A DNA stretch of 54,657 nucleotides from Acidobacteriaceae bacterium. Lineage in GTDB: Bacteria > Acidobacteriota > Terriglobia > Terriglobales > Acidobacteriaceae. Shown piece by piece: positions 1-54,657 of this stretch; position 1 is the stretch's first letter; every line of letters begins with the position of its first letter. The DNA lies in assembly GCA_003131315.1 (NCBI GenBank), contig PKUV01000133.1:1-54657 (forward strand), given 5' to 3'. The notes under the pieces are model-generated. The model had not been told where the DNA came from and ran no database searches. It saw nothing but the letters and a program-made list of their open reading frames with translations. The translations under genes and the position numbers were made by a program.

Positions 1-31
1 CTCTCCCCCCTATGCCGATTCGAGCTTGACT

Positions 32-997
32 TCAGCGCGGCTTGCGGATAGGTGGGATTGGTTCGCTTCCCTTTCGGGCAGCGGTTTCGGGCGGCGGCGG
101 GGCGCTGACAGCCAGATCGGCGGACCAGCAGTCGGCAAGAATCTTCCATGTGCCGGCGGGCTGGCGTGCGAGGACGACCAGGTATTTTCCGCGCTCTTCG
201 CGGCGCTTCCCCATGGCGACGGGCACGAGCATTTTGCAACGGCCGAGATCGAGAGCAATCTCACCCAGCACTTCGAGGCGCAGCGATTCCATCTCGACGT
301 CGCCCAATCCGGCTTCGAGCAGCGAGATAAGAAATTCCCGGATCGCAGGCAGGCTGCGAACCGGCGGAACGCTGGAGCGGATGAGAGTAGCGTCGGCGGC
401 GTAGAGTTCGAGCAGGTCGTCGATGTGCCTGGTGTTGCAGGCCTGCGCCCAGTCCTGGACAACCTGGCGGGCGCCTGCTTCGGCGCGGCCGCCGGTCGAT
501 GTTCCCAAAGAACCGGTGCCCGCAGAACCGGGAGCACGGCCGCGAGGAGCAGAGGGCTCGGACTCGGCAGAGGGCGCGCCGGATGCCGTTCCCTGGCCGG
601 GAACGAGATGATGATAGTGGTGGTGAAAGTGATGTTGGCCGGCGCCGGCTCGAGATTGAGCAGTGGCATCGCCGGCGACAGGCTGGGTGGGGATTCCGCA
701 CCAGACACAAAAGCGAGCGCCCGTGGGCAGCGCACCTCCGCAGGCTGAGCAGGCGTTGCCAGGTTCCTCCGCTTCACCGGCCGCCGCCAGGTCCTGCGCG
801 GCCGCGCTGCCCGACATGCGATGGATCGCTTCCACCGCCGCAGCCACGGCCTCGGCATTCGGCTTCGGCCAGCGAAAGTTGCCGGGGAGCCGGTGAAAAA
901 ACTCTTCGATCTCTTTGCCTTCGACGGGGCCTTCGACGGGCTGGTCCTTCCGCTCGTCCTGCTCTGGATCGGGAGGATTCGGATTGTCTGCGGTCAC
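32..997 (-). CDS. zinc-ribbon / SnoaL-like (NTF2 fold) protein
   Basis: A 321-residue protein of unknown function. A GTG start at 997 follows a GAGG at suitable spacing. The first 80 residues are acidic and low in complexity. Cys83, Cys86, Cys97 and Cys100 form a double-CxxC zinc ribbon. A histidine cluster (residues 122-130) and a Pro/Gly/Ser linker follow, and residues 176-295 look like a SnoaL/NTF2-like domain, including the typical LLELYAADATLI stretch. Such domains bind small hydrophobic ligands or act as small enzymes; the substrate cannot be read here. No signal peptide is seen, so it is probably cytoplasmic. The domain calls are from pattern only. Confidence 0.7.
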   Translation of the reverse strand: MTADNPNPPDPEQDERKDQPVEGPVEGKEIEEFFHRLPGNFRWPKPNAEAVAAAVEAIHRMSGSAAAQDLAAAGEAEEPGNACSACGGALPTGARFCVWCGIPTQPVAGDATAQSRAGAGQHHFHHHYHHLVPGQGTASGAPSAESEPSAPRGRAPGSAGTGSLGTSTGGRAEAGARQVVQDWAQACNTRHIDDLLELYAADATLIRSSVPPVRSLPAIREFLISLLEAGLGDVEMESLRLEVLGEIALDLGRCKMLVPVAMGKRREERGKYLVVLARQPAGTWKILADCWSADLAVSAPPPPETAARKGSEPIPPIRKPR

Positions 998-1035
998 GGC
1001 AACCTCATCGCTGACATTGTAGGAGAATTCGCGCG

Positions 1036-1524
1036 CTAGCGGATGCTGAATCTTACCAGCGCTTCGGAATCGGTGGGAACGCCGTTGCAGAGTGCGGGAC
1101 GATAGCGCCAGAAGCGGACTGCGCGCAGCACAATCTGGTCCTCGTCGGGGCCGCCGCTGTCCAGGACGAAGGCGCTATGCACGTGTCCATCGGATCCAAC
1201 AATGAAGCTGACGCGCACGTGGAGATCGTCATCTTGAACGTGCAGCAGCGGGTCGGGGGTGAGCAAGGCTTCGGGCGGAAGGACGTTTCCACATTTTGGC
1301 AGGGCCAGAGGCTCCGACACGGGAGAGAACTCGGAGATGTGCGCGGGCACACGGCGCAGGGTCTTTTCGAATTGCGTGAGCGGGATCCGATGCGGAATGA
1401 CGCGCGATGGAGAAGGGGACGTCACTGCACACCAGGCGAGGACGCCGCTGAGGCTGGCTAGCGACACGGCCGCCGCGAGCGCCTTCCCGATCGTCGCCTT
1501 GGTGCTCGGCCAGAGACACTTCAT
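1036..1524 (-). CDS. membrane-anchored TonB C-terminal-like protein
   Basis: About 162 residues from the ATG at 1524; an in-frame TTG at 1542 would add six. One hydrophobic segment near the N-terminus suggests a single inner-membrane anchor with the rest in the periplasm. The last 65 residues (VSFIVGSDGHVHSAFVLDSG, then a WRYRPALCNG-like turn) match the layout of the TonB C-terminal domain, in which a strand is followed by variable and then F/W-x-Y/F-xPA residues. It lacks the Pro-rich spacer of a full TonB, so it may be a short TonB-like energy transducer or a stand-alone TonB_C protein. It ends 39 nt upstream of the start of the SnoaL-like gene on the same strand, so co-transcription is possible. 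Confidence 0.65.
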   Translation of the reverse strand: MKCLWPSTKATIGKALAAAVSLASLSGVLAWCAVTSPSPSRVIPHRIPLTQFEKTLRRVPAHISEFSPVSEPLALPKCGNVLPPEALLTPDPLLHVQDDDLHVRVSFIVGSDGHVHSAFVLDSGGPDEDQIVLRAVRFWRYRPALCNGVPTDSEALVRFSIR

Positions 1525-1998
1525 CAAGGTCGTAGTGGGCAATTCGCCTTCCAGCCTTAGCGAAAGTTAACGTCTTTACCATCAGTAGCTTAACCACACT
1601 TCCCTGCCAAACTTCTCACCCCGTGTGCAATCCGTTGCAAATGAGTCGAACAGAATCGCACCCAGCGGAAGGACGGCAAGTCTGGTGCTTCATAAGTGCC
1701 TGCGAAGACTTTTGGGGGCCGGCGCCGGGTTTCGATAAGGAATCTCGTACCCACTAGACTCGACGATTGTGGCGGGATTTTGAAAGGGGGTGCTCCCGCA
1801 ATGTTGCAGGAGTTGCAGGAGGGTCAAAGCACAATTCAATTCTCACAACTACATCGAGCGCCACTTTCAGGCCCGGCGTTTTGTGTGGCGCGGACACTCC
1901 TGTCCGCGAAAGCGCGCGGCGAATGCAACTCCCGCGGACAAGAGTGTCCGCGCCACATTCCTCAGCCTGCAACCAGGGCTTTGGCGCTCTGAAGACTT
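1525..1998. other. intergenic stretch, no gene seen
   Basis: About 470 bases between the TonB-C-like and beta-propeller genes. Open frames here have no recognisable protein character. The only structure I can support is the inverted repeat at 1884-1957. The upstream promoter of the TonB-C-like gene should lie near 1545-1620, but no convincing -35/-10 pair stands out. Confidence 0.5.
1884..1957. repeat. nested inverted repeat (GGACACTC/GAGTGTCC)
   Basis: Arms of about 25 nt at 1884-1908 and 1933-1957 are near-perfect reverse complements. Each arm itself contains the word GTCCGCG or CGCGGAC twice, so the element can fold as nested hairpins. It lies between genes in a region with no coding signal and looks like a REP/MITE-type element. 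Confidence 0.75.
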
Positions 1999-3669
1999 CT
2001 ATTGCAGGCCGTTCTGGGTAAATTTATACGCGGTTTGCAGGTTCTCGGCGGTGAAATAGATGCTGGAAGCCTGCCCGAGGGTGCTGTAGTTATCGACGAT
2101 AATCCCACTGGGGCCGGCGGCCACAGTCGCCTTGGTGATCGTGGCATTACCGGTGAGCGCCACCACACAACCATCGGCTAAGCCCCCGCCCGGCACGGTA
2201 CAGTCCTGGGTCAGCCCGAAGAAGAAGAAATCGGTTCCGGTGCTGACACCGACATTGGGATTGAAGAACTCCGTCCATTCCGTGCAGCGGGCGGCGGTGG
2301 AAGTGAGAAGTTGGGAGGACGAAGCGGCGGTCGTATTCATGGTGCGCCCGGTGAACCCGAAGGCGTACTGCCAGGGGGTGGTATCGGCGGCGCCCGTTCC
2401 GCAAAGACGGATTACTCCACTCGATGGATTGTTGAAGTAATAGTTGCTGAAAGCGGGCTCGTGGAGGGTGAGCGGGGGCGTGGTGGCGCCGCCGTGGGTG
2501 CCTAGGCCGATGCGGGCTTTCGACATCAGAGTCATAGAGGCGGTATCGGCTTCGACAAGAACGGCGGAAGTGCCATCATTGGCGCTGACGACGAAGGTTG
2601 TGCCGTTGGTGACATCGACAATCGGCGGGGCCACGATACCGTGGCCGGGGCCGCTTCCAACCGGAAGCGTTGCGAGTGCGCCTGTCGCGGTGTTGATCTG
2701 GTACAGGTTTCCGTTCGCGCTCCCGACCATTAGCATGCCCAGAGCCGAGTCCAGAACGGGAGGAGTCAGGAGGGAGCCGGTGCTGACGACCGTGACGGGC
2801 CAGGGAGCTCCAGCAAGCGTGGGCGTTCCCTTGAAGACACCTGTAATTTGGTAAACAACGCCGTTGTCCGCGCCCAGGTAGGCAGTATCCGCGCCGTAAT
2901 CTATCCACGGCGATGACGTGGTGTTATTGGCGGACGGGGAAAAGGTCAGTGAAGTCATAGACGTGGGCACTGCGGCGACCGCGAGTGTGCCCTGTCCAGC
3001 GGTCCAAGTCAAGACATGGAAAATGGCGGAGGCGGGGGATCCGACAATGCTTTCCACGAAGGCGATCTTCTTTCCATCCTCGGAAAGAACAGGGGAAGTC
3101 ATGATCTTGCCTCCAGTGACAGTGGTGATGTTATAGGCAAACAGCACCGACAGACCCGGACCGTACGGCGGGTCACACGACCCGCCGCCGTTGACGGGAT
3201 CGGAATAGAGATTGTTGAAGGCGACAAGATTGGGATGGCCGCCGCCGCCGGCGGCTAACAGTCCGAACACGACGTAGTCATTGGTGCAATCGGGCAGAGC
3301 GCCAGGATCGAAGGAAAACTTGGCCGGAAACATATTTGCGTCAAGGTGGCCCGCCAACTTCACGCTCCAATCGCGGTGGACGCCGGATTTGTTTACGGAA
3401 GTCGGGAGAGGCTCGGCACCCTGGAAGACACCAAAATTCGGAGCCTGCCAACGCTGCATCGCCTGATACAGAATGCGCGGTTCCCGGTAAATCAGATCCG
3501 GGTGCCGGGCGAGCGCATCGCGGCTGAACACGATATGGTGCTGGGACCAGTCTTGCGGAACTCCGGTGTGCCTGGGAGCAGCCGCTTCCTGAGCGCACAT
3601 ACTCGGCACGAATGCGAAAAACACCACACACCACACTGCGACAGCACCATAAGGATACGTTGGCTTCAC
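1999..3669 (-). CDS. secreted beta-propeller-like (PQQ/WD-type) protein
   Basis: A 556-residue protein of unknown function. The start is GTG at 3669 with GGAGGT just upstream. Residues 1-26 form a signal peptide ending in an Ala-Gln-Ala-like site, so export is expected. The body has repeated Gly/Thr/Ser-rich beta segments of the form GTTFVVSANDG, GSANGNLYQINTATG and YGADTAYLGADNGVVYQITG. These resemble PQQ-like or WD40-like blades. Few Cys are present and no catalytic motif was found. Its flanks are repeats and a divergent transporter, so context gives no function. Confidence 0.6.
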   Translation of the reverse strand: MKPTYPYGAVAVWCVVFFAFVPSMCAQEAAAPRHTGVPQDWSQHHIVFSRDALARHPDLIYREPRILYQAMQRWQAPNFGVFQGAEPLPTSVNKSGVHRDWSVKLAGHLDANMFPAKFSFDPGALPDCTNDYVVFGLLAAGGGGHPNLVAFNNLYSDPVNGGGSCDPPYGPGLSVLFAYNITTVTGGKIMTSPVLSEDGKKIAFVESIVGSPASAIFHVLTWTAGQGTLAVAAVPTSMTSLTFSPSANNTTSSPWIDYGADTAYLGADNGVVYQITGVFKGTPTLAGAPWPVTVVSTGSLLTPPVLDSALGMLMVGSANGNLYQINTATGALATLPVGSGPGHGIVAPPIVDVTNGTTFVVSANDGTSAVLVEADTASMTLMSKARIGLGTHGGATTPPLTLHEPAFSNYYFNNPSSGVIRLCGTGAADTTPWQYAFGFTGRTMNTTAASSSQLLTSTAARCTEWTEFFNPNVGVSTGTDFFFFGLTQDCTVPGGGLADGCVVALTGNATITKATVAAGPSGIIVDNYSTLGQASSIYFTAENLQTAYKFTQNGLQ

Positions 3670-3961
3670 AGCTACCTCCGATTGCGATTGGATTGACGCT
3701 ATTGTAGCCGCTTTTCGGTCCAGAGGGGATAACTGATTTTAGACGGCTTGACACTCCCATGCAGGGATTTTTCGAATCCGGCGTGCTACGCCGGCAACCT
3801 TCCTCAAATCACTAAGGTTAGGTACAGCGGGCTTGGCGATTGGGCGGCAGTTCGCCGTCAATTCCGTCAGCGCCGATGGCTTCTATTTCCGGGGCGGATT
3901 TCGGATTCTTGACGACGTGTGGAACAATGAGAGGGCTCCGATCTGGGCCCCACATGCATCC

Positions 3962-4708
3962 ATGACCTTCACGCCGAACAGCCTTCAACTTGCGCTCCTA
4001 TCGGCGGCGATCCTTGGGTTCCGTCATGGGTTCGACTACGACCACATTGCTGCCATCTCCGACATCACCAGTGTGCAGACCAGTCGCTGGCGCGGTATGC
4101 GGCTTGGTTTGCTCTACGCCCTGGGACACGCAGCCATGGTTGCCGTACTGGGCAGCGCCGTCATCGTGTTTCAGCTCTCGCTGCCCCATGGCATCGATCG
4201 GATCGCCGAGCGGTTGGTGGGACTGACATTGCTGGTTCTGGGGGTCTATGTTCTGGGATCGCTTTTCAAAGGGAACCCGGCGCCGCGCAGCCGCTTTCAC
4301 CTTATGGCCGGGGCAGCACGCTGGCTCCATTGGAAAATGAAGAGCTACTGGCACGATCACGATGTCCCGCGCCCGACGGACAAGACGTGGAATTACAGTT
4401 CGAAATCCGTACTCATGATCGGCGTTGTGCATGGGCTCGGCGCGGAAACGCCCAGCCAACTGATGATCTTCTTACTGGCGGCCAATCTTGGCGGAATCGG
4501 CAAGGGCTTTATCGGCCTGGCGATGTTTATCGCGGGACTGCTGGTGATGAACACGGCGATGACGGCGTCGGCAGTAGGACTTTTCGGCTTCAGTTCGCGG
4601 CTGCCGCGCTTTCAGTTTGTAGTCACCGCGCTGACGGCGATCTATAGCCTGGCGGTTGGCGCCTTCTTCCTGTTCGGGTCGTCGGGACTGCTACCACCCC
4701 TGGGATGA
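3962..4708 (+). CDS. NicO/NiCoT-like nickel-cobalt transporter
   Basis: An integral membrane protein of about 249 residues with roughly six hydrophobic segments. The motif RHGFDYDHIAAISD in the first helix corresponds to the His/Asp-rich metal-binding signature (HX4DH type) of Ni2+/Co2+ transporters. A second family-like motif, VVHGLGAETPSQ, sits at the start of the fourth or fifth helix. I chose the ATG at 3962 because the preceding 43 codons, from a TTG at 3833, look non-coding and lack hydrophobic character. No urease, hydrogenase or cobalamin gene lies nearby, so the metal and purpose are inferred only from the family. Confidence 0.7.
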   Translation: MTFTPNSLQLALLSAAILGFRHGFDYDHIAAISDITSVQTSRWRGMRLGLLYALGHAAMVAVLGSAVIVFQLSLPHGIDRIAERLVGLTLLVLGVYVLGSLFKGNPAPRSRFHLMAGAARWLHWKMKSYWHDHDVPRPTDKTWNYSSKSVLMIGVVHGLGAETPSQLMIFLLAANLGGIGKGFIGLAMFIAGLLVMNTAMTASAVGLFGFSSRLPRFQFVVTALTAIYSLAVGAFFLFGSSGLLPPLG

Positions 4709-4745
4709 GGCTGTGGGCGGGCCTTCTGGACGCAGGAATAGCGAT

Positions 4746-4784
4746 CCCCGGGTCATCATCCCCGGGTCATCATCCCCGGGTCAT
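4746..4784 (+). repeat. tandem repeat, 14-nt unit
   Basis: Two complete copies and one partial copy of CCCCGGGTCATCAT lie in tandem at 4746-4759, 4760-4773 and 4774-4784, 38 bases after the transporter stop codon. The period is twice the 7 nt seen in other arrays of this window. TCATC words continue to about 4810. Confidence 0.85.
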
Positions 4785-4910
4785 CGACCTTGTGTCATCA
4801 TCTTCATGTCACCCAGGTTCCATGTAATCCCCATTCGGCTAAATAAATCCTGACAGAAACGGCGAGTTAGTAATACAATGGCCGACGGTAGTTACCCGAG
4901 GGGGTATTTG

Positions 4911-5156
4911 ATGACAAATATTGCTAAGGCAATCGACCGGCTCCGCGAGGAACGCCGGGATGCGCAGAACCAAGTCCAAAAGCTTGGGGAAGCTATTTCG
5001 GTTCTCGAAAAGCTTACCCGAGGCACGGGCTCAACAGTGCGCGCTGGGGCGCCACATCGCGCCAAGCGCGTTCTCTCCGCGGCAGGGCGCCGGAGAATTT
5101 CTCTGGCCCAGAAAGCACGTTGGGCCAAGATCAGACAAATAAAGAAAGCAGCTTAA
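4911..5156 (+). CDS. small coiled-coil basic protein
   Basis: An 81-residue protein of unknown function. The ATG at 4911 is preceded by GAGGGGG at ideal spacing; an upstream in-frame ATG at 4878 has no ribosome site. Residues 5-40 (AIDRLREERRDAQNQVQKLG) form a charged amphipathic helix, likely a coiled coil. The C-terminus is rich in Lys and Arg, with an AGRRRISLAQKARWAK motif that could bind nucleic acid. It stands alone, followed by a terminator-like hairpin. Confidence 0.7.
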   Translation: MTNIAKAIDRLREERRDAQNQVQKLGEAISVLEKLTRGTGSTVRAGAPHRAKRVLSAAGRRRISLAQKARWAKIRQIKKAA

Positions 5157-5157
5157 A

Positions 5158-5217
5158 CGGCGGGCGGGCTGCAGGCTACGCGAAGCTCTCGCACGAGACT
5201 GAAGCCCGCCGGATTTT
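5158..5217 (+). terminator. candidate rho-independent terminator
   Basis: CGGCGGGC at 5158-5165 pairs with GCCCGCCG at 5204-5211, followed by GATTTTTG. The loop is long (38 nt) but has internal pairing between CGAAGCTCTCG-like words. It directly follows the small coiled-coil gene. Confidence 0.4.
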
Positions 5218-5467
5218 TGCCTGGCAACCTGGCCTTACACTGCGTTTGATCTTGTTTTCTTTTTTGGCTTTGTCTTCCTTCGGACGCTTCGGCCCGCGGA
5301 CAACCCCAGTGCTTATCCTCCTATAGCGTTTTCATAGTTGGTGTAAACTTCGCCGTCGGCAATCCCTCAGGGGCTAAAGCCCGCATTTCTGGCGGGCGTT
5401 AGCGGCACGGCTGAAGCCGTGCCCTACCCAGAACCCGATCGCCGCCTACGGTAACCATGAAAACGGC
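5218..5467. other. intergenic stretch with one repeat
   Basis: This is the convergent gap between the small coiled-coil gene and pntB. Apart from the repeat at 5367-5424 I see no gene. A short Lys-rich frame on the minus strand near 5215-5320 has no start codon and was rejected. Confidence 0.5.
5367..5424 (+). repeat. dispersed repeat GGGGCTAAAGCCC / CACGGCTGAAGCCGTG
   Basis: Two small palindromes, around GGGCTAAAGCCC and GGCACGGCTGAAGCCGTGCC, separated by about 18 variable bases. The same arrangement recurs at 18438-18497, which defines a family. Confidence 0.85.
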
Positions 5468-6868
5468 CTAGCCGTGTCCTCCGCTGAGTTCGCGCACGAT
5501 GCTGCCCACAAATGCCTTGGCGTCTCCAAACAGCATCAGGGTGTTATCGAGATAGTAGAGCGGGTTATCAATGCCAGCGAAGCCAGGGTTCATGCTGCGC
5601 TTGATGACCATCGCGGTATGGGCTTTGTCAACGTCGAGGATAGGCATCCCGTAGATGGGGCTGGAAGCATCGGAGCGGGCGGCAGGGTTGGTGACGTCGT
5701 TGGCTCCAATCACCAGGGCGACATCGGTCTGAGGAAAGTCGCCGTTGATCTCTTCCATCTCAATCAGGCGGTCGTAGGGAATATCCGCTTCCGCCAGCAG
5801 CACATTCATGTGGCCCGGCATGCGTCCGGCAACGGGGTGAATAGCGAAGCGCACGTCCACGCCGCGCTTGCTCAGACTATCGTAAAGTTCGCGCACTTTG
5901 TGCTGCGCCTGGGCCACGGCCATGCCGTATCCGGGAACCACGATGACCCGGTTCGCGGCAGAAAGGATGGCCGCGGCTTCTTCCGGGGTCGCGCTGCGAA
6001 CGGGTCGGGCTTCTTCTCCCGCAGCGTGCGAAGTTTGCACCTGACCAAAGGCTCCGAACAAAACGTTGGTGAACGAGCGGTTCATGGCCTTCGACATGAT
6101 GATGGAGAGGATGAGGCCCGACGATCCGTCGAGCGCGCCGGCGATGATGAGCAGTTTGCTATCGAGGACGAAGCCCATGGCCGCCGCCGACAAACCGGCA
6201 TAACCGTTCAACAACGAAATGACGGTCGGCATGTCCGCGCCGCCGATGGGGATGATCAACAACACGCCGAACGCCAGCGCGATCAGGATCATGAACGGAA
6301 ACAGTGACCGGGCTTCCGGATGCAGCACCAGAGATACGGCGATCACCAGGGCGCCGACGAGCAGCACCAGGTTGACGAGATTTTGGCCTTTGTAAGTCAG
6401 CGGCCGCTGCGGCAGAATTTCCTGCAGCTTGCCGGCAGCCATCAAGCTCCCGGTAACGGTCAACCCGCCGAGAATGACCTCGAGCGACAGCACCGACATC
6501 ATGAAGCGCGAGATATTGGGTGCGCGCAGGTAAAATTCGGCCGAGCCGACCAGCGTCACGCAGAGTGCGCCAAAGGCATGACTGAGCGCGGTTCGCTGCG
6601 GAACCGCTGTCATTGCCACTCGCCCGAGCGGAACGCCGATGATGGTGCCGAGCACAAGCCCAATGGCGATCAGCCGGTAATCCACAATGCCGTGGTGCAG
6701 CAGCGTGCCGCAGATCGCCAGCAGCATGCCAACTTCGCCCGCCCAGATGCCGTGGCGGGCCGTGGTCGGCGAGCTCATCCACTTCAGCGAGAGGATGAAC
6801 AGCACGCTCGCGATGAGATATACAAGCTCGATGATGACTTGGGATCCTGCGAGTTCGGCTGTCATCAT
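5468..6868 (-). CDS. pntB: NAD(P) transhydrogenase subunit beta
   Basis: A 466-residue membrane subunit of the proton-translocating transhydrogenase, which moves hydride from NADH to NADP+ using the proton gradient. The N-terminal 260 residues are mostly hydrophobic, with about nine helices, including the GHALGALCVTLVGSAEFYL-type core. The C-terminal domain carries VIVVPGYGMAVAQAQHKVREL, the NADP-binding domain III signature, and later the FAIHPVAGRMPGHMNVLLAEA and GANDVTNPAAR blocks. The ATG overlaps the stop of the preceding subunit as ATGA, which implies translational coupling. Length and motifs are typical of complete PntB. Confidence 0.96.
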   Translation of the reverse strand: MMTAELAGSQVIIELVYLIASVLFILSLKWMSSPTTARHGIWAGEVGMLLAICGTLLHHGIVDYRLIAIGLVLGTIIGVPLGRVAMTAVPQRTALSHAFGALCVTLVGSAEFYLRAPNISRFMMSVLSLEVILGGLTVTGSLMAAGKLQEILPQRPLTYKGQNLVNLVLLVGALVIAVSLVLHPEARSLFPFMILIALAFGVLLIIPIGGADMPTVISLLNGYAGLSAAAMGFVLDSKLLIIAGALDGSSGLILSIIMSKAMNRSFTNVLFGAFGQVQTSHAAGEEARPVRSATPEEAAAILSAANRVIVVPGYGMAVAQAQHKVRELYDSLSKRGVDVRFAIHPVAGRMPGHMNVLLAEADIPYDRLIEMEEINGDFPQTDVALVIGANDVTNPAARSDASSPIYGMPILDVDKAHTAMVIKRSMNPGFAGIDNPLYYLDNTLMLFGDAKAFVGSIVRELSGGHG

Positions 6869-7179
6869 TTGGCCGCCGGTTTGGCCGCGGGACGGCTGGA
6901 TTTGAACATCTTCAACATGCGGTCCGTGATCAGGAAGCCGCCGACGATGTTGCTGGTGGCGGCGACCACGGCGATGAATCCGAAAACGGCGGAGAGCGTG
7001 CTCTTGTGCTCGCCCACAAGCACGATCGCACCCACAACCGCGATCGCATCCAATGCGTTGGTGAGCGACATCAACGGAGTGTGCAGCAGGGGCGAGACCC
7101 GCCGGATCACTTCAAATCCGATGAATCCAGCGAGCACAAAAATAAAGAGTGCATTGATCAGGTTCGAACTACTATTCAT
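6865..7179 (-). CDS. pntAB: NAD(P) transhydrogenase subunit alpha part 2 (membrane)
   Basis: A 104-residue protein with three to four transmembrane helices, corresponding to the membrane part of the alpha subunit in three-gene transhydrogenases. The block RRVSPLLHTPLMSLTNALDAI is the family signature. GGAGGAAAG lies immediately upstream of the ATG at 7179. It overlaps pntB by 4 nt (ATGA) and lies about 120 nt after pntA; that gap holds a repeat element. Confidence 0.94.
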   Translation of the reverse strand: MNSSSNLINALFIFVLAGFIGFEVIRRVSPLLHTPLMSLTNALDAIAVVGAIVLVGEHKSTLSAVFGFIAVVAATSNIVGGFLITDRMLKMFKSSRPAAKPAAK

Positions 7180-7223
7180 CTTTCCTCCGTCCGATCTTCT
7201 TAGTCCGAAACGCAGGTCAGCCC

Positions 7224-7310
7224 AGTGGAGTGCCGGGCGTCCCCGCCCAGCTGGACGGGCGAGACGCCCGTCCCTCCACCATGTGACTCATCACGCGGTC
7301 ACGGTGCTAG
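7224..7310 (-). repeat. palindromic repeat GGGCGTCTCGCCCG family, inside pnt operon
   Basis: On the minus strand the element runs from GCACCGTGACCGCGTGATGA through hairpins built on ACGGGCGTCTCGCCCGT and CGGGGACGCCCGGC. A closely similar copy lies at 34572-34704. Here it fills the pntA-pntAB gap, and the pntA stop codon (TGA, 7299-7301) lies within it. Confidence 0.85.
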
Positions 7311-8465
7311 CGCGGGCAAAGTAAAAAACTCGCGGACTCGGGCGTTCACAATCTCGCCACCGCGAGTGAGCAGAGTCTCGCGAACAATTTCATCTTCCAA
7401 GTTTAGATTCAACTTTTGATCTTTGATCAGGTAAGTCAGGAAAGCAGTGATGTTGCGGGCGTACATCATGCTCGCGTGATAAGGCACGCCGGAGGCCAGG
7501 TTGATCGCTCCGATGATGGTCACACCATGCTTTACGACGGTCTTGCCAGCTTCGGTGATCTCGCAGTTGCCGCCACGTTCGGAGGCCAGATCGACGACCA
7601 CCGAACCGGGCGCCATTCCCTTCACCATGTCTTCGGTTACCAGGACCGGCGATTTTTTTCCCGGAATCACAGCCGCGGTAATCACCACATCGCTTTCCTG
7701 CACCACTTTTCCGAGCAACTCACGCTGACGGCGGTAGAAGTCTTCATCCTGCGCACGGGCATATCCGCGAGCGTCCTGCGCGTCTTTTGCCTCGATGGGA
7801 AGCTCGACAAAACGTCCGCCGAGACTCTGCACCTGCTCCTTCGCTGCGGGCCTTAGATCGTAAGCCGAAATCACCGCCCCCAAGCGGCGCGCGGTAGCGA
7901 TCGCCTGCAGTCCGGCAACACCGGCGCCGATCACGAACACGCGGGCCGGGGTGACGGTTCCCGCCGCGGTGGTGAGCATGGGAAAAATGCGCGGGTGGGA
8001 ATCGGCTGCCACCAGCACCGCCTTGTATCCGCCGGCTGTTCCCATCGAGGAAAGCGCGTCCATGCTTTGGGCGCGGGTGGTGCGCGGCATCAACTCCACG
8101 GAAAACGCGGTGACCCCAGCGTGCGCGATCTCCTGCACGATGTCCGCTGAACCGAACGGACGCAGAAATCCGACGAGAATCTGGTCGCGGCGAAAAAGCG
8201 GCACATCCTGCTTCCCCGTCAAGTCGTTGGAACCGTAGCAAAGAATCTGCACGACAACGTCAGCGGCAGCAAACACCGCAGCCCGGTCGGCGACGATCTT
8301 CGCGCCCTTGTCCACATACTGGGAATCGGGATATCCGGCCTCGATTCCAGCGCCGGACTGTATGTGGACTTCGAACCCTGCTTTGGTCAACGTCGGGAGG
8401 ACTGCCGGCACGAGCGCAACCCGCCGCTCGCCCGGATAACTTTCTTTCGGCACACCGATGATCAC
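7299..8465 (-). CDS. pntA: NAD(P) transhydrogenase subunit alpha part 1
   Basis: A 388-residue soluble NAD(H)-binding domain I of the transhydrogenase, of the alanine dehydrogenase/PntA family. It starts MIIGVPKESYPGERRVALVP from a GTG at 8465. The Rossmann motif VIGAGVAGLQAIATARRLGA and the RTTRAQSMDALSSM segment are characteristic. It is first in the order pntA-pntAB-pntB. Its last codons and TGA stop lie inside a dispersed palindromic repeat, so the extreme C-terminus was probably set by that insertion. Confidence 0.95.
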   Translation of the reverse strand: MIIGVPKESYPGERRVALVPAVLPTLTKAGFEVHIQSGAGIEAGYPDSQYVDKGAKIVADRAAVFAAADVVVQILCYGSNDLTGKQDVPLFRRDQILVGFLRPFGSADIVQEIAHAGVTAFSVELMPRTTRAQSMDALSSMGTAGGYKAVLVAADSHPRIFPMLTTAAGTVTPARVFVIGAGVAGLQAIATARRLGAVISAYDLRPAAKEQVQSLGGRFVELPIEAKDAQDARGYARAQDEDFYRRQRELLGKVVQESDVVITAAVIPGKKSPVLVTEDMVKGMAPGSVVVDLASERGGNCEITEAGKTVVKHGVTIIGAINLASGVPYHASMMYARNITAFLTYLIKDQKLNLNLEDEIVRETLLTRGGEIVNARVREFFTLPALAP

Positions 8466-8619
8466 GAGGCCCTGCCTGTATTCTCTGTATCGCGATTGAG
8501 AAGATTCGGAGTCGCCCGGCTCGCATCAATCCTGCTCTTGCGGGCAACTTCCAAGGAAGGAAGGATTCTAGTTGAGCGGATGGTTGCGCGCAATTGCCTT
8601 CTTGTGAAAAGTTCAGACT

Positions 8620-9288
8620 TCAAAGCGAGAGGCTCAACCGCAGGCCGTCGTCATCATTGGATGCGGCATTGGATGCCGCGATGTCAGCGCAGTTTTGAAC
8701 GATCCAATCGGCGCCGGCGTCATCGAGGTCGCGGCGGATCATGGTCGTGAGGAATGCAATCACTTTGGCGCCAGCGGCCTTTCCCGCGCGAATTCCAGCA
8801 GGCGCATCTTCTACCACGATGCAATCCGAGGCGGCAAACCCGAGCTTCGCCGCCGCCTTCAGGTAAGGCTCGGGATCCGGCTTGCCGATCTTCACGTCGC
8901 TCGACGTAATCATGGTCTTTGGGATGGGCAGGCCCGCGGCCCGCAAACGCACCTCGGCCAGCGGCCGCGTACATGAGGTCGCAACGGTCCAGCGTTCCGG
9001 AGGCAGGATGTTCAGGAGTTGCCGGGCGCCCGGCAGCAGGACCACACCATCGAGGTCCTCCATTTCCCGGCGTTCGACTTCGCGATCTTCGCGGTCAATG
9101 TCGGCGTTGGGCAGAAGCTCGCGGATTGTGGTTCGACTCGGGCGCCCGTGCGCCATGCGGACCACGGTCTCTGGATCAAGGCCATGCTCAACCGCCCACC
9201 GATGCCACACGCGCGCGACCGCGGGAGTGGAATCGATGAGCACGCCGTCCATGTCAAACAGCAGGGCACTGCAACGAATCGCAACCAT
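8620..9288 (-). CDS. HAD-superfamily sugar phosphatase-like hydrolase
   Basis: A 222-residue HAD phosphatase of the beta-phosphoglucomutase/GPP type. Motif I is LLFDMDGVLIDS, with the nucleophile Asp and acid/base Asp two residues later. Motif II is TSCTRPL, the motif III lysine lies in KIGKPDPEPYL, and motif IV is VVEDAPAGIRAGKAAG. A helical cap between motifs I and II fits small sugar phosphates. I place the start at the ATG at 9288; the frame is open further upstream, but that part overlaps the approach to the tRNA gene and looks non-coding. The C-terminus ends in an Asp/Ser-rich tail. Confidence 0.85.
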   Translation of the reverse strand: MVAIRCSALLFDMDGVLIDSTPAVARVWHRWAVEHGLDPETVVRMAHGRPSRTTIRELLPNADIDREDREVERREMEDLDGVVLLPGARQLLNILPPERWTVATSCTRPLAEVRLRAAGLPIPKTMITSSDVKIGKPDPEPYLKAAAKLGFAASDCIVVEDAPAGIRAGKAAGAKVIAFLTTMIRRDLDDAGADWIVQNCADIAASNAASNDDDGLRLSLSL

Positions 9289-9352
9289 TTCATCTAATCC
9301 ACAGGGTCGGCGCGGCTTCCGAGACCGGCTGGCGAATGCGGCCGGGCGGGAC

Positions 9353-9428
9353 TGGTGAGCGCGGCAGGAATCGAACCTGCGACCCACGCCTTAAAAGGGC
9401 GTTGCTCTACCGACTGAGCTACGCGCCC
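9353..9428 (-). tRNA. tRNA-Lys (anticodon TTT)
   Basis: A 76-nt tRNA with encoded CCA. The acceptor GGGCGCG (9428-9422) pairs with CGCGCTC with one G-U pair. The D-arm has AGCTCAGTCGGTAGAGC, the anticodon loop is CTTTTAA (anticodon TTT), and the T-arm is GCAGGTTCGATTCCTGC. The discriminator is A. Confidence 0.96.
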
Positions 9429-9595
9429 CACCAATTTCAATCTAACATATTTTCTGCGTGCATTTGCTCGCCAGGCGTTTCTCAGAAGAGATTGCGCTCG
9501 GGATGGATCGCATCCTCGCCCGACTCGATGCGGCCTCTATCCTGCGCCCAGTGTGCCGTGACGTTGTGAGCGCAAAAGCGATACACTCTGCATTT

Positions 9596-10339
9596 ATGCC
9601 GCGTTCCCGCTTCTTCTGGGCAAAACTTGCGTCCCCTGTTTGCGCGATTCTGTCTTGCGCGATTCTGTCACCGACGCTGAGCCAGGCGTCGAAAAAGAAG
9701 GAGTTGCCCGCCGTGCGCTGGACCGCGGGCGCGCCCGGTTGCACATTCGAACGCGGCGATGACGGGCGCTACCGCTGGACCATGGCCGGGAAAGACCTCA
9801 CCGTCACGCTCCTTGTGGATTCGCAGGAACTGGCAAAAAGCCGTCACCGCTTCTATCACCTCCTCGGCGTGTACATAAGTGTGACGTACACCGGTCAGGA
9901 CAAATTTGAGTTTCCGGCGGACGTGCGGATGGACTTCGTTCGTCATCACGACGTTCTTGAGGGCTTCATGGATCCCACGGAACTCTCCAACAAATTGCAG
10001 AACGACGTGGATACGCTGGTTTTCGAAACCGAGCGCCAGATCAAGAAGAATCCCAAAATCACCGAAGAAAAAACGGCTCACTTGAGGGAGTACGAAAAGG
10101 AAGCTGCCGAGTTCATCGAGTTTCTGAGCATGCAAAGCCTCGAACCCGCCACGCTGAACCCGGGCAATCCCGAAGCCCACGGCTGGGTCTTCTTCGCGAC
10201 CAGCAACAAGTGGATCGGCCCGTGGAAGGACCGGGAGGATTTTATTCTCGGCGTCTGGATGAAAAACAAGGTCTGGCAATTTCCCTTCTCGCTGCCGCCG
10301 ACGGGAGGCGACCTGATCCTGCGGAAGCCGCCCGAGTGA
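9596..10339 (+). CDS. secreted protein of unknown function
   Basis: About 247 residues from the ATG at 9596. The first 25 residues (SRFFWAKLASPVCAILSC...) are a likely signal peptide followed by SQA, so periplasmic or surface location is expected. The rest is mixed alpha/beta and charged, with a helical stretch near residues 110-160 (TELSNKLQNDVDTLVFETER). The end is Trp-rich (WVFFATSNKWIGPWK). No conserved motif was recognised. It follows the divergent tRNA gene and precedes a small zinc-ribbon gene on the same strand. Confidence 0.65.
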   Translation: MPRSRFFWAKLASPVCAILSCAILSPTLSQASKKKELPAVRWTAGAPGCTFERGDDGRYRWTMAGKDLTVTLLVDSQELAKSRHRFYHLLGVYISVTYTGQDKFEFPADVRMDFVRHHDVLEGFMDPTELSNKLQNDVDTLVFETERQIKKNPKITEEKTAHLREYEKEAAEFIEFLSMQSLEPATLNPGNPEAHGWVFFATSNKWIGPWKDREDFILGVWMKNKVWQFPFSLPPTGGDLILRKPPE

Positions 10340-10456
10340 GACACCTTGATCACCGGCAACCCTGTTCCAGAATCACGTAGGCCCGGACGCCCTCGTCCGG
10401 GCGGGCGAGCCAAGCTTGCCGATTGCGCCAGAAAATTGTGTTACAGTTTCGTGCTC

Positions 10457-10627
10457 ATGGAGATCGCTCCGAAAGCAGCGCCAGCCAAGCAACCTGCAGC
10501 GGTGTTCTACTGCCCGGTCTGCGCCGCGGAAGTCAGCGATCCGCTGACCTGCGGCGATTGCTCGTCCGTCATCTGCCGCCGCTGCGGAACGCCGCTTGAA
10601 TCTTCCGATGAACTGGGCATGGGATGA
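10457..10627 (+). CDS. small zinc-ribbon protein
   Basis: A 56-residue protein with paired knuckles: FYCPVCAAEV, then CGDC and CRRCGTPLESS. The six Cys are spaced for one or two zinc sites. The ATG at 10457 begins the conserved-looking part; upstream in-frame sequence is repeat-like. Function unknown. It probably shares a transcript with the preceding secreted-protein gene, 117 nt away. It is followed at once by a heptamer array. Confidence 0.6.
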   Translation: MEIAPKAAPAKQPAAVFYCPVCAAEVSDPLTCGDCSSVICRRCGTPLESSDELGMG

Positions 10628-10631
10628 AGCA

Positions 10632-10660
10632 GTCGTTGGTCGCTGGTCGTTGGTCGTTGG
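10632..10660 (+). repeat. heptamer tandem array (GTCGTTG type)
   Basis: Four consecutive 7-nt units, GTCGTTG or GTCGCTG, start five bases after the zinc-ribbon stop codon. A related array in mtaB has the same units. Confidence 0.85.
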
Positions 10661-10685
10661 CAACACCCAGAGGCATCTGCCTTTG

Positions 10686-10763
10686 GCGAGCGACGACGAA
10701 TGGCGATCGGCGATTAGCGAAGAGCGAACAGCGAACGACGGATCGCGAACGACCAACGACTTG
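10686..10763 (+). repeat. heptamer tandem array (GCGAACR type)
   Basis: Five clear units of the form GCGANNN lie at 10703-10737, with degenerate units on both sides ending in CAACGAC, the reverse complement of the GTCGTTG unit upstream. Together with 10632-10660 it fills the gap before the permease start at 10795. Confidence 0.8.
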
Positions 10764-10794
10764 ATCTGCGGATAAAGAACTGACCGACTACTTG

Positions 10795-12222
10795 ATGAAC
10801 CCCACTCCCGCTTCCCTGGCTCCCGAAGCCGAAACGTCCGGTCAACAGCCGAGTCTCGTCCGTGGGCTTAGTTTGCTCGACTCCGTGCTGCTGCTGGTGA
10901 GCGGCATCATCGGCTCTTCTATTTTTCTTACCGCCAAAGATATTGCCGGACCTTTGCCGAATCCGAAGTTGTTTTTCCTGGTGTGGGTTCTCGGTGGAGT
11001 GATTTCGCTGTGCGCCTGCGTCGCCTTCGCCGAACTCGGCTCCATGTTCCCCGACTCCGGCGGACAATACATCTACCTCCGCGAAGCGTACGGCGACCTG
11101 GTTGCGTTTCTATACGGCTGGATGTTGTTCGCAGTAGCGAATGGCGGCACCATCGCCGCACTCTCCGTCGCGTCCGCGGCCTACATGGGAAATATCATTC
11201 CTGCCATTTCGCAGCAGCATGTGATTTTCTCATTGCTAGGCATGCCGTTTACGCGCGCGCATGCCGTCGGACTGCTGCTGATCGCCATCCTCACTTACGT
11301 CAACGTTGTCGGACTGCGCTGGGGAGCGCTTCTGCAAAACGTCTCCACCTGGACCAAGTTCACTGCCATGGCCGTCTTCGTTGTCCTCGGATTCGCCCTC
11401 GGCAAAGGACACTGGTCGAACTTCAGCGCGCAGGCGCCGGGCGGATTAAGTATGGGACTGAGCCCAGGACAATTGATCTCCGCTCTCGGCGTCGGCTTGA
11501 TCGCCGTTTTCTGGGCCTACGACGGCTGGGTTTACATCACGTGGGTCGCCGGCGAAGTCAAAGACCCGCGGCGCAATGTGCCGCTGGCCATGGTTTTAGG
11601 TGTGCTCGCGGTAGGCGCGATTTATCTCGCCATGAACATGACCTACGTTTACGCCCTGCCGCTGAATGAGGTCGCAAAGTACGAAACCATTGCCCACGCC
11701 GCCGCGACAAAACTTTTCTCGCCCGGGGCCGCAGTGTGGTTGTCGGCGATGATCGCGGTCTCGTGTTTCAGCGCGGCCGCGACCTGCACCCTGTCGGGCG
11801 CGCGCGTCTACCTCGCCATGGCACGGGACGGCGTGTTCTTCCGCCGCATGGCCGTCATCCATCCCAAATGGCGCACGCCCGCCTTCAGCCTGATCGGCCA
11901 AGGCATCTGGGCCGCGGTGCTCACCATGAGCGGACGCTACGACCAGCTTTACACCTACGTCATCTTCGGCATGGTGCTCTCCTACACGCTGACCGTCATC
12001 GGCCTGTTCGTTTTGCGCTGGAAAAAACCCGACATTCCCCGCCCCTATCGCTGCACCGGATACCCATGGCTGCCTGCGATCTACGTTCTGGTCGGCGTCG
12101 CCTGGACGCTCAACACAATCATCCAGCGGCCGACGGAGGCCTTCTGGGGCGCCGCGATTGTGCTCGTCGGCGTGCCGGGATATTTGTATTGGAAGCGCAA
12201 GAGCCGCGAAAATGCGGCCTAG
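10795..12222 (+). CDS. APC-family amino acid permease
   Basis: A 475-residue transporter of the amino acid-polyamine-organocation superfamily with about 12 helices. The first helix has the family's unwound substrate motif GIIGSSIFL. The conserved FAELGSMFPDSGGQYIYLRE (helices 2-3) and VLGVLAVGAIYLAMN segments follow. It resembles LAT/serotonin-type APC carriers; the substrate cannot be told. ATG at 10795 is preferred over the adjacent TTG at 10792. It stands alone with heptamer arrays upstream. Confidence 0.9.
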   Translation: MNPTPASLAPEAETSGQQPSLVRGLSLLDSVLLLVSGIIGSSIFLTAKDIAGPLPNPKLFFLVWVLGGVISLCACVAFAELGSMFPDSGGQYIYLREAYGDLVAFLYGWMLFAVANGGTIAALSVASAAYMGNIIPAISQQHVIFSLLGMPFTRAHAVGLLLIAILTYVNVVGLRWGALLQNVSTWTKFTAMAVFVVLGFALGKGHWSNFSAQAPGGLSMGLSPGQLISALGVGLIAVFWAYDGWVYITWVAGEVKDPRRNVPLAMVLGVLAVGAIYLAMNMTYVYALPLNEVAKYETIAHAAATKLFSPGAAVWLSAMIAVSCFSAAATCTLSGARVYLAMARDGVFFRRMAVIHPKWRTPAFSLIGQGIWAAVLTMSGRYDQLYTYVIFGMVLSYTLTVIGLFVLRWKKPDIPRPYRCTGYPWLPAIYVLVGVAWTLNTIIQRPTEAFWGAAIVLVGVPGYLYWKRKSRENAA

Positions 12223-12318
12223 TGGAGTGGCGCGATAAGGGGCGTGTCTGGCCGCAGCGTTCTTGTGTGGACGACAGAACTCAGGCAGAATATTGTCTTA
12301 CACAGGGGGTAGTTCATC

Positions 12319-12537
12319 ATGGCAACCGTCTCAGTTGGCCACTCCGCGAAGGGGCTAGACAAGAATAAGAGCGAAGAACTGATCGGCTTCGAGGAGGCGA
12401 TGGAAAGATTGTCTCGCGAGGACCGGTTTAGGGCTACCGTTTACGCCATGAACACCCTTCTCGTACAGAAGGGAATCTACTCGCCAGAAGAGTTCGAATT
12501 CCAGTTTCGTCAGTTCGCACAGAAGAACCTGAAGTAG
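12319..12537 (+). CDS. small acidic protein of unknown function
   Basis: A 72-residue soluble protein. The ATG at 12319 is preceded by AGGGGGT at good spacing. It is predicted mainly helical (EELIGFEEAMERLSREDRFR) and ends with GIYSPEEFEFQFRQFAQKN, reminiscent of small modules in which a tyrosine/phenylalanine-rich helix packs on a partner. No family recognised. It is convergent with the Cys-rich mini-gene that follows. Confidence 0.55.
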   Translation: MATVSVGHSAKGLDKNKSEELIGFEEAMERLSREDRFRATVYAMNTLLVQKGIYSPEEFEFQFRQFAQKNLK

Positions 12538-12544
12538 GATTCAG

Positions 12545-12712
12545 TTACTTCCCACCAGTTTTTCGTTCGCCCTTTCTATCCGTCCATTTTGGCATGTGGC
12601 ACTTCGGAAACGAGCATCGCTCATGCGCGCCAATGTCGCAATTAGCACACTCACATTCACACCAGTGCTCCCCGATAGGCGTACGTTCTTGTTTCTTTGT
12701 TTCCTTCGCCAT
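12545..12712 (-). CDS. 55-residue cysteine-rich mini-protein
   Basis: Reading the minus strand from the ATG at 12712 to the TAA at 12545 gives an intact 55-residue frame. It begins MAKETKKQERTPIGEHWCEC, then has clustered Cys in WCECECANC, followed by CSFPKC, so seven Cys including several CxC/CxxC pairs; it ends in a Lys-rich tail. This is the composition of a small zinc-binding protein. GAG lies about 8 nt upstream of the start. It lies 24 nt upstream of the folate-enzyme stop region, on the same strand but past that gene's end. Confidence 0.55.
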   Translation of the reverse strand: MAKETKKQERTPIGEHWCECECANCDIGAHERCSFPKCHMPKWTDRKGERKTGGK

Positions 12713-12737
12713 CCTTCATCTCATGGGGAAAAAATCT

Positions 12738-13949
12738 CTACACCGGCACCGCCGTCTTCCGCTTCGGATTAAAGAACGGTAACGGCACCACCGTCGCTGT
12801 CGTCTTCATCCGTTGTGCTTCGATCGTCAACTCCATTTGCAGCTTGGTGCCGGGCTTGGAATACTCGGTGCCCACGCTGGCCAGCGCAATCAGCTTCTTC
12901 AGGAGCGGAGAGAATGCGGTCGTCGTCGCCTTGCCCACGTGCTTGTCGTTGGAATTGGCATAGACGGGCACCGCAACGCGCGATGCCTGGCTGGGCGCTG
13001 CCGGAGAAAGTCCGAACTTGTCGAACTGCTCTTCCACTTCCACCCAATCCACTTCCAGTCCAACCAACTGTCGCGCCACGCCCTGCTTTTTATCTCGCGC
13101 CAGCGCGCGCTTGCCGATGAAGTTCTCTTTGTCGAGATGCACCATCTTCCCGAATCCCAGCTCGAACGGCGAATATTTCTGCGACGGAATCAGCGCCTTC
13201 TTCGAGCTCGTGTAATCGACCTCGATCAGCAGCAGTCCCGCCTCCACGCGCGACACATCGAGCGCCAGCATTCCGGCGGCGTGAATGTCAAACTGCTTGC
13301 CCTTGTCCATCAGCGCGTCCCAAACTTTGACGGCGTCATGTTCGTCATTCAGTGGTATCCAAATTTCGTAGCCGAGGTCGCCGGTGTATCCGGTGCGCGA
13401 AATATCCACCGGCACGCCGGCAATCTTGCCCGTCGTTTTTCGGAAATACTTCAGATTAGTGATGTCGGCTTCCGCAACCGTCTTCAAAAGTTTCGCGGAG
13501 GCCGGCCCCTGCAGCGCCAGAGCCGCCGTTTGCTCGGAGATGTCCTCAATCTGAACGTCCATGTTCAGACCGTTCTGCCGGAACCAGCGCAGGCTCGGAT
13601 CCGCGGCCGTCCAGCGATACTTATTTTCTTCGAGGCGCGTGATCGTGCCATCGTCGATGACCTTGCCGTCTTCATCGCACCAGCAGGCGTAAATCACCTG
13701 CCCCACGGCGACTTTGTTGATGTCACGCGTGATCACGCGGTTCACCAGCTTGGTCGCATCCTTGCCGGTGATCAGATACTTATAGAGCGGCGAAATATCA
13801 ATCAACGCGCACGCATTACGGATCGCGTTGTACTCGTGCTCGTGATGCACTTCGTACACACTGACCGTGTAGTATCCCGACCACTCGCGGTAATTCAGAC
13901 TGTGGCAGAGGGCGAAAGTTCTCTCGTGAAATGCAGTTCCAATGGGCAA
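12738..13949 (-). CDS. GcvT/DmdA-like aminomethyltransferase-family protein
   Basis: A 403-residue member of the folate-binding GcvT family, whose members move one-carbon groups to tetrahydrofolate. The family order is visible: a HHEHEYNAIRNACALIDISPLYKY start block, ATKLVNRVITRDINKVAVGQV, the GKVIDDGTITRLEENKYRW beta block, LQGPASAKLL, and SRTGYTGDLGYEIWIPL. The C-terminal barrel begins near ELGFGKMVHLDKENFIGKRAL. It has an unusual N-terminus and no neighbouring gcvH or gcvP. It therefore looks more like a dedicated demethylase (DmdA, LigM or sarcosine-oxidase-alpha-like) than the glycine-cleavage T-protein. It is divergent from two flavoproteins. Confidence 0.75.
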   Translation of the reverse strand: MPIGTAFHERTFALCHSLNYREWSGYYTVSVYEVHHEHEYNAIRNACALIDISPLYKYLITGKDATKLVNRVITRDINKVAVGQVIYACWCDEDGKVIDDGTITRLEENKYRWTAADPSLRWFRQNGLNMDVQIEDISEQTAALALQGPASAKLLKTVAEADITNLKYFRKTTGKIAGVPVDISRTGYTGDLGYEIWIPLNDEHDAVKVWDALMDKGKQFDIHAAGMLALDVSRVEAGLLLIEVDYTSSKKALIPSQKYSPFELGFGKMVHLDKENFIGKRALARDKKQGVARQLVGLEVDWVEVEEQFDKFGLSPAAPSQASRVAVPVYANSNDKHVGKATTTAFSPLLKKLIALASVGTEYSKPGTKLQMELTIEAQRMKTTATVVPLPFFNPKRKTAVPV

Positions 13950-13966
13950 GGCGACCTCGCGCTGGT

Positions 13967-14045
13967 TTCCCCTGTGATCCTCTGTGTCCTCTGTGGTAGA
14001 GGGATTTTCTTAACCACAGAGGACACAGGGTTTCACAGGGGGGAA
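13967..14045. repeat. inverted repeat CCTCTGTGTCC / GGACACAGAGG family
   Basis: Arms at 13967-13997 and 14013-14045 are reverse complements (CTGTGATCCTCTGTGTCCTC against its partner) with a loop of about 15 nt. Copies occur at 17464-17527 and, as single arms, at 40200-40235 and 51245-51272. Here it lies in the divergent promoter region of the one-carbon locus. Confidence 0.85.
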
Positions 14046-14231
14046 ATCTAAACAAACCCTGACGCCGGATTATATGCACCGCGCCGCTCCCTCGGCAAGC
14101 GCCGAAATGCGTTGACCGTGAGTCAGCAATCGCGCGTAAGTAGAGACAAAACGATACTTTCTCGATAGAATGGCGAGTCATTTTCTCCTGAAGTCACCGG
14201 TCAATCTGGATCAGTCTTTCTAGGTCAATTT

Positions 14232-15836
14232 ATGCCTGCTGTTTCGAGCGGTACGAAGTACGACGTAATCGTGGTTGGCGGAGGCCACAACGGCCTCACC
14301 AACGCCGCCTATCTGGCGAAAGCGGGGAAAAAAGTGCTCGTGCTCGAGCGCCGCCACGTCCTCGGCGGCTCGGCTTGCACGGAAGAAGTTTTTCCCGGCT
14401 TCAAGTTTTCCGTGTGCTCTTATGTCGTCTCGCTGCTGCGGCCCGAGATCATTCGCGACCTCGATCTTCCCCGCCACGGACTTGAGATCCTGCCGCTGGA
14501 CGGCACTTTCACCCCCATGCCGAACGGCGACCATCTGTGGCGCGTGAACGATCACGGCAAAACTCATCGCGAAATTGCCCGCCACTCCCGCGTTGACGCC
14601 GAAGCCTACGATGAATTTGGCAAGGCCATGCAGGCGATGTGCCGCTTTGTGAAGCCGATCCTCAGCATGATCCCGCCCGATCCGGCGACGCTGAATCCGC
14701 GCGAACTGATGAAGCTGCTCTTCATCGGACGCCGCTTCCAGGGCATGTCGAGCGAGGATAAGTACAACCAGGTCCAGCTCATGACCATGAGCGCCGCCGA
14801 CTTTCTCGACCAGTGGTTTGAGACGGATGTGCTCAAGGCCACCATGTCGGCCTCGGGCATTATCGGAACTTTTCTCGGCGTGCGCTCACCCGGCACCGCC
14901 TACGTTCTGCTGCACCACTACATGGGCGAGATCGACGGCGCTTTCCGCGCCTGGGGATTCGCTCGCGGTGGCACCGGCGCGATTTCGAATGCGATTGCCG
15001 ACGCGGCGCGCGAGGCCGGAGCCGAAATCCGCACCGAAGCCCCGATTGCCCGCATCATGATCAAGAACGGACGCGCCACCGGCGTTGTGCTCGCAAACGG
15101 CGACGAGATTTATGCCGACGTTGTTTCCTCCAGCGTCGATCCGCGGCTGACGTTTGTGAAAATGATCGAGCCCGGCAATCTGCCCGATGAATTCATGGAA
15201 GGCGTGAATCGCTTCAAGTTCCGCGGGTCTTCGGGCAAGGTGAACATGGCGCTCGACGGCTTGCCGAATTTCAAGTCCATGCCGGGAGTCGGCGCGCACC
15301 TGCGCGGCGCCATGTCGATCTCGCCCAGCGTCGAGTACATGGAGAAAGCATACGACGACGCGAAATACGGGCATTGGTCTTCGCACCCGTACATCGACAT
15401 GGTGATTCCGACCCTCACCGATACGTCGCTCGCGCCACCGGGCAAACACATCCTCTCCTGCTTCGTGCAGTATGCGCCGTACAAGCTGGCGCCCGGCCTC
15501 GACTGGGACACGGAAAAAGAAAAATTCGGCGACAACGTAGTTAACACCATCGCCGAATACGCGCCGAACATAAAAGACATCATCCTGCACCGCCAGGTCG
15601 TCACCCCGCTCGACCTCGAACGCGAGTGGGGACTGACCGAAGGCAACATCTTCCAGGGCGAACTCTCACTCGAACAATTGTTTTTCCTGCGTCCGGTTGC
15701 CGGATGGGCGCAATTCCGCTCGCCGATCAAGAACTTATATATGTGCGGATCGGCGACGCATCCCGGCGGCGGCATCATGGGCGCGCCCGGACGTCTGGCG
15801 GCGCTCGAAATTCTGAAAGACGGGAAAGGGGTATAG
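14232..15836 (+). CDS. PYROXD2-like FAD/NAD(P)-dependent oxidoreductase
   Basis: A 534-residue phytoene-dehydrogenase-superfamily flavoprotein closest in layout to PYROXD2. FAD-binding motif VVGGGHNGLTNAAYLAKAGK lies at residues 12-31, then the LERRHVLGGSACTEEVFPG block. The C-terminal FAD motif is LYMCGSATHPGGGIMGAPGR. The middle holds RGGTGAISNAIADAAREAGA. Such proteins oxidise C-N or C-C bonds, but the substrate is unknown. ATG at 14232. It is followed after 4 nt by a paralogue and then by purU, so a three-gene unit is likely. Confidence 0.88.
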   Translation: MPAVSSGTKYDVIVVGGGHNGLTNAAYLAKAGKKVLVLERRHVLGGSACTEEVFPGFKFSVCSYVVSLLRPEIIRDLDLPRHGLEILPLDGTFTPMPNGDHLWRVNDHGKTHREIARHSRVDAEAYDEFGKAMQAMCRFVKPILSMIPPDPATLNPRELMKLLFIGRRFQGMSSEDKYNQVQLMTMSAADFLDQWFETDVLKATMSASGIIGTFLGVRSPGTAYVLLHHYMGEIDGAFRAWGFARGGTGAISNAIADAAREAGAEIRTEAPIARIMIKNGRATGVVLANGDEIYADVVSSSVDPRLTFVKMIEPGNLPDEFMEGVNRFKFRGSSGKVNMALDGLPNFKSMPGVGAHLRGAMSISPSVEYMEKAYDDAKYGHWSSHPYIDMVIPTLTDTSLAPPGKHILSCFVQYAPYKLAPGLDWDTEKEKFGDNVVNTIAEYAPNIKDIILHRQVVTPLDLEREWGLTEGNIFQGELSLEQLFFLRPVAGWAQFRSPIKNLYMCGSATHPGGGIMGAPGRLAALEILKDGKGV

Positions 15837-15840
15837 ACCA

Positions 15841-17442
15841 ATGGCCGAAACGCGCGATGTCATCATCGTCGGTGGCGGACACAACGGTCTGGTCGCCGCT
15901 TTCTACCTAGCCAAAGCCGGATTCAAACCGCTCGTGCTCGAACGCCGCGCCCAGGTGGGCGGCGCGGCCATCACGGAAGAATTTCATCCCGGCTTCCGTT
16001 GCTCCACTCTGGCGCATAACACCGGGCCGCTCCGCGCGGACATCGTGCGCGACATGCAATTGGAGAAGCACGGCCTCAAGCTGACGACTCCCGATGTGAG
16101 CACCGTCTCCCTGCTTCCCGATGGCCGGTCGCTCGTCCTCTACTCCGACGCAAAAAAAGCCGCGCAGGAGATCGCGCAGTGGTCGCAGAAAGACGCTACT
16201 TCCTACGCGGACTTCGGCGCCGCGCTCGGCAAGATCGGCAAGGTCATCGGCGAAGCACTCCTGCTCACGCCGCCGAACATTGACAGCCCCAGCAGTGGCG
16301 ATCTCTGGGGGATGCTGAAGACTGGCCGCTCCATCCGGAATCTCGGCAAGAAAGATATGTACCGGGCGCTGCGTTGGGGACCGATGGCCGTCGCCGATCT
16401 GGTATCTGAGTTCTTCGACACCGAACCGCTGCGCGCCACCATCGCCGCCCGCGGCATCTTCGGAACATTTCTGGGCCCGTGGTCGGCGGGCAGTGCGCTC
16501 GTGTTGCTGTTGCGCGCCGCTGCCGATCCATCTCCCAATCCCACTCCCGCCGGAAGCGTTCAGTTCCCTGCCGGTGGCGCCGGCGCCATCACTCTAGCCA
16601 TGGCTGCCGCGGCGAAACAGGCGGGCGCGGAAATTCGCACCGGCGCTGACATCGCCGAGATTCGCGTGAAGGATGGCGTCGCCATTGGCGTCGTGCTCAC
16701 CTCTGGCGAAGAAATTTCCGCGCGAGCCGTCGTCTCGAACGCCGATCCCAAGCGCACGCTCATGCGCCTGGTCGATCCCGCGCACCTCACCCCAGACTTC
16801 TTACAGAAAATCAAGAACTACCGCTCCATGGGGACAGTCGCGAAAATCAATCTCGCGATTTCCGCGCTCCCGGAATTTATCGCGCTTAAGGCCAATGGTA
16901 ACGGCAACTTGCTCCAGGGCCGCATCCAGATCAGCCCCGAGATCGATTACATCGAGCGCGCCTTCGACGAATCGAAGTACGGCAACTTCTCGCGTCAGCC
17001 GTACATTGAAATTACGTTTCCGTCTCTTTCGGATCCGTCGCTCGCCCCGTCCGGCCAGCACGTGATGTCCATCTATATGCAATACGCGCCGTACAAGTTG
17101 AAAAACAGCGACTGGGAAAGCCAGCGTACCGCGCTCGGCGAAACCGTGGTCAAGACGATCGCGCAGTACGCACCGAATCTGCCGCAGACCATCCTCCGCC
17201 ACCAGATCATCACGCCCAAGGATCTTGACGAAACGTACGGCCTCACCGGAGGCCACATCTTTCACGGTGAACTTGCGCTCGATCAGTTCTTCACCATGCG
17301 CCCTCTGCTCGACTGGGCGCGCTATCGGACGCCGATCGAACGCCTGTATTTGTGCGGCAGTGGAACGCATCCCGGGACCGGGCTAACCGGTGGCTCCGGC
17401 GCCAACGCCGCGCGCGAGATTGCAAAGGCGCTGAAGAAGTAG
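15841..17442 (+). CDS. PYROXD2-like FAD/NAD(P)-dependent oxidoreductase (second copy)
   Basis: A 533-residue paralogue of the preceding protein, with the same N-terminal FAD motif IIVGGGHNGLVAAFYLAKAG, the LERRAQVGGAAITEEFHPGF block and C-terminal CGSGTHPGTGLTGGSGANA. It starts 4 nt after the upstream stop. The region around residues 220-250 differs most from its partner (an extra SPNPTPAGSVQF loop), so the two are not recent duplicates. Paired copies suggest a heteromer or two consecutive oxidations; this is inference. Confidence 0.88.
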   Translation: MAETRDVIIVGGGHNGLVAAFYLAKAGFKPLVLERRAQVGGAAITEEFHPGFRCSTLAHNTGPLRADIVRDMQLEKHGLKLTTPDVSTVSLLPDGRSLVLYSDAKKAAQEIAQWSQKDATSYADFGAALGKIGKVIGEALLLTPPNIDSPSSGDLWGMLKTGRSIRNLGKKDMYRALRWGPMAVADLVSEFFDTEPLRATIAARGIFGTFLGPWSAGSALVLLLRAAADPSPNPTPAGSVQFPAGGAGAITLAMAAAAKQAGAEIRTGADIAEIRVKDGVAIGVVLTSGEEISARAVVSNADPKRTLMRLVDPAHLTPDFLQKIKNYRSMGTVAKINLAISALPEFIALKANGNGNLLQGRIQISPEIDYIERAFDESKYGNFSRQPYIEITFPSLSDPSLAPSGQHVMSIYMQYAPYKLKNSDWESQRTALGETVVKTIAQYAPNLPQTILRHQIITPKDLDETYGLTGGHIFHGELALDQFFTMRPLLDWARYRTPIERLYLCGSGTHPGTGLTGGSGANAAREIAKALKK

Positions 17443-17463
17443 TCGCCAGCGCTAACCCGACTT

Positions 17464-17527
17464 TTCCCTCTGTGTCCTCTGTGGTCAAGAACTTTTGAAC
17501 CACAGGGGACACAGAGGATCACAGGGG
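17464..17527. repeat. inverted repeat CCTCTGTGTCC / GGACACAGAGG family
   Basis: Second full copy of the family at 13967-14045, with arms around CTCTGTGTCCTCTGTGGT and its complement. It sits between the second flavoprotein and purU, within the probable operon. Confidence 0.85.
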
Positions 17528-17550
17528 CGCTGATAAAATCCGAAGTGTCT

Positions 17551-18408
17551 ATGCACACTTCCGCCATCCTTCTCGTCTCCTGCCCCGACCGCAAGGGCGT
17601 CGTTGCCTCGATTGCCGAATTCATCTTTCGCCACAACGGCAACATTCTGTTCAATGACGAGCACGGCGACGAGGAATCCAATCTCTTTCTTACGCGAGTC
17701 GAGTTCGATCCCGCGGATTTTGATTTTGACCTTGCCCAGTTTCCCGAGCGATTTGCTCCCATCGCCCGCGACTTCCAGATGGACTGGCGACTTGCCCACT
17801 CCACCGACCGCCCCCGCATTGCCATCTTCGTTTCGAAGTATGACCATTGCCTGCAGGATCTGCTCTACCGCCACCAGAGCGGCGAACTCCGCTGCGAAAT
17901 CCCGCTGATCGTTTCCAACCACCCCGATAACCAGCGTATCGCCGACTTCTACCGCGTCCCCTACTTCGTCGTGCCGGTCACGAAAGAAAGCAAGCGGGAA
18001 GCGGAACAAAAGCAAATCGAACTCGTCCGCGAACACAAATGCAGTCTCGTCGTCCTCGCCCGCTACATGCAGGTGCTCTCGAACGAGTTTATCGCCACCC
18101 TGGGCTCGCAGAACCTCATCAACATTCACCATTCTTTTTTGCCCGCATTCGTCGGCTCCAAGCCCTACCACCAGGCATTTCAGCGCGGCGTCAAGCTGAT
18201 CGGCGCCACTGCTCACTACGTTACTCAAGTACTCGACGATGGCCCCATCATCGAACAGGATGTCGTCCGCATCTACCACCGCGACACCATCGACGATCTG
18301 GTCCAGAAGGGCCGCGACATCGAAAAAGTCGTCCTGTCGCGCGCCGTCCGCTGGCACGTGGAAAACCGCATCCTGTTGTATGGAAACAAAACCGTGGTCT
18401 TCCAATAG
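17551..18408 (+). CDS. purU: formyltetrahydrofolate deformylase
   Basis: About 285 residues. It hydrolyses 10-formyl-THF to formate and THF, releasing folate when one-carbon units accumulate. An N-terminal ACT-like domain (VSCPDRKGVVASIAEFIFRH) is followed by the formyl-transferase fold from about residue 85. NIHHSFLPAF carries the catalytic His, and AHYVTQVLDDGPIIEQ the catalytic Asp. The start is uncertain: ATG at 17551 or GTG at 17545. Its place beside the GcvT-like and flavoprotein genes fits a role in disposing of one-carbon units from demethylation. Confidence 0.94.
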   Translation: MHTSAILLVSCPDRKGVVASIAEFIFRHNGNILFNDEHGDEESNLFLTRVEFDPADFDFDLAQFPERFAPIARDFQMDWRLAHSTDRPRIAIFVSKYDHCLQDLLYRHQSGELRCEIPLIVSNHPDNQRIADFYRVPYFVVPVTKESKREAEQKQIELVREHKCSLVVLARYMQVLSNEFIATLGSQNLINIHHSFLPAFVGSKPYHQAFQRGVKLIGATAHYVTQVLDDGPIIEQDVVRIYHRDTIDDLVQKGRDIEKVVLSRAVRWHVENRILLYGNKTVVFQ

Positions 18409-18437
18409 CCCCGCTCACGAAGCCCCAGCCCGATGCC

Positions 18438-18497
18438 CCCAGGGGCTAAAGCCCGCATTGTTTGTGGCCCTGAGCGGCACGGCTGAAGCCGTGCCCT
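18438..18497 (+). repeat. dispersed repeat GGGGCTAAAGCCC / CACGGCTGAAGCCGTG
   Basis: Second copy of the element at 5367-5424: the same two palindromes with a different 18-base middle. Confidence 0.85.
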
Positions 18498-18571
18498 TCC
18501 CACGAACCTACCCGGAGCCGTTTACAAGCGTTTCTAACCGCGCAGGGCTGTCCACATCCGTACCGAGTGCT

Positions 18572-18606
18572 GGGAACTGAGAACTACGCACTGGCCACTG
18601 GGTAAT
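18572..18606 (+). repeat. degenerate heptamer array (GRGAACT type)
   Basis: Five consecutive 7-nt units such as GGGAACT and GAGAACT, each with ACT or AAT in the last three positions. Confidence 0.6.
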
Positions 18607-18719
18607 GGTGCAGTCACTTCCGTAACCAGGTAACCAATTGCGCTGCCGTTCCCTTTCGGTTTTACTAAAGGACGGACCTCATTTGGACACATTACTGCGC
18701 GATCGCGAAGGAGCTGACA

Positions 18720-20186
18720 TTGGTTGAGGATCCCAAATGGGAACTCGCGTTGCTGGCCACCGTGCAGAGCTTTTACCAGCGGCTGCTGAGTGACCAACTC
18801 GGCGGAGAGCTGCCTGCGCCCGCCGAACTCGCCCCTGACGTCATCAGCCACACCGACGACGTGCGCTCCACCCTCGATCGAATGCAACTCTGGATCCAGC
18901 TCCTCGACATGGCGATCACTCCCGCCATGCTGCGACTTGGAGTGCAATCCGACCTTGATCCCGAGGTTGCCGAAGCGCTGCTGCGCTACTTCGCGCGCCA
19001 CCGCGACGATTCCGGCGCCAATCGTGACAAAACCGATCTGGTCGCAACCTTTCTGTTTCGCCATCCCCGCGTGGCTGGCCAGTGGGAGCAGCGCGGCTAC
19101 GGCCTCGACGGATCGATTCCTCTGTCTCCGTTTGAAATTGCGCTGCTTGAAATCCTGTCTGAGTCCGACGTACCTGTACTCTCGGATGCCGATGTGCAAC
19201 TGCTGCGCGAATTCGGCCCCTTGCTCGACCAGGCGAATCGCTTTCAGGACTTCAGCGCGCTCATGGACTCCGGCATCATCCAGCGGGTTCGGCAGTTGAA
19301 ATCCTCGCTCGGCGAATCGATTTATCACCCCGGAGTGCTGGCCACTCTCGCGCCTTACAATGCCGCATTCGGCGATCGTTTCCATGCGCTGTTCGCCGCC
19401 GCCACACAAGAAATCAAGGATTTCGCCAGCCGCCTTGAAGAACTCGGCGGCAGCATCCTCAGCACAGTCGACGGCGTCGAAGTCACCGTCGAGCATGTCG
19501 CCGCCCTGAACCAGGAAGCCTTGTTGAAAATTGACTACAGCGCGGCCCTGGAAAAATTCCGCCGCGTCTCCCGGCTGAAAAAAGAATTGGAGCGCAGACC
19601 GCCTATCCGGCGCGCCCATCCAGACTCCACGCCTTCGGCTCACGCAGTGGGCGCTGGTGGCGCAGCTGCCGCTCCGGCGCTCGCTCCCAAGTATGTTCCC
19701 GCCGCCATCACACCGCAGGCGCTCTCGGTCGAAGAAGCGAAGTTGCGGAGAGTGGAAGAATCGATCCGCGTCTTTGTGCGCGTCGCCGATCCCAAGTTCC
19801 GCCAGATCGTGCCCATGCGCTATTTCAACCTGATGCTCAGTCCCGCCGAGGTTGAGGCCTACACCGCCGACTATCTCGAACAAGCGGGCCCACGGGCGGA
19901 CGCTGCCCGAATGCTGCTCCGCGTCGTCGCTGTAACCGCGCGCACCACCACCGAGATGGAGGAGTTCAAGCGCTGCCAAAATTCCCGCTCCGTCTGGAAG
20001 CTGCACGCCGATTCTTTGGTAATCCTGATCGACCTTGCCAAGCGTCTCGCGGAAGCTGTAGACCGGCTTGCCTTGATCATCGGCCAGCAGCCGGAGATGC
20101 AGACAAACAGTGAGCCTCTTCGCAGCTCGCTCGAAAAGCTGCGCGAGCGCACCGCCGAGGCCGCAAAGCTCATCGCCGAAGCGTAA
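18720..20186 (+). CDS. large helical protein of unknown function
   Basis: 488 residues from a TTG at 18720. AAGGAG six bases upstream makes this start convincing, and no ATG is nearby. The sequence is almost all alpha-helical and charged, without Cys clusters or membrane segments. A flexible Pro/Ala/Gly linker at about residues 295-330 separates a 290-residue N-terminal domain from a C-terminal helical domain ending in ERTAEAAKLIAEA. I cannot assign a family. It is convergent with the RNase gene. Confidence 0.6.
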   Translation: MVEDPKWELALLATVQSFYQRLLSDQLGGELPAPAELAPDVISHTDDVRSTLDRMQLWIQLLDMAITPAMLRLGVQSDLDPEVAEALLRYFARHRDDSGANRDKTDLVATFLFRHPRVAGQWEQRGYGLDGSIPLSPFEIALLEILSESDVPVLSDADVQLLREFGPLLDQANRFQDFSALMDSGIIQRVRQLKSSLGESIYHPGVLATLAPYNAAFGDRFHALFAAATQEIKDFASRLEELGGSILSTVDGVEVTVEHVAALNQEALLKIDYSAALEKFRRVSRLKKELERRPPIRRAHPDSTPSAHAVGAGGAAAAPALAPKYVPAAITPQALSVEEAKLRRVEESIRVFVRVADPKFRQIVPMRYFNLMLSPAEVEAYTADYLEQAGPRADAARMLLRVVAVTARTTTEMEEFKRCQNSRSVWKLHADSLVILIDLAKRLAEAVDRLALIIGQQPEMQTNSEPLRSSLEKLRERTAEAAKLIAEA

Positions 20187-20190
20187 GGAC

Positions 20191-20223
20191 AAAATAAAAA
20201 GGGACAGGCTGTCCACCCGTCCC
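20191..20223 (-). terminator. rho-independent terminator of RNase E/G gene
   Basis: On the minus strand a GGGAC...GTCCC hairpin (20223-20201) containing the inner palindrome GGACAGGCTGTCC is followed by TTTTTATTTT. It lies about 40 nt after the RNase stop codon at 20261. Confidence 0.65.
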
Positions 20224-20260
20224 TCATTCTCGAAACCCAGCTCAAAGCTGCCGCTAGCGC

Positions 20261-23050
20261 CTAGTGAATATCGAACTGCTCCTGGTGCAGCGCCGGATCC
20301 GACTTCACGATGATCGTCTTCTTCGTGAGCTCTTCCATTTCATTCAGCAGCCGCGCGTTGTTCGCCTTCAGCGCTTTCGCAACCTCCGGGTTCACTCGCA
20401 ACATCACGTCGCTGTGCTCCAGATGGCTTGAGATCTTGCGCATCTCGACATACACCTCGTTGCAGATCGTATTCACCGCCTTCACGAAGCCCGTGGCCTG
20501 GCAATAAGGACACGGCGATCCAATCGTCCGTTCCAGCGACTGCTTCACCCGTTTGCGCGTGATCGCCACCAGACCGAAATCGTTGAACTGCAGCACCTTC
20601 GACGGCGCCCGATCAAGGCGCAACGCCTCTTCCAGCGCCTGCATCACTTTCTGCCGGTTGCGCCGCTCGTCCATGTCGATGAAGTCGATGATGATGATGC
20701 CGCCCAGATCCCGCAGCCGCACCTGCCGCACGATTTCTTTGATCGCATCCACGTTCGTCTTCACGATCGTATCTTCAAGACGAGCCGTCTTGCCGACGTA
20801 CTTGCCGGTGTTCACGTCGATCGCGACCAGCGCCTCGGTCTGATTGATCACGATGTACCCACCGCTCTTCAGCCAGACTTTCGACTTCAGTGCCTTGTTG
20901 ATTTCCTCGTTCAGCCCGAATTGATCGTAGAGCGGCGTCTCCTTCGTGTAGAGCTTGACGCGCTTGACCAGACCCGGCTGGAAGCGATTCGCAAACCGCA
21001 GAATGCGCTCGTATTCCTGCTCCGTGTCCACCCAGATGACCGAAAACTCCGAGCTTACCTGATCGCGCAGCACCCGCTCCACCACATTCAGGTCGTGATA
21101 GATCAGTGCCGGAGGCTTGCTGCTATCGGAGCGCGACTTGATCTCGCTCCAAAGGTTTTTCAGAAAGCGGATATCCGCTCGCAGTTCCTCGTCCGAAGCG
21201 CCCGCCGCCGCGGTCCGCACAATGAAACCGCCGCCGCCGTTTTCGCGCTCGCTCTGGATGATCCGCTTCAGTCGCTGCCGCTCTTCTTCCGACGCGATCT
21301 TGCGCGATACGCCCGTGTGATTCACCGTCGGCATGAAGACCAGGAAGCGTCCAGGAAGCGCAATGTGACTGGTGATGCGCGCTCCCTTCTTCCCGATCGG
21401 CTCCTTCGCAATCTGGATCAGCACTTCCTGCCCTTCCTTGAGCAGTTCGCTGATCTGCGGCACCACCGTGTTTTCGCGGCTGCGGAAGCGCCGTCCACCG
21501 CGCCGTCCGCGCCCTCGATCGGACCCGCGCTCCGGCCCGCGACGCTGCGTTCGCTGCAACAACCTGGCCTCGGGTGCGGGACCGCGAACTTCCGCGCTCG
21601 CATCCACTGTACCGTCGCCAATCGCTTCGGCTTCCAGCAGCGCCTCAGCTTCCGCCTGTGCCTCTTCGAGTTCCAACTCCTCCGCTTCTCGCTCTTCGGC
21701 TTCCAGCACGGCTTCGGGAACTGCTTCGCCGTTCGCTGCCGCCTCGCCGCCCGCTGCCACGCCCGGAGCGGCCTCTCCAGCTATGGATTCCGACAACTCT
21801 CCACCCGCCGCCCGCGTCTCTTCTTCCAGTTCCTCGAAGCCCTCGTCGTCTCCCGGTTCTTCCCCGTAGGACACGAGGTCGGCTTCTTCTTCCTCGATCT
21901 CCTGCTCCTCCATGTCGCCGTGCGTGACATCGTGCTTAACATCGTGTGTAACCTGCGGAGCTGCCACGAACTCCGCTTCATGCGCCACGATTTGCACAGT
22001 CGTCTCCGGCGCCGAGTAAGTCTTCTCCGCCGACCGCGCATCGTTCCCGGCTTCCGCTATTTCCGGCGCGGCGCTGGCAACGGTCCCGCGCCCCTCTTCA
22101 TAAACTTCCGCGTCCGGCACATGCTCATGCTGTTCGTGAAGCGGCTCGGCAACCTCCGCCGCGAAGATAGGCTCATCTTCAGGAAAGTTCGATATGATCG
22201 ACGCCGGCGCTGGCCGCTCCGCCGCTGCAGTCTCCATCGGCAAAGCCGCACTCTGACCCTGACCCTGTCGCTGGTACTTCGAGATCGATTCGCCGGGAAG
22301 CATGATCGGTTGATATCCCGGAGGCGGTCCGTAGTCGTAGTCGCGACCAGCACGAGCGGTCGGCGCCGGCCGCTGGAATCGCGAGTCCGACCCGCTACGG
22401 TCATTCCGTTGTTCTCCGCGCTGATCGCTGCGTCCCGGACGGTCGCCGCGGTTACCGCGTTCGTTCCGTGGTTCACTCCGTGTTTCGCTGCCGGTCTCAC
22501 TGCGTACTTCGCTTCGAATTTCGCTGCGCTCCGGACGCTCGCCGCGGTCCGCACTCGGCCCACGCCCGCCCCGGTCTCCGGTTTCTCCACGACGTCCGCG
22601 ACGACGACGACGTCCGCGAAAGTCGCGCGAAGTGTCCGTGGCGTTGCCTGTCGCTTCCGAAGAAGCCGCTTCCGGCTCCTCCCCCTCGCCCGCTTCGCTT
22701 CCGGCTTCGGCAAGCTGCCCTTCAATCGCTGGACCACCCGCTTCCAAACCGGGGCGCGGACGCGCCTCCGTCACCGGACGATTCGCCGGGATCGCTTCAT
22801 CCAGGTCCTCGTCCTGCTGTTCCAGGTCCATGAAATCGGAGACGTATAGAAACGCGTCGCGTTCCAACCCAATGTCCACGAAGGCCGACTGCATGCCTGG
22901 CAGCACGCGCGTCACTCGGCCCTTATAAATCGAGCCCGCTAAGGTGTATTCGTTTTCTCGTTCGAGGTAAATCTCCGCTAGCTGATCGTCTTCCGTGATC
23001 CCCACTTTGGTTTCGTGGGGCGTGGCCGATACAAACAATTCCTTGTTCAT
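20261..23050 (-). CDS. rne: ribonuclease E/G with giant insertion in S1 domain
   Basis: 929 residues. The first 75 residues (LAGSIYKGRVTRVLPGMQSAFVDIG) begin the S1 domain. Residues about 77-526 are a low-complexity Arg/Glu/Pro-rich stretch, and the S1 domain resumes at about 527 (EGQEVLIQIAKEPIGKKGAR). The catalytic core follows: Asp in AIDVNTGKYVG (about 745) and in IIDFIDMDERRN (about 789-792), and the Zn-link CPYC (847-850). It cleaves single-stranded RNA in mRNA decay and rRNA processing. The E. coli-type C-terminal scaffold is absent. The insertion may replace that scaffold. Confidence 0.92.
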   Translation of the reverse strand: MNKELFVSATPHETKVGITEDDQLAEIYLERENEYTLAGSIYKGRVTRVLPGMQSAFVDIGLERDAFLYVSDFMDLEQQDEDLDEAIPANRPVTEARPRPGLEAGGPAIEGQLAEAGSEAGEGEEPEAASSEATGNATDTSRDFRGRRRRRGRRGETGDRGGRGPSADRGERPERSEIRSEVRSETGSETRSEPRNERGNRGDRPGRSDQRGEQRNDRSGSDSRFQRPAPTARAGRDYDYGPPPGYQPIMLPGESISKYQRQGQGQSAALPMETAAAERPAPASIISNFPEDEPIFAAEVAEPLHEQHEHVPDAEVYEEGRGTVASAAPEIAEAGNDARSAEKTYSAPETTVQIVAHEAEFVAAPQVTHDVKHDVTHGDMEEQEIEEEEADLVSYGEEPGDDEGFEELEEETRAAGGELSESIAGEAAPGVAAGGEAAANGEAVPEAVLEAEEREAEELELEEAQAEAEALLEAEAIGDGTVDASAEVRGPAPEARLLQRTQRRGPERGSDRGRGRRGGRRFRSRENTVVPQISELLKEGQEVLIQIAKEPIGKKGARITSHIALPGRFLVFMPTVNHTGVSRKIASEEERQRLKRIIQSERENGGGGFIVRTAAAGASDEELRADIRFLKNLWSEIKSRSDSSKPPALIYHDLNVVERVLRDQVSSEFSVIWVDTEQEYERILRFANRFQPGLVKRVKLYTKETPLYDQFGLNEEINKALKSKVWLKSGGYIVINQTEALVAIDVNTGKYVGKTARLEDTIVKTNVDAIKEIVRQVRLRDLGGIIIIDFIDMDERRNRQKVMQALEEALRLDRAPSKVLQFNDFGLVAITRKRVKQSLERTIGSPCPYCQATGFVKAVNTICNEVYVEMRKISSHLEHSDVMLRVNPEVAKALKANNARLLNEMEELTKKTIIVKSDPALHQEQFDIH

Positions 23051-23413
23051 CGCTACTCCGGTTTTTCTTCACCGGACCAGAAGCGCAAGGCGGACCAACG
23101 GATCGATAGCGTTCAGCGCCGCTCCGGGTAGGAGCGGGCGCGGTCCCCGGAGTTCTTCCCGGGGCCTACACTGCAGTGAATTGTTCGTGCTCGTCTGCAC
23201 TGATCGCGTTAAGCCTTCTGTCAGGTCTGTGACCACTCTCTCGCGTTCCGCTGAGGGGGCCGTTCCCCGCCTGACTGGCTTCAATCCTGTCCGGCTTCCA
23301 CTTCGCCGGCATTCTGCCCTCCTTTTTCGCGAGGGCCTTCGTAATCTTGTTTCGTGCCTATATCTTGTTGCGTGGCGCCGTTCTCAAGGACGCCCTAACT
23401 TCTGCCGACCGTC
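23051..23413 (-). other. long non-coding gap / probable leader of the RNase gene
   Basis: 363 bases between rodA (upstream, same strand) and the RNase start. No ORF looks real. It is rich in short palindromic words, for example GGTCCCCGGAG near 23140 and CCGTTCCCC near 23260. If the genes are co-transcribed, this is a long structured 5' leader; E. coli rne is autoregulated through such a leader, but equivalence here is only inference. Confidence 0.4.
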
Positions 23414-24502
23414 TCAGTTCACGAAGCGGCGCATCCTGACGTTCATTACCATCCCCAGCGCCAAAAACATGAAAAGAACGGAAGACCCACCGTAACTCAT
23501 GAGCGGTAGAGGTATTCCCGTGACTGGCATAAAGCCAACCACCATGCCGACGTTGACTAGAATGTGAAAGCTAAGCACAGCCACCACACCCATCACCAGA
23601 AATGCCCCAGCGCGGTCAGGCGCCGTTTGTGCATTTTGGGTCAACCGCATCAGCACTATAAAGTATAACAGCAGAACCGCCAGAGCTCCTACAAACCCGT
23701 GCTCCTCGGCAAACGCCGCAAAAATGAAGTCGGTCTGCGGCACCGGCAGAAACGCCAGATGCGTCTGCGATCCCTGACTGCTCCCCCAGATCCCGCCCGA
23801 CCCAACCGCAATCAGCGATTGATTCACTTGATACCCGGAGCCCTGCCGATCCGCATCCGGGTTGATAAAACTCGTCAACCGTTCCTTCTGATACGGCTTC
23901 AACACCTTCATCCAGGCCACCGGAACCAGCAGCCCCATGATCATCACCACGATCAGCGCCTGCTTCCATCGCAGCCCGCCCAGAAACAAGCCCATGATCG
24001 CCACTGGCAGATACGTCAGCGCCGTCCCCAGGTCCGGTTGCGCCAACACCATCAGCATCGGAAAACCGACGATCGCGCCCGCCTTCAGAAAGTCCGGCCA
24101 CGACAGTTCCCGCTCATGCAAATCCGCAAAGTACTTCGCCACCGCCAGAATCAGGATCAGCTTCACCCACTCCGACGGCTGAAAATGCCCGCCCCCCGGC
24201 ATCTTGATCCAGCGCCGCGCGCCCAGATATTTCTGCCCGAATAGAATCACCGCGATCAGCGACGCCAGCGCTGCGATATACATCCAGTGGATTTGTTCGA
24301 GCAGGGCTTGATAGTTGAGCAGGCTGACCAGGAACATCGCTCCCACGCCCGTCAGAATCCAGTAGATTTGCTTGATGTGGGATCCGGCAAATTTCGTGTG
24401 CTCGGTCGCGCTGTGAATCTGCAGCACGCCCAGTGCGCAGATCGCCAGCACGAAGCCCATCAGGACCCAGTCGAAATCTCGGTAGGAAACGTAGCGCGAC
24501 AT
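23414..24502 (-). CDS. rodA: rod shape-determining peptidoglycan polymerase RodA
   Basis: A 362-residue SEDS-family glycosyltransferase with ten transmembrane segments that polymerises lipid II during elongation with a class B PBP. Visible hallmarks are LGARRWIKMPGGGHFQPSEWVK, AQPDLGTALTYLP (the Asp-containing conserved block), GSGYQVNQSLIAVGSGGIWG, PQTDFIFAAFAEEHGFVG and MPVTGIPLPLMSYGGSSVL. ATG at 24502. Its usual neighbours mreBCD and pbp2 are not in the window; the RNase gene follows, as in many mre clusters. Confidence 0.95.
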   Translation of the reverse strand: MSRYVSYRDFDWVLMGFVLAICALGVLQIHSATEHTKFAGSHIKQIYWILTGVGAMFLVSLLNYQALLEQIHWMYIAALASLIAVILFGQKYLGARRWIKMPGGGHFQPSEWVKLILILAVAKYFADLHERELSWPDFLKAGAIVGFPMLMVLAQPDLGTALTYLPVAIMGLFLGGLRWKQALIVVMIMGLLVPVAWMKVLKPYQKERLTSFINPDADRQGSGYQVNQSLIAVGSGGIWGSSQGSQTHLAFLPVPQTDFIFAAFAEEHGFVGALAVLLLYFIVLMRLTQNAQTAPDRAGAFLVMGVVAVLSFHILVNVGMVVGFMPVTGIPLPLMSYGGSSVLFMFLALGMVMNVRMRRFVN

Positions 24503-24568
24503 GAATTCAGTCGCCCACCCCAGAGCGCGTTGGACGGAACTCAGGGCAAGAACTCGCTCGCAACAAAA

Positions 24569-25252
24569 TCACTGGCAGGGATTCGTCGGGCACGCCGGAC
24601 TCACCGGGGGTTCCGGCCGCAGCCACACCCATACTCCAACCGCGCCCACGGCAGCCAATCCGCCGTAGACCACCGGCGTCGAACTCATGATTCCTCCACC
24701 CGCCGCCGTCGCTGCCCCAGCTCCGCGCCGGCGCTTTTTCTTCTTTTTCTCGGTATCGGTCGTGTCGTCGTGTGTGGTCTGCTGCCCTTGCGTCACGGTT
24801 GTCGTTCCCTTGTCGTCTTGCACCGTCAGGTCGCCCTTGTTGGCCGCGATCTGCACGCGCCCATCCACGTCCGTCACCTGAAACTCGGTCCACGAATTGC
24901 TCGCTGGCTTCACCGTCACATCGCCGGCGCGCGCCGCCAGTCCACGCGAAGTCGTCACGCGCACTGAGCCATGCTCAAGCTCCACCGCCGGCCCCTCAAA
25001 TTTCACCAGCGAGTCGGCCAGCACCATGACGTTCGATCCGTTCGATTGAATACTGGCCGTCGAATCGGGTCGTGTCTGCAACATGTCTCCCGAGAACACC
25101 GCTGCCGACTTCGGCACCTCGCTCCCGTTTAACCAGGCCGCACCGTTCGTGTACAACATGGCCGACGCCGTCTCTCCCGCCAGCATCATTTGTGCCGGAA
25201 ACAGGATCGCCAGCAAACAGCACACAGTAGACCGAAACGCTGACTGTGACAT
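24569..25252 (-). CDS. secreted FecR-domain protein with C-terminal membrane helix
   Basis: 227 residues. A signal peptide (about 1-25) is followed by a FecR-like beta domain at roughly residues 30-150 (SGDMLQTRPDSTASIQSNGS, VTVKPASNSWTEFQVTDVDGR cut short here). Next come a strongly basic KKKKKRRRG stretch near residue 170 and a Gly/Ala-rich hydrophobic segment (VYGGLAAVGAVGVWVW). The end has a Pro/Cys tail (CPTNPCQ). FecR domains sense or relay signals at the cell surface, but no sigma-factor partner is adjacent. It is co-directional with rodA, 66 nt upstream. Confidence 0.7.
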   Translation of the reverse strand: MSQSAFRSTVCCLLAILFPAQMMLAGETASAMLYTNGAAWLNGSEVPKSAAVFSGDMLQTRPDSTASIQSNGSNVMVLADSLVKFEGPAVELEHGSVRVTTSRGLAARAGDVTVKPASNSWTEFQVTDVDGRVQIAANKGDLTVQDDKGTTTVTQGQQTTHDDTTDTEKKKKKRRRGAGAATAAGGGIMSSTPVVYGGLAAVGAVGVWVWLRPEPPVSPACPTNPCQ

Positions 25253-25307
25253 GGGGTCGGATCACTCCTGCATTTCTGGGTTTTTCCTATGGTAAGCCTG
25301 TAAAGGG

Positions 25308-26840
25308 TTACAGGTCAATGCGCTTGTTCACTTCTGTACACTCCTGAATCACTACCGCCGGCGGGGCGGTATCCACGGAGTCCCACATCTGCTCGCTCAA
25401 AGCAGGCTCCAGAGCCGGGTCCACCACAGGATTCCCCAGGAGCATCTCGCCATTCACCCCTTCGACTTTCACATCCATCCAGCGGTTCGCCTCATGATGC
25501 CCGGAAATTTTCATCTTCAGGTAATTGTCCGTCAGCGCCTCGGTGAATTCCGCTCCCCCCGATTGCAACGTGATCGCCTCGACCACCGTCCCCACCAGCG
25601 ACCGCATAAACGCCGCTTTCTTCCCTGATGCAATCTCCCGCAGCACGCGGTTTCTTTCCCGAGCCACTGCTACCGGAACCTGCCCAGTCTGCTCCGCCGC
25701 CGGCGTTCCCGGACGCGCCGAATATGTGAACACGTGCAAATAGGTAAACGGCAGCTCTTCGATCATGCGCCGCGTCTCGCCAAACTCCGCTTCCGTCTCG
25801 CCCGGAAATCCCACCATCACGTCGGCGCCAATCGCCGCAGTGGGCATGGCCGCTCGAATCTTCAGGATCTTTTCCCGGTAATGCCACGGCCGGTACTTGC
25901 GATGCATGCGCCGCAACACCGCATCGCTCCCCGACTGCATCGGCACGTGCGCATGTTTTGCGATCCGCCCAGATGCCGCCACCAGCCCGATCAGTTCATC
26001 GCTCCAATCCATAGGCTCGACCGAACTGATCCGCAATTTCTCAAGAGACGTCTGATCCAGAATGGCGCGAATCAGAACTTCCAGTCGCTGGGAGTTGGTC
26101 GTTGGCTTTAACTGAGAGCTGAAAGCTGAGAGCTGAGAGCTGCTCTCCAGGTCCCGCCCCCACCGTCCCAAATTAATCCCCGAAATCACCACTTCGCGAT
26201 AGCCCGCCTCGACCAGCGTCCGCACTTCCGCGATGACGCGCTCCTTCGGCAGCGAACGGCTCTGTCCCCGAACATACGGAATCACGCAGAACGAGCAGCG
26301 GTTGTCGCATCCATCCTGCACCTTCAGGTTCGGACGCGTCCGCTCGTTGGCCGCTTCAAATACCGGAGCCGCCAGCAGTTCGGTATGCGCAAAAATGTCC
26401 CCCACCACAACGTTACCCGGGTGCCCCACTCTTTCGCGTTCTGTGCGAAAGAGTGGGTTTCGCTGCTCGCCTGAAAGCTGCGCTAGTGAAACAAATCCGT
26501 CCGATGAGGAAGTCGCAATCTCCGCCGCCTGGTGTTTGTGCGAATTACCCACGACCCACGTCACACCCGGCAGCGCTGCCAGCTCTTCCGGCGCCCGCTG
26601 CGCGTAGCAGCCTGTCACCAGAATGCGGCAATCCGGATTCACCCGCTGCAGTCGCCGTATCGATGCGCGCGCGTCTTTATCCGCGCCCTCGGTCACGGTG
26701 CAGGTATTCAGCACAACAATTTCCGCGTCGCGAGCCGCCCCGGCGCGCTCCAGTCCGCGCTCCAGAAACTGCCGTTCCAGTGCCGCCCCATCCGCTTGCG
26801 TGGCGCGGCAGCCAAAATTCTCTATGTAGAAGCGAGCCAC
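25308..26840 (-). CDS. mtaB: tRNA t6A37 methylthiotransferase MtaB with two repeat-derived insertions
   Basis: A 510-residue radical-SAM enzyme converting t6A37 to ms2t6A37 in ANN-decoding tRNAs. The N-terminal cluster Cys are at 11, 47 and 78 (ENFGCRATQADG, NTCTVT, VTGCYAQ). The radical-SAM CX3CX2C is at 178-185 (DGCDNRCSFCVIPYVRG). A C-terminal TRAM-like domain follows. The start is GTG at 26840. Two segments are encoded by dispersed repeats: residues about 120-144 (hairpin family) and 232-252 (heptamer array giving SSSQLSAFSSQL). Both lie on likely loops, so the enzyme may be functional. It is about 430-450 residues in most bacteria. Confidence 0.9.
   Translation of the reverse strand: MARFYIENFGCRATQADGAALERQFLERGLERAGAARDAEIVVLNTCTVTEGADKDARASIRRLQRVNPDCRILVTGCYAQRAPEELAALPGVTWVVGNSHKHQAAEIATSSSDGFVSLAQLSGEQRNPLFRTERERVGHPGNVVVGDIFAHTELLAAPVFEAANERTRPNLKVQDGCDNRCSFCVIPYVRGQSRSLPKERVIAEVRTLVEAGYREVVISGINLGRWGRDLESSSQLSAFSSQLKPTTNSQRLEVLIRAILDQTSLEKLRISSVEPMDWSDELIGLVAASGRIAKHAHVPMQSGSDAVLRRMHRKYRPWHYREKILKIRAAMPTAAIGADVMVGFPGETEAEFGETRRMIEELPFTYLHVFTYSARPGTPAAEQTGQVPVAVARERNRVLREIASGKKAAFMRSLVGTVVEAITLQSGGAEFTEALTDNYLKMKISGHHEANRWMDVKVEGVNGEMLLGNPVVDPALEPALSEQMWDSVDTAPPAVVIQECTEVNKRIDL
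26084..26139 (-). repeat. heptamer array inside mtaB
   Basis: Eight in-phase 7-nt units: GTCGCTG/GTCGTTG-type units at 26084-26104, one degenerate unit, then four CTGAGAG/CTGAAAG units at 26112-26139. Both unit types also occur in intergenic arrays (10632-10660; 40841-40896). Confidence 0.85.
26419..26457 (+). repeat. GGGTGCC-leader hairpin inside mtaB
   Basis: GGGTGCCCC at 26419-26427 overlaps a 13-bp perfect stem, CCCACTCTTTCGC at 26425-26437 and GCGAAAGAGTGGG at 26445-26457, with a 7-nt loop. It belongs to the family of hairpins that elsewhere lies between genes. Confidence 0.85.
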
Positions 26841-26957
26841 ACTTCTATACTAAACGAGTGGATGCTGCGACTGAAGCCTCCGTGATCGCCACATGAAGAT
26901 CGCTGCGCGCCGATTCCGCAGTGCACTGCATCTCCAACTCCCCCTTAAGAGGTGCAC

Positions 26958-27416
26958 ATGAAACGCCGCATTCTTCTTGTCGACGACGATCTCGCCGTCC
27001 TGCTGACCCTCAAAGCTGTTCTCGAACTCCACGGATTTGAAGTTGAAACTGCCGGCAGTTCCGCTGAGGCCTTTGCCCGCATGAAGTCCAGCGTTTACCA
27101 GATGGTCATCAGCGACTTGCGCATGGAAACCGAAGAGGCTGGCCTGGAAGTCATCCGCACCGCGCGTTGCCAGGCTTATGATCCCGCGACCGCCCTGCTC
27201 ACCGCCTATCCACCATCCGGAGAACATTGGGACGGGAAACATCGGAACGGAGAAGATTGGACCGGAGAAAACTCGGACTCGTTGCTCATCAAACCGCTCG
27301 GCACCGGCGACCTTCTGCGTCAGGTGGAAGCCCTGCTCATCCGCCAAGCTGACAAGCAACTCCGCCAGCGCAACTCCGCCTCCAAAGCGCAAGAAACCAA
27401 CCGCCACGCGGGATGA
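26958..27416 (+). CDS. single-domain response regulator receiver
   Basis: 152 residues. The start is ATG at 26958 with AAGAGG upstream. The acidic pair is in LLVDDDLAVLLTLKAVLE, the phospho-acceptor Asp in MVISDLRM (about residue 54), and the Thr and Lys switch residues in ALLTAYP and LLIKPLG. No output domain follows; a Gln/Arg-rich tail ends the protein. The stretch between the Thr and Lys, normally helix alpha-4, is encoded by short near-repeats giving a Gly/Asp/Glu/Trp-rich string. No histidine kinase is adjacent. Confidence 0.85.
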   Translation: MKRRILLVDDDLAVLLTLKAVLELHGFEVETAGSSAEAFARMKSSVYQMVISDLRMETEEAGLEVIRTARCQAYDPATALLTAYPPSGEHWDGKHRNGEDWTGENSDSLLIKPLGTGDLLRQVEALLIRQADKQLRQRNSASKAQETNRHAG

Positions 27417-27457
27417 GCATCCCACTGGCCCCGCTTCCCTCAACGTTCAAAGAATCA

Positions 27458-27778
27458 TCAGGCGCTTGCGACCTGCCGCCCGTGCTGAAAACACTCGCGG
27501 CACAGCACCGGACGCCCTTGCGTCGGCCGGAACGGCACCGTGGTCTCTTTCCCGCACTGCGAGCAGTTCGTCCGGGTCTCCGTCTTCGTGTACGAATGCC
27601 CGCGCGACGGTCCGTGTGACGTGGCCCCAACCACTGCTACTCGCTTGCCCTTGCAGTTCTTGCAGCGTTTGGGTTCGTTCTTGAACTGCTTGTCGTGGAA
27701 GAACAGCTGTTCACCCGCTGTGAACACGAAATCCGTGCCACAATCGATGCACTTCAAAACCTTGTCCTGGTATTCCAT
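27458..27778 (-). CDS. double zinc-ribbon protein
   Basis: 106 residues from ATG at 27778. Two treble-clef/ribbon pairs: LKCIDCGTDFVFTAGEQLFF followed by KRCKNCKGKR, and TNCSQCGKETTVPFRPTQG followed by VLCRECF. The layout, with a CxxC-x(n)-CxxC repeated around a basic linker, matches small probable zinc-binding proteins common in soil bacteria. Function unknown; nucleic acid or protein binding is a guess. It is convergent with the receiver gene and follows rpsU on the same strand with a 295-nt gap. Confidence 0.75.
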   Translation of the reverse strand: MEYQDKVLKCIDCGTDFVFTAGEQLFFHDKQFKNEPKRCKNCKGKRVAVVGATSHGPSRGHSYTKTETRTNCSQCGKETTVPFRPTQGRPVLCRECFQHGRQVASA

Positions 27779-27990
27779 TGGAGAGGCGCTCCCATTCCGC
27801 GTCCCTGCTCTGCACGGGAGACCCGAATAGGGAAGGATCCGGTTCACATCGTGGGCAGGAGATTTACATCCCCCTCATGCTTACCCCTGGATTCGGCCCG
27901 CCATGCGGTGTGCTCCGCATGGTTACTGATTTACTGATCAAGACAATTACCGGGGAAACTCAATCAATCTTAGATCTGAACAATCCGTAG

Positions 27991-28010
27991 AGACGCGGCT
28001 TGCCGCGTCT
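27991..28010. repeat. hairpin AGACGCGGC-TT-GCCGCGTCT
   Basis: Perfect 9-bp stem with a 2-nt loop preceded by GTAGAG. The same GTAGAGAC start occurs at the right end of the window (54646). Confidence 0.7.
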
Positions 28011-28033
28011 CCCTCCAACTTTCGAGTGCGAGG

Positions 28034-28071
28034 AACGGGCCGTCCCCCATTCAGCGAACGGCCCGTTTTTT
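28034..28071 (+). terminator. terminator-like hairpin facing the plus strand
   Basis: AACGGGCCGT at 28034-28043 pairs with ACGGCCCGTT at 28057-28066, followed by a T run to 28071. It overlaps the end of rpsU, which is on the minus strand, so it would terminate a plus-strand transcript for which I see no gene. Confidence 0.5.
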
Positions 28072-28072
28072 C

Positions 28073-28270
28073 TTAGTCCTGTTCCTTGCGTGCTTTCTTG
28101 CGGCTGCGTTTGCGAGCCAGTGCTTCCTTTACTCGCTTCCTCTCGCCGGGCTTCAGGTAAAACGAGTGACGCTTTACTTCTTTGATAATGTCCTCGGTTT
28201 GTACCTTCCGCTTGAACCGCCGCAGCGCGTTTTCGAGGGATTCACCCTCTTGAAGTCGAACTTCCGCCAA
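28073..28270 (-). CDS. rpsU: 30S ribosomal protein bS21
   Basis: A 65-residue basic protein of the small subunit, where bS21 sits near the anti-Shine-Dalgarno region. The family block ESLENALRRFKRKVQTEDII is followed by LKPGERKRVKEALARKRSRKK. The start is TTG at 28270; no ATG occurs in frame nearby, and the resulting N-terminus AEVRLQEGES is normal for the family. Confidence 0.95.
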   Translation of the reverse strand: MAEVRLQEGESLENALRRFKRKVQTEDIIKEVKRHSFYLKPGERKRVKEALARKRSRKKARKEQD

Positions 28271-28368
28271 CGGACAACACCCCCCCGCTCGTCCTAACTG
28301 GACTTGTTAGTTATGGCAAGTATTGCCCTCCTAAGTCAAGTGGAATGTGCGGAAATCTTCACCCCGCC

Positions 28369-31300
28369 TTAGAAATTCAACCGCATCGACAATTGCATCT
28401 GTCGCGGAGCATACGCGCTCATCGGCTGCATAAGACTTGTAGGTTGCTGATAATAAGCCGGATAGTGAGTTCCGGGTTGCGTGTACTTTATGAACTGTCC
28501 CGCCGAATTATAGTAGCCGTTGTCGCTCAGTTCGTCCCTCTTATTGTCGCGATTGAACAAATTGAACGACTCCGCGGTCAGCTCCAGATGATACCGTCCG
28601 CCCAAATTCATCTTCCTTGTCACCCTCAGATCCATGCTCGCGTAGTCCGGACCGATAAATGCATTGCGTCCATATTTCGACAACCGGTCGTTGCTCGTGT
28701 TCCCGTCCTGATTCGGATCGCCCGACACCGTCGCGTTCGCCGGGCGTCCGCTGCCATAGGTCATAATCCCCGAGATTTTCCAGTGATTAAACATCGCCGC
28801 CAGAACTTTCTGTCCCGCCGCAAACGGATTCGGCTCCTCGATCGCGGAGATTGACAGCCGCTGCCGCTGATCCGTCACACTCGACGCCTTCTCACTCTTC
28901 GTTGAGTACGAGTTCTGCACGGTTGCCGGCGCTCCCGCCACCAGCGCATCCTGCCCGTTGTCGATCGCGTGCGCCCACGTATACGCCAACCGGAAATACA
29001 TCCCCCCCGACATCCGCTTGTGCAGCGACACCGTCATTCCGTGATACACGCTCGATGCCGCACTCTCAAACTGGTCGATTGCCCCCAGTTGCGAGATCGG
29101 GCGATCCAATGTGTTGATACACGGCGGATACGGACAACTGATGCTATAAGTCGTCTGCCAAGTCGCAAACGACTCCACGTTATAAAACGCATTCTGAAAA
29201 TTGCCGGTCGGGTCGTAGATCGGATAGCTGTAATAAGTCGGCGGCGGCAGATTCACATCTCGCGCCCGGATCATATCCACCCCATGCACAAACAGATAAG
29301 ACAATGTCCCCGTGAACCCGTCCACCAGTTCCCGCTCCAAGCTCAGACTTCCCTGCTGCACCCGCGGCGTCTTAAAGGCCGGCGCAAATGCTGCAATCTC
29401 GCTGGTCGCATACTGCTGCAACGAAGCGGGCAGCGTGCATGAGACCGGACCCCGCAGGCAGCTAAACGCCGCATTCGGATAAGAAGGAAATACCTGCCCC
29501 TGGTAGAAATTCGTATTATCCAGGGAGAGAAAGTTATCGCTCAGCCCATTGTTATTGATCACCGCCGACTGATAAATCTGCGGAATGCGGGTATAGAAAA
29601 TTCCAAATCCCGCCCGCACCATCACCGGCCGGTCGTTGCCGAACGCATACCCAATTCCCACCCGCGGCGCAAAATTCGTCCCTTTCAACGGCATCTTCCC
29701 CGCCCCCGGCCACAGCGGATTACTCGCCATTCCCGTCTTCGAAAACGTCTGCAGGTCGTAGCGCGCTCCCAGGCTCAAGGTGAAATGCGGCGTCAGCCGC
29801 ACCGTGTCCTGCACGAACCCCGCGTAGTCGTTGCTGTTCGGATGCGACACCGGATTCCCGAAATTCTGTATGTAATATCGCGGCACATTGTGCGCCCACG
29901 CCCGCAGCGGCGTTAACCTCAGCCCCCCATGCATCGGCACAAACGTAAACGGATTCACCACAACGTTGTCGTACAAATACTCCCCCCCGTACAGCGACGG
30001 AAAGTAGTTGTAGTCCCAGGTCAACATCGCGTCGCCGCCGAACTTCCACTCGTTCCGCCCGCGGCTCAGACTCAAAGTCTCCGCTATATGCAACCGGTGT
30101 TCCCGCGTCTGCCGCGGCAATATCGACGATTGCCCAAAATCTTCCATCCAACTGTAGATGCTCGTGCGCGTCCCGGTCGTATTTGGAAACGACTGTTGCA
30201 AATCGCGCGAAAACTGCACCCGCAGATGGCTCGTCAGCCTCGGCGTAATGCCACTCGACAAACTCAGCGACGCGCTTTCCGTCGCCACGTCCTCTTCCCC
30301 ATTTCCGCTCATCGCATAATTCGTAATCGGACTCCCCGGATCAAAGAAGACATTGTTCGTCCCGTAATACCGCGACGTATTCAGCCGCGCCGAAAGATGC
30401 TGATGCGGCGTCAGCACCTGATCCAGCTTCACAAATCCCGTGTCCCCCAGCAACTTCGCATGAAACGTCCCGCCCATGGTCGAAAGCTGCGCCGCCGACG
30501 CTTTCACCAGCGCCTCATCACAGGCCTGCCCACCGATAGCCGGATCGCAGATCTCGTAGTCCCCTGAAGGATTCAAGATCGTGACCGGTTGCGGCACCAC
30601 CACGCTCGAGCCGTTGTCGAACTCCACCACCCTGGGCACATCAAAAATTTGCTGATCATATCCCGCAAACAAGAACGTCTTGCTGCGCTGGATCGGCCCT
30701 CCGACCGTCGCTCCAAACTGATGCTGCACATTGCTGGGATTGAAAGTCATAAATGGAGGCGCAGCTCCCCCCAGCGAACTGTCGCGCAAGTAATAGAAAG
30801 TGCTCCCGTGCCACTGGTTCGTGCCCGACTTGGTCACAACATTCACCACCGCGCCCCCAGCCCGACCCGACTCCGCCCCATACCCGCTCGACTGCACGCG
30901 GAACTCCTGCACCACCTCGTTCGAAAACTGGTAAGGCGCGCGATACCGTCCCGTCGCCTGCGCAAAGAACCCGTTATTGTTGTCCCCTCCATCCACCAGA
31001 AAGCTCGTGTTGTATCCCCGAATCCCGCCATAGGAAAGGTCCCCGTTCGATCCCGACGTCAACCCTCGCGGATCCTGCGTTACCCCTGGCATCAACAACA
31101 ACAGATCCGTGAACCTGCGCCCGTTCAACGGCAGATCCTTAATCGCCCGCTCATCCACCAGCGCCGATACCGAACTCGGATTCATATCCACCATCCGCGG
31201 CGCATCCGACACCGTGATCGATTCCTTCGGTCCCGCCACCTTCAGCTTGAACGTCAACAGCGCCGCCGCTCCTATCTCCACCCGAATCACCGGCGAAATC

Positions 31301-31614
31301 TCCGGCGACATCCCTTCCACCTCCGCCCGCGTCGAGTACTGCCCCGGCGGCAGCAGGTCCACCGCGAATCGTCCCGCCGAATCCGTGGCGGAGTGGTAGC
31401 GGATCCCCGTCTCCACCCGGATCGCCACAATGTCCGCGTTCGTAATCGCCGCTCCCTGCGCGTCCAACACAACGCCCCGCAACGCGCCCGTGGACGCGTC
31501 CTGCCCCCAAGCCCCGGAAGCACCAGGAATAAGTTGAAAGAGGAAGACCAGGAAGACAACTACACGAACAACATTGCGAATCGTAGCCAGAAATGGCTCG
31601 CAGCGGCGAAACAT
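28369..31614 (-). CDS. TonB-dependent receptor with carboxypeptidase-regulatory domain (Oar-like)
   Basis: A 1081-residue outer-membrane protein. It has a signal peptide (1-38), a carboxypeptidase-regulatory-like beta-sandwich (GALRGVVLDAQGAAITNADI, about 43-130) and a plug (DLPLNGRRFTDLLLLMPGV; FLVDGGDNNNGF). A large barrel follows with many aromatic beta strands and the terminal aromatic motif MQLSMRLNF. Such receptors are heavily expanded in Acidobacteriota. The ligand, perhaps oligosaccharides, peptides or siderophores, is unknown. It stands alone, with a TonB-C-like protein elsewhere in the window. Confidence 0.9.
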   Translation of the reverse strand: MFRRCEPFLATIRNVVRVVVFLVFLFQLIPGASGAWGQDASTGALRGVVLDAQGAAITNADIVAIRVETGIRYHSATDSAGRFAVDLLPPGQYSTRAEVEGMSPEISPVIRVEIGAAALLTFKLKVAGPKESITVSDAPRMVDMNPSSVSALVDERAIKDLPLNGRRFTDLLLLMPGVTQDPRGLTSGSNGDLSYGGIRGYNTSFLVDGGDNNNGFFAQATGRYRAPYQFSNEVVQEFRVQSSGYGAESGRAGGAVVNVVTKSGTNQWHGSTFYYLRDSSLGGAAPPFMTFNPSNVQHQFGATVGGPIQRSKTFLFAGYDQQIFDVPRVVEFDNGSSVVVPQPVTILNPSGDYEICDPAIGGQACDEALVKASAAQLSTMGGTFHAKLLGDTGFVKLDQVLTPHQHLSARLNTSRYYGTNNVFFDPGSPITNYAMSGNGEEDVATESASLSLSSGITPRLTSHLRVQFSRDLQQSFPNTTGTRTSIYSWMEDFGQSSILPRQTREHRLHIAETLSLSRGRNEWKFGGDAMLTWDYNYFPSLYGGEYLYDNVVVNPFTFVPMHGGLRLTPLRAWAHNVPRYYIQNFGNPVSHPNSNDYAGFVQDTVRLTPHFTLSLGARYDLQTFSKTGMASNPLWPGAGKMPLKGTNFAPRVGIGYAFGNDRPVMVRAGFGIFYTRIPQIYQSAVINNNGLSDNFLSLDNTNFYQGQVFPSYPNAAFSCLRGPVSCTLPASLQQYATSEIAAFAPAFKTPRVQQGSLSLERELVDGFTGTLSYLFVHGVDMIRARDVNLPPPTYYSYPIYDPTGNFQNAFYNVESFATWQTTYSISCPYPPCINTLDRPISQLGAIDQFESAASSVYHGMTVSLHKRMSGGMYFRLAYTWAHAIDNGQDALVAGAPATVQNSYSTKSEKASSVTDQRQRLSISAIEEPNPFAAGQKVLAAMFNHWKISGIMTYGSGRPANATVSGDPNQDGNTSNDRLSKYGRNAFIGPDYASMDLRVTRKMNLGGRYHLELTAESFNLFNRDNKRDELSDNGYYNSAGQFIKYTQPGTHYPAYYQQPTSLMQPMSAYAPRQMQLSMRLNF

Positions 31615-32009
31615 ACCAATCCCCTCGTGTCCGAGACTTCGGAATCGGAGGGGATTCCAGAAACCCTGCCAATCTATATACCAAAGTGCGTCTCGCCAGA
31701 ATGTGACGCACGCACCGGCAATATGTTCAGTTTTTGCTTTTGGGTGGCGCAGCGGTTTACCGCTGCGATGCCGTGGTCATTTAGAGCCGGCTTTAGCCAC
31801 TGAGGTCGTCGATGGCTGCTCTCCGCAGAGGCAACACTGGATCCGGCACTTACTTCATCACTAGCTCAGCAAGGTCTGGATTGGCGCTGGATGCGGTCCC
31901 TCAGCGGCTAAAGCCGTCGGAATTGAGCGCCTGAATCGCAGCGGTAAACCGCTGCGCCACCCCAAACCTTCCCAGCGATTCATGGGACCGTTAGACAGCT
32001 TGCGGCTAC
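31615..32009. other. intergenic stretch occupied by a MITE-like element
   Basis: 395 bases between the receptor start and the LemA stop. More than half is the element at 31742-31962. No ORF looks real. Confidence 0.6.
31742..31962. mobile_element. 221-bp MITE-like element with perfect 28-bp terminal inverted repeats
   Basis: Terminal arms at 31742-31769 and 31935-31962 are exact reverse complements (GGGTGGCGCAGCGGTTTACC...). Each arm is itself a hairpin around AGCGGTTTACCGCT. A second inner inverted pair, GGCTTTAGCC-like at 31786-31805 and GGCTAAAGCC-like at 31899-31918, has one or two mismatches. It has no coding capacity. Confidence 0.8.
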
Positions 32010-32615
32010 TCAATGTGCCGGGGCCGCTGCCGGAGCCGCCGGCTTCGTGCCAAAGTCCACCTTCGGCGTCGCTCGCGAAGCTTCCGAAGCCTGGAAGTAC
32101 GCCGGGTTCTGCTTGTAGCCCGCAAACCCCGCATACAGACTGTTCGGGAACTGCAACACATAAGTGTTGTAATCCTGCAACGTGTCGTTATACCGCTTGC
32201 GCTCGACGGCGATCCGGTTCTCCGTCCCCGCCAGCTCATCCTGCAAGCGCAGAAAATTCTCATTCGACTTCAGCTGCGGATAATTCTCCACAATCAGCAG
32301 CAGCCGCCCCAGCGCGCCATCCAACTGCCCGTTCGCGGCCATCTTATCGGACGGCGTCCCCGCCGAAAGCAGCGCCGACCGCGCCTTGGCGATGTCGCCA
32401 AACACGGTCACTTCCTGCTGCGCATATCCTTTGACCGTCTCCACCAGGTTCGGAATCAAATCCGCGCGCCGCTCCAGCACGATGTCCACCTGCGACCACG
32501 CCGCCTTCACCGCCTGATCCTTCGCCACCAGTTGATTGCGCACTCCCACGTACTGTCCAAACAGCGCCAGCACGATCACCACCAGCACCGCCAGTACAAT
32601 CAAGCCCTTGCTCAT
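32010..32615 (-). CDS. LemA family protein
   Basis: 201 residues. One N-terminal membrane helix (LIVLAVLVVIVLALFGQYV) is followed by the LemA helical domain: VRNQLVAKDQAVKAAWSQVD, ERRADLIPNLVETVKGYAQQ, YPQLKSNENFLRLQDELAGT and ENRIAVERKRYNDTLQDYN. The C-terminus is Ala/Pro-rich. LemA function is poorly known; it often pairs with TPM-domain proteins, one of which lies two genes upstream here. Confidence 0.93.
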   Translation of the reverse strand: MSKGLIVLAVLVVIVLALFGQYVGVRNQLVAKDQAVKAAWSQVDIVLERRADLIPNLVETVKGYAQQEVTVFGDIAKARSALLSAGTPSDKMAANGQLDGALGRLLLIVENYPQLKSNENFLRLQDELAGTENRIAVERKRYNDTLQDYNTYVLQFPNSLYAGFAGYKQNPAYFQASEASRATPKVDFGTKPAAPAAAPAH

Positions 32616-32666
32616 GTCACTCTCCTGAATACAAAATTAATCGCCACAAGATACCTTTTATAAACT

Positions 32667-32745
32667 GTCATCCTGAGCGAAGCGAAGGATCTGCTGTCTC
32701 GTGCACCGGCAAAAAAGACGATCCCTCGCTTCGCTCGGGATGACA
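32667..32745. repeat. inverted repeat TCCTGAGCGAAGCGAAGGA family
   Basis: Arms TGTCATCCTGAGCGAAGCGA and its near complement flank a short variable loop. Full copy at 33591-33673 and a single arm at 40115-40142. Confidence 0.85.
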
Positions 32746-32810
32746 AAATCCGTTGCGCTAAGCGTTAAAAAGCGCGCTCTCACTGTCGCCAGGGGCTGCT
32801 AATCGCAACC

Positions 32811-33536
32811 CTACGCCGCTGGATCCAACATCTTGTCCACCGCCGCCGTCACCCCTTCCACCAACTTCAGATAGCGCGCAAACACTTCATCCACCTGCGC
32901 CGTCTTCCGATCTTTCTTCCGCTCCCGTATATCCAGCAGCTCACCAAACACGCTCGCATCAATCCCCAGCTTACCTGCCAGCGCAGCCGCCGCTTCCCGC
33001 TTCGATCCCGCTCCCGCATCTCCCAGCGCAATCAGCGCATGACGGAACAGCGTCCCAAACGCCGGCAGCGACCGCAGCAGCAGCTCCCACTTCGCCTCGT
33101 CCTTCCCCGACACCATCAGCAACCGCTGCCGCAGCAGGATGGTCTTCTCCCGCAGCTCATACTCCACCTGCGCCCGATGTAACCGCATCGGGATCTCCAG
33201 CGTCTTCAGAACGTCTTCTCCCCACAGCACTCGATAGTGCCGCCGCATGTCCAAAAATTCGATGGAGAAAACGTCCGCCGACCGCCGCATCTCTTTCGCA
33301 CTCATCAGCAGCGGCACCCGATGCTTCTGCTTCCCCCACCATTCAATCGCCGGAGCCAGCGCCTCAATCGAAGCGAAAGAAGTCTCGCCGAGCACGCATA
33401 GCAGATTCACGTCCGAGTAGTCGGCAACATAATCTCCCGCCGCCGCCGACCCATAGAGAATCGCCGCCAGCAGATTCGTCCCCGCCGCTCCGCGCATCCG
33501 TTCGACAAACTCGTTAATCAGTTTTTCCGGAACCAT
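32811..33536 (-). CDS. nucleotidyltransferase-like protein with altered acidic motif
   Basis: 241 residues. The N-terminal nucleotidyltransferase signature AILYGSAAAGDYVADYSDVN (about 25-44) is followed by a helical C-terminal region with many Arg/Lys/Leu. In active members the motif is GSx(n)SDxD; here the second acidic position is Asn (SDVN), which may weaken metal binding. It lies between LemA and TPM genes on the same strand, though palindromic repeats fill the gaps on both sides. Confidence 0.65.
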   Translation of the reverse strand: MVPEKLINEFVERMRGAAGTNLLAAILYGSAAAGDYVADYSDVNLLCVLGETSFASIEALAPAIEWWGKQKHRVPLLMSAKEMRRSADVFSIEFLDMRRHYRVLWGEDVLKTLEIPMRLHRAQVEYELREKTILLRQRLLMVSGKDEAKWELLLRSLPAFGTLFRHALIALGDAGAGSKREAAAALAGKLGIDASVFGELLDIRERKKDRKTAQVDEVFARYLKLVEGVTAAVDKMLDPAA

Positions 33537-33590
33537 TCCGCGCCTCTCACTCTCTGGCCGGTGCCCAGCAAATTCGCGACATGAGTTCGC

Positions 33591-33673
33591 GTTGTCATCC
33601 TGAGCGAAGCGAAGGACCTGCTGTCTTTTACGGTGAAAACAAACAGGTCCTTCGCTTCGCTCAGGATGACAAC
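33591..33673. repeat. perfect 30-bp inverted repeat, TCCTGAGCGAAGCGAAGGA family
   Basis: Arms at 33591-33620 and 33644-33673 are exact reverse complements with a 23-nt loop. It lies just downstream of the TPM-protein stop codon. Confidence 0.9.
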
Positions 33674-33706
33674 CAATATTTGCGTATGTCGAATTTGGGC
33701 ACTACC

Positions 33707-34519
33707 CTACCAACTGCCGCCCGCCCCACCACCGCCAGTACTCCCACCGCCAAACCCACCAAATCCGCCTCCACCAAATCCGCCTCCACCAAATCCACCA
33801 CCGCCACCGCCGCCGAACCCTCCGCCGCCTGATCCCAACAGCAACCCGAGCAAAAATCCCAGACCCCCACCACCCCGTCCACCGCCGCCTCCCCGAAATA
33901 TCGCTCGCAAAATAGGAATCACAATAAAAAAAAGAAGGAAGATTACAAAAATCGCCGCTCCTGCTCCACCGCCAGGCGCAGGTCGCTGGCGAATCGCGGC
34001 CAGAGGAGGCTGATTGTCCAACGTGACGCCCGCATCCTGCGCAATCACCGAGGCCACGCGCACAGTCAACAGCGTGACCGCTCCCGCATAATCCCCGCTG
34101 CGCAGCACGGGCACCATTTCCCGTCCGAACCCGCCCACCTTCCCGTCCGGAAGAATCGGCTCCAGCCCATATCCCACCGTGGTCCAATACTTGCGATCCG
34201 CCGTCGCCAGCAGGATCAGCACCCCGCGATCCTTCCCTTTCGCCCCGATGCCCCACTTCTGATACAGCGCCACCGCGTAACTCACCACGTCCTGCCCATC
34301 CACCGACTTCACCGTAACCACGGCAATCTGCGCCTGCGCCTTTTGATCCACCTGCCGGCAAAGATCGTCCAAGCGCGCCTGCGTAGGAGCATCCAGAACC
34401 CCGGCAAAATCGTTGACGTAGTTCGTGGCGCGCAGAGAAGCAATGGGCTCGGCCGGAACCCACACCGCCGCCCCCAGCACGATCCAGAAGATCGCCGAAA
34501 CTCTCGCCAGCCGCTTCAT
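33707..34519 (-). CDS. TPM-domain protein with Gly-rich C-terminus
   Basis: 270 residues. It has a signal peptide (1-23), a TPM domain (about 30-160; RATNYVNDFAGVLDAPTQAR, GKDRGVLILLATADRKYWT, GYGLEPILPDGKVGGFGREM), a transmembrane helix (about 185-205) and a C-terminus made almost only of Gly, with Phe, Leu and Ser, ending in SW. The domain faces the periplasm. TPM proteins include photosystem-repair and membrane-protease partners, but the bacterial role is uncertain. Confidence 0.9.
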   Translation of the reverse strand: MKRLARVSAIFWIVLGAAVWVPAEPIASLRATNYVNDFAGVLDAPTQARLDDLCRQVDQKAQAQIAVVTVKSVDGQDVVSYAVALYQKWGIGAKGKDRGVLILLATADRKYWTTVGYGLEPILPDGKVGGFGREMVPVLRSGDYAGAVTLLTVRVASVIAQDAGVTLDNQPPLAAIRQRPAPGGGAGAAIFVIFLLFFIVIPILRAIFRGGGGGRGGGGLGFLLGLLLGSGGGGFGGGGGGGFGGGGFGGGGFGGFGGGSTGGGGAGGSW

Positions 34520-34571
34520 TCGGAAAAATTGTACAGGAGTGCACTCCGCAAAGGGTTGAACACTACAACGT

Positions 34572-34704
34572 AGGTGCCGCTAGCGCGTGATTATTACTGT
34601 TGTCAATCCAAGCTTGCGGGTGGAGAGCCGGGCGTCCCCGCCCGGCTGGACGGGCGAGACGCCCGTCCCTCCACCGTATGACTCATCACGCGGTCACGGT
34701 ACTA
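34572..34704. mobile_element. MITE-like element with CGCGTGAT inverted ends
   Basis: The left end at 34572-34596 and right end at 34677-34701 carry inverted copies of CGCGTGAT inside longer imperfect terminal repeats. The inner hairpins GGGCGTCCCCGCCC and ACGGGCGAGACGCCCGT match the copy at 7224-7310. Its right end abuts the TAG stop codon of the NrfD-like gene (34702-34704). Confidence 0.7.
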
Positions 34705-35619
34705 GATCCCATTCCCGCGTGCCCCGAACGCGGGCGCCGTCTGCGGAGAGAATAATCCGGACTTTAGCATGAGCATGAGCAGCGAGAAGTCTCCCGTTAA
34801 TTCACATCCGGCGATCACCAGCGACAGCCCTCGCGCCTGCCACTGCGGTTGAACCAATGAGAGCATTAAGGTCGCAATCAATCCGACCGCGACGATCAGT
34901 CCGAAGAAAACGCGGGCATATCTGCCCTTCACCCACATGCGAACGGTTTCCTGGGCGGCCGGCGTCAAGCGCGACATGCGCAACAGATACAGGCAGAGCA
35001 ACAAGAAGTTCGCGATCAGTAGATAAGGCTCGGCTTTTTCCAACCATGCGATTTTCCGGCTCTCATAGTCCTGCAGAGCGCCCAACGTGATGGTGAGCGT
35101 GGCGCCGCCCAGAGTGGCGTACATCAGGATCAACAACGGCAGAAGCTGCGTATTCCAGAAGGGGATGGCAGCCGAGTGGTTCATCACGAAGCCGTCGTAG
35201 AACATAATGAAAAGGCCGGAGACGATGGCGATCGCCTTCGCCGCGGTCGCTATGCTTGCACTAGCTTGCCACTCCGAACCCAGGATCGTGGGCAACAGCA
35301 GGATTCCACCGCTTAACGCAAACAACCCGCTTGCCCAGATTCCGCGCGCGATCCAGGAGCGGTCCGGACGCATGGCGGCGCGCCAAAAACGCTCCGGGCG
35401 GCCAAGATACATCAAGTGCGCGCCGTTCTTGCCGAGGACCACAACCAGGTATCCCACTATCATTCCGAGCCGCTGCCCGGTGGCCAGCGATATCAGGAAA
35501 AGGCCGGCTCCAAGGCCTCCGCAGAAAAATGCCGTACCGATCAGCCAGTTCCACCAGGCCTGGCGATAGTAACCATATGCAAACCGGTGCGGAGCGACTG
35601 TAATGGATGATGTCGTCAT
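34702..35619 (-). CDS. NrfD/PsrC-type quinone-interacting membrane subunit
   Basis: 305 residues with about eight transmembrane helices. The start (YYRQAWWNWLIGTAFFCGGLGAGLF) and GRPERFWRAAMRPDRSW loop are typical of NrfD-like anchors. These exchange electrons with the quinone pool and pass them to the Fe-S subunit encoded 81 nt upstream. It is the last gene of the molybdoenzyme operon. Its TAG stop lies at the edge of a MITE-like repeat. Confidence 0.9.
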   Translation of the reverse strand: MTTSSITVAPHRFAYGYYRQAWWNWLIGTAFFCGGLGAGLFLISLATGQRLGMIVGYLVVVLGKNGAHLMYLGRPERFWRAAMRPDRSWIARGIWASGLFALSGGILLLPTILGSEWQASASIATAAKAIAIVSGLFIMFYDGFVMNHSAAIPFWNTQLLPLLILMYATLGGATLTITLGALQDYESRKIAWLEKAEPYLLIANFLLLCLYLLRMSRLTPAAQETVRMWVKGRYARVFFGLIVAVGLIATLMLSLVQPQWQARGLSLVIAGCELTGDFSLLMLMLKSGLFSPQTAPAFGARGNGI

Positions 35620-35700
35620 CGTTGAAACCTCAGGGATCCGAGCCCTTTTCTCTAATACCGCCGGTCTATGAATCGGGAACCGGGAACCGGCCGCAGCCTG

Positions 35701-36315
35701 CTAGTCGTCCAGATAGAACACGCTCGGTTTCGTGTTGCACTCGGGCAGAAGCGTCCATCCCTTGCGTTCGCGGATCAGCTTCTGCAGCTTGCCATCTTCC
35801 GGCTCCAGATCGCCAAAGATTCTGGCGTCGGTGGGACACGTGATGACGCACGCCGGCTCCAACCCTTGATCCACACGATGCCCGCACAAAGTGCATTTCG
35901 TCATCGTGCCCTCTTCGAACTCGGCGAACTTGATGGCTTCGTATGGACTCAGGCCATCGGTGCTGTACCCATGTTCGAGCAATCCCTTCTCCATGAAATG
36001 GCGGTTCATATAGGGACATGCGACCGCGCAGGCGCGGCAGCCGATGCACTTCTCGCGCTCCACCATGACCAAGCCGTCGTTGCGAATCCAGGTGGCTCCT
36101 GAAGGGCACGCCTGCGCGCAGGGCGCGTCGTCGCAGTGATTGCATAGCACGGGCAGGAAAGTGCGCCTGGTCTTGGGATAGGTGCCGACCTCGCGCGTGA
36201 TCACGCGCGCGTAATGCACACCTTCGGGCGTGCCGTTCTCCTGTTTGCAGGCGAGCGTGCAGGCGTTGCATCCGATGCAGCGCTTCAGATCGATCACCAT
36301 TCCGAGTCTTGCCAT
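35701..36315 (-). CDS. four-cluster 4Fe-4S electron-transfer subunit (DmsB/PsrB-like)
   Basis: 204 residues with four Cys groups: CIGCNACTLACK, CNHCDDAPCAQACP, CIGCRACAVACP and CTLCGHRVDQGLEPACVITCP. The last two have the spacing typical of molybdoenzyme beta subunits. No signal peptide. The start is ATG at 36315 with GGAG upstream. It would carry electrons between the NrfD anchor and the catalytic subunit. It starts 10 nt after the MoaD-like gene ends. Confidence 0.92.
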   Translation of the reverse strand: MARLGMVIDLKRCIGCNACTLACKQENGTPEGVHYARVITREVGTYPKTRRTFLPVLCNHCDDAPCAQACPSGATWIRNDGLVMVEREKCIGCRACAVACPYMNRHFMEKGLLEHGYSTDGLSPYEAIKFAEFEEGTMTKCTLCGHRVDQGLEPACVITCPTDARIFGDLEPEDGKLQKLIRERKGWTLLPECNTKPSVFYLDD

Positions 36316-36325
36316 GAGTGCTCCG

Positions 36326-36613
36326 CTAACCTCCGTGCAGATGGCGCAGGATCGCCATCGTGACGACCTCTTCCCCGCCCTGCAGCGGCTTGTTCAATTG
36401 ATCGGACTTGAGACTCAGACCGTTCACAACAATCGCAAAATCGCCGCGCAGCCTGCCCTCGCACACCAGGTTGTCGTAGAGGCTGCGGCCGTCCACGGTT
36501 CCGAGTGAGCGCAACAGCTCGGCAACCGTCGCGCGCTCGAATTCCACTCTGCGCCGGCTGAAGCCCAGCATCTTGCGTGTCGCACCGAGGGCGGAAATGT
36601 TGGCGGCCGGCAT
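36326..36613 (-). CDS. ThiS/MoaD-like beta-grasp protein ending in Gly-Gly
   Basis: 95 residues. The ATG at 36613 overlaps the stop of the catalytic subunit (TGATG), so the two are translationally coupled. The segment VEFERATVAELLRSLG, then VNGLSLKSDQLNKPLQGGEEVVTM, follows the beta-grasp pattern of ThiS/MoaD. It ends HLHGG, as sulfur-carrier members do. A role in sulfur delivery to this molybdoenzyme's cofactor is inference; a structural or regulatory ubiquitin-like role is possible. Confidence 0.75.
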   Translation of the reverse strand: MPAANISALGATRKMLGFSRRRVEFERATVAELLRSLGTVDGRSLYDNLVCEGRLRGDFAIVVNGLSLKSDQLNKPLQGGEEVVTMAILRHLHGG

Positions 36614-39117
36614 CAGATTTTCTCCACCCGAACGCGCGCGCTCGATTCCAATCCTCCCGTGGCGCTGTCGGTGTAGCGCATCGAACCGGTCAACAACCGG
36701 TTGAAATGGCTTCCCCTTTGCTTCTGACGGTCGTTGGTAACGAAATGGCGCGTAATCGCGTTGCTCACGCCGAACACTTCCGGATGAATCCCTTCCACCA
36801 CCTGAGCCTGCCCCTCGATACTGCCTGCCGGCGATGTCAACCGGATTCGGCTCCCCGTCTGGATTCCGAGGTTCTCCGCCGTAATCGGGTTTACCAGGAT
36901 TCCACCGTGGATCGCATCTTTCTCGCTCACTTCCGACAGCCACGGCATGACCACGGTATCCGCAAACGTGTGCAAGCTCTCTTTGAAGGTGATGGCATAA
37001 AACCGGTATCCGGCCTTGCCGTCCTCGATCACCTGCGAGTTTTTCCAAAAAGGCAGCGGCTGGTAGTTGTCGAGCGGCCAGTCCTTCATCCCCACCTGCT
37101 CGAACTTCTGTTGCATCTCGTCGCCGAGCCGTTTGATGAACTCGAAGTAGAACGGAATGCGCAGCTTGCCATAAGGCATGTAGGTTTCTTCCGGCGTCCG
37201 GTAGCGAACGGCGTGGCCGTGCTCTTTGAACCAGTCCAGCCCCTTGTCGTCGCCGTAGATCGAGCGCGCATAGCGGTCCCAGAGTTCTTCCACGCCGTAA
37301 CGCTTCTCGGGATCGAGCAGGTATTTCGGATTGGCGGTGAAGCCGGTGACCACGTTGAGCAGATCGTTCCAGTCGTCACGGAAGCCCAGACGCTCGGCAA
37401 TCTCCGTCAGGATCTCGTACGCGTCCTTGGTGTCTCCGACCGGCTCAACCACCGGCTGCCGCAGGGAGTGCCCGGTCACCGCCGGCGGCTCCAGACAGTT
37501 CAGCAGGTACGATTCGAGATACGTATGGTCCGGCAGGAAGACATCCGCCCACTCGGTGGACTCTGTCCGCTGGATGTCAATCGCGACGACGAACTTCATC
37601 CGCGCCATGATCTTCTCGACCTTGTCCGTCTCCGGCAAATTCCAAAGCGGATTCGAGTGATACATGAGCATGACTTCGGGCGAGTAATTCAGACCGAACC
37701 GTTCCGGCTCGAGCAGCGTCTCGGTGTTGAGCTGGCCGGCGTCGAAGCCGATCGGGAACCACTCCATCAGGTGGGTCGAATCCGGCGGATACTTGAACGG
37801 AGGCGCGGGATGCAACTGGTGCGGCTCGGGCTTCAGCACTCCATCTTCGCCCTCATGAATGAAGAACCCGCGGTGGTCGAGCGGCACGCCCAAGTGCCCT
37901 CCGGGGACATCAATGTTGCCCACCAGCATGTTGAACATCTTGTAGGTGAGGTTGTCGAAAAGCCCGTTGGCGTGCGACTGCGAGCCGCGATAGTAGTTGA
38001 GCGCCGCCGGACGGAAGGGGTAGGTTTTGCCTTCGATCTCGACGGTCGCGCCAATCTGCGCCGCCTCCACAAACTCGCGGGCAATTCGCCGGATGGTCTC
38101 CGCCGAAACCGTGCAGATCTCCGACATGCGTTCCGGGGTGTGGTCCCGCAGCTGATCCGCCCAAACTTGAAACCCGGTGCGCACGCGCATGCCGGCAAAT
38201 TCGTACGCGCCTTCAAGCGCCATATCGGCGGGGGCGGCTGCATTCCATGGTTGAGGGGCTGCGAGTTGCATGTCCCAGACCATGGCGCGTCCCTCGTCGT
38301 CGCGCAGCAAGTATCCGTCCTCTTTCACCAGGTAAGGCGCGTTGGTGCGGTCGCGCAGGAATTCGCGGTCATACTGCTTCAGTTCGTGGATGAGCACATG
38401 AGCCATGCCCAGAACGAATGCGCGGTCGGTGCCCGGCAGGGTCGGAATCCACTCGTCCGCCTTGGCGGCGGCAACCGACATCCGCGGGTCGAGCGTCACC
38501 ACCCTCATTCCCCGCATGCGAGCGTCGGCCATTCGTTTTGCGCTCCCCGAAAGATGCAGGTGCGAGGAAAAGCCGTCTCCGGAACCGATCTGGATCCAGT
38601 AATTGCAGCGATCGTAGTCGTTGATCGCCGCAAACGAGCCGTCCACTGAGCCGTTCACGGGGTGGTAGGACCCGCCGCAGTAGTTCCCCAGCGAAGTGAA
38701 GAAGTTCGGCGAGCCGAACACTGCCGGCCATCCCCAGAGCAGAATGCGCTGGAAGTCGCCGATGGCGCACAGCAGTTTGCGTGGATCGTCGGCCCGCACC
38801 TTGCCCAGTTCGCGGGCAACGGTGCCGTAGGCTTCGTCCCACGAAATCTCCACCCATTTCGGATCTATGCCGGGCCCTTTCCGCGGGTTGGTCCGCTTCA
38901 TGGGTTTGAGCACGCGCGTGGAATCGTACAAGCGCGACAGCCCGGCATTGCCCTTGGGACACAGCTTGCCTAGATTGTCGGGATTGGTCGGATCGCCCTC
39001 GATCTTGAGCGCGACCCCATCACGAACCTGTACCCGGATCCCGCAGCCATGCAGGCACATGCCGCACGTGCTTGGTATCCAGTTGGATTCGGCCGGGACC
39101 GATTGCGCCACTGCCAT
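36613..39117 (-). CDS. molybdopterin oxidoreductase catalytic subunit (PsrA/PhsA-like)
   Basis: 834 residues from ATG at 39117 (GTG at 39129 is possible). N-terminal 4Fe-4S motif Cys18-x2-Cys21-x3-Cys25-x27-Cys53 (STCGMCLHGCG ... LCPKG). GNYCGGSYHPVNGSVDGSF carries a candidate Mo-ligand Cys, and the C-terminal molybdopterin dinucleotide-binding domain has HGGILVNPITAENLGIQTGS. No twin-Arg signal is seen, and a stop codon upstream rules out a longer leader, so it should be cytoplasmic. The substrate is unknown: polysulfide, thiosulfate or tetrathionate-type are among several options. Confidence 0.88.
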   Translation of the reverse strand: MAVAQSVPAESNWIPSTCGMCLHGCGIRVQVRDGVALKIEGDPTNPDNLGKLCPKGNAGLSRLYDSTRVLKPMKRTNPRKGPGIDPKWVEISWDEAYGTVARELGKVRADDPRKLLCAIGDFQRILLWGWPAVFGSPNFFTSLGNYCGGSYHPVNGSVDGSFAAINDYDRCNYWIQIGSGDGFSSHLHLSGSAKRMADARMRGMRVVTLDPRMSVAAAKADEWIPTLPGTDRAFVLGMAHVLIHELKQYDREFLRDRTNAPYLVKEDGYLLRDDEGRAMVWDMQLAAPQPWNAAAPADMALEGAYEFAGMRVRTGFQVWADQLRDHTPERMSEICTVSAETIRRIAREFVEAAQIGATVEIEGKTYPFRPAALNYYRGSQSHANGLFDNLTYKMFNMLVGNIDVPGGHLGVPLDHRGFFIHEGEDGVLKPEPHQLHPAPPFKYPPDSTHLMEWFPIGFDAGQLNTETLLEPERFGLNYSPEVMLMYHSNPLWNLPETDKVEKIMARMKFVVAIDIQRTESTEWADVFLPDHTYLESYLLNCLEPPAVTGHSLRQPVVEPVGDTKDAYEILTEIAERLGFRDDWNDLLNVVTGFTANPKYLLDPEKRYGVEELWDRYARSIYGDDKGLDWFKEHGHAVRYRTPEETYMPYGKLRIPFYFEFIKRLGDEMQQKFEQVGMKDWPLDNYQPLPFWKNSQVIEDGKAGYRFYAITFKESLHTFADTVVMPWLSEVSEKDAIHGGILVNPITAENLGIQTGSRIRLTSPAGSIEGQAQVVEGIHPEVFGVSNAITRHFVTNDRQKQRGSHFNRLLTGSMRYTDSATGGLESSARVRVEKI

Positions 39118-39168
39118 GGGACCCCCCACGTGATCTGGGGAGTTTCGCTTGGATGGTCACATCCATTC

Positions 39169-39184
39169 TGTGATGTTGCTCACA
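39169..39184. promoter_or_regulatory. CRP-type operator palindrome
   Basis: TGTGATGTTGCTCACA fits TGTGA-N6-TCACA exactly. It lies 52 nt upstream of the molybdoenzyme start and about 150 nt upstream of the divergent lipoprotein gene. It suggests control by a CRP/FNR-family regulator. Confidence 0.65.
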
Positions 39185-39228
39185 TATCCGTGTGATTTGC
39201 GCCCGCGGCCTCCTTCCCCCAACCATTT

Positions 39229-39244
39229 GTGAGACAGCTCTCAC
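39229..39244. promoter_or_regulatory. second palindrome, possible operator
   Basis: GTGAGACAGCTCTCAC is a perfect palindrome (6-bp arms, 4-nt centre) in the same divergent region, 92 nt upstream of the lipoprotein start. It partly resembles the CRP site. Confidence 0.45.
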
Positions 39245-39335
39245 TAAACGCCAGACCACACGCATCGCCCAACCATGCTTGCCAGCTGCCGATGCGTTGG
39301 GTGTAAGATTCCGACCATCTGATCAGGAGCATCCA

Positions 39336-40040
39336 ATGAGAATCCATCCCAAACTGATTTGCTGTTTTCTTCCGGTTGTATTCCTATGCGGCTGCAAGAA
39401 GAGCGGCAGCACGCAGGAGACCTCCACGACCAAGCCGGCTGCAAGCACGAACGCCGCCCCGGCAACCACGACGCCAACTGCAAGCACTCCTGCTGCTGCA
39501 CCCGGCAGCGCGGACACTGGCGCATCCGCTGAAACAAGCGCCAGGATGGCTGCCGCCGACTGGGCATTGAAACAAGATGAGATCAAGAGAGATCCCAACG
39601 GCCAGTGGGCGATTCAGGCCACCGCGTCCTCAACCTACAATGACGCCCAAGGCGCAGCGGACTGGTCGGCCAATCAGGCGACCGGGGCTCCTAATGTTGA
39701 TAAGTACGGAGATAATGGAGCGGCCTGGACATCGAAAACCCCGGATGGCGGTATTGAGTGGCTGGACTTGAAATATCCCAAACCCGTGTACGCCACGGAG
39801 GTGCGTGTTCGCGAGTCCTGTGGCTCGGGGGCGGTGATCAAAATTGAAGTCTACGATGAGCAGGGCGGATCCCACGCCGTCTGGCAAGGCAACGATCCGA
39901 CCACCGAATTGAACTATCTCATGGTCAAATTCCCCAAGACCACGTTCAAGACCGCCCGCGTCAAGATCACGCTCGCGACCAATGTCGTCCCGGGATGGAA
40001 TGAGATTGACGCGGTTCAACTCGTGGGCGCCGATCAATAG
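39336..40040 (+). CDS. lipoprotein with discoidin/F5-8-like domain
   Basis: 234 residues from ATG at 39336, which has AGGAG upstream. The lipobox is VFLCGCKKSG with lipidated Cys at about 20. A Thr/Ala/Pro-rich linker (about 25-75) separates it from a beta-sandwich that looks like a F5/8 type C domain: IQATASSTYNDAQGAADWSA, ATGAPNVDKYGDNGAAWTS, DGGIEWLDLKYPKPVYATEV and a final VVPGWNEIDAVQLVG. Such domains bind carbohydrate or other surfaces. It is divergent from the molybdoenzyme operon. Confidence 0.82.
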   Translation: MRIHPKLICCFLPVVFLCGCKKSGSTQETSTTKPAASTNAAPATTTPTASTPAAAPGSADTGASAETSARMAAADWALKQDEIKRDPNGQWAIQATASSTYNDAQGAADWSANQATGAPNVDKYGDNGAAWTSKTPDGGIEWLDLKYPKPVYATEVRVRESCGSGAVIKIEVYDEQGGSHAVWQGNDPTTELNYLMVKFPKTTFKTARVKITLATNVVPGWNEIDAVQLVGADQ

Positions 40041-40325
40041 CAGCTGACTAGAACTGGTTTAGCAGCCCGTGGTGCAATGCGACCCGGCTTTTCAACTCGC
40101 GATTCGCCAGATTTTGTCATCCCAAGCGAAGCGAGGGATAACAATTCATGCGGCACACTCTGCGAAAGGGTGGAATACGGCGAACCATCGCAGCTCAGCT
40201 TTCCCCTGTGCCCCCCTGTGCCCTCTGTGGTTAAGCCTTTTGCTCCTGCAATCTGCAATCTGACTTAGGCAATCGCTCCATGATATGTTGACTGTTCGCT
40301 GCTCAAGCCCACGCAGCTCAAGCCC
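40041..40325. other. intergenic stretch with repeat fragments
   Basis: 285 bases before the carbonic anhydrase gene. It carries a single arm of the TCATCCTGAGCGAAGCG family (40115-40142) and of the CCTGTG...CCTCTGTGG family (40200-40235). No gene seen. Confidence 0.5.
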
Positions 40326-40847
40326 ATGATCCGCTCCTACAAAGGCGTCACCCCCCAGTTCCCCGACACCTGCTACGTCGACGACTCCGCCCAGCTCATC
40401 GGCGACGTCATTCTCGGCGAGCACTCCAGCGTCTGGATGAACGCCGTCCTCCGCGGCGACGTCCACCAGATCCGCGTCGGCCACTACTCCAACATTCAGG
40501 ACAACTGCGTCCTCCACGGCATGAAAGAACAATATGGCGTCTACCTTGGCGACTACGTCAGCGTAGGCCACAACGCCATCCTTCACGGCTGCAAGATCGA
40601 AGCCCGCTGCCTCATCGGCATGGGCTCCATCATCCTCAACGGCGCCGTCATCGGATCCGGCTCCATCATCGCCGCCGGTACCCTGATCCCCGAGAAGACG
40701 ATCGTAGAACCGAATTCCCTCTGGATGGGTTCCCCAGGAAAATTTCGCCGCCGCCTGGATGAAAAAGACCAGGAAACAATCCTCCGCTACGCCGATAATT
40801 ACCTCGGCTACAAGGAGTCGTACTTGATGGAGAGAAAAAACTCTTAG
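40326..40847 (+). CDS. gamma-class carbonic anhydrase-like hexapeptide protein
   Basis: 173 residues forming a left-handed beta-helix. Repeats such as LIGDVILGEHSSVWMNAVLR and IGMGSIILNGAVIGSGSII are typical. Zinc-ligand-like His occur in VGHYSNIQDNCVLH and VSVGHNAILHGC, so a metal site is likely. CO2 hydration is the family reaction (YrdA/CamH type), although many members lack measurable activity. The TAG stop (40845-40847) is the last three bases of the first unit of a heptamer array. Confidence 0.92.
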   Translation: MIRSYKGVTPQFPDTCYVDDSAQLIGDVILGEHSSVWMNAVLRGDVHQIRVGHYSNIQDNCVLHGMKEQYGVYLGDYVSVGHNAILHGCKIEARCLIGMGSIILNGAVIGSGSIIAAGTLIPEKTIVEPNSLWMGSPGKFRRRLDEKDQETILRYADNYLGYKESYLMERKNS

Positions 40848-40896
40848 CTCTTAGCTGTTGGCTGTCAGCTCTCAGCTGTCAGTCCTCAGCTCTTCG
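40841..40896 (+). repeat. heptamer tandem array, 8 units, starting at a stop codon
   Basis: Eight in-phase units of CTNTYAG type, for example CTCTTAG and CTGTCAG. The first unit contains the TAG stop of the carbonic anhydrase gene. Confidence 0.88.
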
Positions 40897-41117
40897 CAGC
40901 CTGCGGCGGAAGTGATGCTCCCTATCGCCGGAATCCAGCCCCGGCAGGGGCGAACCAGCTTAGCCCAGCGCTTCAGCGCTGGGAAAAGTGCAAGAAATGA
41001 TTTCAAGTCCCGGAGGGACGACCCAGTTCTCACGCACACTTTAGGGGCTGCGGGTCGATTCCAAAGCCGCGAAGCGCCGCAAGAATACAACCCACGGCGC
41101 AAGACGCGGGTCCTCCC

Positions 41118-41565
41118 TCACCAATTCGCTACCCGATGTTTGAAGCTGGACGCCGCTCCCAGCCCATTCACAGTCGTGCCCACAACCAGGACTGCACGCC
41201 CCATGTTGTCGTGGTGTCTTCTGTGCAACATATAAGCGGTCGCGATTTCAGCACCGAACAGCGCCGCTGTAGCCGCCACCTGCACCAGAGGTGTATGCAC
41301 AAATGGACGGGCCAATGGATTGTATTCTTCGCCGCCACCATCCATGTTCCGGCGCGTTACAAAGCTGTCGGCAGCCTTGGCGGCTCCGTCGAGCGTGACC
41401 AGCGCAATTGTGGACGACGTCCAGAATCGTGAAGCCGCCAGATCTCCGCGCGTCCAGATCTCCGCGCGTTATGTATGGATGCATCGCAAAAGCGTAATGC
41501 GCCTCTTGAGCGCGCAGAATGCCAGCCATCCCCGCCAGCACTAGAATCACCATGAGCATTTTCAT
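41118..41565 (-). pseudogene. membrane protein gene frameshifted by a 16-bp tandem duplication
   Basis: The start at 41565 gives MKMLMVILVLAGMAGILRAQ (signal peptide), then HYAFAMHPYITRGDL. From 41345 downward another frame reads NPLARPFVHTPLVQVAATAA and a membrane segment. At 41438-41469 the 16-mer CCAGATCTCCGCGCGT occurs twice in tandem. Removing one copy (16 nt shifts the frame by one) joins the halves into a 143-residue protein with two hydrophobic segments. Function unknown. The duplication must be real in the genome, not an assembly error, for the gene to be broken. Confidence 0.8.
41438..41469 (-). repeat. exact 16-bp tandem duplication
   Basis: Copy one 41438-41453, copy two 41454-41469, both CCAGATCTCCGCGCGT. 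It explains the frameshift in the surrounding gene. Confidence 0.95.
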
Positions 41566-41735
41566 TGCAAACACGGGTCGCGCACACGGACCCTCACATG
41601 CCCATCGGAATAAAAGTAAAATTTTTGAAGGTTAACCGAATTTAAGAAACGGAAGGAACCGCAGCGCCGTTCAAGGACCAACTGCTTTGAGAAGGAAACC
41701 GCGCCCCGATATTCGTGCGAATTTTCTCGGTTGAT

Positions 41736-41800
41736 ATTGCCCGGCCCGCCGCTTGGGTGCGGCTATGTGGGGTCGTGGGGTGAGGCCGGGCAATTCTTTG
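41736..41800. ncRNA. candidate structured RNA or terminator
   Basis: An 11-bp perfect stem, ATTGCCCGGCC at 41736-41746 and GGCCGGGCAAT at 41784-41794, encloses an inner hairpin GCCGC-TTGGGT-GCGGC (41748-41763) and a GGGG-rich strand, then TTCTTTG. It may be a terminator for a plus-strand RNA or a separate structured RNA. No family is recognised. Confidence 0.35.
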
Positions 41801-41961
41801 CTTTCCATTCAGGATTGCAGTTGACTATTTTGTACCGCACGAGGCCCTACTCTGCCTGTGACGCTGATCACCATTGTGTGTGACTGCGCCACGCCAGGCT
41901 GTGATCGAGGTCACCGCCAAGACAGACCCCACTCGCTAAAGTAAAAAAGCGAAAACTGTTC

Positions 41962-42075
41962 CAGCAGGCTGCGGAAACAGTTCCGTTTCGTATCAGGGCA
42001 CCATTGTTTCGTATCGGGGCACTGCTTTAGCGGTGCCATAAACCCGCCATCAACGGCCCCTTTAGGGGCTGAAGG
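41962..42075 (+). repeat. CAGCAGGCTGCG / TATCAGGGCA / CCCCTTTAGGGGCTG family
   Basis: Starts CAGCAGGCTGCG, contains TTTCGTATCAGGGCA and CTTTAGCGGTGCC, and ends with the palindrome CCCCTTTAGGGG. Related copies at 46627-46705, 51286-51380 (reverse) and 54589-54640 (partial). Confidence 0.8.
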
Positions 42076-42127
42076 GCGAAACAGACTCTTTCCGCGGCCT
42101 CGCGGAAACAACTCAGGAGAAGCACTC

Positions 42128-42385
42128 ATGGCGTATGTGATCACTGACAGCTGCATCAAGGACGAGCTTTGCGTGGACGTCTGCCCGACCGACTGCATCC
42201 ATCCCAAGAAAGACGAGCCGCAGTTTGAGGCGGCGACTCAGCTTTATGTCGACCCCGTTGGTTGCATCGATTGCGGCGCCTGCGTTCCGGTTTGCACCTC
42301 GGATTCGCTCTTCGCCGCAGAGGATCTCCCCGAGGACAAGAAAGAGTTTCTGGAAAAGAACGCTGCGTATTACGTGAACGCGTAG
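42128..42385 (+). CDS. 7Fe/8Fe ferredoxin
   Basis: 85 residues. ATG at 42128, with AGGAG upstream. The first Cys group ITDSCIKDELCVDVCPTDC has the long spacing of Azotobacter FdI-type 3Fe-4S/4Fe-4S ferredoxins; the second is CIDCGACVPVC. The Glu/Asp-rich C-terminus is common in low-potential soluble ferredoxins. It would carry electrons for many partners; the neighbours give no clear client. Confidence 0.92.
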   Translation: MAYVITDSCIKDELCVDVCPTDCIHPKKDEPQFEAATQLYVDPVGCIDCGACVPVCTSDSLFAAEDLPEDKKEFLEKNAAYYVNA

Positions 42386-42408
42386 CGTTCCTGTTGCGAC
42401 TGTCTGGC

Positions 42409-42440
42409 GGGTGCCCCGTCCAAGCTCCGCTTGGGCGGGG
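42409..42440 (+). repeat. GGGTGCC-leader hairpin
   Basis: GGGTGCCCC at 42409-42417 overlaps a stem CCCCGTCCAAGC (42414-42425) and GCTTGGGCGGGG (42429-42440) with one wobble pair. It lies 24 bases after the ferredoxin stop. Confidence 0.8.
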
Positions 42441-42627
42441 GTATTCGTCGATCACTGACTCGGCTGCACACTTCGGAGTAACTTCCCCTCATTCCTCGGG
42501 GACTGAAGCGCTTCCACGAATCTCGTCTAATCGTTTGCTTCCATATCCGGTGATCTATATCCTTTGCACGAACGGAAAACTCGTGCATACTTCAAACGCT
42601 CTTCCATACAGGAGGCTCTTGCCGGCC

Positions 42628-45039
42628 ATGGCTTCTCGTATCTTGTTAGCCGCGACCATTCTGCTTGCCTCGTTTCTTCCTCTTTACGCTGCCGACAATC
42701 CCTCCGCTGGCCCTAACTCCGACCCTGCTTACCAGCAACTTCGCAACCTGACGCTGGGAGGCGGGGCGGTGAGCGTCACTAACTTTAACTTGAAGCGCGA
42801 TGCTGGCACTTTCCATCTGCGCTCGGGAACGGTGTGCTTTGTTGCTCCAGTGCAGGGCAAGGTCACGGGCGCAGTGTTCACGGGGGACGGCAACTTTGTC
42901 CTCGACCCGCCGCTCGAATCCGAGCGCAAGAGCTTAAAGCTGCTCACGAAAGAGGACGAGTTCAGCGAGAACTTCACTCAGGCGGTCCTGCGCTTTACCG
43001 ATTCGACGTATGACGACATCAAGAAAGGCGGCAGCCCAGCATCCGGCGGTTGCGACGCGGGTCTGCTGAAAGATAGCCAGAATACGACGCGCCACAAATT
43101 CAAAAACAACCTGGAAGCGCGCATTCTCCAGGATGTGCTGAGCCCGGAGCCGGGAGGTCTGTTCGTCGCCTTCATCCACGGCAAGCGCTACAGCGGCAAG
43201 GAACTTTACGAGATCGATCCGGACTCCGGTTCGGAGCAGGTTAGCTTCATAACCTACGACGACAACAAGTCGGGCAACTGGGCGTCTTTCAATATTTCCG
43301 GCGATCATTCACAAGGCCCCATTGGCAAGCCAATCCACATTGAGCACCAGCAACTGGAAGCGACCTTCGAAAAGAGCGGCAAGTTACTGGGCAAAGCCAC
43401 TACAGACATGGTTGCGCGGCGCAAAGGATTGCGGGTCGTGGGTTTCGACTTGTTCCGGTCCCTGCGCGTGCAGAGTGTGACCGCGAACGGGCAGGCCCTG
43501 TCCTTTATTCAGGAGGACAAGAACGAGGATGCCAACTTCACCGTCATCTTGCCCAAGGCTCTTGCTGCAGGAGAGAAGTTCTCGGTTACGACGACCTACG
43601 AAGGCAAAGACGCAGTCATTAACGAGGGCGGTGGAAACTATTTTCCTGTCGCGCGCGATGATTGGTATCCAAACGATCCGGATGGCGGTTTGGGAGAGTA
43701 TGCGCTCTATGACATGACTTTCCGCATTCCGAAGGGAATGAAGATGGCGGCCACCGGCGTACTTGTCTCCGAGAGCAATGAGGGCGGCCAGAACGTAACT
43801 GTGTGGAAGAGCGAAACTCCGCAGACTGTGGCGGGGTTCAGCTTCGGCAAGTTCAAGGAAGAGGAAGTCAAGCTCACGAAGCCCGAATACTTCATCCAGT
43901 CCTATGCCAACGAGGAGTCTCCGGACTGGGTGAATTCACTGCAGCATGCCGTCAACGATGATCTACCCTCGCAAGGCTCCCACATGGGAGCGGGGGTGGC
44001 GCTGGGCACGATGAGCACCACTTCGCTGAATAAGAAAGCGCTGGCGGAAGGCGAAATGGCGGTGCAACTCTACACCGATTATTTCGGCCCTTCGCTGTTC
44101 AAACACATGCAACTCACGCAGCAGACGGCGTGCAACTTTGGCCAGTCATGGCCGGAACTCGTGTGGATTCCGATCTGCTACTACTTTGACGACACCGTTC
44201 GCCATTCCCTTGGGATGGACTGGGGTAGCCGCGGATATTGGAAAGTGGTTACGCCGCACGAAGTAGCTCACCAATGGTGGGGGCACACGGTCGGTTTCGC
44301 TTCCGGCCGCGACCAGTGGATGAGCGAAGGGTTCTCTGACATGTCCGCGTCCCTCTACGTCAGCATGATTGAGAAGAATCCGAAGAAATTTATCGAGTTC
44401 TGGAACGACGAGCGCACATTGTTGCTGGAACGAAACGCCCAAGGTTTTCGCGCCATTGACGTGGGACCCTTAACCATGGGATACCGGGCCGATAACTCGC
44501 GGACGGGATTCGACATAACTCGGCGCCTCATCTATCCCAAGGGCGCATACATTCTGCACATGATCCGCATGATGATGTGGGACCGCAAAACCGGCGACCA
44601 GAATTTCAAAGCCGCCATGCGGGATTTTGTGAAGACTTATTCCGGCAAGGCGGCCACGACCGAAGATTTCAAGGCAATGATGGAGAAACACATGACTCCG
44701 GAGATGGATCTGGAGGGCAATCATCGCCTGGACTGGTTCTTTAACGAGTATGTCTACGGCACCGCGCTGCCCACGTACAAAATCGACTACACGTTCGACA
44801 AGGACGCAAGCGGCGACGTTGTGTTTGGCTTCAAGGTCACGCAGTCTGGCGTGGATGACAAGTTCCGCATGATCGTCCCCATTTACCTGGAGTTCACCGA
44901 TGGCCGCACCGTAAATCTCGGCCGAGCGCGCCTGGTCGGAAACACTTCGGTGGATCAGAAAGTCCCCCTAAAGGGATTGAAAGACGCACCCAAACGCGCG
45001 CTCGTGAATTACAACGACGATGTGCTGGCTTCCAATTAG
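42628..45039 (+). CDS. secreted M1-family zinc aminopeptidase
   Basis: About 803 residues. A signal peptide (ASRILLAATILLASFLPLYA, cleaved near AADN) points to the periplasm or outside. The gluzincin motif HEVAH is at residues 544-548 with Glu567 as third ligand (x18). It lacks a plain GAMEN motif at the usual place; the corresponding strand reads GAGVALGTM, so exopeptidase specificity is uncertain. The N-terminal 250 residues are a beta-rich domain unlike ordinary M1 domains. The start is ATG at 42628; TTG at 42619 is also possible. Confidence 0.85.
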   Translation: MASRILLAATILLASFLPLYAADNPSAGPNSDPAYQQLRNLTLGGGAVSVTNFNLKRDAGTFHLRSGTVCFVAPVQGKVTGAVFTGDGNFVLDPPLESERKSLKLLTKEDEFSENFTQAVLRFTDSTYDDIKKGGSPASGGCDAGLLKDSQNTTRHKFKNNLEARILQDVLSPEPGGLFVAFIHGKRYSGKELYEIDPDSGSEQVSFITYDDNKSGNWASFNISGDHSQGPIGKPIHIEHQQLEATFEKSGKLLGKATTDMVARRKGLRVVGFDLFRSLRVQSVTANGQALSFIQEDKNEDANFTVILPKALAAGEKFSVTTTYEGKDAVINEGGGNYFPVARDDWYPNDPDGGLGEYALYDMTFRIPKGMKMAATGVLVSESNEGGQNVTVWKSETPQTVAGFSFGKFKEEEVKLTKPEYFIQSYANEESPDWVNSLQHAVNDDLPSQGSHMGAGVALGTMSTTSLNKKALAEGEMAVQLYTDYFGPSLFKHMQLTQQTACNFGQSWPELVWIPICYYFDDTVRHSLGMDWGSRGYWKVVTPHEVAHQWWGHTVGFASGRDQWMSEGFSDMSASLYVSMIEKNPKKFIEFWNDERTLLLERNAQGFRAIDVGPLTMGYRADNSRTGFDITRRLIYPKGAYILHMIRMMMWDRKTGDQNFKAAMRDFVKTYSGKAATTEDFKAMMEKHMTPEMDLEGNHRLDWFFNEYVYGTALPTYKIDYTFDKDASGDVVFGFKVTQSGVDDKFRMIVPIYLEFTDGRTVNLGRARLVGNTSVDQKVPLKGLKDAPKRALVNYNDDVLASN

Positions 45040-45046
45040 AGTGCGC

Positions 45047-45082
45047 GGGTGCCCCACTTCTCGCGCTTTTCGAGAAGTGGGG
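45047..45082 (+). repeat. GGGTGCC-leader hairpin
   Basis: GGGTGCCCC at 45047-45055, stem CCCCACTTCTCG (45052-45063) and CGAGAAGTGGGG (45071-45082), 7-nt loop. It begins 7 bases after the aminopeptidase stop, and a CTTTTC follows it, so it could also serve as a terminator. Confidence 0.85.
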
Positions 45083-45201
45083 CTTTTCGCCGCGACCGCC
45101 AGGTTCGTTGTTCGACACTTGTTTCATCACCCACATCCGCAAAATGCCAATTCAACGTTAAACTAATGAAGCACGACTGTGGATCACAGGGTTCACGTCG
45201 A

Positions 45202-45243
45202 GCGCTTGGCGAACAGCGAACGACGAAAAGCGAACGACGTAAT
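45202..45243 (+). repeat. heptamer array reaching the hisS start codon
   Basis: Six in-phase units, GCGAACA/GCGAACG or ACGAAAA types, running to the first two bases of the hisS ATG. It replaces the place where a Shine-Dalgarno should be; none is visible. Confidence 0.75.
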
Positions 45244-46519
45244 GATCAAATCCCCCCGAGGAACTCGCGACCTTCTCCCGCCCGACACGGCGCTCTGGAA
45301 CTTCGTCGAAGCCGCCGTCCGCGACGTCTTCCGTGCCTACAACTTCCACGAAATCCGCACCCCCATCTTCGAGTCCACCGAACTCTTCGCCCGAGGCGTA
45401 GGCGAAGACACAGACATTGTCAGCAAGGAAATGTTTACCTGGGAAGATCGCGGTCGGGCCGAAAGCGATAAAGGACAATCCCTGACCCTTCGCCCCGAAA
45501 ACACCGCCGGCGTAGTCCGCGCCTACATCGAGCACAAACTCTGGGACCGCGGCCTCAACAAGCTCTTCTATATCGGCCCGCAATTCCGCCGCGAGCGTCC
45601 GCAAAAAGGCCGCTACCGCCAGTTCTATCAAATCGGAGCGGAAATCATCGGCCCCGCCGCCGCCGGCAGCCAGTCTCCCGCCAGAGACGCGGAAATCCTC
45701 GAGCTTCTCGCCACGCTGCTCGACCGAGTAGGCATCACCGACTGGATGCTGGAACTGAACTCCGTAGGCTGCCCCGCCGACCGAGCAAAATTCGACGAAG
45801 CCCTCCGCCAAGCGCTCGCACCCGTAGTAGGAAAGATGTGCACCGACTGCCAGCGCCGCGCCGTAACCAATCCGCTAAGAGTCTTCGACTGCAAAGTTCC
45901 CGAAGACCAACCCATCATCGACACTCTCCCCACCATCAACCAATTCCTCGACGAAGCCTGCCGCACCCACTACGAAGAAGTGAAAAACATCCTGAACGCA
46001 GTCGGGGTCCCCTTCGTCGAGAACCCGCGCCTGGTGCGGGGCCTGGATTACTACAGACTCACTACGTTTGAATTTACGCATGGGGCGCTCGGCGCGCAGA
46101 ATGCGATTCTCGGCGGCGGAAGATACGACGGCCTGTCCGAAGCGCTCGGCGGGCCGGCGGCTCCGGGGATCGGATTTGCCATCGGAGAAGATCGGCTGGT
46201 GCTTTCGCTGGCCGCCTCGGCGGAGTCGGTTGTGCGCAAGCCCGACGTTTACATTGCTCCGCTCGGCGCCGGGATGAATCGCGAAGCCGCCCGCCTGGCT
46301 CGCGAACTCCGCCGCCACGATCTGGTCGTCGATCTCGGCGACGAGTCGTTTCGTTTAAAAAAGTCGTTCGAGGCCGCCGACAAGATGGGATCGCGATACA
46401 TCCTCATCGTCGGCGAAAACGAAGTGGCGGCCGATGCATTCGCGCTCAAGCATCTAGCCTCCGGCGAACAAGTCACAGTTCCGCGCGGCGAGTTGGCGCA
46501 GCGGATTTTGCCGAAGTAG
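45242..46519 (+). CDS. hisS: histidine--tRNA ligase
   Basis: 425 residues. A class II aminoacyl-tRNA synthetase charging tRNA-His. It begins IKSPRGTRDLLPPDT, then the class II motif 2 (LFYIGPQFRRERPQKGRYRQFYQIGAE), the HisRS signature LVRGLDYYRLTTFEF, motif 3 (GIGFAIGEDRLVLSL) and the C-terminal anticodon-binding domain. ATG at 45242. Both the region before its start and the bases after its stop are heptamer arrays. Confidence 0.97.
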   Translation: MIKSPRGTRDLLPPDTALWNFVEAAVRDVFRAYNFHEIRTPIFESTELFARGVGEDTDIVSKEMFTWEDRGRAESDKGQSLTLRPENTAGVVRAYIEHKLWDRGLNKLFYIGPQFRRERPQKGRYRQFYQIGAEIIGPAAAGSQSPARDAEILELLATLLDRVGITDWMLELNSVGCPADRAKFDEALRQALAPVVGKMCTDCQRRAVTNPLRVFDCKVPEDQPIIDTLPTINQFLDEACRTHYEEVKNILNAVGVPFVENPRLVRGLDYYRLTTFEFTHGALGAQNAILGGGRYDGLSEALGGPAAPGIGFAIGEDRLVLSLAASAESVVRKPDVYIAPLGAGMNREAARLARELRRHDLVVDLGDESFRLKKSFEAADKMGSRYILIVGENEVAADAFALKHLASGEQVTVPRGELAQRILPK

Positions 46520-46568
46520 CTGTCAGCCGTCAGCTCTCGGCTTTCGGCTTTTAGCTCTTGGCTTTTGG
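46520..46568 (+). repeat. heptamer array directly after the hisS stop
   Basis: Seven in-phase units of CTNTNNG type, such as CTGTCAG and CTTTTGG. The first unit begins one base after the TAG of hisS. Confidence 0.88.
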
Positions 46569-46626
46569 CCCTGCAAACGAAGTAACGCCAACGCCGCGCT
46601 TTATATCAGGCCATCGCTTCAGCCAA

Positions 46627-46705
46627 CGCCGAGCTTCGTATCAGGGCATCGCTTCAGCGATGCCGAAAATTCTGCGAACTCAGATGCCCCTTTAGGGGCT
46701 GGGCA
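46627..46705 (+). repeat. TATCAGGGCA / CCCCTTTAGGGGCTG family
   Basis: Contains CTTCGTATCAGGGCATCGC, GCGATGCCG and the palindrome CCCCTTTAGGGG. It closely matches the reversed copy at 51286-51380 and lies just upstream of the NTF2-like gene. Confidence 0.8.
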
Positions 46706-46762
46706 AATAAAACCGCGAACAGATTGCATCCCGAAGTAAAATCGTGCCGTAGGAGACAAACG

Positions 46763-47209
46763 ATGCGAACCTCTTCCCTGCTGTGTGCAACTATTCTCAC
46801 TGCCACTCTGGCCCTTGCGCAGACTTCCAAGCCGGTCTCCGCCTTCGACCAGCAACTCATCGATCAGCAGAAGCAGTTCCTGCAGGCGGCCCAGAGCAAG
46901 AACCCAACCGCGGTCGACCGCGCCATCGCGGACGATTTCCAGGGCATCGGAACCAACGGCGACTTCTACGACAAAAGTGAAGTCGTCGAATCCGCGCAGG
47001 CGGGAATGCCCAAGGACACGCGCGCCTACGATTTCCACGTCGTCAAACTGAACGATGACTCCGCCGTCGTCGCCTACAACCTGGTCGTCCCCGGAGAACA
47101 TCCACGCTATCGCCACATGGCCGACACCTGGGCAAAAATCGACGGCCAATGGAAACTAAAATTCCGCCAGATCACGCCCAACCTCTGGAGCGCAAACGAT
47201 CTGGACTAA
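46763..47209 (+). CDS. secreted NTF2-like (DUF4440-type) protein
   Basis: 148 residues. ATG at 46763 with AGGAG at good spacing. A signal peptide (RTSSLLCATILTATLALAQ) ends in a cleavage site, then the QLIDQQKQFLQAAQSKNPTAV helix and the cone fold strands (DDFQGIGTNGDFYDK; YRHMADTWAKIDGQWKLKFR). NTF2/SnoaL-fold proteins of this sort bind small ligands or have housekeeping hydrolytic roles; nothing here fixes a substrate. Confidence 0.75.
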   Translation: MRTSSLLCATILTATLALAQTSKPVSAFDQQLIDQQKQFLQAAQSKNPTAVDRAIADDFQGIGTNGDFYDKSEVVESAQAGMPKDTRAYDFHVVKLNDDSAVVAYNLVVPGEHPRYRHMADTWAKIDGQWKLKFRQITPNLWSANDLD

Positions 47210-47263
47210 CGGGCCGTGCCAGAAGTGATAGGGACGGGGGCCACCCGGCCTGAATCTTTCCGC

Positions 47264-47464
47264 TCAGAACGTCAGACGCAGTCCGAATTCAATCTGCCGG
47301 GGCGCTCCCAGCCCGTAGACACCCGTCCCAACGCCGACGCGGTTCACGTTGTGATCGGGACGTGTGGTGCCGTTGATCTGGCCGGCACCTCCCGTCAACA
47401 ATCCATTCAAGGCACTCCCTGGAAGATCAAAGTTGGCGAAGTTGAAGAAATTGTAGAGTCCCAT
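47264..47464 (-). pseudogene. C-terminal remnant of an Oar-like TonB-dependent receptor
   Basis: A minus-strand frame of about 66 residues reads YNFFNFANFDLPG and ends GAPRQIEFGLRLTF, the terminal beta strand of acidobacterial Oar-like receptors (compare MQLSMRLNF of the intact gene at 28369-31614). No signal peptide, plug or barrel precedes it. The coding stretch breaks off at a GGGTGCC hairpin (47468), so the rest was probably lost. Confidence 0.7.
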
Positions 47465-47467
47465 GCC

Positions 47468-47486
47468 GGGTGCCCCGGCCCTTGGT
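47468..47486 (+). repeat. weak GGGTGCC-leader hairpin
   Basis: GGGTGCCCC at 47468-47476, followed by a short CCCGGCCC/GGTCGGG-like stem only partly paired. It marks the break in the receptor remnant. Confidence 0.45.
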
Positions 47487-47527
47487 CGGGAAGTATATCT
47501 CGAAGAACCTCTCCTAAGTTAACTTGG

Positions 47528-47564
47528 GGGTGCCCCGCTCCTTGCGCCTTCTGCAAGGGGCGGG
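47528..47564 (+). repeat. GGGTGCC-leader hairpin
   Basis: GGGTGCCCC at 47528-47536; stem CCCGCTCCTTGC (47534-47545) and GCAAGGGGCGGG (47553-47564), one wobble pair and 7-nt loop. Confidence 0.8.
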
Positions 47565-47692
47565 TGTGAGCGCCATCACATCTTTCGCGGGCATTCGCAT
47601 TTATACTTTCCGAATGCCCAAAGGTCTCAAGCTGACACGGACGTCATGAAGATGGCGGGTGGCAACCCTATCGCGATCGTCTGAATTCTCGA

Positions 47693-47724
47693 GGGTGCCC
47701 CGTCCAAGCTCCGCTTGGGCGGGG
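47693..47724 (+). repeat. GGGTGCC-leader hairpin followed by T run
   Basis: Nearly the same sequence as 42409-42440: CCCCGTCCAAGC with a 3-nt loop and its partner, then TTTTTC. It may double as a terminator upstream of aspS. Confidence 0.8.
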
Positions 47725-47884
47725 TTTTTCGTCAGCGAGTGCAAATGCAGTTTCGGACTACACTCCATCAAGTGCTGATGAACTTGCGCTGCTCATCTCC
47801 CAACTCACGAAGCCCCAACCCTCGTTCCATTTATAATCTTGGATTCGGCTCACCACCGTAATCTCAGCTACACAAGGCGAAAAC

Positions 47885-49714
47885 GTGCTCGATTTTTTAG
47901 GCGATCTCAGACGAACTCATATGTGCGGGGCGCTTCGGCTCTCCGATGCGGGCAAAAAAGTTGTGCTCATGGGATGGTGCAACCGGCGGCGCGATCTTGG
48001 CCAGATCATCTTTGTCGATCTGCGCGACCGCACCGGCGTGACGCAAGTCGTGTTCAACTACGAACTGAATGCCGCCGTTCACGAGAAAGCGGAAGCGCTG
48101 CGCAACGAGTTCGTGATCGCGGCGATCGGAACGGTCAAGCGCCGCGATGCCGACACCATCAATCCCAATATCCCAACCGGCGAGGTCGAGCTGGTGGTGG
48201 AAGAGCTGCGCATTCTGAACGTGTCGAAGCCGCTGCCTTTTCTGCCCTCGGACACGGTGCTGGCAAACGAAGAGATGCGGTTGAAATATCGCTACATCGA
48301 CCTGCGCCGCGACGCCATGCAGTTCAACATCGAGCTGCGGCACAAAGTGGCGCTCGCGATTCGCGACTACCTTTCTTCGGCGGGCTTCTTCGAAATCGAA
48401 ACGCCGTTCATGACGCGCTCCACGCCCGAAGGCGCGCGCGATTATCTCGTCCCCAGCCGCGTGCAGCCGGGATCGTTTTACGCGCTGCCGCAATCGCCGC
48501 AACTGTTCAAGCAGATATTGATGATCTCGGGCTTCGACAAATATTTCCAGATCGTGCGCTGCTTCCGCGACGAAGACCTGCGCTCCGACCGCCAGCCCGA
48601 ATTCACCCAGATCGATCTCGAAATGTCGTACCCGCAACCGGAGCGGGTTTGGGAAGTGGTCGAAGGCTTCTTGACCGCCGCCTTCAGAGCCGCGGGCCAC
48701 GAGATCAAGACGCCTTTTCCGCGCATGGACTTCGACGATGCCATCCGGCAGTACGGCATCGACAAGCCGGACCTGCGCGTGCCGGCCTTCACCGACGTGG
48801 GCGATTGTTTTGCGCCCGCCGATCTGGAACAGCTGGCGATCAACAAAGATTTGCCGGTGATTGCCATCCGCATTCCGCGCGTGGGCGAGCTTTCGCGCAA
48901 GGAGCGCGACGACATCAAGCCGCTGTTTGTCTCGAAGGGCGGAGCGCGCGTGTTCGAAGACTTCAAGCGCATCGAGACGAAGTTCCCCGAGGCGGGGGCA
49001 AGAGTTCGAGAGAAGGTGCGCGCGAAAACGGGCGCGGCCGCGGCGGACGATCTGCTGGTGCTGGTGGTGGGCTCGGTGCAGTCGGGCGCAACCGGAGACG
49101 CGCATCCGGCCAGCAAGCGCAAAGTGACGCCCGCGGAACTGGCGATCTATGCCTCGGCGGGACTGCTGCGGGTGGCGCTGGCGCAGAAATATTCCGACCG
49201 GCACAAGCTTTTCCAGAAAGGCGACTACCGTTTTCTGTGGGTGACGAACTTTCCCATGTTCGAGTACGACGAAGCCAACAAGCGCTGGGTCGCAGCGCAT
49301 CATCCGTTCACCTCGCCGCACGATGAAGACATGGACAAGCTGGAAACTGATCCGGCCATGGTGCGCGCTCTCGCCTACGACGTCGTGCTGAATGGCACGG
49401 AGTTGGGATCGGGATCGATCCGTATTCACCGGCAGGATGTGCAGAGCAGAATCTTTCACGCGCTCGGCATGACGGACGAAGAAGCGCGCTCGCGCTTCGG
49501 CTTCTTCCTGGAAGCACTCGAATACGGGACGCCCCCGCACGGCGGAATCGCGCTCGGCCTCGATCGCATCGTGATGATTCTGGCGGGAGCGGATAGTTTG
49601 CGCGAAGTAATTCCCTTCCCCAAAACCGCCGCCGCGAAAGATCTAATGATGGAAGCGCCCACCCCAGTAGCAGAGGGCCAGTTGCGGGAGTTGGGGATAC
49701 AGGTGAAGAAGTAG
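47885..49714 (+). CDS. aspS: aspartate--tRNA ligase
   Basis: 609 residues from GTG at 47885. N-terminal OB-fold anticodon domain (VVLMGWCNRRRDLGQIIFVD), class II catalytic core with motif 2 (FQIVRCFRDEDLRSDRQPEFTQIDLEMS), the bacterial GAD insert (about 290-420), and motif 3 (GGIALGLDRIVMILAG). It charges tRNA-Asp; in bacteria lacking asparagine synthetase routes it may also act on tRNA-Asn, which cannot be decided here. The stop is followed by another GGGTGCC-type hairpin. Confidence 0.97.
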   Translation: MLDFLGDLRRTHMCGALRLSDAGKKVVLMGWCNRRRDLGQIIFVDLRDRTGVTQVVFNYELNAAVHEKAEALRNEFVIAAIGTVKRRDADTINPNIPTGEVELVVEELRILNVSKPLPFLPSDTVLANEEMRLKYRYIDLRRDAMQFNIELRHKVALAIRDYLSSAGFFEIETPFMTRSTPEGARDYLVPSRVQPGSFYALPQSPQLFKQILMISGFDKYFQIVRCFRDEDLRSDRQPEFTQIDLEMSYPQPERVWEVVEGFLTAAFRAAGHEIKTPFPRMDFDDAIRQYGIDKPDLRVPAFTDVGDCFAPADLEQLAINKDLPVIAIRIPRVGELSRKERDDIKPLFVSKGGARVFEDFKRIETKFPEAGARVREKVRAKTGAAAADDLLVLVVGSVQSGATGDAHPASKRKVTPAELAIYASAGLLRVALAQKYSDRHKLFQKGDYRFLWVTNFPMFEYDEANKRWVAAHHPFTSPHDEDMDKLETDPAMVRALAYDVVLNGTELGSGSIRIHRQDVQSRIFHALGMTDEEARSRFGFFLEALEYGTPPHGGIALGLDRIVMILAGADSLREVIPFPKTAAAKDLMMEAPTPVAEGQLRELGIQVKK

Positions 49715-49731
49715 GCCCAGCAGCAGTGAAT

Positions 49732-49768
49732 CCCACTCATCGCAAAAGGCGCGATGAGTGGCGCACCC
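49732..49768 (-). repeat. GGGTGCC-leader hairpin, reverse orientation
   Basis: Reverse strand: GGGTGCGC (49768-49761) with stem CCACTCATCGC and its partner down to 49732. It starts 17 bases after the aspS stop. Confidence 0.8.
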
Positions 49769-49922
49769 GGCCCGCTGCATTCTCAATCACTTTCACCCGC
49801 TGGAACTCTTTCTGACTCATCGTCACCATCCTTCTAGGGTGACAAAGTCTCGTTGGCGGGTGGGCCACTTCAACGGGAAGTATAACGCGGGTTTGTCTTT
49901 TAACATTGTCCGAAATAACCGG

Positions 49923-49956
49923 GGGTGCGCCACTTCTCGCGCTTTTCGAGAAGTGG
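49923..49956 (+). repeat. GGGTGCC-leader hairpin (GGGTGCGCC variant)
   Basis: GGGTGCGCC at 49923-49931; stem CCACTTCTCG (49930-49939) and CGAGAAGTGG (49947-49956), 7-nt loop. The stem word matches the copy at 45047. Confidence 0.8.
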
Positions 49957-50055
49957 CCTGCCGAACCGCCGACACCGTCCGGCTCCGCTTTACGCGGACG
50001 GAGGTCGGATCTTCATCTTAAGCACTTCCCACTCATTCACTCTTACCAGACCTGC

Positions 50056-50092
50056 GGGTGCCCCACTCATCGCGTCCTCTGCGATGAGTGGG
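50056..50092 (+). repeat. GGGTGCC-leader hairpin
   Basis: GGGTGCCCC at 50056-50064; stem CCCACTCATCGC (50062-50073) and GCGATGAGTGGG (50081-50092), 7-nt loop; same stem word as the reversed copy at 49732. Confidence 0.85.
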
Positions 50093-50513
50093 ATGCCGCG
50101 AGCATTCGCCATTTCTGCAATCTGTCGCCTGACCTTTTTTCATCACAAACCATCTGTGTGCACCATCACAGACTTCCAACACGCCGTGCGCGATAATGAA
50201 GACCTGATTGGCGCAGCCAGACCTGTGCCGGTCTCTCAAGACGGCCATTGAAGCCGCCCCAAACCCATTTTGGGACACTCTTTGACAACCAAGCGAAGCA
50301 AAATCGCCGCTAAGTCGTTGGTTCTGGAAGACTTTACCCGCAAGTCCTTTAAACCCAAAGATCTAGCGGGAATTTCCTCCTAACCCAATGATTCTAATAG
50401 ACAGGGGGGAGGGGGGGTACCCGTAAAATTGGCAATCTTTGCCAACTTCTCGCGAAAAGAACCGACCCGAGTTCGTCGGCGGATTTCTGACTCAGGACAC
50501 TAGACTCGCGCCC

Positions 50514-51203
50514 TTAGCGCCTCGCCGCCAGTTGCTGCTCCACCAACTCCTCGATTCGATTGACGACATCATCCTCGCTCATATTCGTCGAGTCGAGCAC
50601 CACGGCATCCTCGGCGGCCACCAGAGGAGAGGCCGCGCGGGTGCGGTCCCGCCGGTCGCGCTCACGAAGTTCCGCGGCCATCGCCTGGGCCGATGGGCCC
50701 TTCACCTGCTGCTGGTCCAGCCGCCGCTGCTCGCGAATCACGGGATCGGCGTCGAGAAAAATCTTTAGATCCGCATCGGGAAAAACTTTTGTCCCAATGT
50801 CGCGGCCCTCCATCACGACGCCGCCGCCGATGCCCATCTCGCGCTGCCGCGCCACCATCCACTCGCGCACCTTGGGATGCACCGAGACGCGCGACGCCGC
50901 CTCGGTCACATCGCGCTCGCGGATGCGCGCTGAAATGTCTTTGCCGTTGAGCAGGACACGATTGCCGCCGATGGTGGGCTCGAGAGTGATGCGCGAATCC
51001 TGCGCCATTTTCAGCAGCGCATCCTCGTCATCAAATGACGCGTCCCACTCGATCGCCCTGAGCGCCAGCGCGCGGTACATCGCCCCGCTCTCCAGGTTCA
51101 CATAACCGAGTTTGCGCGCCAGGCGGGACGCGATGGTGCTCTTGCCCGCTCCGGCTGGGCCGTCGATGGCGATAATGAGTTTGCGTGGGGAAGAATCGGT
51201 CAT
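50514..51203 (-). CDS. cmk: cytidylate kinase
   Basis: 229 residues. It phosphorylates CMP and dCMP. The P-loop is AIDGPAGAGKSTIASRLARK. Next come NLESGAMYRALALRAIEWD, the VSVHPKVREWMVARQREMG block, MEGRDIGTKVFPDADLKIFL and RDRRDRTRAASPLVAAEDAV, all diagnostic. ATG at 51203. It is on the minus strand with a repeat-rich gap before the AlkZ-related gene. Confidence 0.96.
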   Translation of the reverse strand: MTDSSPRKLIIAIDGPAGAGKSTIASRLARKLGYVNLESGAMYRALALRAIEWDASFDDEDALLKMAQDSRITLEPTIGGNRVLLNGKDISARIRERDVTEAASRVSVHPKVREWMVARQREMGIGGGVVMEGRDIGTKVFPDADLKIFLDADPVIREQRRLDQQQVKGPSAQAMAAELRERDRRDRTRAASPLVAAEDAVVLDSTNMSEDDVVNRIEELVEQQLAARR

Positions 51204-51244
51204 TGGGCGAACTGAGCATTGTACACGGAGCGCGAGAGAGCTTC

Positions 51245-51272
51245 ACCACAGGGGACACAGAGGAACACAGGG
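51245..51272 (-). repeat. single arm of the GGACACAGAGG family
   Basis: CACAGGGGACACAGAGGAAC, one arm of the inverted repeat at 13967-14045. It sits upstream of cmk. Confidence 0.7.
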
Positions 51273-51285
51273 GTCCGGTGTCGGA

Positions 51286-51380
51286 ACCCAGCCCCTAAAG
51301 GGGCATCTGACATCGAAGAAATTGCGGCATCGCTAAAGCGATGCCCTGATACGAAACCCGAGTTTTTTCGCAGCCTGCTA
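51286..51380 (-). repeat. TATCAGGGCA family, reversed, ending at a stop codon
   Basis: On the minus strand it starts TAGCAGGCTGCG, whose TAG is the stop of the AlkZ-related gene (51378-51380), then TTTCGTATCAGGGCATCGC, GCGATGCCG and CCCCTTTAGGGGCTGGG. Confidence 0.8.
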
Positions 51381-52256
51381 GCTCACCCGCTCTGGGCGCG
51401 GCTTGGGAACGTACGCTTGTTTTGGCGGAGTTACCTGCAGCAGCGATTTGCTCCCGACATGCACAAAGCTCAATTCGCGCGCCGAAAGCAAGGCATGGAT
51501 GGCTTCTTTGACCCGCGTCCGCGAAACGAAGTTCGCGAGGAAGTTTTCGACCTCTCCTTCATCCACCGCCACCACGCAGTCCAGATATTTCGAGACCAGC
51601 GCCGAGAGCGCTTCGGGCACCGAAATTCCGACGCCCTCACGCACTACATCCGGCGCCCAGCGGGACAATTCGTCCCACACCGAGCCTTCCTCCGCCGTGT
51701 AGTCCACGCGCGTGATGCGCAGTTTGGCCCACAGTTCGGTCAGCCCGCGATCCAGCCCGGCGTTCGAAACCGACCCGCCCAGCATCTCGCCCAGTTTCGA
51801 TTTCGAAATCGGTCCACGCCGCCGGATGATTTCGAAAGCGTCACAGGCCAGCGGGGAATAGGGAGACCGCGGTCCGGTGGCAGGCGGCTGCTTCGGGTTG
51901 CGCTCCCCCACGAGCGAATAGAAATAAGGAAACACCGAGGGCGCCAGCAAGAATGCGTTGTTCTCATCGAACAGCGGAGCCTCGTAGGCTGCCTTGTCGC
52001 GCAGCGCGCGCACCATCAGTTCGGTCGCCTCTTTCGCCCGCGGATCGGCATAAGCGTGCTGGCGCGTAGGCAACTTGTCATCTGCCCCCACCCAGGCTCC
52101 CATGAACGTCGGCAGCAGAATCGCAGGCCGCATCGGATACATCAGACAAAATCCCACCGACTCGATGAAGGTGCGCGCCTCATCAAGAGTGCGCACGGGC
52201 TGGTAGTCGAGGCGCCACTTTTGCGTGCGAGCTTGCAGAAGTTCCGGGTCGGTCAT
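51378..52256 (-). CDS. AlkZ-related winged-helix protein
   Basis: 292 residues. The layout, with LMYPMRPAILLPTFMG near the N-terminus, a central winged-helix-like part (AFEIIRRRGPISKSKLGEMLG; GLDRGLTELWAKLRIT) and a third domain ending in KQAYVPKPRPER, resembles the AlkZ/YcaQ DNA glycosylase-like superfamily. These act on alkylated or crosslinked bases. The catalytic QxQ motif of true AlkZ is not evident, so activity is uncertain. Its stop codon coincides with a dispersed repeat, and mutL lies downstream on the same strand. Confidence 0.6.
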   Translation of the reverse strand: MTDPELLQARTQKWRLDYQPVRTLDEARTFIESVGFCLMYPMRPAILLPTFMGAWVGADDKLPTRQHAYADPRAKEATELMVRALRDKAAYEAPLFDENNAFLLAPSVFPYFYSLVGERNPKQPPATGPRSPYSPLACDAFEIIRRRGPISKSKLGEMLGGSVSNAGLDRGLTELWAKLRITRVDYTAEEGSVWDELSRWAPDVVREGVGISVPEALSALVSKYLDCVVAVDEGEVENFLANFVSRTRVKEAIHALLSARELSFVHVGSKSLLQVTPPKQAYVPKPRPERVS

Positions 52257-52283
52257 TGCTTCCGATTAGAACACAGTTGAAAG

Positions 52284-52431
52284 CAGCATTCAGCATTTAG
52301 CATTTAGCGCTTAGCACTTAGCAATCAGCCGGTTCGCATTGGGTTACGTCAAGGCCGCCCTGCCGACGAGAGCCAGAAGTCAGCCAGGTGTCGAGACTAA
52401 ATGCTAAGTGCTAAATGCTAGGTGCTGAATG
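52284..52431. repeat. inverted pair of heptamer arrays between the AlkZ-related gene and mutL
   Basis: Array 52284-52325 (six units of the YAGCNNT type, e.g. TAGCATT) and array 52397-52431 (five units, e.g. CTAAATG) are close reverse complements, ending in GCATTC-like and GAATGC-like words. Together they form an inverted repeat whose arms consist of heptamers. The mutL stop (52438-52440) lies seven bases beyond. Confidence 0.8.
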
Positions 52432-52437
52432 CCGCTT

Positions 52438-54492
52438 TCAGATCCGTTTAAACGCTTTCTGAATATCCTGCATGGAATAGCGCAGAACCACCGGCCTGCC
52501 GTGGGGGCAGGTCATTGGATGCTCGGTTTTCGCCAGTTCCGCGAGCAGCCACTCCATCTTGTTTTGTTCGAGCGGCATATTGACTTTGATGGCGGCGTGG
52601 CACGCAATCGATGCCGCGATGCGCGTCCGCACCGTTTCCAGATTGATGGCCTGGTCTTCGCGCGTGAGCTGCTCGAAGATTTCGTTCAGCATGTGCTCGA
52701 TCTGCGCCGCGTCCACGCCCGCCGGCGCGATCTTCACCGCTACGCTGCGCGCGCCGAAGGGTTCCGCCTCAAAACCGTTGTGCGCAAGTTCTTCGGCAAT
52801 GTCGCTGAAGATCGCTTGCTGTGCCGGAGTCAACTCGATGACCAGGGGCATGAGCAAACGCTGGCTCTCCACCTGCTGCGCGGAGCGTTGCCGCAGGACT
52901 TTCTCGAACAGCACGCGCTCGTGGGCCACATGCTGATCGATGATCCAGAGCCCGTCTTCATTGACCGCAAGAATGAATGAATTTCGAATCTGGCCTAACG
53001 GATGCAGCGTCCGCAGCGACTCGAGAGTCGGCGCAGCTTGCGGCTCTTGCGGAATCGGCGGCGCGCAGCCGTGATCGGGAATTGTCTGCCGAGAGATCGT
53101 CGCCTCCGGCGCGCGCGCCAGCGACACCGCCGCGTTGGCCTCGACCGCAATTCCTCCTTCAAATTCCAGCCGCGCCGTCGTCGCGGGAACTGCCGGTGCC
53201 TGCAGCGCGAACCCTCCCGCCGCCGCTGGTTCGTACAAGTCGCGCCATGGGGCTCGCTGCAACCCATCGCCGCCGCTCGGGCCCTGGCTGATCGAAGGAT
53301 TGGTGAGGCGGGGGCTGGTGAGGCCAGCACTCGCCGTTGGCTGCGCGCCGATCTCCGTCAGGAACTGCGGTACCGGCCGCGCCTTCATCAGCGCCGCCCG
53401 TACCGACTCGCGCACAAAATCGTGAATCACCGTTTGCTGGCGGAAACGCACCTCGGTCTTTGACGGGTGCACATTCACATCCACTTCGGCAGTCGGCATC
53501 TCGATAAAAAGCAGAACCACTGGATACACCGTCGGCGGCAGAATGTTGCGATATGCCTCGGTGATGGCATGTTGAATGAAGCGGTCGCGAATCAGCCGCC
53601 CATTCACGAAAATAAAAATCGAATTGCGATTGAGTTTCTGAATCTCCGGCTTCGAAACAAACCCGTGCAGCCGCACCTCGCCGAAATCGTGGGGCGCGGG
53701 CATTCCTACCCGTGAAGCCTCATCCTCCACTTCAGCGGACTCGCGCGCAGAAGTCTCCGCGCTACGCCGCCATGGCGGGAGCTGCGGCAGGCCGATACGC
53801 TCCAGTGGTTGCACCGCCGCTAGCGGAATCAACTGGTCAAGGGTCTCGCGTCCGAACACTTGGTACACGCGCTCGCGATGATCGGCCACAGGCGGCGCCA
53901 CCAGCAAGGCATTCGTCGCCGAGTGCAACTCAAAATGCTTCTCCGGATGCGCCAGCGCATAGTGCGTTACCAGCGAAGCGATATGGGAGAGCTCGGTGGA
54001 TTCCGATCTTAAAAACTTCTTACGCGCCGGCGTATTAAAGAAGAGATCGCGAATCGTGACCGAAGTCCCCAGCGGCAGACCCGCCTCTTCCACGCGGATG
54101 ATCTTGCCGCCGTTAATTTCGAGGACGGTCCCGGCCGCTTCCTCTTCCGCGCGGGTTTCCAGATGCAGCCGCGCCACCGAAGCGATGGAAGGCAGCGCCT
54201 CGCCGCGAAATCCGAGCGTCGAAATTCTCAGCAGATCGTCGGTGTCTTTTATCTTTGAGGTAGCGTGGCGCTCGAAGGCCAGCATGGCATCGTCGCGCAC
54301 CATGCCGCAGCCGTTGTCGGTGATCTGGATCAGCTTCTTCCCGCCCGCCTCCACCTGAATGCGAATACGCGTGGAACCGGCGTCCAGCGCGTTCTCGAGC
54401 AACTCTTTCACCACCGACGCGGGACGCTCGACCACCTCGCCGGCAGCGATCTGGTTGGCAACTCTCTCGGGAAGAACGTGAATCTTGCCCAT
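52438..54492 (-). CDS. mutL: DNA mismatch repair endonuclease MutL
   Basis: 684 residues. GHKL ATPase motifs: ELLENALDAGS (Glu/Asn), DNGCGM and GFRGEAL. The C-terminal half has the metal endonuclease signature DQHVAHERVLFE (Asp519 to Glu530), ASIACHAAIKVN and CPHGRP (about 662-667), so this is the nicking type found in bacteria without MutH. It acts with MutS (not in the window). The linker (about 350-500) is Ala/Pro-rich. ATG at 54492. Heptamer arrays flank both ends of the gene. Confidence 0.96.
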   Translation of the reverse strand: MGKIHVLPERVANQIAAGEVVERPASVVKELLENALDAGSTRIRIQVEAGGKKLIQITDNGCGMVRDDAMLAFERHATSKIKDTDDLLRISTLGFRGEALPSIASVARLHLETRAEEEAAGTVLEINGGKIIRVEEAGLPLGTSVTIRDLFFNTPARKKFLRSESTELSHIASLVTHYALAHPEKHFELHSATNALLVAPPVADHRERVYQVFGRETLDQLIPLAAVQPLERIGLPQLPPWRRSAETSARESAEVEDEASRVGMPAPHDFGEVRLHGFVSKPEIQKLNRNSIFIFVNGRLIRDRFIQHAITEAYRNILPPTVYPVVLLFIEMPTAEVDVNVHPSKTEVRFRQQTVIHDFVRESVRAALMKARPVPQFLTEIGAQPTASAGLTSPRLTNPSISQGPSGGDGLQRAPWRDLYEPAAAGGFALQAPAVPATTARLEFEGGIAVEANAAVSLARAPEATISRQTIPDHGCAPPIPQEPQAAPTLESLRTLHPLGQIRNSFILAVNEDGLWIIDQHVAHERVLFEKVLRQRSAQQVESQRLLMPLVIELTPAQQAIFSDIAEELAHNGFEAEPFGARSVAVKIAPAGVDAAQIEHMLNEIFEQLTREDQAINLETVRTRIAASIACHAAIKVNMPLEQNKMEWLLAELAKTEHPMTCPHGRPVVLRYSMQDIQKAFKRI

Positions 54493-54500
54493 AAAATCAG

Positions 54501-54521
54501 TGGTCAGTGGTCAGTGGCCAG
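54501..54521 (-). repeat. heptamer array just upstream of mutL
   Basis: Three units, TGGTCAG twice then TGGCCAG, beginning nine bases before the mutL start codon. Confidence 0.75.
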
Positions 54522-54588
54522 TGTGACAGACCCGACGGCGCGGCGTAAAGGCGGGGCGCGCTCGGTCGAAGTTCGGCAGCGGCGTGGA

Positions 54589-54640
54589 GGCTGCGCGAAA
54601 AGTCGATTTCCGATGCCCAGCCCCTAGAGGGGTGCCTGAT
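54589..54640 (-). repeat. partial TATCAGGGCA / CCCCTAGAGGGG family copy
   Basis: GGCTGCGCGAAAAG, then CCGATGCCCAG and CCCCTAGAGGGG: the ends of the family at 51286-51380 with the TATCAGGGCA middle lost. The window ends in a GTAGAGAC hairpin start. Confidence 0.65.
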
Positions 54641-54657
54641 TTCCCGTAGAGACGGGG

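Follow-up and report, generated by a model that had tools for sequence, protein, structure and literature searches.

Do the 7-nt repeats scattered through this acidobacterial contig reflect a real and specific period, and what kind of DNA do they form? The DNA analysed, here called the window, is a 54,657-nt stretch of an Acidobacteriaceae bacterium (GCA_003131315.1, contig PKUV01000133.1, forward strand). We detected arrays as lag-7 match segments, with score cut-offs of 10, 11 or 12 depending on the count. The initial annotation listed ten loci with a 7-nt period, and eight of them reach a lag-7 score of at least 10. The remaining two are weak, both scoring below 10: 18572-18606 matches at 18 of 28 positions, and 45202-45243 at 20 of 35 (TRF row score 33). 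The locus drawn at 26084-26139 is borne out as a lag-7 segment only in its right half (26112-26142), and two further segments scoring at least 10 lie beyond that list (35670-35690 and 40246-40262). At a score of at least 12, the window holds eight segments at lag 7 and one at lag 3, and the remaining lags between 2 and 11 are empty; at longer lags, there are seven at lag 14, four at lag 15 and three at lag 21. In 20 local shuffles of the window, no segment reached this score at lags 5, 7, 8, 10 or 11. The period-7 arrays of the window are real.

Beyond the window, we sampled 40 stretches of the same genome (11.9% of it; 769.5 kb and approximately 13% together with the window). In this sample, whose totals are raised by four stretches that had been chosen for array matches, 67 segments were found at lag 7, 16 at lag 8, 59 at lag 14 and 25 at lag 21. 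Lags that are multiples of 3 gave 1-23 segments, multiples of 8 gave some, and lags 2, 4, 5, 10, 11, 17, 19 and 20 gave none. The sharp excess at period 7 anticipated by the initial annotation is therefore present in the sampled genome, and shuffling of the window does not reproduce it. Removing the four chosen stretches leaves a reduced sample of 37 loci including the window (689.5 kb). As had been proposed, the excess lies almost wholly in non-coding DNA, with 5 of 63 merged arrays inside genes called by our purpose-made gene caller, which misses small genes and places starts roughly. The drift of units under a fixed period is likewise real. The statement that units differ between loci stands in part: the genome contains at least six unit types, but types recur (AATTTGT, AGCTNTC, GCTCTTA, GTCGTTC and the 8-mer CATTGAGT).

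Within the window, the best complete element is an inverted repeat at 52278-52440, with 44-nt arms built of TAGCATT units and AATGCTA units around a 75-nt loop (arm score 29, lag-7 identity 0.78). It is placed between the called genes 51378-52256 on the minus strand (AlkZ-like) and 52438-54492 on the minus strand (mutL). Its left arm forms a period-7 array at 52284-52329 with a lag-7 score of 24, and the reverse-complementary array of the right arm spans 52397-52432, with a lag-7 score of 13 (to 52426) and an inverted score of 22-27. A second, degenerate pair consists of a GTCGTTG array at 10632-10660 (lag-7 score 17, inverted score 13), for which a fold is found, and a GCGAACA array at 10702-10736 (lag-7 score 15.5, inverted score 10). 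We scored a partner as an inverted score of at least 14 within 250 nt of an array, with the flanks of other arrays as the control. Among the eight window arrays scoring at least 12, the 52.3-kb pair passes this threshold, the 10.6-kb pair falls below it and four have no partner. The CTGAGAG array at 26112-26142 (lag-7 score 19, inverted score 6) lies within the called gene 25308-26840 on the minus strand (radical SAM/UPF0004), and no partner was found for it. On the plus strand, the array at 40841-40882 carries in its first unit the TAG stop (40845-40847) of gene 40326-40847, which encodes a hexapeptide-repeat protein; no inverted partner was found within 250 nt (inverted score 6). An Rfam Acido-Lenti-1 RNA match (45.5 bits) occupies 40937-40983 on the minus strand, just downstream of this array. 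The gene hisS (45242-46519) has a weak GCGAACA array immediately upstream, at 45202-45243 (inverted match of score 11, below threshold). An AGCTGTC-type array on the plus strand begins in its TAG stop codon (46517-46519) and runs over 46518-46569 (inverted score 7, no partner at threshold). Finally, a TCAGTGG array at 54497-54523 lies immediately upstream of mutL and close to the window end (lag-7 score 17.5, inverted score 7, no partner seen within the window). The mismatch repair gene mutL is thereby flanked by arrays on both sides, with the AlkZ-like glycosylase gene adjacent (51378-54523), which may be coincidence. Separately, a 14-nt unit occurs in three perfect tandem copies at 4744-4785.

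The inverted pairing extends to the reduced sample: of its 55 arrays scoring at least 12, 29 lie no more than 250 nt from an inverted partner, as opposed to 3.2% in the control; further direct copies at the same threshold were found near 0 of 55. With the partner score lowered to 12, these figures become 31 inverted partners, 4.2% in the control and two direct copies. For example, AATTTGT units face ACAAATT units in own-genome stretch L011. The initial annotation had taken the arrays as direct tandem tracts and missed this pairing. A picture of this kind, in which plain heptamer slippage produces the tracts and inverted partners are incidental, would suit the 26 of 55 arrays without a partner above threshold. 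It would also suit the published heptamer excess of bacterial spacers, which the parts of PMC4679880 and PMC4692102 available to us describe as known since 2007, with polymerase contact length as a suggested cause. However, direct slippage alone leaves the partners of the other 29 arrays unexplained, as well as the lack of direct copies and the compensatory arm changes described below, and we consider this explanation very unlikely.

The full own-genome sample contains 75 inverted repeats, and the mean self-match of their arms is highest at lag 7 in every length class. At an identity of at least 0.75, the best lag is 7 in 25 of them and 8 in 6 (31 of 75 together). A looser cut separates 43 periodic from 32 non-periodic inverted repeats; because the latter were found in the same sample, the periodicity is no by-product of the search. 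Variant units can be mirrored in register between the arms, as at L038 7341-7441. Other palindromes accompany these elements. Palindromes with an 8-9-nt step (CCTCTGTGT, CACGGAGG) lie at 13969-14041 and 17467-17517 of the window, at L034 11025-11171 and at L019 2205-2295. A second dispersed hairpin type, built round TATCAGG.CATCGCTT.AGCGATGCC, was observed in the window at approximately 46585-46680 and in L034, L039 and L019. In the window and L034 it is followed by GCCCCTTTAGGGGCTG, and in L034 it lies within the loop of a heptad palindrome.

To describe the placement of the arrays, we assigned the 63 merged arrays of the reduced sample (score at least 11) to gene junctions. Spacers between co-directional genes carry 0.594 arrays per kb, divergent spacers 0.223 and convergent spacers 0.096; by junction, an array is present in 35 of 282, 5 of 62 and 2 of 62, respectively. 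The difference between co-directional and convergent spacers is supported both by junction (p 0.04) and by length (44 arrays in 74.1 kb against 2 in 20.9 kb, p 0.002), whereas co-directional and divergent junctions do not differ significantly (p 0.39). Intrinsic terminators are hairpins at transcript ends and are common between convergent genes. The scarcity of arrays at convergent junctions and their presence inside the ribosomal superoperon led us to reject terminators as the explanation. A purely neutral DNA model would not lead one to expect the co-directional excess, which keeps a role in the transcript alive.

The ribosomal superoperon allowed the same junctions to be compared between species. 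Own-genome stretch L045, one of those chosen for array matches, is the S10-spc-alpha superoperon. Its 27 called genes leave 26 spacers, of which 14 contain an array, 9 a periodic palindrome and 15 either; three of the 11 spacers with neither are at most 1 nt long. For the comparison, an RpoA scan of named Acidobacteriota MAG loci provided the best 80 of 234, which together with L045 covered nine junctions (494 of 529 spacers are 40-350 nt long). With arms of at least 15 nt, 216 palindromes were found, the best arm lag being 7 in 170 and 8 in 34, and the loops measuring 0 to 202 nt. The 5′ arm begins within 10 nt of the stop codon in 175 of the 216. The stop codon is also in phase with the 7-nt arms (155 matches, against 73-117 at the six other phases); for 8-nt arms, no such excess appears (22 against 10-28). 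Moreover, 28 of 41 rplR>rpsE spacers and 31 of 53 rpsH>rplF spacers have fold z-scores below −3 (20 shuffles each). Eight of the nine junctions have palindromes, and adk>map has them in 0 of 59. At rplX>rplE, the spacer of L045 and its orthologs in several relatives shares a conserved sequence, CTCACGAACCGGT...CTCCGAAACCGTGA, possibly a cis-regulatory element.

These features raise the possibility that the palindromes serve a function as RNA hairpins of polycistronic transcripts, such as double-stranded processing sites or insulators between cistrons, with the pairing selected and the sequence free. The location between co-directional genes, the starts close behind stop codons, the stable folds and the occupation of 15 of 26 superoperon spacers would all fit, and pairing is indeed maintained while sequence changes. 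In 250 ortholog comparisons at 45 loci, restricted to alignable cases and with both directions of each pair counted so that counts are not independent, both arms had changed with Watson-Crick pairing kept in 347 arm pairs, against 54 expected by chance. Both had changed with pairing broken in 98 (about 109 expected), and one-sided changes numbered 1,049. RNA helices tolerate G-U, and a selected transcript should consequently show more G.T than A.C mismatches on the sense strand. The 286 palindromes examined contain 372 G.T and 333 A.C mismatches (p 0.15), and a stricter set of 130 contains 95 and 71 (p 0.07). A tRNA control gave 4 and 1, with 11 tRNAs only and too small to weigh much. A bias that is at most weak favours a process or constraint symmetric in both DNA strands, and a DNA-level process fits better than selection on mRNA, although weak RNA selection may be hidden in the slight G.T excess. 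Additionally, divergent spacers contain such elements too, five of six having the T-rich 5′ arm as well, whole genera are without them in the same operon, and the adk>map junction is empty throughout. An RNA function therefore seems doubtful to us, yet it retains some weight. The T-rich 5′ arm itself is no universal trait: arms with T>A outnumber those with T<A in families f1 (43 against 6) and f25 (15 against 1), and the reverse holds in f59 (3 against 8) and f10 (2 against 5).

The arrays occupy the same gene junctions across species, while their units change. At rplR>rpsE, the species carry AATTTGT, TCGTTGG, AGCTGTC, GGCTCTT, AGCTACT or 8-mers such as ATTTGGTA, and at hisS unrelated units were seen by eye even within the genus. 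Empty sites also exist (rplR>rpsE in L072 and map>infA in L082). Among 42 same-junction pairs with 91-94% rpoA identity, the units disagree in period or at no fewer than three positions in 52%; in 26% they are within one change, above a baseline of 7% for different junctions and genomes. On the rpoA tree, with 60 label shuffles per junction, four of the six junctions require no fewer unit-class changes than shuffled labels do. Some signal is kept at rplR>rpsE (16 changes against a shuffled minimum of 17) and at rpoA>rplQ (18 against a mean of 20.4). Across many genomes, 200 classified palindromes comprise 73 consensus units in 31 clusters. At a given junction, the unit type says little about ancestry. 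Arrays at fixed syntenic places under ordinary neutral drift had been named as an outcome that would refute a special family; the places are indeed fixed, but frequent wholesale exchange of units and joint change of the two arms set the process apart from ordinary drift.

Such replacement could also arise if mobile palindromic elements, MITE- or REP-like, inserted after stop codons, with the unit types as separate families. Consistent with this, a genome's unit types resemble each other across its junctions more than shuffled ones do (mean distance 2.90 against 3.19, sd 0.047), and sites that are filled in one species are empty in another. Palindromes of AATTTGT units are dispersed in the own genome: one of them has 85 matches there, counting itself and both strands, and those over most of its length are 69-85% identical (40 of 59 candidates scored). 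When all palindromes of the own-genome sample were compared with one another, a look-alike over at least 80% of the length and with at least 75% identity was present for 18 of 43 periodic palindromes and for 11 of 32 non-periodic ones. Periodic arms alone can yield such matches, but copies spreading within the genome are a reasonable interpretation. AATTTGT dispersal, the 18 similar palindromes and the recurrence of units together keep spread by copying or mobility alive. Furthermore, loops are alike for one unit type at one junction, and GCG.TGAGATG-like loops accompany AGCT-type units at two junctions. In contrast, a core shared by all loops is at best weak (the commonest 7-mer is present in 8 of 159 loops, and the shuffled best in 5), and the loop can hold conserved host sequence, as at rplX>rplE of L078. 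The best other AATTTGT copy over most of the length is only 85% alike, while the non-periodic GTCATCC palindrome, for which 40 of 136 candidates were scored, has copies that match it at 80-93% identity along approximately 80 of its 93 nt. REP/REPIN elements, for which PMC3733652 names a GTAG or CGTC foot tag, form one such class. A RAYT-type Y1 transposase in the genome is a further mark of these elements, but the presence of this transposase (PF01797) does not track the arrays: the array-rich genome G146 and the array-bearing G095, G136 and G172 have no match, and the own genome has 11. Mobility is accordingly an unlikely source of the arrays. Non-periodic palindromes of the type GTCATCCTGAGCGAAGCGAAGGAYC were observed in the window at 33591-33673 and 32666-32745; the former has 80 own-genome matches, counting itself and both strands, the others being 80-93% identical, and relatives have palindromes similar to these two at rplF>rplR.

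Sequence comparison leads us to favour, tentatively and at somewhat less than an even chance, a DNA-level origin as palindromic spacer satellites, through slippage with a 7-nt step and fold-back template switching. Arrays would then be whole or half satellites of spacer DNA. Replication slippage would lengthen a short tandem tract in steps of 7 nt, less often 8 nt; the nascent strand would fold back, and one arm would be copied into the other by template switching. Rewritten again and again, the arms would stay matched at the DNA level, and the rewriting would be fast enough for the unit type of a junction to lose its ancestry. Copies would persist where they are least harmful, mainly in the spacer directly after a stop codon between co-directional genes. 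We infer that slippage and fold-back are the mutational steps and that survival reflects tolerance rather than function. Slippage with fold-back is favoured by the mirrored variants, the compensatory change without clear wobble bias, the turnover in place and the phase of the stop codon with the 7-nt arrays; against it count the 26 partnerless arrays and the unit types shared within a genome above chance. Mirrored arms whose units are often replaced suggest a process in which strands fold back, and the many unit types in one genome argue against a particular sequence, whether a G-quadruplex or the site of one protein, as the cause. For G-quadruplexes in particular, which we rejected, the commonest units (ACTAGCT, AGCTGTC, AGTCGTT and AGCTCTT) have no GGG, which is present in some rarer units such as AATTGGGT. 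The ribosomal operon of relatives offers a natural experiment here, with many independent changes in the same spacer, and it cautions against inferring a functional RNA from every spacer hairpin that shows compensatory change. Template switching has a precedent for this: in the accessible part of PMC8794818, a single event is proposed to create or repair a perfect stem, yielding multi-base compensatory change. That part describes hairpins in RNA genes and does not extend to heptad spacer satellites in bacteria.

Heptamer repeats are known from other bacteria. The short tandem repeats (STRR) of heterocystous cyanobacteria have a period of 7 and a small set of fixed heptamers common to a genus. 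The likeness to them noted in the initial annotation is a general one that extends to reports on Xanthomonas and Geobacter: the period is shared, but units here vary within a genome and between species at one junction. In the available portion of PMC4692102, which also mentions a Calothrix heptamer, the GGGAATC and GGGGA(C/T)T heptamers of Xanthomonas and Nostoc are studied as G-quadruplexes. They are intergenic, on average 28 nt from the upstream ORF and mostly between ORFs of the same direction, with length and sequence varying strongly between species; site pairs in opposite orientation lie close together in 70 and 75 cases in two species, and for Xanthomonas such inverted pairs are described near upstream ORFs. 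Our arrays resemble these in period, in intergenic placement close behind the upstream ORF, in mostly co-directional neighbours and in inverted pairing. In contrast to the one G-rich unit type described there, they comprise many unit types per genome, the commonest having no GGG run. The TAACTGA direct repeats of marine Beggiatoaceae, as far as PMC4679880 could be consulted, are likewise intergenic heptamer arrays with a patchy distribution across lineages, but with one invariant unit and mostly upstream of start codons, whereas the units here are diverse. A survey of perfect repeats, in the part of PMC4060949 available, reports a median of 0.00 for 7-mers in three copies in four acidobacterial genera; degenerate arrays could have been missed by it. 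As the initial annotation had supposed, we found no earlier description in Acidobacteriota among the open-licence papers listed in our searches. Similar paired arrays are published for Xanthomonas and Geobacter, and the acidobacterial arrays differ from these in their many, replaceable unit types.

A further likeness in architecture concerns Geobacter metallireducens. Available sections of PMC2700814 describe putative global regulator binding sites of classes 1-3, said to be unique to that genome, as opposite-strand sites of 3-5 tandem 7- or 8-nt repeats (GTTGCTYN, TCTCCGTS[Y] and MTYCTGA), with pairs at variable distance stated for classes 1 and 2. Our arrays share the two opposite-strand tandem 7- or 8-nt tracts at variable spacing; they differ from the three fixed consensus classes in having variable units, with one unit giving way to another at the same site in different species. 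By analogy, the arrays could be paired binding sites for a chromosome-organising protein, IHF/HU being the suggestion made for Geobacter, and the strand symmetry of such sites would agree with the wobble result. Nevertheless, a protein that reads sequence would hardly tolerate 73 consensus units that are often swapped between relatives, and we regard such sites as highly improbable. In L034, the CACGGAGG units at 11025-11171 look by eye similar to the class 2 consensus of Geobacter in reverse complement.

The distribution of the arrays among genomes is patchy. Three AGCTNTC units with at most one mismatch occur in 18 of 149 genomes across the phylum, including the own genome, with uneven presence even among members of a single genus; reversing the pattern as a control gave 0-4 matches in each genome other than G146, which had 42 and 47. 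We also surveyed the S10 regions of 40 further genomes from 17 families, which were unevenly sampled and included a few short stretches. At least three lag-7 segments were found in 15 of the 40: six of 12 genomes in family f1, two of two in f21, two of two in f46, one of two in f32 and the one genome each of f10, f25, f58 and f59. The nine genomes of f23 had none with at least three, and the f58 genome has arrays in its S10 region with no palindromes at the cut used. Summed over the 40 regions, lag 7 accounts for 183 segments, followed by lags 8 (23), 9 (17), 6 (14) and 12 (12), with 0-2 segments at lags 4, 5, 10, 11 and 13. In E. coli K-12, the S10 region contains neither segments at lag 7 or 8 nor palindromes of this type. 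This pattern might reflect an active, lineage-restricted DNA-rewriting process in some Acidobacteriota, in which inverted 7-nt-stepped arrays are written or rewritten into operon spacers with structure and step conserved and sequence not. We think this broad form of the idea rather unlikely; if it were true and driven by a dedicated enzyme or a polymerase property, it would represent a new generator of bacterial palindromic satellite DNA.

Several candidate factors were compared with this distribution, and none accounted for it. ExoVII (XseA) is present in 33 of 33 genomes and thus uninformative. The reverse transcriptase domain PF00078 was promising in a first set, being present in 10 of 12 genomes with S10-region arrays and in 1 of 10 without, but a second set of 26 genomes broke the pattern. 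The prediction held for G103, G118 and G093 (present) and G045 (absent), and it failed for all five AGCT-positive g38 genomes, which are without the domain, and for AGCT-negative G070 and S10-negative G092, which have it. Similarly, G002 and G012, of the same genus as the window's genome, are without PF00078 although both have lag-7 arrays at hisS, with scores of 13 and 11.5. Loss of SbcCD, a palindrome nuclease, was rejected because the status of SbcD does not track the arrays. No match above the family cut-off was found in any of 21 family-f1 genomes searched (10 of the own genus and 11 of other genera), array-bearing or not, four of them having weak matches below it; this family includes the window's genome. 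In g38, SbcD is present in eight of nine genomes, both with and without AGCT arrays.
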